The notes beneath the pieces are model-generated. The model ran no database searches, had not been told where the DNA came from, and saw only the letters and a list, made by a program, of their open reading frames with translations. Position numbers and translations under genes: made by a program. From Ktedonobacterales bacterium (GTDB lineage Bacteria > Chloroflexota > Ktedonobacteria > Ktedonobacterales > JADMIN01): a DNA stretch of 36,125 bases. Positions 1 to 36,125 of this stretch are shown in pieces; within the stretch, counting starts at the first letter, position 1, and each line of letters starts with the position of its first letter. The stretch spans positions 1 through 36,125 of the forward strand of contig JAICVS010000030.1 of NCBI GenBank assembly GCA_025935195.1, written 5' to 3'.

Positions 1-1
1 G

Positions 2-961
2 CAGCTTCGCGACGTGAAGGTATACTTCCCGATTCGCGGTGGGCTGCTCGGCCGCACGGTCGCGCAGGTGAAAGCGGTGGACGGCGTTAGCTTCGACATC
101 CGCCGTGGCGAGACGCTCGGCCTGGTGGGCGAGAGCGGCTGCGGCAAGTCCACGCTGGGCCGCGCCATCCTGCATCTCATTCCACCAACCGCGGGATCGA
201 TCATCTTCAACGGCGACGACCTGACGCGGCTCTCGCCCAACGCCCTGCGCCAGCGGCGCGGCGACATGCAGATGATCTTCCAGGATCCCTTCAGCTCGCT
301 GGACCCCCGCTACACCATCGCCCGCGTGATCCTGGAGCCGCTCATCAACTACAATCGCGGCGGCGGCGACCAGCGGGCGACCCGCGTGCGCGAGCTGCTG
401 CAGGTGGTGGGGCTCAATCCCAACTGGATCAACCGCTATCCACACGAGTTCAGCGGCGGCCAGCGCCAGCGCATCGGCATCGCTCGCGCGCTCGCCCTGA
501 ATCCCAAATTCATCGTGGCCGACGAGCCCACCTCGGCGCTGGATGTCTCGATCCAGGCGCAGGTGCTCAACCTGATGCGCGACCTGCAGCAGGAGTTCCA
601 CCTCACCTATCTCTTCATCTCCCACAACCTCTCGGCCATCAAGCATGTGAGTGACCGTGTGGCCGTCATGTACCTCGGTCAGATCATGGAGATCGGCAAC
701 AGCGAAGATGTGTACCGGGATCCGCAGCATCCGTATACCATCGCGCTGCTCTCGGCCAGCCCCATCCCGGACCCAGAGCTGGAGTCATCGCGCAAGCGCA
801 TCATCCTCACCGGAGACGTGCCCAGCCCCGTGAATCCGCCGACTGGGTGTCCATTTCACCCGCGCTGCTGGAAGGCGCAGCCCATCTGCCGCGAGGTCCG
901 GCCGCCGCTGGAGCTGAAGCGGAATAATCAGTTGGCCGCGTGCCACTTCCCCGGCGCGTAG
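2..961 (+). CDS. Oligopeptide/dipeptide ABC transporter ATP-binding protein (OppF/DppF-like), 5' end outside window
   Basis: Walker A GESGCGKST, signature FSGGQRQRIGIARAL, Walker B FIVADEPTSALD, C-terminal oligopeptide-transporter motif NPPTGCPFHPRC; frame is open to the left edge (QLRDVKVYFP). Confidence 0.95.
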   Translation, partial: QLRDVKVYFPIRGGLLGRTVAQVKAVDGVSFDIRRGETLGLVGESGCGKSTLGRAILHLIPPTAGSIIFNGDDLTRLSPNALRQRRGDMQMIFQDPFSSLDPRYTIARVILEPLINYNRGGGDQRATRVRELLQVVGLNPNWINRYPHEFSGGQRQRIGIARALALNPKFIVADEPTSALDVSIQAQVLNLMRDLQQEFHLTYLFISHNLSAIKHVSDRVAVMYLGQIMEIGNSEDVYRDPQHPYTIALLSASPIPDPELESSRKRIILTGDVPSPVNPPTGCPFHPRCWKAQPICREVRPPLELKRNNQLAACHFPGA

Positions 962-1209
962 ACGCGGTGGGACGGCGGGATCCTTCTCCCGCCATCCCAC
1001 CTGTCTGGACATCGGTCAGTCTACCCCGCCCACGTTACGCGGCGCTCCGCATGGCGTAGAATGAGCGTGCGGGGCGGGCGAGATAATTGAGACGCGCCGT
1101 AGGCGGGCGCGTGATCAGGTTGTCCATCGCGTATGCCCGCCATCCCCGCGAGCCGGTCGAGGCAACGGAGCCTTTGATCGGGTACGACACCTCAATGAGG
1201 AGGGTCATC

Positions 1210-1485
1210 GTGAAGCTTCGTGGATTACGTCAGGCGCGCCAACGCAGCGGCCTCAGCATCAGCCAGCTCGCGGATATTACGGACCTGCGCCGCGACACCA
1301 TCACGCATCTGGAGCATGGCAAGGAAGAGCCGCAACCCTACGTGTTGCGCCGCCTGGCAACCGCCCTCAACGCCACTACCGCGGACCTCGTCGGCATCTC
1401 TGTGATCGAATCCCCGCCAGCCGATCATCCTCAATCCACTGCCCCACATGATGGCGCGACGTCGTTAAGCGCCGCGGCCAGCTAA
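1210..1485 (+). CDS. XRE-family helix-turn-helix transcriptional regulator
   Basis: LRQARQRSGLSISQLADITDLRRDTITHLEHGKEEPQPYVLRRLATALNATTADLVG HTH_3 pattern; GTG at 1210 preceded by AGGAGG (ATG 1195 is an alternative). Confidence 0.85.
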   Translation: MKLRGLRQARQRSGLSISQLADITDLRRDTITHLEHGKEEPQPYVLRRLATALNATTADLVGISVIESPPADHPQSTAPHDGATSLSAAAS

Positions 1486-1575
1486 CACTACCGGTGGCGA
1501 GTGCGGATATCCGGACGCGACCGCTTCCCGCCCGTATCCATGCCGCTAGGCGAGCAGGCGAGCGGGCGCTGCCGG

Positions 1576-3684
1576 TCAGCCTTGTACGTCGCGCTCGTCG
1601 CGCTCCAGAGTGGGGAGCGCGGAGGTTTCGTGATGCGCACGCGCGGGTATCGGCGGCGCAGCGTCGTGCCGATCCTCTCCGAGCGGTCCGCTGAGCGATG
1701 GGAACGATCGTGGCGACGAGGGAAGATGGGAATTTGGGGCGCTTGGGAAAGCCCTGTCTCCGTGGGCGGATGGTCTGCTGGAGTCGGGAGGCGGCGCGGC
1801 CACGGACTGAGGCAATGGCGGCAGTGGAGGCAAGGGAGCCGACGATTGCGGCAAAGCCCTCGTCGTCGCGCCGCGCGCGACGGGGGATGGCGCGACGACA
1901 TGAGGAGGGGCATAGAGGGGGATAGAAGCCGCTGAGCCTGGGATGCTCACGGCGGGCATAGGCTGTGTGGTGATCTCCGGCGTGGCGGCGGGGGAGAGCG
2001 TGGGGGCCGGCAGCTCTGCCTCGCGCTCCGGCGCCGCGCCGAGGCGGAAGACGCTGATCGAGCGCAGGAGCGCGCGCGCCAGCTCTTCCAGGCGATCCAG
2101 CGCGGCACGACTCTCTTCCATGCTGTCGCGGGTTTGCATGGTGATGTCGGCGATGTCCGCCATCGAGCGCGAGATGGCGGCGGCAGTCTCAGCCTGTTGT
2201 GTGGCCGTGTCGTTCATGACGGCGATGGCTTGTGCCAGCTTCCGTGTGGCAAGATCCACGGCCTCAAGCGCGGCGCCCGCCCGCAGCGCCAGCTCAGACT
2301 GAAGCACGACCTGCTGTGTGCTGTGCTCGATGGCGATGACGACGCTATTCGTCTCGTTCTGCATGCCCTTGATGCGCGCATGGATTTGTTTGGTCGCCTC
2401 GGCGCTGCTGTTGGCGAGGTTGCGGATCTCCTGTGCGACGATGGCGAAGCCACGGCCGTTCTCGCCGGCGCGCGCCGCTTCGATGGCGGCGTTGAGGGCG
2501 AGCAGATTAGTCTGGCTGGTGAAGTCGGAGACCATCTGCACGATCTCGCCGATCTCCTGGCTGCTCTCGCCAAGCCGCTTCATCTTCTTGACGGACTGTA
2601 TCGCCATCTCGCGCACCTGGCTCATGCCCTCGGCCGCATGCTCAGCCGCATCGCGCCCTTCCCGCGAGATTTCGATGGCCTCGTGCGCCTCGCCAGCCGC
2701 CCGATGGGCGATGTCGGCGATGGTGTGGACGCTGGCGGCCATGTCGCCAATGGCGGTCGAGACCTCTAGAATCTGATCTGCCTGGTGTTGGGCGTTGGTG
2801 ACGAGCTGAGTGGCGGCGTCACGCATGCCGGCGGCGTTCTCGGCAACCACCACGCCAGCCTGACGTGTCTCTCGCAGGAGCTTGCTGAGCGCCTCCAGCA
2901 CCGCGTTGAGCGACTCGGCCATCGGTCGCAGCGCCTGATCGTCGGCCTGTACTCGTACCTCCAGATTGCCCTGGCGCACCTGCTCCAGATGGTAGAGCAG
3001 CGCGAAAAGCTGGTCTTCGAGGGCGCCACGTTCCTGTTCACGCTCCTGGAAGAGCGCCGAGGTGTCAATGGCGAGGGCGGCCTGGCTGGCGAACAGCTCG
3101 ACAATCTCCAGGGTCTCGAGGGAAGGAATCTTGCCGTCGTCGGGCTGGTCGAGCGAGAGGATGCCGAGGATTTCCCCCTCGTGACGCGGGCTGTAGAGCG
3201 GGACGAAGAGCACGTCTTCGGGGTGCCAGGCATCGGGGGAGCGCTGGGCACTGGGGGGCTGGGGCGTGTAGACGGTGACACCCTCGACCCCTTCGAGCAG
3301 GTGTTTGTAGAGATGGCTGATGAAATAGGAGCGACCGACACAGAATTCCGGCCGCATCACGGAGAAGAGCCGGGAGACGGCAGGGGGTGACTTGATCAGG
3401 CGTTGGCGCTCAGCGTCGGTCAGGCCAGTGGTGGCGACCACCTCGGCGTACTCGGCGCCCGAAGGGAAGAGGTTGAGCACGGCGACCTGGAAGCCCAGTG
3501 TGCCGCTGATGGCGTCCACAACATGCGCCAGGATGCTCTCAAGCCCCATCTCGGCACGCAGCTCGGTGCCAAGGCGCACGATCTCCTTGATCTGTCGCGT
3601 GCGGCGCTCGACATCGCGATCGGAGCCGCGCCGCTGTACCCAGTTCACGACCATACGCCCCCTCTTCCCAACTGGCCGGCACAC
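1576..3684 (-). CDS. Soluble methyl-accepting chemotaxis-like protein (GAF, HAMP-like, MCP signalling domain, Pro/Ser-rich C-terminal tail)
   Basis: MCP hairpin-tip motif [37 protein letters not shown]-terminal GAF-like region; no transmembrane segment seen. Confidence 0.9.
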
Positions 3685-3861
3685 CGTCTCTTGTTCGTCT
3701 GTTTACCGTGGCAGTGACCGGGCCGCGTGCCGTCTCCTCGTCAGCGTCTCCTCACTGCCAGCGCCATCTTGCCGCCTCGTCGGTCCGCCGCTCAGGATAG
3801 CACATCCTCCTTCGTCACACAAACGCCGCGCCACGCTTGCCATCGTATGGCCGCCTATGGG

Positions 3862-5013
3862 TCAGGCAAGCGCCTCATGGATGAAGCGAGCGCAGACGGC
3901 GCGGAAGCGCGCCAGGCTGAGCAGGGCGATCCATTCGTCGTGGCTGTGCCAGTTGGCGCATTCGGGCTGGAAGATGAGGGTGGGGATGCCGCGGGCGGCG
4001 AAGAAGCGCGCATCCGAGGCGCCCGCCTCGCGGGCGAGCGGGAGGTCGTGCCCAAGCTCGCGCCGCGCCGCCGCTTGCAGCAGGGCGACCGAGGGCGAGT
4101 GATCGTCCAGACGGAAGGCGGGGCCGCGCAGCAGTGTCCGGGTGGCGGTGTGGAAGGGGCGGAGGATGGCCGCGATCTCGCCAGCAAGAGCGGTGGACGT
4201 GTCAGCGGTGGAAGGCGAAGCGCCGGCGGGATAGCGGATATCGAGGATGCCGCTGGCGGCCTGGGGGAGGGTATTGGGCGAGTTGCCTTCGCTACGGAGA
4301 TCGGTGAGGGTGATGGAGACGCGCCAGTCATCTTCGTCCGTGGGGATGGGGTAGCGGCGGCGCAGCTCCTCGTAGCCGGCGTAGAGGCGCTCGATGGCGC
4401 TCGCGCCCAGCCAGGGACGAGAGCCGTGCGCCGCCGTGCCATGTGTGGAGAGCGCCAGCCGCAGCACGCCTTTCTGCTCGCGGATGAGGCGCATGTTGGC
4501 ACCGCCGTCGGGCAGCAGCACGACCTCAGGCGGCGTCTCCATGCGCTCCAGCACGTGGAGCGCGCCATGCTCGCCGCCGCTTTCTTCGTCAGTGGTGAGG
4601 AGCAGGCCCAGGCTGGGCAGGCGCTCGCAAGCCAGAAGGTCCAGCAGGGCCGCGACAGGGCCTTTCATGTCGGCGGCGCCACGGCCATAGAGCCGGCCGC
4701 GCTCGTCACGTCGCGGGGTGAAGGCATTCGGTTCGGAGGCGGCGACAACGTCCAGGTGGCCGACGAGCAGCACACGAGGCGGGGTGTCGCCGTGCCACAG
4801 CAGCGCGGATGGCTTGCCGCCGGAATGGTACCGCTGGACGCGCAGGTCTGGCGCGCGGGAGCGGGCATGTTCGACGGCCCAGGCGAGGCAGCGGTCCAGC
4901 GCGTCGCTGTCGTCCGCGAGGGTGGGGAAGGCGATGAGCGCGGCGGCGATCTCCGCCAATCGCTCGCTGTCGTCGGGCGTCGCGTCGTCGGGTGTGTGCG
5001 TGTGGCTGCTCAC
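3862..5013 (-). CDS. M20 family metallopeptidase (ArgE/DapE/ACY1-like)
   Basis: LLVGHLDVVAA, GRGAADMKGPVAALLD, TTDEESGGEHGA metal-site motifs. Confidence 0.88.
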   Translation of the reverse strand: MSSHTHTPDDATPDDSERLAEIAAALIAFPTLADDSDALDRCLAWAVEHARSRAPDLRVQRYHSGGKPSALLWHGDTPPRVLLVGHLDVVAASEPNAFTPRRDERGRLYGRGAADMKGPVAALLDLLACERLPSLGLLLTTDEESGGEHGALHVLERMETPPEVVLLPDGGANMRLIREQKGVLRLALSTHGTAAHGSRPWLGASAIERLYAGYEELRRRYPIPTDEDDWRVSITLTDLRSEGNSPNTLPQAASGILDIRYPAGASPSTADTSTALAGEIAAILRPFHTATRTLLRGPAFRLDDHSPSVALLQAAARRELGHDLPLAREAGASDARFFAARGIPTLIFQPECANWHSHDEWIALLSLARFRAVCARFIHEALA

Positions 5014-5095
5014 GAATCACCGTCCGATCTAGCGGTCGCGCCGGGCGTGTCCTCAGCGTGTGGCATGGGTGGTCTATAGTTTCCTACGTCAGATA

Positions 5096-5116
5096 CCCCC
5101 GGCTCAAGCACGGGGG
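5096..5116 (-). other. Candidate TnpB element right-end hairpin / possible omegaRNA 3' part
   Basis: Minus strand CCCCCG-TGCTTGAGC-CGGGGG, 6-bp stem with the tnpB TGA stop codon inside the loop. Confidence 0.5.
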
Positions 5117-6411
5117 CTTGTGTCTGGACTCCACCGCAACTCCGTGTAGCGTCGCCGCCGCACGGCTTTGGCTTCAGCGTCCGACACATCAGGGCGTTCC
5201 GACAAGACGCCCGTTCTCACCCAGTCCTGCCGGGCGAGAAGCGTTCTGAGCGCGACGTTGCGCGCGCCTACCAAGTCCGCGTGGATGACTAGACGGCACG
5301 CCTGACAGCTGAATAGCAATCCTTTGCTGGGCCGGTTATCCGCTGCGGTGTACCCACAGCGTGGGCATGCTTGACTGGTCTTGTAGGCGTCCACCTTCAC
5401 GGTCATGCTGCCAGCAAGCAGTGCTTTGTAGGCCACATAGCCCTGCAGCTCGGCGAAGGCCCACTGCGAGGTGTGCCGATTCGCACGGCGCTGCTTCTCC
5501 GTGGCCTTCTGACGGTGCCCGCGGTTAGTCCGCTCACGGATGTGGGTCAGGTCTTCCAGGCCAATGAGGCTGTGCGGATAGGCGTCCACGATCTGCCGGC
5601 TGATGACGTGGTTGCGATCTTGCTTCAACCGTCTCTCTCTCCCGGCGATCACGATGAGTCGTCGTGTGGCCGAGCGAGTGCCTTTCTGCTGCAATCGCTT
5701 CCGCAGCCGGGCGTAGTGGTCTGCCTGGGCACGGGCCTCTTTGCCAGGAAAGAACCGTGTACGGTTTTGTGTGTCCGTGGCGGCGGCCAGATACCGCTGG
5801 CCCACGTCCACGCCGACGAGACGTTGATGCGCCTCAGGACTCGGGTCCGCGACCGCAATCTCCAGACTCACCAGCAGGTAGAACTGCTGGCGCGGCTTGT
5901 CATACCAGAGCTTGGCGGCGCCGATGCGCGCCCCCTGCTGGATGAGGGACACGTGCCGGGCATAGCCGCTATAGGGCAGAATCACCCGCCCATCCAAGGT
6001 CAGGAGGCTCACCCGCCGGTCCGTCTTGAAGCTGTAGTCCTTGCCAAACTGGTAGGTCAATGTAGGCGAGATGAAGCGCGGCACGGTATCCAGGCCTCGG
6101 TAGTGCTTCTTCGTCTTGCCCGCCGCCCGCGCCGCCACATTGGTCTTCACCTTGGTCCACAGCGTCTTGTAGGTCGCGCCGACCTGACGTGGCACTGAGC
6201 AGGCCATCTGCGCGGGCAACCCAAAGCGTGTGCGGATGGCCGCGTAGGTGCCGTCCTGCAAGTCTACCGCATGGCTCATCTTGCCGTGTGCGAAGGCATA
6301 GCCACTCACGTAGTTCAGCGCGTCGCGGTAGGTCAGTTGGGTCTGGCGCAGCGCGCGGAACTGCGCAGGAGTCGTATGCAGCTTGAGCTTGGCGGTGATG
6401 ATCTGCTTCAT
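5104..6411 (-). CDS. tnpB: IS200/IS605-family TnpB RNA-guided nuclease (OrfB), apparently full length
   Basis: RuvC-I GVDVGQRYLAAATD, RuvC-II LIGLEDL, zinc finger CPRCG-x-CQAC, RuvC-III HADLVGARNVA. Confidence 0.93.
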   Translation of the reverse strand: MKQIITAKLKLHTTPAQFRALRQTQLTYRDALNYVSGYAFAHGKMSHAVDLQDGTYAAIRTRFGLPAQMACSVPRQVGATYKTLWTKVKTNVAARAAGKTKKHYRGLDTVPRFISPTLTYQFGKDYSFKTDRRVSLLTLDGRVILPYSGYARHVSLIQQGARIGAAKLWYDKPRQQFYLLVSLEIAVADPSPEAHQRLVGVDVGQRYLAAATDTQNRTRFFPGKEARAQADHYARLRKRLQQKGTRSATRRLIVIAGRERRLKQDRNHVISRQIVDAYPHSLIGLEDLTHIRERTNRGHRQKATEKQRRANRHTSQWAFAELQGYVAYKALLAGSMTVKVDAYKTSQACPRCGYTAADNRPSKGLLFSCQACRLVIHADLVGARNVALRTLLARQDWVRTGVLSERPDVSDAEAKAVRRRRYTELRWSPDTSPRA

Positions 6412-6603
6412 ACAGGCAGTCTCTCACACGTTCACCCCTATCGCAAGCGATGTCTACTGATGAAAAACATCCCTGCCTGACGGCAGCGGCGCATTCCTTC
6501 CCGCCCTAAAGGGACGGGGCTTCCTGCGCCGGTTTCTGTGATATTGGGGCGTGGGCACGGTGCGCGCCTCAACGAGCGTCGAGTGGAGAAAGCGAGAACA
6601 GGC

Positions 6604-6984
6604 GTGGCAGAACAACACGGCGGGCCGCCCCAGGTGCAGGGGACGCCCATGCCGACACCCAGCGGCTTGCAGTACATCGAGGTAGCGCGGGGGAGCGGGG
6701 CCGAGGCGCGGGCGGGCCAGCAGGTGACGGTGCATTATACGGGCTGGCTGACGAATGGGACAGAGTTCGACGGCTCGCGCGGGCGCAACCAGCCGTTCGC
6801 GTTCGCGCTGGGGCGCGGGCAGGTGATTCGCGGCTGGGATGAGGGCGTGCAAGGGATGCGTGTGGGCGGGCAGCGCCGGCTGATCATCCCGCCGGAGCTG
6901 GGCTATGGAGCGCGCGGGGCAGGCGGGGTGATTCCGCCGAACGCGACGCTGATCTTCGACGTGGAGTTGCTCGACGTGCGCTAG
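6604..6984 (+). CDS. FKBP-type peptidyl-prolyl cis-trans isomerase
   Basis: VTVHYTGWLTNGTEFDGSRGRNQPFAFALGRGQVIRGWDEGVQGMRVGGQRRLIIPPELGYG; start codon uncertain. Confidence 0.93.
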   Translation: MAEQHGGPPQVQGTPMPTPSGLQYIEVARGSGAEARAGQQVTVHYTGWLTNGTEFDGSRGRNQPFAFALGRGQVIRGWDEGVQGMRVGGQRRLIIPPELGYGARGAGGVIPPNATLIFDVELLDVR

Positions 6985-7062
6985 GCGCGCTCCGCATGCC
7001 GGCACCGGATGGCGGGCGTTGAGGGGAAGGCGTTTTGGCCGCAAATGATCACTCGCCCTTCC

Positions 7063-8517
7063 TTACGCGCTGATGGTGACGGCGACGATGCCCGCCAATG
7101 TGCCGATGAAGAGGGTGCGCTGCGAGAGCGTGGGCGTGGCGAAGCGCGAGATGGGACCGACGGGGAGCGTCGCGCGGACCGCGCCCGTGGCGGCGTCGAG
7201 CGCGTAGAGCGTGCCGGAAGGGGAGGTGTCGAGGCTGTAGACCGTCTGGCCGGCGACGATGGGCGAGCCGGTCACCTGCGCGGGGGCGTGCCAGCCGAGT
7301 GATACGCTTGGGGTGGATGTGGCGGAGGTGAGGGTGAGCTGGCGCAGGCCGTTGGTGCAGGGGATGAAGAGGGATTGCCCGCTGACGGCAGCGCCCCCGT
7401 AGGCACGGCAGACTTGCAGCGTTTGGAGCTGACCGCCGACGCCGCCGAGGTGATCGGCGCGCAGCAGGTAGCCCTGCCCGCCTTTGCCGTTGGCGTAGAC
7501 CAGCCCGCTGGGCAGCAGCACCGGCCCCATTGAGCCGAGGTCGGCATCTCCCGCGTTCTCTTGCGGCCAACTGCTCGGCGCGAAGCCATCCTGAAGCTGG
7601 AGCGTGGGCGAGAGGCGCAGGATGGAATCGCTGTGGTCCCAGTCGCCGCCGGTGGCGGCGCCGTTGCCGACGGAGACGTACAAGTTGCCCTGGGCGTCTA
7701 GGACCAGCCCAGGCGTGGCCCAAATGCCAGCCTCGCGCTGGGTTGGCACCTGATAGGTGAGCAGCACGCCGGCGCCATCGGTGCGCGCGGCGACGACGGT
7801 GCCGTGGTAGTTGCCGCAGTCGCCGAAGAGGCCACCATAGGCGATGTAAACATGGTCGCCGGCGAGGGCGAGGGCGGCGCGCTGCTGGAGGACGGTCGGA
7901 TCGGCGCCGGGCGGGTCAACGGAGCGGCGGACCTTGACCTGGCCGGTATCGGGGTCCAGGCCGACGAGCTCGTGGGCCGAGCCGGTGATCTCGGCGACGG
8001 CGAAGACGAGGTTGGTGCGCGGATCGTAGACCGGTGTGCCGGTGATGCCGAGCGGGTCAATGTTGCCGCAGGGCAGCGCGGAGAGCGGCACCGGCTGGCC
8101 GACGGAGGTGCGCCACTGCACCTGGCCGGTGCGCGCGTCTAGGGCATACAGGGTGTCGTGCTCGGTCGCCACGAGCACGTGGCCGCGGACGACGAGCGGC
8201 TCGGCGTAGACGGCGCCATCAAGAGGGGTCTGCCAGAGGCGAGTGAGGCTGCGAGGGTCGGGAGCGCCGGCAATGAAGCCGGTGCGGGCCGGGTTGGCGT
8301 GGTACATAGTCCAGTCGGCGCTGGTCGCGGGGCGCGGCGTGAGCGTGGCGGGGGCGAGCGTGGTCGGCGTGATGGGCGCGGGCGGGGGCGGGCTATCTCC
8401 GCAGGCGGACAGGAGGAGCAGCAGCGCGGCGCATACCCCAGCCCAGACGGCGTAGATATGACCGCGACGGGCGGATGGGACACGAGATGTGGATGTGGTG
8501 CGCTTGTCGTCTCTCAT
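7063..8517 (-). CDS. PQQ-binding-like beta-propeller repeat lipoprotein
   Basis: Signal/lipobox LLLLLSACG; blades such as LYALDARTGQVQWRTSVGQPV, VYSLDTSPSGTLYALDAATGAVRATLPVG. Start MRDDKR at 8517. Confidence 0.82.
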   Translation of the reverse strand: MRDDKRTTSTSRVPSARRGHIYAVWAGVCAALLLLLSACGDSPPPPAPITPTTLAPATLTPRPATSADWTMYHANPARTGFIAGAPDPRSLTRLWQTPLDGAVYAEPLVVRGHVLVATEHDTLYALDARTGQVQWRTSVGQPVPLSALPCGNIDPLGITGTPVYDPRTNLVFAVAEITGSAHELVGLDPDTGQVKVRRSVDPPGADPTVLQQRAALALAGDHVYIAYGGLFGDCGNYHGTVVAARTDGAGVLLTYQVPTQREAGIWATPGLVLDAQGNLYVSVGNGAATGGDWDHSDSILRLSPTLQLQDGFAPSSWPQENAGDADLGSMGPVLLPSGLVYANGKGGQGYLLRADHLGGVGGQLQTLQVCRAYGGAAVSGQSLFIPCTNGLRQLTLTSATSTPSVSLGWHAPAQVTGSPIVAGQTVYSLDTSPSGTLYALDAATGAVRATLPVGPISRFATPTLSQRTLFIGTLAGIVAVTISA

Positions 8518-8722
8518 CTGCCGGCCTTTCTCGCCAGGTGGCACTGCCCCATTCGCATCTGCGCCGCGTCCAGGCGCGCGGCCGCACTCGCCATTTGGAC
8601 TATAGTATGACGCGCGGAATAGGCGGGGTATGACTGGGGTATGACGCAGGGTCGGGCGTGCGGTACGATATAGCTCTGGATGACGCCGGGCCGAGGTGGC
8701 TCGGAGAGGAGGAGGGAAGGTT

Positions 8723-9235
8723 ATGGCCAAGCAATACAGCGCACCGCCACAGATGGGGATCGATCCGAACAAGCAGTATCTCGCGACGTTCCACACGAAC
8801 AAGGGCGACTTCGCGGTGCAGCTCTTCGCGAAGGAGGCGCCGGCGACGGTGAACAACTTCGTCTTCCTGGCGCGCGAGGGCTTCTACGACGGCACGACGT
8901 TTCATCGTGTGATCAAGGGATTCATGGTGCAAGGCGGCGACCCGACGGGAACGGGGACGGGCGGGCCAGGCTACCGCTTCAACGACGAGCGCGGGGCGCT
9001 GGCGCTCAAGCACGAGGGGGCGGGCATCCTGAGCATGGCGAACGCGGGAGCGAATACCAATGGCTCGCAGTTCTTCATTACCTATGGGCCGACGCCGCAC
9101 CTGAACGGGAAGCACGCTGTCTTCGGCAAGGTGGTGAGTGGAATGGATGTGGTGAATAGCATTCGCGAGCGTGATCCGCAGCGCGACCGGCAGCCGGGCG
9201 ATGTGATCACCAGTGTCGAGATCAGTGAGCGTTAG
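8723..9235 (+). CDS. Cyclophilin-type peptidyl-prolyl cis-trans isomerase
   Basis: [45 protein letters not shown]...[35 protein letters not shown] before ATG 8723. Confidence 0.95.
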
Positions 9236-9238
9236 GCC

Positions 9239-10171
9239 GTGGCGGAGTCTCAGAAGCAGATCAAAGACGCGGCCCGAACTGAGGGCCAGGCGGCGGCGGC
9301 GGCAGAACCAACGCTGGCGGTGATCGCCGACATCCACGGGAATCTGCCGGCGCTGGAGGCGGTGCTGGCCGATCTGGCGCGGGTGCGGCCGGATCGGATC
9401 GTGGTGGCGGGCGATTTCGTGAATCGGGGGCCGCAGGGGCGGGCGGTGCTGGAGCGGCTCGCGCCATTGGGATATCCGGCGATCAGCGGGAATCACGATA
9501 CGTGGCTGGTGGCGCTCGCGCGCGGCGAGCTGGTGCCGCGCGACTGGGGCAGCGCGTGGACGACGCCGGTGCGGCTGGCGCTGGAGGAGCTGACGCCGGA
9601 GTGGCTGGCGTGGCTGGAGGCGCTGCCCTTCAGCCTGCGGGTGGAACTGCCGGGGGCGGCGCCGATCCGGCTGGTGCATGGCAGCCCGCGCCACTCGCGC
9701 GAGGGGATGGGCCGGCTGCGCGCTGATGCGGAGGTGGCCGAGGCGCTGGCGGGAGTGGAGGAGCGGACGGTGATCGGGGCGCACATTCACTACCCGCACG
9801 AGCGCATGGTGGCGGGGACGCATGTGGTGGTGGTGGGCGCGGTGGGCTGCCCGTTCAATGGGGATGTCAACGCGCAGTATGGGCTGTTCCGCTGGGATGG
9901 CGTGATGTGGCGCTTCGAGCACCGCTCCATCCCCTACGATCATGAGCCGCTGTATCAGGCATGGCGGGATGGCGGATATCTGGACGACGGCAGCCTGGCC
10001 TCGGAGCTGATGATGCTGGAGCATCGGACGGCGCGCACGCATTACGTGCCGTTCTGGGAGTGGTGCATGGCGCGGGGGCTGGCGCTGACGCGGGAACAGT
10101 ACGAGCGCTTCGCGGCGGAGCGGCCGTCGTTCACGCCGCCACCGTTCACGCCGCTGCGTGACGAGAGCTAA
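9239..10171 (+). CDS. Metallophosphoesterase (YfcE/diadenosine tetraphosphatase-like)
   Basis: VIADIHGNLPALEAVLADL, VVAGDFVNRGP, GNHDTWL, RLVHGSPRHS, IGAHIHYPHER motifs. Confidence 0.88.
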   Translation: MAESQKQIKDAARTEGQAAAAAEPTLAVIADIHGNLPALEAVLADLARVRPDRIVVAGDFVNRGPQGRAVLERLAPLGYPAISGNHDTWLVALARGELVPRDWGSAWTTPVRLALEELTPEWLAWLEALPFSLRVELPGAAPIRLVHGSPRHSREGMGRLRADAEVAEALAGVEERTVIGAHIHYPHERMVAGTHVVVVGAVGCPFNGDVNAQYGLFRWDGVMWRFEHRSIPYDHEPLYQAWRDGGYLDDGSLASELMMLEHRTARTHYVPFWEWCMARGLALTREQYERFAAERPSFTPPPFTPLRDES

Positions 10172-10206
10172 GACGAGAACCGACACGGAGGAGGAGAGGA
10201 TTGAAC

Positions 10207-10269
10207 CGCAGAGGTCGCAGAGGTCGCAGAGGTCGCAGAGGTCGCAGAGGTCGCAGAGGTCGCAGAGGT
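10207..10269. repeat. 7 perfect copies of a 9-bp tandem repeat CGCAGAGGT
   Basis: Counted directly, 63 bp = 7 x 9. Confidence 0.95.
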
Positions 10270-10308
10270 GGCGGGAGAGAGGAAGGGAGGATGGAGGAAG
10301 AGGGGGAT

Positions 10309-10460
10309 GTTGACTGGGATGGTCACCATTGCCGTTTTTGCCGCTTTTTGATTTTGTTATGAATGATGATTGGGGACGAAGGTTGAATTCAAGCCGTGTG
10401 GTGCGGATCAGCAACGTGACACTGCGCGTTCTGAGCGGCAAAAGCGGCAAGAAACGGCAA
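10309..10460. repeat. Imperfect palindromic dispersed element (copy A)
   Basis: TTGCCGTTTTTGCCGCTTTTTG (10329-10350) is nearly inverted by CAAAAGCGGCAAGAAACGGCAA (10439-10460); left arm recurs at 34361-34390. Confidence 0.7.
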
Positions 10461-10797
10461 GGGGATGTTGCCGTTTTTGGCAAAGGGGTTGCCACTTGGG
10501 GATGAAGACGCGGATCAGCACGGAGGAGACAAGAGCGAACACCAAGGAGACGGAGGGGAGAGTGGTTCACGGAGGAATGGAAGGGGAACGCATAGGATGT
10601 TAGGCGGCAAGGGACGCGGGGGCCGCGCTGTGGAGGTAGGGGCGGAGGGATGAGGATGAGGCGCATAGGGGATTCCCTTCAGCTAGAGAGGGCATGCCGG
10701 CCGATCTATCGCCATGCGAGGCCACCCCGGACATTCCCGTGCGTGAGAGGAAACGTGCCACCGGGGAGCGGGCGTGATGTGAGGTGGTAGAGACTAC

Positions 10798-10826
10798 AAT
10801 ATAGAATATAATTTCCTATTTGTCAA
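10798..10826 (-). promoter_or_regulatory. Sigma70-like promoter pointing leftward
   Basis: Minus strand TTGACA-17 nt-TATATT in an AT-rich island. Confidence 0.55.
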
Positions 10827-10997
10827 GGCGACGGGTGATGACATGCGCTACTGCAGCGGGGTATCGGCTAGAGCGGATGTTCTGTGATGTTCCCGTATTC
10901 GGGGGTAGGCGCGCGGGCGGGCGTGGCATGCCGCGCCCCTACAACCAGCAAGCTGGGCGGGTTTTGGCTTACCACGATGGGAGAGCGAGATACGAGG

Positions 10998-11327
10998 TTA
11001 GCGGCCGGGTTTGGCCGTTTCTTCGCGGGTGGCCTCGTGGTAGTTGGGGGCGTAGCGCTGGTTGTAGGGGGCGCGGTGGGCCTCGACGGCGCCGGGGCCG
11101 TAGAGCAGGCCGGAGAGGCGTTCGCCGCTTAGGTGGGCGGCGCCACGGGCGCGGGTCTGGGCGGTGGTGAGGCTGTCGCGCAGGGCGCGGGGGGCGAATT
11201 TGGGCGCGGTTTCGGGGCGCAGCGGGAGGCGCTGATCCGCTTCCGTTTGGCTCGCCTCGGCGTGGGTGCGCTCGATCTGCGCGGTCTGGACGGCGGCGGA
11301 TTGCTCGGATTGTGGTGTCTCGCTCAT
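10998..11327 (-). CDS. Hypothetical small protein
   Basis: MSETPQSEQSAAVQTAQIERTHAE... ending ATREETAKPGR; ORF downstream of the tRNA; coding status uncertain. Confidence 0.4.
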   Translation of the reverse strand: MSETPQSEQSAAVQTAQIERTHAEASQTEADQRLPLRPETAPKFAPRALRDSLTTAQTRARGAAHLSGERLSGLLYGPGAVEAHRAPYNQRYAPNYHEATREETAKPGR

Positions 11328-11483
11328 AGGGGTGGTGCGCTCCCAGCTCTCAACTCGATCCGGCGCGGTGGATGACGCCGGGAGAAATGTATCCAGTTGC
11401 CGGGCATTGTAGCATACGGCAGAGGTGATGGGGCGGCAGGTCATGCCGATTGCTGTTGAGGGTGATGTGCCGGGGCGGACATG

Positions 11484-11516
11484 AAAAAAGCCGCCGGAGG
11501 GTGTGTCTCCAGCGGC
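11484..11516 (-). terminator. Rho-independent terminator downstream of tRNA-Val
   Basis: Minus strand GCCGCTGGAG-ACACAC-CCTCCGGCGGC-TTTTTT. Confidence 0.8.
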
Positions 11517-11527
11517 CGTTACCGGGG

Positions 11528-11601
11528 TGGGCGATGAGGAGCTCGAATCCCCGACCTCCACGATGTCAACGTGGCGCTCTAACCAACTGAGCTAATCGCC
11601 C
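11528..11601 (-). tRNA. tRNA-Val (anticodon GAC)
   Basis: Cloverleaf GGGCGAT TA GCTC AGTTGGTTA GAGC G CCACG TTGACAT CGTGG AGGTC GGGGA TTCGAGC TCCTC ATCGCCC A; CCA not encoded. Confidence 0.95.
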
Positions 11602-11781
11602 GTGCGCATCCAGTGTAGCATCGGCGGCGGCGGCGCGTCAAGTGGCGTGCAGCGATGGGAATAGTGGGAAAGACGGAGGGTGGGCCGGGAGAGACGGCGC
11701 AATGCCGAATCCCCCGGCCCGGCGCACGCACACGCGGCAGGATGCCGCAGCACGGGCGCTCAGCGTTGCATGCTGATCACC

Positions 11782-13635
11782 CTAATTGTCGTCGGCTTCG
11801 CCGGCGGCGATACGGGTGATGAAGGTGCCGAAGTTGGCGAAGAAGCCGCGGGTGCCGCCACAGGTGAAGTCGGCGGCGTACTGGGCGTCGGTGCAGGACT
11901 GGCCGATGTATTCCTGCGCCAGCCAGATGTTGCCGCTCTCGTCGGCCACGGCGGCGGAGTAGTCACCCCAGCGCGGGCGGTCGAAGAGGTAGGCGGAGAA
12001 GCCGTCCTCAGGGCCAACACCGGCGCCGGAGATGTGAACCTTGCGGTTGCCCTTGTCGAGGCGCACGAACGCCGCGCTGGGGAAGAAGTCCGGTCCGACC
12101 AGCGAGAAGGTCATGACGGCGGTGCCGTCCGGCGTTACGCCGATGGATGGGTAGGTGGTGTTCTGGCCGGCGACGGTGACGTAGCCCTGATCGGTGACGC
12201 GAGCGGCCAGGTGGCCGTGATCGGTCTTCGGCTCGACGACGAAGTAGGCGATGCCGGCGCGATTGCCGCTGACGACGGTATCCACAGCGGACCAGAGCTT
12301 GCCATCGGCGAAGACGACCTGGTTCATGCGGTCGTCGTTGCTATCCAGCGGGGCTTCGGGCGCACCGACGAGATCGCCCAGGGGGATTGGGCCGGCCTTC
12401 TGGGTGGAGGGCGGCGCGAGGCCGTAGGTCTCGGTGGTGATGACCTGATGATCCAGGCTGACCGATGGCGAGGCGCTATCGAGCGATGCCGTGTTGGTCA
12501 GCGCCCAGACGGTGATGCGGTTGTCGAGCGAGTTGAAGAAGTCGAGGCTGCTGAGGAAATACTCGGTGCCGCCGTTGGCGCGCTCGAAGGCGCCGCTGGG
12601 AGGGGTCTCGGCGGGCTGGATGGAGAACCAGATGCCGCCGGCATCGGGCGTGGGGATGACGCCCGCGTTGATCTGGACGACGGACGAGAGGGCGCCGGCG
12701 ACGAGAGCGCGCTTGGAGATGGCGTAGACCTGGGCGCCGTTGAAGCCGTTGTTGAAGATCGGGAACTCGTTGGTGGTGACGTAGAAGCCGTTGGCGTCGG
12801 CGCCGATCAGCGGCTGGTCGCCGAGGCAGGGGCAGCCGGGATGGCCGGGCAGGGAACCGTCGCCGTCGGTGGTGTCGAAGCTGAAGATGTTGAAGGCGCC
12901 GGTCGGGTCGCCGGTCTGGCTGACGGCGATGAAGGTGCTGCTGTGGCCGGGTGTGGCGAAATTGCCGGTGGGCGCGTCAATGTCGATCTCGAGCACAGTG
13001 AAGAACCAGCGGCCGGTCGCGGCGTCGAAGTAGCACTTCGGGTCGCTCAGGAAGGGGCCGAACGGCGCGCCGCCATTGGTGGAGGCGGGGGCGACGTTGA
13101 GGAACTGGTTGAGCGGGGTAGGGCCGCTAAGCTGCGCGCCGGTGCGCGCGTTGTAGACGGCGTTGGCGAGGTTGATCGTCTCGAAGACGAAGCCGTTGCC
13201 GACGCACATGCCCTGGTCGGGCGGCTCGAGGTCGAACTGCGAGTTGGCGTAGATGCCGGTGCCGGCGTTCGCCTGCTGGAAGTCCGTCAACCCCTGGAAG
13301 CCGGTGGCGCCGCGAGTGTTATTGGCGAGCTCGTTGGGCTTGGGGTTGGGGACGGTGAGGGTGGTGATGTGGCCGGCGGTACTGCCGCTGCTCGCGTCGT
13401 CCTTCTCAAAGGGCTGGCGGAAGCGGTGCTTGACGGCTGGGCCGCTGAGGGCGGCGCTGGCGGCGCCGAGCCTGCCGGTGCCGTGGGAGGTGAGACGCGA
13501 GGTGGTGAGTTGCGGGGCAGCGGCGCGCGCCGTGCCCTGGTGGCCGATGACGAGCGTCGCCGCGAGGGTCGAGAGCAGGGCGAGGGCGGTGACGCCGCCG
13601 ATGGCGATACGCTTGACCGTGAGGAATTGACGCAT
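11782..13635 (-). CDS. Secreted paralog family protein, copy 1 (unknown function, probable extracellular beta-propeller)
   Basis: MRQFLTVKRIAIGGVTALALLSTLAATLVIGHQGTARAA signal peptide; EPPDQGMCVGNGFV, SDPKCYFD, CPCLGDQPLIGADANGFYVTTNEFP, GGTEYFLSSLDFF, DDRMNQVVFADGKL, RWGDYSAAVADESGNIWLAQEYIGQSC. Confidence 0.85.
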   Translation of the reverse strand: MRQFLTVKRIAIGGVTALALLSTLAATLVIGHQGTARAAAPQLTTSRLTSHGTGRLGAASAALSGPAVKHRFRQPFEKDDASSGSTAGHITTLTVPNPKPNELANNTRGATGFQGLTDFQQANAGTGIYANSQFDLEPPDQGMCVGNGFVFETINLANAVYNARTGAQLSGPTPLNQFLNVAPASTNGGAPFGPFLSDPKCYFDAATGRWFFTVLEIDIDAPTGNFATPGHSSTFIAVSQTGDPTGAFNIFSFDTTDGDGSLPGHPGCPCLGDQPLIGADANGFYVTTNEFPIFNNGFNGAQVYAISKRALVAGALSSVVQINAGVIPTPDAGGIWFSIQPAETPPSGAFERANGGTEYFLSSLDFFNSLDNRITVWALTNTASLDSASPSVSLDHQVITTETYGLAPPSTQKAGPIPLGDLVGAPEAPLDSNDDRMNQVVFADGKLWSAVDTVVSGNRAGIAYFVVEPKTDHGHLAARVTDQGYVTVAGQNTTYPSIGVTPDGTAVMTFSLVGPDFFPSAAFVRLDKGNRKVHISGAGVGPEDGFSAYLFDRPRWGDYSAAVADESGNIWLAQEYIGQSCTDAQYAADFTCGGTRGFFANFGTFITRIAAGEADDN

Positions 13636-13853
13636 GGAACCTTCTCTCTCGAATGAGCAACTCGGCCCCAGCATCAAGGGTCAGCGAGTTGCGCGTGGAG
13701 TTTGATGCGGAGTATGCGAGATTCCGGGGTATGCGCCGAGATGTACTGGGAAGCGCGAAAAGGCGCCGTGGGTGAGTGCGTGCGCTGTGCCGTTGTAGTG
13801 AGGATACGCGGGCGGATGTGCCGCACGCGACGACGCGATGCCCTCCTTTCCCC
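13636..13853 (-). promoter_or_regulatory. Candidate structured 5' leader of copy 1
   Basis: GGGGAAAGGAGGGC (13841-13853 region), hairpin GCAACTCG...GGGGCCGAGTTGC (13657-13692), then CGAGAGAGAAGGTTCCATGCGTC. Confidence 0.5.
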
Positions 13854-13957
13854 ATGACCACACGTCCGCGATCGTTCGACAGCGCATTCGTCCACAGCGT
13901 GCGCGGGCGACGAGAAGCCGCACACGAACCTTGCCGTCCGCGTCATAGTGCGACCAT

Positions 13958-13986
13958 ATTTTAGCGCCTTGCTTTGCATCGCGCAA
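13958..13986 (-). promoter_or_regulatory. Sigma70-like promoter for copy 1, about 315 nt upstream of ATG
   Basis: Minus strand TTGCGC-17 nt-TAAAAT. Confidence 0.5.
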
Positions 13987-14255
13987 GAGCGGGTGGGCAG
14001 CGAGTGGGGGGATGGGGGGTGTCGCTGTGTGTTGAGCCGTTGTCGTTCGCTGGCCTCCCGGCATGATGCGTTTTGACGAATGAACGCGGATAGACCATCC
14101 GCGACGGCCAACCGGCCAGCCGGCGATGGCAATCGCGCCTGGAGGGCGTGCCGCCGCGACGTCCGCCGTCGCGGACTGGAGCAGCGGCGTATTCCAAGGC
14201 CAAGAAGCAAATGACATCGGCACGGTGGCTGTGGGAACCGTGGCGCCGGGTTCCG

Positions 14256-14271
14256 CGTCTTGTACAAGACG
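14256..14271. promoter_or_regulatory. 16-bp perfect palindrome CGTCTTGTACAAGACG, possible operator
   Basis: Exact dyad immediately upstream of the GGAGG RBS of the 14288 lipoprotein gene. Confidence 0.4.
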
Positions 14272-14287
14272 AAGGAGGGACGGCCGC

Positions 14288-14875
14288 ATGCGACGACAAC
14301 GAAATCGAATGGCTCACTTGGGATGGGTGATCGCGGGGGTGTGTGGGCTGCTGGTGGGATGCGGCGTGAGCGGGCAGGGCGGCGGCGCGGCGGGCGGCAC
14401 GGCGCCTGCCGCCGATGCGACGGTGGTGGTCAATGGCACGCCGATCCCGTCACAGCGCCTGCCAACGCCGTCATCCACCGTGACGCCGGGCGGGGGGAGA
14501 GCGACGGCCACCGCCACGCCGGGAGCGGTGCGGCTGATGCTCGACAAGGCGGCCTATGCGCCCAGCGATCCGGTGTTGGTCACGATCGAGAATGGGCTGA
14601 ACATGAAGATCGTGGTCAGCGATCACCATACGGGCTGCACATCCGTGCAACTGGAGAAGCTGGCGCAGGGTTCGTGGCAGTCCGCCGGAGGCGTTTGTAA
14701 GCTGCTGACGCCGGTGCGGCTGATCACGCTGGCGCCGGGCAGCGTGACGCCGCAGCGGATCGGCATCCCAGCCGGCGCGAGCGCGGCGGGGACGTATCGG
14801 GTGAAGCTGGTGTATGGCGCGGGCGGCGCCAGCCAGGATGGGGTGGCGCTGTCCGCGACGTTCACCGTTGGGTGA
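14288..14875 (+). CDS. Hypothetical lipoprotein with Ig-like/BsuPI-like domain
   Basis: MRRQRNRMAHLGWVIAGVCGLLVGCG lipobox; VRLMLDKAAYAPSDPVLVTIENG...GTYRVKLVYG beta-sandwich pattern; RBS GGAGGG. Confidence 0.75.
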   Translation: MRRQRNRMAHLGWVIAGVCGLLVGCGVSGQGGGAAGGTAPAADATVVVNGTPIPSQRLPTPSSTVTPGGGRATATATPGAVRLMLDKAAYAPSDPVLVTIENGLNMKIVVSDHHTGCTSVQLEKLAQGSWQSAGGVCKLLTPVRLITLAPGSVTPQRIGIPAGASAAGTYRVKLVYGAGGASQDGVALSATFTVG

Positions 14876-15101
14876 GGAGGTGTGCCTATACAAGAAAAGA
14901 CAGAAGAAGGGCCGGACCTCCATGAGAGGAAGCCCGGCCGGTGTGGCGGAGAAAGAGGGCGCGGTCGGCATAGTCGAGTGTTCGGGGTCGCGCCGACTTC
15001 CTCCTCATGTCCTCATGTCACGCTGAACTGGCGGAGGTGTGGGCGTGTGTGTCAGACACGCTCACACCTGCCGAGACGATGCGCGTAGGGGCGAGAGGAC
15101 G

Positions 15102-16868
15102 CTAGTGGGCGCCCGCTACGTCCCAGACGCGAGTGCCCCAGTTGTCGATCGGATCCTGATCTTTGGCCGGCGGGATGTACTCCGCGGCGCCCCAGATGTT
15201 GATGCCGTTGGGGTCGAGCACGGAGAAGGAGTAGTCACCCCAGCGCACGCGGTTGACGAGCGGCCCGGCGAAGCTGACATGGGGGCCTGCGCCAACGCCG
15301 GTTATCTGGATGCTGCCGAAGGACTTGCCGCCAGCCTTCCGGACGACGAAGGCGGTGGACGGGTTGAGCGTCGGGCTGGTCAGCGAGAAGGTGATCACCG
15401 AGGTGCCGCTCAACGTGTGAATGAGCGCGGGATAGAGCAGGTACTTGCCGGCGGCGGCGATATAGCCCTGGTCGGTGACTTTGTGGGCCGCCGGGTTGAT
15501 CTCGAACCAGGCGATGCCGTCGCGTGCGGAGGGATCGGTGCCGATGGTGATGGCGGTGTCGAGCTCGGTGAAGAGTCGCGGACCGCTCTTATCCGCGAGG
15601 AACTGCACCTGCTGCATACGGCTGTCGCCGGCATCCAGGAACGGCTCCGACTCGACCAGAATGCCGGCGGGGCAGTTGATCGCGACGAGGAACGGCACGC
15701 AGGTGAGGGCGCCGGTGCCGGTGCTGGCGGCGGGCATCGGGAAGGCGTAGGTCTCGCTGGTGATGATACGCCCGCTCAATGTGACGGTGCCGCCGGTGGT
15801 CAGGTGGCGATCGCCGGTGACCTGCCACAGGCCAAGCGTGTTGGCGATCGAGTTGCTGTTGCCGAATGCGTCGAAGGGGAACGAATTGACGAGGTACTCG
15901 GTGTTGGTGCCGTCGCCGAAGGCCGGCTCAAGCGTGAGGATGGGGACGCCACCCAGCGAGACGGGGCCGAACGCGAGCGCATGCACGCTCAAGTCCTGGC
16001 TGACGAGCTGTGGCTTCGAGATGGCGACGACGAGGGCGCCCTCGAAGTTGTCCTCATTCGGGCCGCAGAACTGGTCGGTGGTGACGTAGACGGCGTTGTT
16101 GTCGAAGCCGGTGTGCGGCTGGTCGCCGAAGCAGGTGCCGCCTTGCGACGTGTCGAACTGATAGGTCGTCTGGCCGTGGCTGTTGATCACGGAGACGTCG
16201 TCAACGGTGTGCCCCAGGCTGTTGGAGCTGATGATGGTCAGGAAGAACGTCTGTGTCGTGGGATCGAACAGGCAGCGCGGGTCGCTGAAGGCGCCCGGAT
16301 CCTGGAAAAGCGTCGCGACGGAGATGGGGGCTGTCAACGGCGTGCCGCCGGTGGTGAAGAATCGGCCGGCGTCGTTGACGATCTCGAGCACGACCTTCTG
16401 ACCGCCGAATAGGGAGGAGACGGAGCCGACGCAGAGCGCCTGGTCGGGCGGCGTGACCTCCGCGCCCTCGCCACCGTTGGCGTTGGCCTGATCGAGATCG
16501 CTCAGGCCGTTGAAGTTCGCGAGCTGCTGCCCCTGGGCGGTGCGGGCGATGGCCGCGCCGGCGGTGTGGGGGAGCGCGCCGCGGGCGACCGTGGCGCGTG
16601 CGCGGGCCGCGTCGCCGCCGGGGGAGTGATCCTTGAAGGCCAGCGGGCCGTTCTTGGCGTTGTGGACGGTGGAGGTGATGTGCTTGCCGGGGACTTTCGA
16701 GCTGGTTGCCACTCTGGTGGCGCTCAGCGGATGGCCGTTATAGCTGGCGGTGACGGTTCGTGTGGCGGCGTGCGCCGCCGGCACGGCCACTGCCACGAGC
16801 GCGCCGACGAGCGCCAGCGCGCCGATGATCGCGAATCCAATGCTGGATCGCCGAGGAAAGTGCATCAT
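15102..16868 (-). CDS. Secreted paralog family protein, copy 2 (divergent member)
   Basis: Signal peptide MHFPRRSSIGFAIIGALALVGALVAVAVPAAHA; TPPDQALCVGSVSS, SDPRCLFDPTTQTFFLTI, CFGDQPHTGFDNNAVYVTTDQF, TEYLVNSFPFD, DSRMQQVQFLADK, RVRWGDYSFSVLDPNGINIWGAAEYIP. Confidence 0.82.
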   Translation of the reverse strand: MMHFPRRSSIGFAIIGALALVGALVAVAVPAAHAATRTVTASYNGHPLSATRVATSSKVPGKHITSTVHNAKNGPLAFKDHSPGGDAARARATVARGALPHTAGAAIARTAQGQQLANFNGLSDLDQANANGGEGAEVTPPDQALCVGSVSSLFGGQKVVLEIVNDAGRFFTTGGTPLTAPISVATLFQDPGAFSDPRCLFDPTTQTFFLTIISSNSLGHTVDDVSVINSHGQTTYQFDTSQGGTCFGDQPHTGFDNNAVYVTTDQFCGPNEDNFEGALVVAISKPQLVSQDLSVHALAFGPVSLGGVPILTLEPAFGDGTNTEYLVNSFPFDAFGNSNSIANTLGLWQVTGDRHLTTGGTVTLSGRIITSETYAFPMPAASTGTGALTCVPFLVAINCPAGILVESEPFLDAGDSRMQQVQFLADKSGPRLFTELDTAITIGTDPSARDGIAWFEINPAAHKVTDQGYIAAAGKYLLYPALIHTLSGTSVITFSLTSPTLNPSTAFVVRKAGGKSFGSIQITGVGAGPHVSFAGPLVNRVRWGDYSFSVLDPNGINIWGAAEYIPPAKDQDPIDNWGTRVWDVAGAH

Positions 16869-17061
16869 CCAAGCCACTCCTCATAACACTCGCGTATCCC
16901 TTGTGCCTCCCGCGCGCTCGCGAGGCGACTGGCCTCTTGTAAGCGATCACGCGGGCCCCAAATCGGCCGTATCCCGCCGGCGGCAGTGTCGAGGCGCTCC
17001 CCGCGCCGCCTCTATGACGGGAAACGATGGATGATCCAATGCGGATGCGATTGGCGCGATG

Positions 17062-17124
17062 TCATCCTGGGTGGCGTCGCCGCCGATCGTGCGCGTCATC
17101 GTGCGCGAAATCGTACTGACGCAT
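17062..17124 (-). other. 20-codon orphan ORF (MRQYDFAHDDAHDRRRRHPG) with the paralog family's RBS/start block; uORF or remnant of a fifth paralog
   Basis: CGAGAGAGAAGGTTCCATGCGTC identical to copies 1 and 3; hairpin CGCCCGG/CCGGGCG upstream; stop after 20 codons. Confidence 0.5.
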
Positions 17125-17477
17125 GGAACCTTCTCTCTCGCTGGCGTGCGCCCGGCCCCCGCGTGTTCCGGGCGTTCGAGATGGCGCGGCGCGAATGCCG
17201 CGTGAGGGTTGCCAGATAGCGCGTCGGAGTCCGACTGTTCTCTTGCTGCTCTCTCCTGGTCGGGCCGCCTCCTTTCCACCCAAACACAGCCGCGAGCCGG
17301 CGCTCGCGTCTCCCCCCCATGCTATGGCGAGCGGCGGGCGCATCGAGGCGCGGAGATGATTCCAGCAAGTATGGGGCCGAACCAAGGGACGAATGGGCAC
17401 GAATTTGCGGTACGTTCGCCAGACGGAGAGGCAGGTGGAGAGGGGGAGGCGCGTCCGTGCCGTCCTTGCCGATGGAA

Positions 17478-17529
17478 CGACACGAAGCCCGGCGGCTCCC
17501 ATGTGGGAACCAAACCGGGCTTCGTGTCG
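17478..17529. terminator. Long hairpin downstream of copy 3
   Basis: 15-bp perfect inverted repeat CGACACGAAGCCCGG / CCGGGCTTCGTGTCG with a second nested dyad (GGCTCCCA TG TGGGAACC); no U tract. Confidence 0.55.
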
Positions 17530-17560
17530 AATATCGCAGGGATTGGATCGGGATGGTGGA

Positions 17561-17586
17561 GCGGGCGCTCCCGGGAGAGCGCCCGC
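17561..17586 (-). terminator. Hairpin just after copy 3 stop codon
   Basis: GCGGGCGCTC ... GAGCGCCCGC, 10-bp perfect stem. Confidence 0.5.
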
Positions 17587-17613
17587 CCGGTCAGTTAGGA
17601 GGCGAGGGGTGAG

Positions 17614-19497
17614 CTAGTCGCCATCGTCAACGTTCGGGTTGACGCTGGTGATGAACGTGCCCCAGTTGGCGAGCTGGCTGCGGGTGTTGCCGCAGGTGAA
17701 GTTGGTGGCCTCGAAGGTGGCGAGGTCGCAGCTCTGGTTGATGGACTCGGCTGCCAGCCAGATGTTGCCGCTCTCGTCCGCCACGGCGGCGGAGTAGTCG
17801 CCCCAGCGCGGGCGGCCGCCGAATGCCTGGGGGTATTCCTCGAAGCCGTCCTGCGGGCCGACGCCGGCGCCGGAGACGTGGACCTTGCTGGCGTGGCCGC
17901 CACCGTTGATGGTGACGTAGGCCGCGCTGGGGAAGAAGTCCGGCCCGACCAGCGAGAAGGACATCACGGCGTTGCCGTCCGGGTTGACGCCGATGGAGGG
18001 GTAGACAACGCTGTTGCCGTCAACGGAGACGTAGCCCTGTTTGTCGGTCTTGGCCGTGAGGGTGCCGTGATCCATCTCGGGCTGGACGATGAAGTAGGCG
18101 ATGCCGGCGCGCTTGCCGTCGCCGATGGTCGTGTTGACGCCGGAGAACAGCTTGCCGTCGGCGAAGACGACCTGATTCATGCGGTCATCGTTGGCGTTGA
18201 TCGGGCCCTCAGGCAGGCCCAGCAGGTCGCCGAGCGGAGTGCTGCCGGCCTTCTGTGGGACGAGGCCCGGCTGGCCGTAGGTCTCGCTGCCGATGATCAC
18301 GTGCTGCAGGCCGAGGGTCGGCGTGCTGCTGTTGAGCGAGGAGGTGTTGGTCAGCGCCCAGGCGGCGAGCCGGTTGTCCAGCGTGCCGAAGAAGTCGAGG
18401 CTGGCCAGCAGGTACTCGGTGCCGCCGTTGGCCGTCTCGAAGCGGCCGCCCGGAGGCGTGATGGCGGGCTGGAGCGAGCCCCAGATGCCGCCGGCGTCGG
18501 GCGTGGTGATGGTCTGGCCGACGTTGATCGTGGCGACGGCGTTGGTGATGTCGGCGCCGGCCGTCGCGTTCACCAGCGCGGACTTCGACATCGCGTAGAG
18601 CTGCGTGCCGTTGAAGCCGTCCTGGAAGAAGGGGAACTCGTTGGTAGAGATGTAGACGCCGTTGGCGTCGGCGCCGAGCAGCGGCTGGTCGCCGAGGCAG
18701 GGGCAGCCGGGGTGGCCGGGCACCGTGCCGTCGCCATTGGTGGTGTCAATGCTGAAGATGTTGAAGGCGCCGGTCGGGTCGCTGGTCTGGCTAACGCCGA
18801 TGAGCACGCGCGTGTTGCCGGTGAATGCGCCGGACACCGGATCCTGGTCGAGGATGAGGGTGGTGGCGAAGAAGCGGTGCGTCTGCGCGTCGTAGAGGCA
18901 CTTCGGGTCGGTGGCCTCGGAGCCGAAGACCAGCGGATTGCTGCGCGTGATGGCCGGGGCCAGGCCGAAGAACGAGTTGAGCGCGGTCGGCACGCCGATG
19001 CGCGCGTGCGTCTTGGCATTGTAGATGCCCACGACATCGTTGACGGCGTCAATGACGAAGCCGTTGCCGACGCACATGCCCTGGTCCGGCGGCTCCAGGC
19101 TGAACTGGTTGTTGCCCAGGTTGCTGCCGAAGCGGTTGTCGAAGTGGTTGACGCCGGCGAAGCCGGTGGCGCCGGGGTTGTTGTTGGCGACGCCGTTGCC
19201 GCGCGGGTTGGGCGCGGTGGTCGGGGCGCCGGCCGGGGACTTGCCCTGCAGGCCGGTGTCGTCTTTGTCGAACTGCGGGGCGATCTCAGGCCCGTTGACG
19301 CCGGAGGCGCCAGTGACCGAGGAGGCGATGCCGCCGGTGCCGGCGGCCTTGAGGTGCGTGAAGGAGACCTGCAAGCCGGTCGCGGCGCGCGCGGGCGCGC
19401 CATGGCCGATAAAGAGGGTGGCCGCGATGGTGGCGACGGCCGCGAGACTGGTGAGACCAAGCAGCGCGACGCGCTTCTTGTTGCTCAGAAGACGCAT
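17614..19497 (-). CDS. Secreted paralog family protein, copy 3
   Basis: Signal MRLLSNKKRVALLGLTSLAAVATIAATLFIGHGAPARA; EPPDQGMCVGNGFV, TDPKCLYD, CPCLGDQPLLGADANGVYISTNEFP, GGTEYLLASLDFFGTLDNR, DDRMNQVVFADGKL, RWGDYSAAVADESGNIWLAAESINQSC. Confidence 0.85.
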   Translation of the reverse strand: MRLLSNKKRVALLGLTSLAAVATIAATLFIGHGAPARAATGLQVSFTHLKAAGTGGIASSVTGASGVNGPEIAPQFDKDDTGLQGKSPAGAPTTAPNPRGNGVANNNPGATGFAGVNHFDNRFGSNLGNNQFSLEPPDQGMCVGNGFVIDAVNDVVGIYNAKTHARIGVPTALNSFFGLAPAITRSNPLVFGSEATDPKCLYDAQTHRFFATTLILDQDPVSGAFTGNTRVLIGVSQTSDPTGAFNIFSIDTTNGDGTVPGHPGCPCLGDQPLLGADANGVYISTNEFPFFQDGFNGTQLYAMSKSALVNATAGADITNAVATINVGQTITTPDAGGIWGSLQPAITPPGGRFETANGGTEYLLASLDFFGTLDNRLAAWALTNTSSLNSSTPTLGLQHVIIGSETYGQPGLVPQKAGSTPLGDLLGLPEGPINANDDRMNQVVFADGKLFSGVNTTIGDGKRAGIAYFIVQPEMDHGTLTAKTDKQGYVSVDGNSVVYPSIGVNPDGNAVMSFSLVGPDFFPSAAYVTINGGGHASKVHVSGAGVGPQDGFEEYPQAFGGRPRWGDYSAAVADESGNIWLAAESINQSCDLATFEATNFTCGNTRSQLANWGTFITSVNPNVDDGD

Positions 19498-19654
19498 GGA
19501 ACCTTCTCTCTCGTAGAAGCGACCCGGCCCCATGCCCGGGTCGTCGAGGGGATCGCGGTGCGCCGTCGCACCGCGTGTGCTCGTGTCGTGAGGGATTGCG
19601 TGATGATGCGTCGAAGATGCGCCAGTAGCGAGGGGTATTCGTCTCCTTTCCTCC
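19498..19654 (-). promoter_or_regulatory. Candidate structured 5' leader of copy 3
   Basis: GGAGGAAAGGAGAC (19641-19654), hairpin CGACCCGG (19536-19543) / CCGGGTCG (19520-19527), then CGAGAGAGAAGGTTCCATGCGTC. Confidence 0.5.
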
Positions 19655-19813
19655 AACCAACATCCATCCCAAAGCCCTGCCATAGAGAAAACTACGCACG
19701 CATGTTACGCGACGCGCGGCGTTCAGCTCACGAGACGACGGGCATGCGCGGATGCGGCTCGCGGCGCCAGAACAGCGGCGCGCGGTGCGAGAAGGAGAAA
19801 TCACACCACGATT

Positions 19814-19842
19814 AGGATACCTGCAAGGCGGCGACGCGTCAA
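19814..19842 (-). promoter_or_regulatory. Sigma70-like promoter for copy 3, about 310 nt upstream of ATG
   Basis: Minus strand TTGACG-17 nt-TATCCT. Confidence 0.5.
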
Positions 19843-20051
19843 TAGGCTGAGCTGACGCATGCTCGCCGTACACAGGGTGACGGACGGGAAATTGTCGCTC
19901 CCCGCTGTACTGAGTAACGGACATACGGCCGAGCAGTCACTTGCCGCCGACGTTTGACGGGCATGGGCGCGGCAGCTTTACAGATTTTTTACCGATTTGC
20001 CGGCATCACCTTCACACGCGCGGCTGCGCGCTCGCGTGCCTGCCGTGACGC

Positions 20052-20080
20052 TTGCCAACGCGATGTAAGAGCGTTACAAT
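20052..20080 (+). promoter_or_regulatory. Sigma70-like promoter for copy 4, about 310 nt upstream of ATG
   Basis: TTGCCA-17 nt-TACAAT. Confidence 0.5.
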
Positions 20081-20393
20081 GCAGCCTGCTCTGCAAGCGG
20101 CGCAACGGCGTGCCGCCGATGATCAGCGATGATGGAAGGAGCATGCCAAGACGCAATGGCGGCGCCGGATTGGGAGCGCATCTGCGTGGGCGTATGGCGG
20201 TATTCACGTTGCGCGGAATACCTGCCCACATCTCTGACGACGGCGCCTGAAGACTGAAAAAGAGCAAAGCTGTTTGGGTGGAGCTTTGGCGGCGGCAGGC
20301 GGAGATGCCCCTCCTGGCGCTGTGGCTTATGTCGAGAGAGCGGCTCGTGTGGGGAGATGGGCCGGCTATGTCCATAAAACGAGAAGGTAGTTC

Positions 20394-22256
20394 ATGCATC
20401 ATCCGAGACGATCTGTGCTGTTGGCTGCTAGCGGCATCGCGCTCGTCGCGCTTGTCACCGGCACCCTGTTCGCGTTCCATGTCACTGGCACGCGCGCGGC
20501 GGCCGGCGCGAACGGCACCCTGACCACGGTCGCTTTCAAGGGCGCCGCCTCGTTGAAGGCGACAGGCGCCGCCGCCACGAAGGGCGGCGACACCAGCCAG
20601 GAGATCAGCCCCGCCGGTGATGTCGGCGAGGAGATTCCGCACTCTTCCACTATCGTCCACGTGGATGCCTCGCACGTTCCGTCGCCGGCCGGAAGCGCCA
20701 TCGCGGCGAGCAATGCGGGCTTCCGCGGCTTCGCCGGCCTCAACCATCTCGATCAGCGGCTGGCGGGAACGGGCGCGTTCGCCGGCACGCAGTTCAGCCT
20801 GGAGCCGCCGGATCAGGCGCTCTGCGCTGGCAACGGCTTCGTCTTCGAGAGCATCAACACGGCCATCCGTGTCTTCCGTACGGATGGCAGCGCGGCGACG
20901 GCGCCGATCGCGATTAACCAGTTCCTGGGGCTGGCGCCGGAAATCATCCGCGGCGCGAACCCAGTCTTTGGGGATTTCACCAGCGACCCGAAGTGCTACT
21001 TCGATGCCACCACGCAGCGCTGGTTCTTCACGATTCTGCAGGCCGATGTCGTGCCCGCGACCGGCGATTTCAGCGGCCGGACGCACGTCTACATCGCCGT
21101 CAGCCAGTCGAGCGATCCGACGGGGGCGTACAACCTCTTCGTGCTGGATACGACCAATGACGGCCTGAATGGCACGCCGAAGCACGCGAGCTGCCCGTGC
21201 CTGGGCGATCAGCCGCTGATCGGCGCCGACGCCAACGGCTTCTACGTCACCACCAACGAGTTCCCGCTGTTTAGCAATGGCTTCAACGGCGCCCAGGTCT
21301 ACGCGGTCTCGAAGGCCGCGCTCGTGGCTGGCAAGACACCCCCGGCGGTGACAATCAACGCGGGCGCGCTGCCCACGCCGGACGCCGGCGGCATCTGGTA
21401 CTCGATTCAGCCGGCGACGGTGCCGGCCGGCGGCGCCTTCAACACGGCGAACGGCGGCACCGAATACTTCCTGAGCGCACTGGATTTCGCGGGCAAGCTG
21501 GACAATCGCATCGCCGTCTGGGCGCTGACCAACACGGCGTCGCTTGGCGGCAAGGCGCCCGCCGTCAGCCTGACCAACGCGGTGATCGCCAGCGAGGTCT
21601 ACGGCCAGGGTCCGGCGCAGATTCAGAAGAACGGGCCGACGCCCTTCGGCGACTCGGTCCACAGCCCTGAGGCGCTGCTGGACGGCAACGATGACCGCAT
21701 GAACCAGGTGGTCTTCGCGGGTGGCAAGCTCTGGTCGGCGGTGGATACCGTGGTGCAGACGCCGAACGGGCCGACGCGCGCGGGCGTGGCCTATTTCGTC
21801 GTGTCGCCGTCGGTGACGAGCGGCCAGGTCGGCGGCGCGATGACGGGCCAGGGCTACGTGGCGGTCAACCAGCAGAACACGAGCTACCCATCAATCGGTG
21901 TGAACGCGGCCGGCAAGGCGCTCATCACGTTTACGCTGACGGGGCCGGGCTTCTTCCCCAGCGCCGCCTACGCGACGATTGACGCGGCCGGCAACACGGG
22001 CGATGTGCATATCGCCGCGGCTGGCGCGGGGCCGGAGGACGGCTTCACGGGCTATAAGTCGCCGGGCTTCGGCGGCACCAGCCGCTGGGGCGACTACTCG
22101 GCGGCGGTGGCGGATGCCGACGGCTCGATCTGGCTGGCGCAGGAGTACATCGGCCAGAGCTGCGGCGATGCGCAGTTCAACGCCGACTCGACCTGTGGCG
22201 GCACGCGCACGCTGTTCGCCAACTGGGGCACGTTCATCAGCAACGTCCAGCCATAA
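20394..22256 (+). CDS. Secreted paralog family protein, copy 4
   Basis: Signal MHHPRRSVLLAASGIALVALVTGTLFAFHVTGTRAA; EPPDQALCAGNGFVFESINTA, SDPKCYFD, CPCLGDQPLIGADANGFYVTTNEFP, GGTEYFLSALDF, DDRMNQVVFAGGKL, RWGDYSAAVADADGSIWLAQEYIGQSC. Confidence 0.85.
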   Translation: MHHPRRSVLLAASGIALVALVTGTLFAFHVTGTRAAAGANGTLTTVAFKGAASLKATGAAATKGGDTSQEISPAGDVGEEIPHSSTIVHVDASHVPSPAGSAIAASNAGFRGFAGLNHLDQRLAGTGAFAGTQFSLEPPDQALCAGNGFVFESINTAIRVFRTDGSAATAPIAINQFLGLAPEIIRGANPVFGDFTSDPKCYFDATTQRWFFTILQADVVPATGDFSGRTHVYIAVSQSSDPTGAYNLFVLDTTNDGLNGTPKHASCPCLGDQPLIGADANGFYVTTNEFPLFSNGFNGAQVYAVSKAALVAGKTPPAVTINAGALPTPDAGGIWYSIQPATVPAGGAFNTANGGTEYFLSALDFAGKLDNRIAVWALTNTASLGGKAPAVSLTNAVIASEVYGQGPAQIQKNGPTPFGDSVHSPEALLDGNDDRMNQVVFAGGKLWSAVDTVVQTPNGPTRAGVAYFVVSPSVTSGQVGGAMTGQGYVAVNQQNTSYPSIGVNAAGKALITFTLTGPGFFPSAAYATIDAAGNTGDVHIAAAGAGPEDGFTGYKSPGFGGTSRWGDYSAAVADADGSIWLAQEYIGQSCGDAQFNADSTCGGTRTLFANWGTFISNVQP

Positions 22257-22285
22257 CAGGCGGCGGACGACGATAGTCCGACATG

Positions 22286-22322
22286 CCGGGGGCCGGGGCT
22301 CGCATGAGCTCCCGGCCCCCGG
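22286..22322 (+). terminator. GC-rich terminator-like hairpin after copy 4
   Basis: CCGGGGGCCGGG ... CCCGGCCCCCGG, 12-bp perfect stem, 30 nt after stop. Confidence 0.6.
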
Positions 22323-22347
22323 TGTTGTCAGCGCCAGCACGCGGATT

Positions 22348-22419
22348 TCAGGGCTTGTAGATGCTCCAGACGCCGTGCGCATAGTGAAGGATGACGGCGG
22401 CTTCGTCGCCGTTGGTGAT
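22348..22419 (-). pseudogene. C-terminal remnant of a WAVG/ILHY-type repeat protein
   Basis: Minus strand frame ITNGDEAAVILHYAHGVWSIYKP*; no upstream coding continuation seen. Confidence 0.35.
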
Positions 22420-22576
22420 GCATCTCTTCGCGGCGGGCGGCGAAAAGGTCCCTCTTTTGCGTCATAACGCGCGACGAAGCGCGCACAAGGCGTCTGTGGG
22501 GAAGGGCGAGCGACCGAGCTCCACCTGCTACAATGCTCATCGGAGTCGTCTGCGAGAGAGACGGAGGGGTTTCGCC

Positions 22577-23971
22577 ATGGCAGGACCGCAGGAGGAGATT
22601 GACCGCTACATCGAGGATCATCTGCCGGAGTCGCTGGATGATCTGAAGCGGTTGGCGCGCATTCCGAGCGTTTCGAGCAAGAGCGAGGGGATCGCGGAGG
22701 CGGCGGCGCTGGTGGCGGAGCTGCTGGGGCAGGCCGGATTCGCGGCGCGGGTGCTGCCGACGACGGGGCATCCAGTGGTGTACGCGGATTCGGCTGCCGA
22801 AGGGGCGAAAGGGAAGGACGGAGCGAGCGTAACGGACGACAAGACGCTGATCTGCTACAACCACTACGATGTGCAGCCGCCGGAGCCGCTGGAGCTGTGG
22901 GAGTCGCCGCCGTTCGAGCCGACGGAGCGCGGCGGCCGGCTCTACGCGCGCGGTGTCTCGGATGATAAAGGGCAGCTTATCTCGCGCATCGCGGCGATGC
23001 GCGCGGTGCGTGCCGTGACAGGCGGCCTGCCGGCGCGGGTGAAGTTTCTGGTGGAGGGTGAGGAGGAGATCAGCAGCCCGAGCCTGGAGCCGTTCATCGA
23101 GGCAAATCGCGAGCTGCTGGCGGCGGACGCCTGCGTATGGGAGTTCGGCGGGGTGGACTACGCGGGGCGGCCGCAGGTGGTGCTGGGGCTGCGCGGCATT
23201 TTGTACGTGGAGTTCCGCGTGCGCACGCTCGCGCGCGACGCGCATTCGGGCGAGGCGCACAACCTGCCGAACGCGGCGTGGCGGCTGGTCTGGGCGCTGG
23301 CCTCGCTCAAAGGGCCGGACGAGCGCATCTGTATCCCCGGCTTCTATGACGGCATCGCGGAGCCGGGAGAGGCGGAGCTGCGGCTGCTGGAGCGCATGCC
23401 CTCGGACGAGGAGTTCACACGCACGCAGTACGCCGTGCGGGCGTTCGTGGGGGATCACACAGGCGCGGAGTATAAGCGCGCGGTGTACAAGCCGACGGCG
23501 AACATCGCGGGCTTCGGCTCCGGCTGGCAGGGGCAGGGATCGAAGACGGTGACGCCAGCGGAGGCGCTGGCGAAGATGGATTTCCGCCTGGTGCCGGGGC
23601 AGGATCCGGCGGACCTGACGCGTAAGCTGCGGGCGCATTTGGACGCGAGCGGCTTCGCGGATGTGGAGGTGCGGGTGCTGGGCGGCGAGAAGGCGGGCAC
23701 GACGCCTCCGGACGATCCCTTCGTGCGGTTGGCGGCGCGCACGGCCGAGGAGGTCTACGGCACGCCGGCGATCCTGAAGCCGCTGATCGGGGGAACGGGG
23801 CCGACGTGGATTTTCCGTAGCGCGCTGGGAACGCCGATCGTGACACTGGGACCAGGGGATCCGGAGTCGAAGGCGCACGCGCCGAACGAGAGCCTCTCGC
23901 TCGCGCGCTTCGCGCAGGGGACACGACACATGGCGCGGCTGCTGATGGCGTACGGCGGGGAAGGGAATTAA
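22577..23971 (+). CDS. M20 family dipeptidase
   Basis: LICYNHYDVQPPEPLELWESPPFEP, GRLYARGVSDDKGQL, FLVEGEEEISSPSLEPF; CNDP/DapE-like metal-binding pattern. Confidence 0.92.
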   Translation: MAGPQEEIDRYIEDHLPESLDDLKRLARIPSVSSKSEGIAEAAALVAELLGQAGFAARVLPTTGHPVVYADSAAEGAKGKDGASVTDDKTLICYNHYDVQPPEPLELWESPPFEPTERGGRLYARGVSDDKGQLISRIAAMRAVRAVTGGLPARVKFLVEGEEEISSPSLEPFIEANRELLAADACVWEFGGVDYAGRPQVVLGLRGILYVEFRVRTLARDAHSGEAHNLPNAAWRLVWALASLKGPDERICIPGFYDGIAEPGEAELRLLERMPSDEEFTRTQYAVRAFVGDHTGAEYKRAVYKPTANIAGFGSGWQGQGSKTVTPAEALAKMDFRLVPGQDPADLTRKLRAHLDASGFADVEVRVLGGEKAGTTPPDDPFVRLAARTAEEVYGTPAILKPLIGGTGPTWIFRSALGTPIVTLGPGDPESKAHAPNESLSLARFAQGTRHMARLLMAYGGEGN

Positions 23972-24060
23972 CCGCGGAGTTCGCAGAGGACGCGGAGTTC
24001 AGAGGAGAGATGAGAACGACCACAGAGAACACGGAGGACACGGAGAACACGGAGGAAGGG
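23972..24060. repeat. 9-bp-period degenerate purine-rich repeats
   Basis: CGCGGAGTTCGCAGAGGACGCGGAG and ACACGGAGGACACGGAGAACACGGAGGA. Confidence 0.75.
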
Positions 24061-24138
24061 GAGGTTACGGAGGAGGAAGATGAAGCGAGAGAAGAGAACC
24101 GCGTCTGTGTCGGTTTCGCCAGATGGCGAACATGACGA

Positions 24139-24166
24139 GGCGGCCGGGCAGCGCTGCCCGGCCGCC
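24139..24166 (-). terminator. 28-bp perfect palindrome after the Flp pilin gene
   Basis: GGCGGCCGGGCAGCGCTGCCCGGCCGCC; no U tract. Confidence 0.5.
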
Positions 24167-24184
24167 GCCCGGCGGGTGTGGGGT

Positions 24185-24340
24185 CTAGAGATTATTGGTG
24201 AGGTTCTGGAAGATGGACTGAATCTGCGGGCCAAGCAGGATGAGCGTGCCGATGACGACGACGGCCACCAGCGCAATGATCAGCGCGTACTCGACGAGAC
24301 CCTGGCCGCGCGCCGCGCGGCGGAACAGACGATCCAGCAT
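24185..24340 (-). CDS. Flp/Fap family type IVb pilin
   Basis: MLDRLFRRAARGQGLVEYALIIALVAVVVIGTLILLGPQIQSIFQNLTNNL: G-(Q)GLVEYALI cleavage/processing motif plus hydrophobic helix. Confidence 0.88.
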   Translation of the reverse strand: MLDRLFRRAARGQGLVEYALIIALVAVVVIGTLILLGPQIQSIFQNLTNNL

Positions 24341-24499
24341 GGATAGCTCCTGTTTCAACTGTACGTTTCCCATCCCGACATGCGCGAGATGTCCGCGCGT
24401 GCTTGTGTCATGGTACGAGAGGCTGTCAAGTGGCCGGACTCGCGCGACGGCGTTCGCGGGCATGACGGCGCACGGGAAACGAGGTAGAGAACGGGTTGG

Positions 24500-24525
24500 A
24501 GGCCCGCGGATGCGTCCGCGGGCCT
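24500..24525 (-). terminator. Hairpin downstream of acetamidase/formamidase gene
   Basis: AGGCCCGCGGA-TGCG-TCCGCGGGCCT, 11-bp perfect stem. Confidence 0.55.
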
Positions 24526-24572
24526 GGCCGAGAGGGGTCATAGGCGAGTGTTGAGATGGGATCAGGACGAGA

Positions 24573-25520
24573 TCAGGAGGCGGTGGTGAAGATGCTTTGG
24601 GGAAGGAAGGCGCTGATGATCCAGTTGGGGGCGTCCACCACCTCGGAGACTTTGAGGTCCACGGCGACGCTGCACAGCATGTAGGCGTCTGGGCGCGAGA
24701 GGCCGTAGGTGCGCGCGAGGTGATCGATCATGTGGCGGACGGCGGCGCGGGCGGCTTCCAGCAGGTCGGGGGCGATGCCGTCGGTGGCGTAGTAGCGAGC
24801 GGTGTTGGTGCGGGGGGCGAGCGGGCCGGCGGTAAGGAACTGTGGCTGGGGGATGGCGAGGCCCTTGAGCACGCTGAGGCGGACGGTGGCGCGCATGGGG
24901 GTCTCGATGGCGGTGCCGCAGACCTCGCCGTCGCCCTGGGCAGCGTGGCCGTCGCCCATCGAATAGAGCGCGCCGGGGGCCTCGATGGGCAGATACAGGG
25001 TGGCGCCGGCGGTGAGGTGCTTGGTGTCCATGTTGCCGCCGTGGCGGTAGGGCGGGATGGTGGAGAGGGCGCCGGGGGCGCCAGGGGCAAGGCCGATCTC
25101 GCCGCAGAACGGTTCGAGGGGGATGCGAATGCCGGGAACGAACTCGGCCCAGCCGCCCTGCAAGTTCCAGACTTTGAGCGCGGGATCGGGGAACTCGTCC
25201 GCGAGCAGGCCGAAGCCGGGGATGATGGCGGTCCAACCCCAGTCGGCGGGACGCATGTCGAGGATATCGACCTGGAGGGTGTCGCCTGGCTCGGCGCCCT
25301 CGACGAAGATCGGGCCGTTGACCTGATCCACGCGGCTGAAGTCGAGCGTGCGGATGGCGTCCACCGTGGCGTCGGTGCCGATCTGGCCGCACGAGGCGTC
25401 GAGCAGGTCGAAGGCGACGACCTCGCCGGATTGGATGCGGTGGATGGGCGCGATGGAGGCGTCCCAGGCGAGATGATACTGGTCGCGGGCGACGTGGATG
25501 GTGGCGGCGAGCGGGCGCAT
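24573..25520 (-). CDS. Acetamidase/formamidase family protein
   Basis: HVARDQYHLAWD, GPIFVEGAEPGDTLQVDIL, PPYRHGGNMDTKHLTAGATLYLPIEAPGALYSMGDGHAAQGDGEVCGTAIE. Confidence 0.93.
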   Translation of the reverse strand: MRPLAATIHVARDQYHLAWDASIAPIHRIQSGEVVAFDLLDASCGQIGTDATVDAIRTLDFSRVDQVNGPIFVEGAEPGDTLQVDILDMRPADWGWTAIIPGFGLLADEFPDPALKVWNLQGGWAEFVPGIRIPLEPFCGEIGLAPGAPGALSTIPPYRHGGNMDTKHLTAGATLYLPIEAPGALYSMGDGHAAQGDGEVCGTAIETPMRATVRLSVLKGLAIPQPQFLTAGPLAPRTNTARYYATDGIAPDLLEAARAAVRHMIDHLARTYGLSRPDAYMLCSVAVDLKVSEVVDAPNWIISAFLPQSIFTTAS

Positions 25521-25716
25521 AGAGTGCTCCTTCCTGGGTGGGGGGAGGATGAGCAGCAATGTCGCTATCATTGACATCTTGGCATGGCCACCAGTGTCAA
25601 TAGCGCGGATAAGCGGCGATGCTGATGTGAAGTGATACGATGCACGGACGCGAGGGCGATCTGCCAACGCAATGGGTAGGCGCGCGGGCGGCGCGTGAGC
25701 GGCGGGACGGGCCTTT

Positions 25717-26952
25717 ATGCTCCACAATGCACGGGATGGGATGGGGATGAGCGCGCCCGCGGCGGCGACCGGGCGCTGGGTTCGCTGGGCGCACCGGCGC
25801 GATGTCGGCCTGGCGCTGCTGGCGTGGCTGGCGCTGATCGGCGTCGCACTCTGGCTGGCGGCGCATGTCGTGCGCGCGCTGCTGATCGTGGTGATCGCGT
25901 CACTGCTGGCGTACGGACTCTCGCCGGCGGTGGCGCGGCTGCGCCGGTGGCTGCCGCGCTGGCTGGCGATCCTGCTGGTCTACGTGGGGCTGCTGGGCGT
26001 GCTGGGGGTGATCGGCTACTTCGTCGTGACGACGGCGGTCACCCAGCTCGGCGGCTTGGTGCAGCTGGCGCAGCAGCAGCTACGCGGCGGGCAGAACGGG
26101 GCGCCGTCGCCACTGGTGCAGCGGCTGGAGGATCTCGGCATCCCGCGCGACCAGATTGACGCGGTGGGCAGCGCGGCGGTCGCGCAGCTTCGCACAGCGG
26201 GCGGCGAGGTGGTGCCGGTGGTCACGGGGGTGCTGAACGGCACGCTGGACACGGTGCTGATTCTGGTGTTGAGCGTCTATCTGCTGCTTGACGGCGCGCG
26301 TGTGAGCGTCTGGCTGCGCGGGGGAACACCGCTCCGCCACCGTCGGCGCATCGTCTCACTGCTGGACACGTTCCAGCGCATCGTCGGCGGCTACATCCGC
26401 GGGCAGGTGACGCTGGCGCTGCTGATCGGCATGCTGGTGGGACTGGGCATGCTGGTGCTGGGCGTGCCATACGCCATCTTGCTGGGCGTGCTGGCGTTCG
26501 TGCTGGAGTTCATCCCGATCCTGGGGACGCTGGTCTCAGGGGCGATCTGTGTGCTGGTCGCGCTGACGCAGGGATTCCTGCTGGCAGCGGTGGTGTTGCT
26601 GTATTTCGTCGTCGTCCACATAATCGAAGGGGATGTCGTAGGGCCGCGCATCGTGGGCAAAGCGGTGGGGCTGCACCCGGTGCTGTCAATCGTGGCGCTG
26701 GTGGCGGGGGCGGAGGTCTTCGGCATCTGGGGGGCGCTGCTGGCGTCGCCGGTGGCGGGGGTGGCGCAGGCCGTTGTAGTGGATCTCTGGATCGAGTGGC
26801 GCAAGGGCCACACGGCCGAGTTTGGGGATGTGACGGATGAGGCGGTGGCGGTGGCTGATCCACCTGATCCCAGCGCCACGCGGCTCTCCACTGCTGAGGA
26901 GCTGCACGCGGCAACGGATGACGACGGGAGGGAAGGCAACAGCAGCGGGTGA
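25717..26952 (+). CDS. AI-2E family transporter (PerM/YdiK-like membrane protein); start may be 25741/25747
   Basis: Multiple TM helices; GGYIRGQVTLALLIGMLVGLGMLVLGVPYAILLGVLAFVLEFIPILGTLVSG and VVVHIIEGDVVGPRIVGKAVGLHPVLSIVALVAGAEVFGIWGALLASPVAGV. Confidence 0.92.
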   Translation: MLHNARDGMGMSAPAAATGRWVRWAHRRDVGLALLAWLALIGVALWLAAHVVRALLIVVIASLLAYGLSPAVARLRRWLPRWLAILLVYVGLLGVLGVIGYFVVTTAVTQLGGLVQLAQQQLRGGQNGAPSPLVQRLEDLGIPRDQIDAVGSAAVAQLRTAGGEVVPVVTGVLNGTLDTVLILVLSVYLLLDGARVSVWLRGGTPLRHRRRIVSLLDTFQRIVGGYIRGQVTLALLIGMLVGLGMLVLGVPYAILLGVLAFVLEFIPILGTLVSGAICVLVALTQGFLLAAVVLLYFVVVHIIEGDVVGPRIVGKAVGLHPVLSIVALVAGAEVFGIWGALLASPVAGVAQAVVVDLWIEWRKGHTAEFGDVTDEAVAVADPPDPSATRLSTAEELHAATDDDGREGNSSG

Positions 26953-26996
26953 CGGGCAGAGCGGGCAGAGCGGACAGAGCGGACAGAGCGGGTAGC
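26953..26996. repeat. 9-bp tandem repeat (about 4-5 copies of GCAGAGCGG / ACAGAGCGG)
   Basis: GGGCAGAGCGGGCAGAGCGGACAGAGCGGACAGAGCGGGTAG directly after the AI-2E gene stop codon. Confidence 0.85.
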
Positions 26997-27117
26997 TAGA
27001 GGTGGATGCGCCAGGAGAAGGCGTGGCGCTGCCGAGAAGTGAGCGGTCCAGGCGGAGGAGATCGCCCGGATCGTCGCGCCGGCAACAATCGTGGCGCCGG
27101 CGGCCCGACACAAAGAT

Positions 27118-27145
27118 GTCTGCCGCCCCCGGAGGGGCGGCAGAC
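27118..27145 (-). terminator. Terminator downstream of response regulator
   Basis: Minus strand GTCTGCCGCCCC-TCC-GGGGGCGGCAGAC followed by ATCTTTGTGT. Confidence 0.7.
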
Positions 27146-27182
27146 GGCGGATACGGAGCGCGCGACGGGAGCGCGCGGGGCG

Positions 27183-27887
27183 CTATGGTGTCACTTCCGC
27201 GGGCATCTGGGACATGAAGGTGTAGCCGACGCCTGGCACCGTCATGATGAACTGCGGCGTGCTCGGCTCCGGCTCGACCTTCTGGCGCAGGTGGCGGATG
27301 TGGGTCTTGACGAGACCGTTATCGCCCGAATCGTCGTAGCCCCAAACGCGCTCGACGATCACGTCGGTCGTGAGCACCTGGCCGCTGTGAGTGAGGAGCA
27401 GGTGCAGCAGGCGGCTCTCGGTGGGCGTCAGTCGCGCCTTGGCGCCGTTGCGCATCACTTCGTGGCGCATTGGGTCCAGCGTGATCGGGCCGACGGTGAC
27501 GAGCGAGTTAAGGCTGGCGTGCGGCGCGACGGCGGCGCGCCGCGTGAGCGCGCGGATGCGCGCGAGCAATTGCTTCGGCGCGAAAGGCTTGCGCAGATAG
27601 TCGTCGGCTCCCAGGTCCAGCCCACGCACCTCGTCCACCTCGCGGTCACGACAGGTCAGGAAGAGCACGAGCGCGGTGGACTCACCGGACATGCGCCGGC
27701 AGACCTCGAAGCCGTCCAGCTTGGGCATCTCGACGTCGAGGATCACCAGATCCGGCTTGTCCTCGCGCCACTTGAGGATCGCCTGCTCGCCATCGAAGGC
27801 CCGTACCACGTCAAAGCTGTGCCCTTTGAGCCAATAGGTCAGCAGATCCACCAGATCACGATCGTCGTCGGCCACTAGAATCTTCAT
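27183..27887 (-). CDS. OmpR/PhoB-family response regulator (REC plus winged helix)
   Basis: MKILVADDDRDLVDLL, phospho-Asp VILDVEMPKLDGFEVC, GADDYLRKPF; wHTH VWGYDDSGDNGLVKTHIRHLRQKVE...TVPGVGYTF. Confidence 0.95.
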   Translation of the reverse strand: MKILVADDDRDLVDLLTYWLKGHSFDVVRAFDGEQAILKWREDKPDLVILDVEMPKLDGFEVCRRMSGESTALVLFLTCRDREVDEVRGLDLGADDYLRKPFAPKQLLARIRALTRRAAVAPHASLNSLVTVGPITLDPMRHEVMRNGAKARLTPTESRLLHLLLTHSGQVLTTDVIVERVWGYDDSGDNGLVKTHIRHLRQKVEPEPSTPQFIMTVPGVGYTFMSQMPAEVTP

Positions 27888-28199
27888 CGCGCCATCCCCC
27901 TCTTGTCCCCCGATGTCCGCGTGGTGTGAGCGTCTCGCCCGGTCCTCTCACCCCGTCACGGCTACCCCGGTCCCGGTTACGATACCAAATGTTGCGCGTC
28001 GCACGCCATCGCGCGTCACCGCGCACAGACATGCCGCGCTCCGCCGCCGCGCGGCGAATCTCACGATTTTGTGATCTCAATTGAATACAACGCACGGACG
28101 CCGAAAAGGCTACATGGCACTCGAAAAGACGCGCGCACCGGAGACTCAGCGGCATATGCGGGAATTCTATCACATGCCCATATGAACACAGTGGCGCGA

Positions 28200-28366
28200 T
28201 CAGGCCGCGATGACGTCGAAGTCGCTGAAGGCGGCGTCCTGACCAGATCCGCCGGCGAAGAGGCCGACGCGGTCGGATGGGAAATGTCCGTCGGTGACGG
28301 GGCCGAGCCGTGTGCCATCCACGAAGCGAGTACATGTGTCGCTACGCGCCGTGAGTGTAGAGTCAG
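28200..28366 (-). pseudogene. C-terminal remnant of a concanavalin A-like/LamG (DUF1080-like) domain
   Basis: Minus strand frame STLTARSDTCTRFVDGTRLGPVTDGHFPSDRVGLFAGGSGQDAAFSDFDVIAA*; no start, abuts the next gene's stop. Confidence 0.5.
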
Positions 28367-28370
28367 CGGA

Positions 28371-28739
28371 TCACGGGATGATCACGCCGACGCGGTGCAG
28401 GCGGGCGTAGGCGAGATCGGTCTGGGCGGCCATGATGAAGTCGTTGCGCGTCAGGCCGTGGAGCGGATGAGTGGACCAGCTCACACACACCTTGCCCCAT
28501 TCAGTCAGCAGCTCAGGGTGATGTCCCTCGCGCTGGGCGAGCGCGCCGACGGCGTTGGTGAAGGTGAGCGCGTCGGTGAACGAGCCGAAGTGGAACACGC
28601 GCCGCAGGCAGCGTGTGCCGGCGCAGTCAATGATGTGCCAATCCGGCACGTCGCGGTGCAATGCGAGCAACTGCTTCCCGGTCAGGGTCAGGTCCGCCGG
28701 CTCCAGTGGCGTGCAGTGGAGCTGCGCCAGGGTGTCCAT
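28371..28739 (-). CDS. 4a-hydroxytetrahydrobiopterin dehydratase (pterin-4a-carbinolamine dehydratase)
   Basis: FGSFTDALTFTNAVGALAQREGHHPELLTEWGKVCVSWSTHPLHGLTRNDFIMAAQTD. Confidence 0.93.
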   Translation of the reverse strand: MDTLAQLHCTPLEPADLTLTGKQLLALHRDVPDWHIIDCAGTRCLRRVFHFGSFTDALTFTNAVGALAQREGHHPELLTEWGKVCVSWSTHPLHGLTRNDFIMAAQTDLAYARLHRVGVIIP

Positions 28740-28875
28740 GTGCGTCTCCTGTTCTCGCGTCGTCCCGCGTCAACACCCACTCGGAATGCGATCATCATAT
28801 GTCAAGACGTGAGAGAAGGGGAAGGGAACGCGGGGAGGGGATCAGGAGGGGATCAGGGGAGTGCGGGAGTGGGCG

Positions 28876-29431
28876 CTAGCCGAGCAGGTGCGAGACAGGG
28901 GCGGAGAAGCCCGGCAGCACATCGCCGCCATCCAGCGTGTCGCCGTCGCGCAGGGCCAGGAGGGGCTGGCTGGGACAATGCACGTCAATCGCGCGGACGC
29001 CGGGCGGTCACCACCAGCGCCATGCGCACGCCCGTGTCCAGCCACACCCGCACCTTCTCGGCGATCTCTGCCGGACGGTCACCAGATGAGACCACTTCGA
29101 CCACCAGATCCGGGATGACGGGAACCCAGCGCGGGGCCGACACGGCGCCGGGCAGGCGGCTCCGCTGGATGAAGGCGAAATCGGGCGCGCGCACGGTGTC
29201 GGGGTTGCGCCCGACGAGGAAGCCGGTCTCCGCGGTGTACGTCTTGCCGAGCTGGTTCGTCAGAATGTAATGGCCGAGCAGGATCTCGAGCCGACTGGAG
29301 GTCTCGCCATGATCCTCGAATGCCGGCGGCATCGTGACGATCTCCCCCCGCACCAGCTCGTAGCGCATATCGCCGAACGGCAGCGTGGCGAACTCCTCGG
29401 CTGTGAGCAAGTGCCGCGATAGCGTAGACAT
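28876..29431 (-). pseudogene. Uma2 family endonuclease (DUF820), frameshifted near C-terminus
   Basis: MSTLSRHLLTAEEFATLP...YELVRGEIVTM...APDFAFI...PDLVVEVVSSGD; zero frame ends ARRPRD* (28985), other frame continues GVRAIDVHCPSQPLLALRDGDTLDGGDVLPGFSAPVSHLLG* to 28876. Confidence 0.75.
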
Positions 29432-29574
29432 GGCACGCTCCCTTCCGGCGCTCTTCCTAATTCAGGGGGGAAAGCCGATCCCTTCGAGCACTATATCACG
29501 CTGTCATGGGCAGACGGATAGCGGCGAGGGGATCAGCGCCAGGGCCAGCGCCAATTGCCCCGTACACGCGCGAA

Positions 29575-29609
29575 CGGGGCCACTCACCGAAGTGGTGAGG
29601 TCGGCCCCG
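29575..29609 (-). terminator. Hairpin downstream of 29666-30031 gene
   Basis: CGGGGCC..CTCACC..GGTGAG..GGCCCCG nested dyad. Confidence 0.5.
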
Positions 29610-29665
29610 TCTCGCTCATGGTTTCTCCGCCGCCAGGTCGCGCGTCGCAAGGTGCGCTGGGCCTG

Positions 29666-30031
29666 TCATGCGGCGTCGCTGCTGGGATCACGGCTGGGAT
29701 CACGCGGCTCGCGGTGGTCGTTGTCGTCGTCTTCGCAGGTGACATTCAGGGCACGCTCGATCTGCACCCGTCGTGTGGCGCGCTCGCGGCGCAGGATGTC
29801 CCACAGCAGCTCGATCTCGGCTGAGATCGCGATGATGCGGGCGCGGTTGGCTGGGGCGAACAGCGGATGCGCGGCGGATTTGGCGTAGAGCTTCTGCCGC
29901 TCGCGCGTCAACCGCTGGATGCGCGCCAGTGCCCCGTCACGGGTGTTGCGACGCGCCTCCTCGCCCAGCGTGTGTTCGACAACGATCGCTTCGAGCGGCG
30001 TGAGATCGGTCTTCCGGGTCGCGGTAGGCAT
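29666..30031 (-). CDS. Small charged helical protein, DUF2630-like
   Basis: ALARIQRLTRERQKLYAKS...ISAEIELLWDILRRERATRRVQ; resembles the DUF2630 LWDLLRQRRA pattern by eye. Confidence 0.55.
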   Translation of the reverse strand: MPTATRKTDLTPLEAIVVEHTLGEEARRNTRDGALARIQRLTRERQKLYAKSAAHPLFAPANRARIIAISAEIELLWDILRRERATRRVQIERALNVTCEDDDNDHREPRDPSRDPSSDAA

Positions 30032-30266
30032 GTCTGTTCCTTCCTGAAGGAGGATGATGGGTCTCCCGGTGATCACACGTCTCAAGGGCGCCGCCCTGGT
30101 TCCACATGTCCAGACGAGCGATCGGCCAGTGGGCCACGCATGCGGCGGAGAATCCCCGGAAGGTACTGCTATCGGGCGCTTTCCTGGCGCCCGCGCATGC
30201 CGCCGCACCGACCTCGCCACCGAATTAACAATATTGATATTGATATGAATGATTTGAATTTGCCCA

Positions 30267-30295
30267 TTGACTTTGCGCGACGGCCATGGTATACC
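30267..30295 (+). promoter_or_regulatory. Sigma70-like promoter with AT-rich upstream element for the DUF2089 operon
   Basis: TTGACT-17 nt-TATACC; preceded by AACAATATTGATATTGATATGAATGATTTGAATTTG. Confidence 0.65.
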
Positions 30296-30348
30296 TCTGT
30301 CATCGGCTGACGCGATCCCGTTTTCTCGACAGGAAACAGGTGCTTTCT

Positions 30349-30852
30349 ATGCCTCAGATGCCTCAGACGCACGACGTGAGCGGCCGCTGCCCCGTCTGCG
30401 ACACCATCATGACGGTGACGCGCCTCACCTGCGGGGCCTGTGGCACGTCGCTCGACGGCAGCTTCCACGTGACCGGCGCGACGGCCGCCGCCACACGCGG
30501 CGGCTCGCTGCCGCAACGGGCGGATCGGGCGGAGGCGCGCTTCGGGCGGCTCGCGCGCCTGGACGCGCAGCAGCTCGAGTTCGTCGAGACGTTCCTGCGC
30601 TGTCGCGGCGTGATCAAGAACGTCGAGGATATGCTCGGCATCTCGTACCCGACGGTGAAGGCCCGGCTGGGCAACGTGCTCGACGCGCTGGGGTTCGCGC
30701 CGGAGGAGGAGCCGCCCGCGGCCGAGCGCCGCGCCCGGCGCCGCGAGATCCTGGCCGATCTGGCCGCCGGGCGCATCACCACCGAAGAGGCGCATCAGTT
30801 GTTGGCGCGCAATCAGTCGCCCGCTGGCGAGGAAGACGACGACACGGACTAA
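30349..30852 (+). CDS. DUF2089 domain protein (zinc ribbon plus HTH)
   Basis: CPVCDTIMTVTRLTCGACGTSLDG; LEFVETFLRCRGVIKNVEDMLGISYPTVKARLGNVLDALGF; C-terminal ILADLAAGRITTEEAHQLLA. Confidence 0.88.
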   Translation: MPQMPQTHDVSGRCPVCDTIMTVTRLTCGACGTSLDGSFHVTGATAAATRGGSLPQRADRAEARFGRLARLDAQQLEFVETFLRCRGVIKNVEDMLGISYPTVKARLGNVLDALGFAPEEEPPAAERRARRREILADLAAGRITTEEAHQLLARNQSPAGEEDDDTD

Positions 30853-30912
30853 CGGTTCAACATCTCTGTGCGGTGACTCGAAGCAGGCACGAAGAAGAAG
30901 GGGCGAACCGGG

Positions 30913-31374
30913 ATGAATTTCATCGTCGCGAATCAATTGGCCCACGACCACATCGCCGATCTGCGGCGACAGGCCGACGGCGACCGGCTCGCACGCCTGC
31001 ACCGGCCGTCCACACTGCCCTGGCACGATCTGGCGCTGGCCCGCTGCGGCGATGCGCTGGTGGCGGTGGGGGATCGCCTGCGCGCGCGCAGGCTGGCGGT
31101 GGAAGGGATGGAAGCAGCCGCCACGCGCGGCGCGCTCGTTCCCGTCGCTCCCGTGGCGGCGCCAAGCAGCCACGGGAGTGTGAACGTGCTGGGGGTGCTG
31201 CCGTTCTTCACGATCTCGCGTGTCGAGTACCGGCACGGCGACGTGCTGAACTTCATGTACTGGCGGCTCGGTGGGCCAATGAGCGCGGGCGTTGCGCCGA
31301 TGCGCTCGCCGGGCTACAGTGACGCGCTGGCCTGGCTGTCCTTGCGGCCCGCGCCGGATGGCGGCGCGCGCTAG
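30913..31374 (+). CDS. Hypothetical protein in DUF2089/DUF4097 operon
   Basis: MNFIVANQLAHDHIADLRRQADGDRLAR...; co-oriented, short gaps to both neighbours. Confidence 0.65.
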   Translation: MNFIVANQLAHDHIADLRRQADGDRLARLHRPSTLPWHDLALARCGDALVAVGDRLRARRLAVEGMEAAATRGALVPVAPVAAPSSHGSVNVLGVLPFFTISRVEYRHGDVLNFMYWRLGGPMSAGVAPMRSPGYSDALAWLSLRPAPDGGAR

Positions 31375-31404
31375 CTGTTCTGCCCACGAGAAAGGGCGAG
31401 ATGT

Positions 31405-33351
31405 ATGGACTCGGATCAAGAGAATCAGGATCAGGGGCAGATGCGGCCCGGCCCAGGCGACGAGGAGCCATCGGGCGGTCAGCCGGAGGGTCAGCCGGAG
31501 CGTGCCGGGGCGGGTGAGGTTGCTGAGGAAGCCGTTGAGGCGACACCCAGCGAGTTCCCTGAGGAGCCGGAGGCGCCGGAGGCGCTGCGCATCGAGATTG
31601 ACCTCGTGGAGGGCGATCTCAGCATCCGCGGCGGCGCGGCGCGGGTGGAGCTGGACGCCGACGGCGATGAGCTGGACGACGATCTGGTCGAGCATCGCCA
31701 CGGTGTGCTGCGCTTCACACGCCTGCCCGACGACAGCGAGCTGCGCGTGCCCGACGGGACGCATGTGCTGGTGCGCCAGGTCTATGGCGATCTGAGTGTC
31801 GAGCATCTGGACGGCTACGTGCAGGCACAACGAGTGGGCGGCGATGTCGAGCTGGAGTTCGTCGCGGTCTGCGAGCTGGGGCACGTGGCCGGCGAGCTGG
31901 AAGCGCGGCATGGCGGCGCGCTGCGGGCGCGGACGGTGCTGGGCGACGCGGCGATTGACGACTATGACGAGGAGCCGATGATCGGCACCGTCGCCGGCGA
32001 TCTGGAGGTGTCGAACCTGCGCGCCTTCGAGCTGCGCGAGGCGGTCGGCGGCGATCTGACGGTGGATCGCTGCGGCGTTGCCACACTGGCCGGCACGATC
32101 GGCGGCGATCTCACCGCGCGCCGCTCCATCGTGATCGTGCACGGCAGTGCCATTGGCGGCGATGTCGAGATCGCGTCGGCGCGTGAAGTGGTGCTGGCCG
32201 CGGTCGGCGGCGATTTCACGGTACGTGGAGCGACCGGGCCGGTGGAGGTATCCAGCGTTGGCGGCGACGCCGATGTGCGCGAGGCGGCGGGACACGTGCG
32301 CATCAGCACGGTCGGCGGCGACCTGACTATCGCTAACGCCAGCGCCGGCCTGATGGTGCGCCGGGTGGGCGGCGACGCCGAGATTGACACGATGTTGTAC
32401 CCACACGCCGAGTACGACGTACATGCTGGTGGAGATATCTCGCTGCGCGTGCGCGGCGAGGTCAACGCGCGGTTCGTCGCCCAGACGACGGGCGGCGAGA
32501 TCCGCACGCGCCTGCCGCTCACCGTGGAGCGCGGGCGGCGGCGCAATCTGGTTGGGGTGATCGGTCGCGGCGAGGCTGCGGTCACGCTGCGTAGTGATGG
32601 CGGCGACATCAGTATCGCCGCGACGGATCGTTTCGAGGAGGAACGCACGATGGGTGACGAGTTTGTGGGGCGCGAGGGTGATGAGCGCGAGGGCCGCGGC
32701 GGCGCCGCGCCGCGCACCTGGGAAGGCAATGTGGGCCGGCATCGCTTCCGCGTCCGCTGGGACCGCGGGCCGGGCCATGCCAACGTCCACTTCCAGGGGC
32801 CATTCACCGAGGACGCGGATCCGGACGGCGTGGGCCAGAGCGGCTCGCGTGACTTCGGCTTTCATTGGGACCGCACCGAGGGCGCGCGCGTGTACGGCGA
32901 GTATGAGCAGCGCCTGAACGAGCTGCGCGACAAGGCCGAGCGGGTGGCGCGCAAGGCCGCCGAGCAGGCGCAGGACTACGCGGAGAAGGCGTCGCGCCGG
33001 GCGCGCGAGACGGATTGGGAGTCGGTCGGCCGCGAGGTGCGCTCCGCTGTCGAGAAGGCGATGGCCGATCTGGAGGACGCCTTCGGGCAGGTGCGGCGCG
33101 AGTGGGAGACGCGCCGGCCGTCCGGGTCGTCCACCGCGGAGGGCGGCAAGCCGGGCGCGCAGCGTGTGCGCATCGAGTACGACGACGAGGGCGACGCGAT
33201 GGGCGGCGGCACGTCGGAGGCGCACGGTGGCGGCACACCGGGCATGAGCCGCGACGAGGCCGAGGCCGCGCGCCGAGGCATTCTCGAAGAGCTGCGCAAC
33301 GGCGCGATCACGCTCGACGAGGCAGAGCGACGCCTCAACGAGCTGCGCTGA
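31405..33351 (+). CDS. DUF4097-like beta-solenoid protein with C-terminal amphipathic helices and SHOCT-like tail (YvlB-like)
   Basis: Recurring VGGDLTV/IGGDVEI/VGGDADV units about every 18-21 aa; C-terminus RRGILEELRNGAITLDEAERRLNELR. Confidence 0.82.
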   Translation: MDSDQENQDQGQMRPGPGDEEPSGGQPEGQPERAGAGEVAEEAVEATPSEFPEEPEAPEALRIEIDLVEGDLSIRGGAARVELDADGDELDDDLVEHRHGVLRFTRLPDDSELRVPDGTHVLVRQVYGDLSVEHLDGYVQAQRVGGDVELEFVAVCELGHVAGELEARHGGALRARTVLGDAAIDDYDEEPMIGTVAGDLEVSNLRAFELREAVGGDLTVDRCGVATLAGTIGGDLTARRSIVIVHGSAIGGDVEIASAREVVLAAVGGDFTVRGATGPVEVSSVGGDADVREAAGHVRISTVGGDLTIANASAGLMVRRVGGDAEIDTMLYPHAEYDVHAGGDISLRVRGEVNARFVAQTTGGEIRTRLPLTVERGRRRNLVGVIGRGEAAVTLRSDGGDISIAATDRFEEERTMGDEFVGREGDEREGRGGAAPRTWEGNVGRHRFRVRWDRGPGHANVHFQGPFTEDADPDGVGQSGSRDFGFHWDRTEGARVYGEYEQRLNELRDKAERVARKAAEQAQDYAEKASRRARETDWESVGREVRSAVEKAMADLEDAFGQVRREWETRRPSGSSTAEGGKPGAQRVRIEYDDEGDAMGGGTSEAHGGGTPGMSRDEAEAARRGILEELRNGAITLDEAERRLNELR

Positions 33352-33412
33352 GGCGCGAAGCCAGGCGCGAAACAGGGACCACAACAGGGCGCGATCCCAG
33401 TCGCACCGCGGG

Positions 33413-33437
33413 CGGCCATCCCTTCTTGGGGTGGCCG
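33413..33437. terminator. Hairpin between convergent DUF4097 and plsY genes
   Basis: CGGCCATCCC-TTCTT-GGGGTGGCCG. Confidence 0.45.
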
Positions 33438-33482
33438 TTCGTGGTGTCTTGGCTTGATGCCACAGTGACGAGGGGCACTGGC

Positions 33483-34148
33483 TTAGCGGGCTGGCTGGCC
33501 GAGCTTGCGCTCGGTTCCATGGAGGAGGCGTTCGATGTTGTCGCGGTGGGCGAGGATGACGAACAAGCCACCGGCGAGCGCGAAGATGGCGTGGGGCAGG
33601 TAGTCGTGGCCGGTGAGCGCGAGCGCCAGCGCGGCGAGGCCGGCCGCCGCGGCGGCGACAATCGAGCCGAGAGAGACGTAGCGGGTGAGCGCGATGGGCA
33701 CGATCAGCGCGATCACGGCGATCAGCACGGCGGCCGGCGACATCGCCAGGATCGCGCCACCGCCGGTGGCGACGCCACGGCCGCCGGAGAAGCCAATGAA
33801 GATCGAGAAGTTGTGGCCGAGCAGGGCGCCCGCCGCCGCGATGGCCTCGGCCGTCGCCTGGAGGTTGTGCGGGCCGCCCCGCGCGCCGAGCGGCTCGGGG
33901 AAGAAGAGGAAGCGCGCCAGCAGCACCGCCGCGACGCCCTTGCCGACATCGAGCGCGACGACCAGCAGCGCCGGCCCCACGCCGGCCGAGCGCATGACAT
34001 TGGTCGCGCCGGTCTTGCCGCTGCCGAGCGTGCGCGGGTCCACACGGCCGAAGAGGCGTCCCACGATCACGCCGCTGGGCACAGAGCCAAGCAGGTATCC
34101 AGCCACTGCCGCTACGGCGAACCGCAGCACGACTTCGACAGGCGACAT
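33483..34148 (-). CDS. plsY: Glycerol-3-phosphate acyltransferase PlsY
   Basis: GYLLGSVPSGVIVGRLFGRVDPRTLGSGKTGATNVMRSAG, DVGKGVAAVLLA, GHNFSIFIGFSGGRGVATGGGAIL. Confidence 0.95.
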   Translation of the reverse strand: MSPVEVVLRFAVAAVAGYLLGSVPSGVIVGRLFGRVDPRTLGSGKTGATNVMRSAGVGPALLVVALDVGKGVAAVLLARFLFFPEPLGARGGPHNLQATAEAIAAAGALLGHNFSIFIGFSGGRGVATGGGAILAMSPAAVLIAVIALIVPIALTRYVSLGSIVAAAAAGLAALALALTGHDYLPHAIFALAGGLFVILAHRDNIERLLHGTERKLGQPAR

Positions 34149-34340
34149 TGCCCACGATCCTCTCCGCGGCTGCGCGCGCGCCCGGATGGAGGCGGATCCA
34201 ACTCGCTTCCGGCGGCTCCCGGCGGCGCGGACCGCAACGCCCACATGCTACAGCCCCGGCGCGGGCGGCGTCAACGGGGAATGAGGGGAATGAGCCGTAT
34301 CTCACTCTGGCCACGACGCCAGGAGCATGTGAGCCGCTAA

Positions 34341-34392
34341 TGTTGACTGGATTAGTGAACATTGCCGTTTTTGCCGCTTTTCGATTTTGTAT
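34341..34392. repeat. Dispersed element copy B
   Basis: TGTTGACTGG-N10-ATTGCCGTTTTTGCCGCTTTTCGATTTTGT matches 10309-10358. Confidence 0.7.
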
Positions 34393-34468
34393 TGGAAGGG
34401 GTCGCGGGCGGATTAGGGATTCAAGCGGGTTTGCGGGGCGCGGAGATGGCAATTCGCGGCAAGATCGC

Positions 34469-34531
34469 GGCAAAAGTGGCAAGGGGGATGGCAAAAGTGG
34501 CAACATGGGCGGCAAAAGTGGCAAGGGGGAT
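34469..34531. repeat. 3 x 21-bp tandem repeat GGCAAAAGTGGCAAGGGGGAT
   Basis: Units 34469-34489 and 34511-34531 identical, middle unit diverged at its 3' end. Confidence 0.9.
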
Positions 34532-34853
34532 GGCAATGGCTCTCCCCCCCACCCCTCTTTCCCGCGAGGGAAGGGGCAGTGGGGCGAAGGGTCGTGGCGG
34601 ATGGCAAGAGGCGGCGGATCGTGGCGGCGCTGAGAGGCGAAACTGAGCGCGGTGGGGCGGGAGGGGAGGGGATGGGGGAGTTGGGGAGCCATAGCGTACA
34701 CCAGCGGACGTGAAGGGGAACGAATGTTCTTCCGACCAGTGTACCACGGGTGAAAGGCTGGCGCAAGGGAGCCGGCGGCGGGAAGGGCGCGGCATGCCAC
34801 GTCCCTCCTCTGCTTTGTCGTTGCTTTGTCCTCAGAGTGGGCGGCGCGCGGGG

Positions 34854-35252
34854 CTATTCGTCGGGGGTGGGGTGCCGTTCGTGATGCAGGTGCGCGCCGA
34901 TCAGCGCGAGCGCCATCCAGATGACGGCGACGAGGAACAGGGTGGTAGATGCCTGGTGCAGCGGCATGCGCTCCGGCAGGGCGAGGCCGATCCACGCCGC
35001 CACCGTCAGCACGGGCGCCGCCAGGAAGCCGCCCAGCACGCAGAGTGTGGCCGACGTCTCCACCAGCCAGTGTCGCGCTTGCGGGTGCGCGACGACCAAC
35101 GCCAGCCAGGTCAAGCACGCCGCCAGCGCCAGGGGCAGGGCACGCGGGGCGCGCGCCATCATCCGCTCACACTTCTTTAGCAGACCCAGCGCCGCCGCGC
35201 GCGGCTCCCGCACGCCGACGCCGCGTAACCGGGCTACGCTGATTGAACCCAC
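34854..35252 (-). CDS. Hypothetical small membrane protein
   Basis: Three hydrophobic segments; GTG start with GGGAGG RBS. Confidence 0.6.
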   Translation of the reverse strand: MGSISVARLRGVGVREPRAAALGLLKKCERMMARAPRALPLALAACLTWLALVVAHPQARHWLVETSATLCVLGGFLAAPVLTVAAWIGLALPERMPLHQASTTLFLVAVIWMALALIGAHLHHERHPTPDE

Positions 35253-35498
35253 GATAACGCCTCCCTAGTTCGAGCCGGAGTGTCTGGCTGTGTCTCGCCG
35301 GCAATGCGCCGTGAGGATCGCCGTCCGCCGCCGCATCGCTCGGAACCATCGCTGAACTCATCAGGATGATGATCCGTTGCGCCGCCGCTCGTGGAGACAC
35401 TCGCCATGGCAGCAGCGCCATGACTTGCATCCTTCATCGTCTCCACCTGACACAACGGCATCCACTAGCATGTGTAACGCCTCTCGCCTGTCTCGGTA

Positions 35499-36125
35499 TC
35501 AACGCTCGGCCGCCACCAGCGCCCAATAGTACACGCATTCTGGCCGCAAGGGACAGCGCTCACAGGCGGGTGTACGCGCATGGCATATTTGTCTGCCGTG
35601 CCGGATCAGATCCACATGCATGGTGTGCCGCCATGCGGGTGGGATGAGGCGCGCGAGCGTGTCGTGCGCCGCCTCCGCTGATACGGTAGCACCGATCAGG
35701 CCCAGCCGCCGTGAAACGCGCCACACGTGCGTATCCACTGGGAAGGCCGGCTGGCCCAGGGAGAAAAGCAAGACGCATGCCGCGGTCTTTGGTCCGACAC
35801 CTGGAAATGATTGCAAATAGCGCTGCGCCTCTTGCAGCGGCAGCGCGGCGAGCAGGTCAAGCGCCAGCGGCTCACCGGCGAGCCGCTCGGTCAGCTCGCG
35901 CAGGATGGCCTGGATGCGCTCGGCTTTCACGCGCGCCAGCCCGCCCACGCGGATGGCGTCGGCGACGCGCTCGGCTGGGGCGTCGCGCACGGCCTCCCAG
36001 GTGGGGAAGCGGCGTACCAGCTCGTCGTACGCGCGGCCGGTGTTGACGTCGGAGGTGTGCTGCGAGACAACCGTCGCGATCAGGCCGCCGCGCGCCTCGC
36101 CGTCCGGCTCCCAGGGCGGGATGCC
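35499..36125 (-). CDS. nth: Endonuclease III-like HhH-GPD DNA glycosylase with Fe-S loop, 5' end outside window
   Basis: VVSQHTSDVNTGRAYDELVRRFPTWEAV continues to the right edge; LQSFPGVGPKTAACVLLF; VDTHVWRVSRRLGL; C-x6-C-x2-C-x5-C (CHARTPACERCPLRPEC). Confidence 0.9.
   Translation of the reverse strand, partial: GIPPWEPDGEARGGLIATVVSQHTSDVNTGRAYDELVRRFPTWEAVRDAPAERVADAIRVGGLARVKAERIQAILRELTERLAGEPLALDLLAALPLQEAQRYLQSFPGVGPKTAACVLLFSLGQPAFPVDTHVWRVSRRLGLIGATVSAEAAHDTLARLIPPAWRHTMHVDLIRHGRQICHARTPACERCPLRPECVYYWALVAAER

Follow-up and report, generated by a model that had tools for sequence, protein, structure and literature searches.

A candidate mRNA-stabilising leader with a startless Shine-Dalgarno sequence upstream of secreted-protein genes in a Ktedonobacterales bacterium

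Results

A predicted 5' leader of about 300 nt, which precedes two genes for secreted proteins (genes A and C) and is also present as an orphan (leader 2), may stabilise mRNA by means of a Shine-Dalgarno (SD) sequence that lacks a start codon, with a hairpin that would insulate the actual ribosome site. We assign this reading a probability of roughly 45%. Its direct base is that the parts of the leader are conserved, that the startless element is enriched, that RNase J is present and that the stems carry compensatory changes. Mechanistically, a 30S subunit would dock on the startless consensus SD, GAAAGGAG(G), and block 5'-to-3' decay by RNase J, while the hairpin would fold independently, keep upstream sequence off the SD and the start codon of the gene and possibly form a second barrier.

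The window, i.e., the whole stretch of 36,125 nucleotides analysed here, carries four paralogous genes. Gene A (11782..13635, minus strand) encodes a secreted protein with a signal peptide and a predicted beta-propeller-like structure. Gene B (15102..16868, minus strand) lies 3' of leader 2, gene C (17614..19497, minus strand) encodes a secreted paralog with 59% identity to A, and gene D (20394..22256, plus strand) encodes a further secreted paralog. The host is a soil bacterium of the Ktedonobacterales. We claim no function for the protein family, because it had no sequence match in Pfam, NCBIfam or PDB and a fold search retrieved propeller-type proteins with TM-scores of only ~0.3. All start codons and transcript ends given here are predictions. 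Promoter-like sequences, assigned by consensus match only, are TTGACG-17-TATCCT for gene C (19814..19842, minus strand) and TTGCCA-17-TACAAT for gene D (20052..20080, plus strand). The former lies some 165 nt upstream of the startless SD of copy 3 and, if used, would give gene C a 5' UTR of about 310 nt.

A start block of 23 nt occurs in three identical copies and nowhere else in the genome. Start block 1 (CGAGAGAGAAGGTTCCATGCGTC; 13629..13651, minus strand) comprises the SD GAGAAGG, a spacer and the ATG of gene A at 13635, and start block 3 (19491..19513, minus strand) contains the ATG of gene C at 19497. The first-pass annotation had described a conserved start block at three loci, of which the exact identity stands, but start block 2 (17118..17140, minus strand) is not located directly before a full-length gene: its ATG at 17124 opens an ORF of 20 codons (MRQYDFAHDDAHDRRRRHPG, then stop), and the paralog 3' of this leader, gene B, starts at 16868 with a ribosome site of its own (TGAGGAGTGG). 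Copy 2 may be a decayed duplicate gene start, but the 256 bp after it gave no significant match to the paralogs. The 16-mer GAGAGAAGGTTCCATG was found three times in the window with up to 3 mismatches, 0.21 occurrences being expected, and with at most one mismatch these are the only sites in the entire 4.7-Mb genome. A genome-wide search for the pattern GGGGCCG...GAGAAGG retrieved the three copies and two chance matches only, while the reversed control gave more. Between the conserved islands, the leaders have diverged beyond alignment, and a MAFFT alignment of whole leaders was unusable for covariation analysis.

The purine-rich motif GGAAAGGAG noted earlier is indeed found at all three copies, 93-150 nt beyond the hairpin, and precedes the start codon by 143-206 nt. 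It was overlooked that GGAAAGGAGR reads as a consensus SD without a start codon, which points to mRNA stability. The first startless SD (GAAAGGAGG; 13842..13850, minus strand) precedes the ATG by 206 nt, the second (GAAAGGAGG; 17268..17276, minus strand) is located upstream of copy 2, and the third (GAAAGGAG; 19643..19650, minus strand) is positioned 145 nt before the ATG. GAAAGGAGG is identical to the SD consensus tabulated for the class Ktedonobacteria (PMC10783764). SD-like complementarity to the 3' end of 16S rRNA is present in copies 1-3 (GAAAGGAG(G)), as judged from the 16S ends of relatives (TGGATCACCTCCTTTCT), since that of the genome itself was not found in the incomplete bin. Inspection of the sequence revealed a usable start codon (ATG, GTG or TTG) 4-13 nt after the element in none of 13 elements; the only GTGs nearby are contained in the motif itself or follow it at 2 nt.

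Enrichment of the element extends to related genomes. Among family leaders of the same order from outside the window, 6 of 39 contain a match of at least 8 nt at positions -300 to -45 (0.56 expected from dinucleotide shuffles, none in antisense), and in 4 of 39 the match reaches at least 10 nt (0.04 in shuffles), one of them 13 nt. Control leaders from six related genomes yielded 10 matches in 397 (antisense 11), one of at least 10 nt, and family and control leaders thus differ with Fisher P values of 0.0014 (at least 8 nt) and 0.0003 (at least 10 nt). The other leaders of the genome itself contained 16 matches in 549 (15 antisense). The element is absent from about 80% of the family leaders, and its reversed version also exceeds chance (4/43), so that part of the signal may reflect general purine-richness. 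Predicted accessibility of the startless SD was not above that of flank-shuffled sequence. RNase J is encoded in the genome of the window (TIGR00649, 642 bits) and scored above cut-off in 12 of 12 relatives. The startless SD is the firmer and better supported half of the element compared with the hairpin.

Each of the three copies carries a stem of 7-8 bp that ends 21-24 nt before the start codon. Hairpin 1 (GCAACTCG/CGAGTTGC; 13657..13692, minus strand) forms 8 bp (CAACTCG/CGAGTTG plus a flanking G-C pair) and ends 21 nt before the ATG, hairpin 2 (CGCCCGG/CCGGGCG; 17149..17174, minus strand) forms 7 bp, and hairpin 3 (CGACCCGG/CCGGGTCG; 19520..19543, minus strand) forms 8 bp and ends about 21 nt before the ATG. 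In full agreement with the first-pass annotation, the sequences differ while pairing is retained, the 3' arm always reads GGGGCCG, and the fourth copy at gene D is weaker. Upstream of its start region (ACGAGAAGGTAGTTCATGC; 20379..20397, plus strand; start codon at 20394) there is only a bulged AGCGGC/GCCGgCT stem, and the startless GAAAGGAG is missing. Copies 1 and 3 differ by two pairs in which both partners have been exchanged (U-A/C-G and A-U/G-C), and one A-U pair is absent on both sides in copy 2 relative to copy 3. In a pair count over the three copies, 86% of the cells were paired compared with 14-53% in slid controls, and the two double changes were attained by 57 of 500 shuffles, a test of low power because there are only three sequences. 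When the 3' arm was kept fixed and the 40-nt stretch upstream was shuffled, pairing of the same strength arose with P values of 0.009, 0.066 and 0.042 for copies 1-3 (combined 0.0017) and 0.21 for copy 4. With three copies only, we regard support for retained stem pairing as moderate. Stem length as such is common, being matched by 6-17% of 111 other leaders, and the minimum free energy (MFE) of the leaders is ordinary.

Across the family, stems of at least 6 bp that end 14-27 nt before the start were present in 15 of 43 leaders as compared to 60 of 397 controls (15%). A seemingly overwhelming enrichment of hairpins over shuffles (z 5.9) shrank on comparison with these real controls and when relatives were counted once: without the window copies and with each set of sister paralogs entered as one, P was 0.06, and we consider the family-wide enrichment borderline. 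No U/T tract follows the GC stems, as it would in an intrinsic terminator or attenuator. In all copies the SD follows the hairpin on its 3' side, unlike in an RNA thermometer, where it is paired within a marginally stable hairpin; the GG of the SD and the start codon would be paired only in an alternative helix discussed below.

The compensatory changes had been taken earlier as the mark of a selected cis-regulatory RNA. Selection on the leader is supported by the conserved islands, the compensatory stems and the excess of stems at the same position in the family. A specific regulatory RNA recognised by its sequence is not supported, because Rfam searches at gathering and relaxed thresholds gave no cis-regulatory match (only tRNA and a chance miRNA match) and the hairpins of relatives share their position but not their sequence, with no conserved core across homologous leaders.

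Discussion

The conserved parts can also be explained in other ways. The start blocks may be ordinary ribosome sites that were passed on when the genes duplicated and have been conserved as good translation starts, the hairpins and the purine motif being leftovers or chance. The genes are neighbouring paralogs, stem length and MFE are unremarkable, there are only three copies, and fourfold degenerate sites of A and C are 0.70 identical as opposed to 0.56 at saturation, which means that some ancestry remains. However, the stems re-paired while the leader between the islands became unalignable, and in other genomes the leaders of this family are enriched in the startless SD. We consider this explanation rather unlikely, albeit a serious one. 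Far less probable is that the upstream GAAAGGAGG serves a short uORF or leader peptide in attenuation or translational coupling. The perfect class-consensus SD fits this idea, as does the 20-codon ORF of leader 2, although the latter sits at the downstream start block; it conflicts with the lack of ATG, GTG or TTG at usable spacing in all 13 elements, and the hairpins are not followed by the T tract of a terminator. Operators can also take the form of inverted repeats close to a gene start, but a DNA palindrome bound by a transcription factor is just as improbable here, because symmetry is kept while the sequences differ between copies, whereas a sequence-specific operator would require the opposite, and for gene C the promoter-like site lies ~270 nt upstream of the repeat.

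Alternatively, the leader could be a two-state translational switch, in which the constant GGGGCC on the 3' side of the hairpin, together with loop bases, pairs instead with the GGUUCC stretch in the start block, thereby covering the start codon. The start would be free when the hairpin is formed and covered when it is open. The corresponding helix comprises 14 bp in copy 1 (UUGAUGC-UGGGGCC/GGUUCCA(U)GCGUCAA) and 10 bp in copy 3 (GCAUGGGGCC/GGUUCCAUGC), while copy 2 (ACGC(G)GGGGCC/GGUUCC(AU)GCGU) hardly forms it. Such a switch would account for the constancy of GGGGCC and of the usually free spacer UUCC, and the favoured predicted fold is the alternative helix in copy 1 (0.92) and the hairpin in copy 3 (0.91). 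Shuffled loops paired as strongly with P values of 0.010, 0.15 and 0.069 (combined 0.005), but these values are optimistic because the pairing was found after looking, and P was 0.32 for copy 4. Furthermore, start-codon accessibility is the same as for other genes, and there is neither a ligand or trigger nor a core common to relatives. We deem the switch improbable. Still less likely is a composite leader, in which the startless SD would recruit 30S upstream while the proximal RNA toggles between the hairpin and the GGGGCC:GGUUCC helix; mRNA protection and translation would then be set separately. We found no literature report of such an architecture in Chloroflexota.

The mRNA-stabilising leader, which we tentatively prefer, has its closest counterparts among the 5' stabilisers of Bacillus. 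Reviews describe the STAB-SD as an SD-like stretch of the 5' UTR that does not initiate translation, is able to bind 16S rRNA and acts as a block to RNase J1 (PMC4113751, PMC3997798). As in cry3A (cryIIIA) of Bacillus thuringiensis, the stable transcript of which begins at -129, and in related Bacillus stabilisers, the long 5' UTR contains a consensus SD of the GAAAGGAGG type that is separated from the start codon by more than 100 nt and is followed by no start codon of its own, in an organism with RNase J. Unlike cry3A, the case described here concerns Chloroflexota, and the predicted leader also contains a hairpin that precedes the ribosome site of the gene. With the E. coli ompA leader it has in common that a gene for a secreted or surface protein carries a stem-loop in its 5' UTR. 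Stabiliser stems of the ompA type sit at the 5' end, whereas the stem reported here is far away from the predicted 5' end and ends 21-24 nt ahead of the start codon. Riboswitches and RNA thermometers share a stem that adjoins the ribosome site and possibly pairs with it alternatively; the leaders differ from Rfam representatives of these classes in that they have no Rfam match, no aptamer core in relatives and an SD outside the main hairpin.

If our preferred reading is correct, ribosome-mediated mRNA protection would be extended to Chloroflexota. STAB-SD elements are known from Bacillus and from a small number of other genes in Gram-positives, while the element reported here is enriched before one family of secreted proteins, and the prediction on RNase J is directly testable. 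The leaders would also provide a case of a stem before the ribosome site that has retained its place and its base pairing while its sequence changed.

Organization of the locus and the paralogous family

The window is the entire contig C78 (36 kb), which belongs to a 4.7-Mb genome bin that is incomplete, and carries a paralog cluster consisting of genes A (11782-13635, minus strand), B (15102-16868, minus strand), C (17614-19497, minus strand) and D (20394-22256, plus strand). The A, C and D proteins share 51-59% mutual identity; a fifth close paralog resides on contig C196 of the same genome, and further, less closely related paralogs on C74 and C210. The family proteins, on which signal peptides are present, gave no match when searched by sequence against Pfam, NCBIfam and solved structures. 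A predicted model (pLDDT 83) is nearly all beta strand, and its best matches in a fold search were propeller-type proteins with TM-scores near 0.3, which suggests only a propeller-like fold.

A tRNA gene (Rfam) lies downstream of gene A (11528-11601, minus strand). On the opposite strand, between A and B, a lipoprotein-like gene encodes 195 residues (MRRQRNRMAHLGWVIAGVCGLLVGCGVSG..., 14288-14875, plus strand), and similar-looking lipoprotein ends adjoin the family gene at loci L015 and L019. Immediately 5' of its ribosome site, a perfect 16-bp palindrome, CGTCTTGTACAAGACG (14256-14271), looks like a putative operator. A 435-residue ORF (MKQIITAKLKLHTTPAQFRALRQTQLTYRDALNYVSGYAF..., 5104-6411, minus strand) resembles TnpB-type transposon proteins by eye.

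A conserved leader with a hairpin before the ribosome site

The conserved leader seen in the first-pass annotation is real. The 23-nt block CGAGAGAGAAGGTTCCATGCGTC, comprising ribosome site, start codon and the first bases of the gene, is exactly identical, as had been claimed, at three minus-strand sites with start codons at 13635 (copy 1, gene A), 17124 (copy 2, upstream of gene B) and 19497 (copy 3, gene C), and was found at no other position in the incomplete 4.7-Mb bin. Directly upstream, stems of 8, 7 and 8 bp (copies 1, 2 and 3) end 21-24 nt before the ATG. Compensatory changes in these stems had been rightly noticed: two paired positions are changed on both sides between copies 1 and 3, and copy 2 lacks one A-U pair of copy 3, again on both sides. 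The weaker hairpin described for copy 4 (gene D) was also found, as a bulged stem only.

When the 3' arm was fixed and the upstream sequence shuffled, equal pairing was obtained with P = 0.009, 0.066 and 0.042 for copies 1, 2 and 3 (combined 0.0017). A formal pair count over the three sequences yielded two double changes and 86% of cells paired, with much lower values for slid partners; of 500 shuffles, 57 produced as many double changes. Length alone is ordinary, since 6-17% of the genome's other leaders match these stem lengths, and so is folding energy alone, the leader MFE being average compared with other leaders. Across the family, 15 of 43 leaders have a stem of at least 6 bp that ends 14-27 nt upstream of the start, versus 60 of 397 controls (P 0.002); the family count is 10 of 38 (P 0.06) when the window copies are removed and the paralogs of one genome are counted once. 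Of the proposed cis-regulatory RNA, the conserved leader with compensatory changes stands, while three copies do not prove a specific regulatory RNA.

Leader 3 contains a second, longer hairpin of 9 bp (CGCGGTGCG/CGCACCGCG, 19554-19575, minus strand) upstream of the one described; leaders 1 and 2 showed no counterpart of it. The fifth paralog (L008 1065, C196, minus strand) has a perfect 10-bp stem, GCAGGCATCA/TGATGCCTGC, ending 19 nt before the start; its sequence has no relationship to those of the stems in the window. Three paralogs of genome G012 (L030, L153, L154) have in common a CCATTG/CAATGG hairpin whose loops vary; it is placed 21-23 nt upstream of the start, the same position as in the window. 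Leaders 2 and 4 have TGTTTGGGTGGA in common (17275-17286, minus strand; 20271-20282, plus strand), and a similar sequence, AAGTTGGGTGGAGGAAG, lies about 200 nt upstream of the start at locus L012.

The ATG of copy 2 opens a 20-codon ORF (17062-17124, minus strand; MRQYDFAHDDAHDRRRRHPG, then stop) rich in D, H and R, in place of a signal peptide. The DNA following it had no significant match to the paralogs, and gene B starts 256 nt beyond this ATG with a separate ribosome site of its own. Leader 2 may be left over from a gene since lost, it may be an atypical leader of gene B, or its ORF may encode a leader peptide ahead of gene B.

A startless Shine-Dalgarno element enriched in the family

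The second motif, GGAAAGGAGR, includes GAAAGGAG(G). The class Ktedonobacteria has the consensus Shine-Dalgarno (SD) sequence GAAAGGAGG in a survey (PMC10783764), and the 16S end TGGATCACCTCCTTTCT is present at eight sites in seven relatives. Copies of the motif are located 143-206 nt upstream of the ATG and are not followed by a start codon at a spacing that could be used; in all 13 elements the interval 4-13 nt downstream lacks one. Enrichment was assessed in leaders not used to define the motif, i.e., 39 family leaders within the order Ktedonobacterales, excluding the four of the window. Matches of at least 8 nt at -300 to -45 occur in six of them (dinucleotide shuffles 0.56; antisense 0), two of the six sharing one genome and one belonging to a distant own-genome paralog (L161), whose start is uncertain and whose element is at -292. 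Matches of at least 10 nt occur in 4/39, the longest spanning 13 nt (AGAAAGGAGGTGA, L160). Control leaders of other genes in six related genomes gave 10/397 and 1/397 at the two thresholds (antisense 11 and 0; Fisher P = 0.0014 and 0.0003), and 549 other leaders of the own genome gave 16 sense versus 15 antisense matches. Beyond the order the excess is weak (3/62, P 0.07), all three matches coming from Chloroflexota records. The startless element is absent from about 80% of family leaders, and the reversed motif is also fairly frequent (4/43), so purine-richness contributes to the signal. The family-enriched startless SD is the more solid and more informative observation than the cis-regulatory RNA call.

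Possible functions of the leader

In principle, the leader could act as a two-state switch, in which the constant GGGGCC pairs instead with GGUUCC of the start block; if real, this alternative pairing would account for the constancy of two otherwise free stretches. In each of the three copies, loop bases lengthen the helix so that it covers the start codon, albeit in different registers (14, 10 and 10 pairs), with loop-shuffle P values of 0.010, 0.15 and 0.069 for copies 1, 2 and 3. Folding of 95-nt windows favours the alternative for copy 1 (0.92) and the hairpin for copy 3 (0.91), but practically never forms the alternative in copy 2. The pairing was noticed post hoc, copy 4 is inconsistent with it, and the accessibility of the start codons does not differ from that in other genes. 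The switch is regarded as a possible rival and not as a conclusion.

The simplest explanation is a leader that stabilises the mRNA. In organisms without RNase E, mRNAs are stabilised by a strong SD lacking an initiation codon (reviewed in PMC3997798). In the STAB-SD elements of Bacillus 5'-UTRs, such as that of cry3A, the bound 30S subunit blocks RNase J, and elements of this type have been found in other leaders as well (PMC4113751). RNase J is encoded in the own genome (C204) and in 12 of 12 relatives searched. Promoter-like sites before C and D predict leaders of about 310 nt, so that the startless element would be internal, as it is in the long cry3A transcript. In its sequence features the element agrees with the STAB-SD class, and its predicted effect would be to stabilise the mRNA. 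The hairpin may insulate the real ribosome site or add a barrier; in a Bacillus case, stability was reduced by a stem too near the SD (reviewed in PMC7509114). This hairpin step is the weaker of the two, because the family-wide stem excess drops from P 0.002 to 0.06 in the stricter count. A literature search combining SD, RNase J and Chloroflexi, incomplete in coverage, returned no paper. Some leaders of this family carry a STAB-SD-like element in Chloroflexota, a phylum for which we found no earlier report of one.
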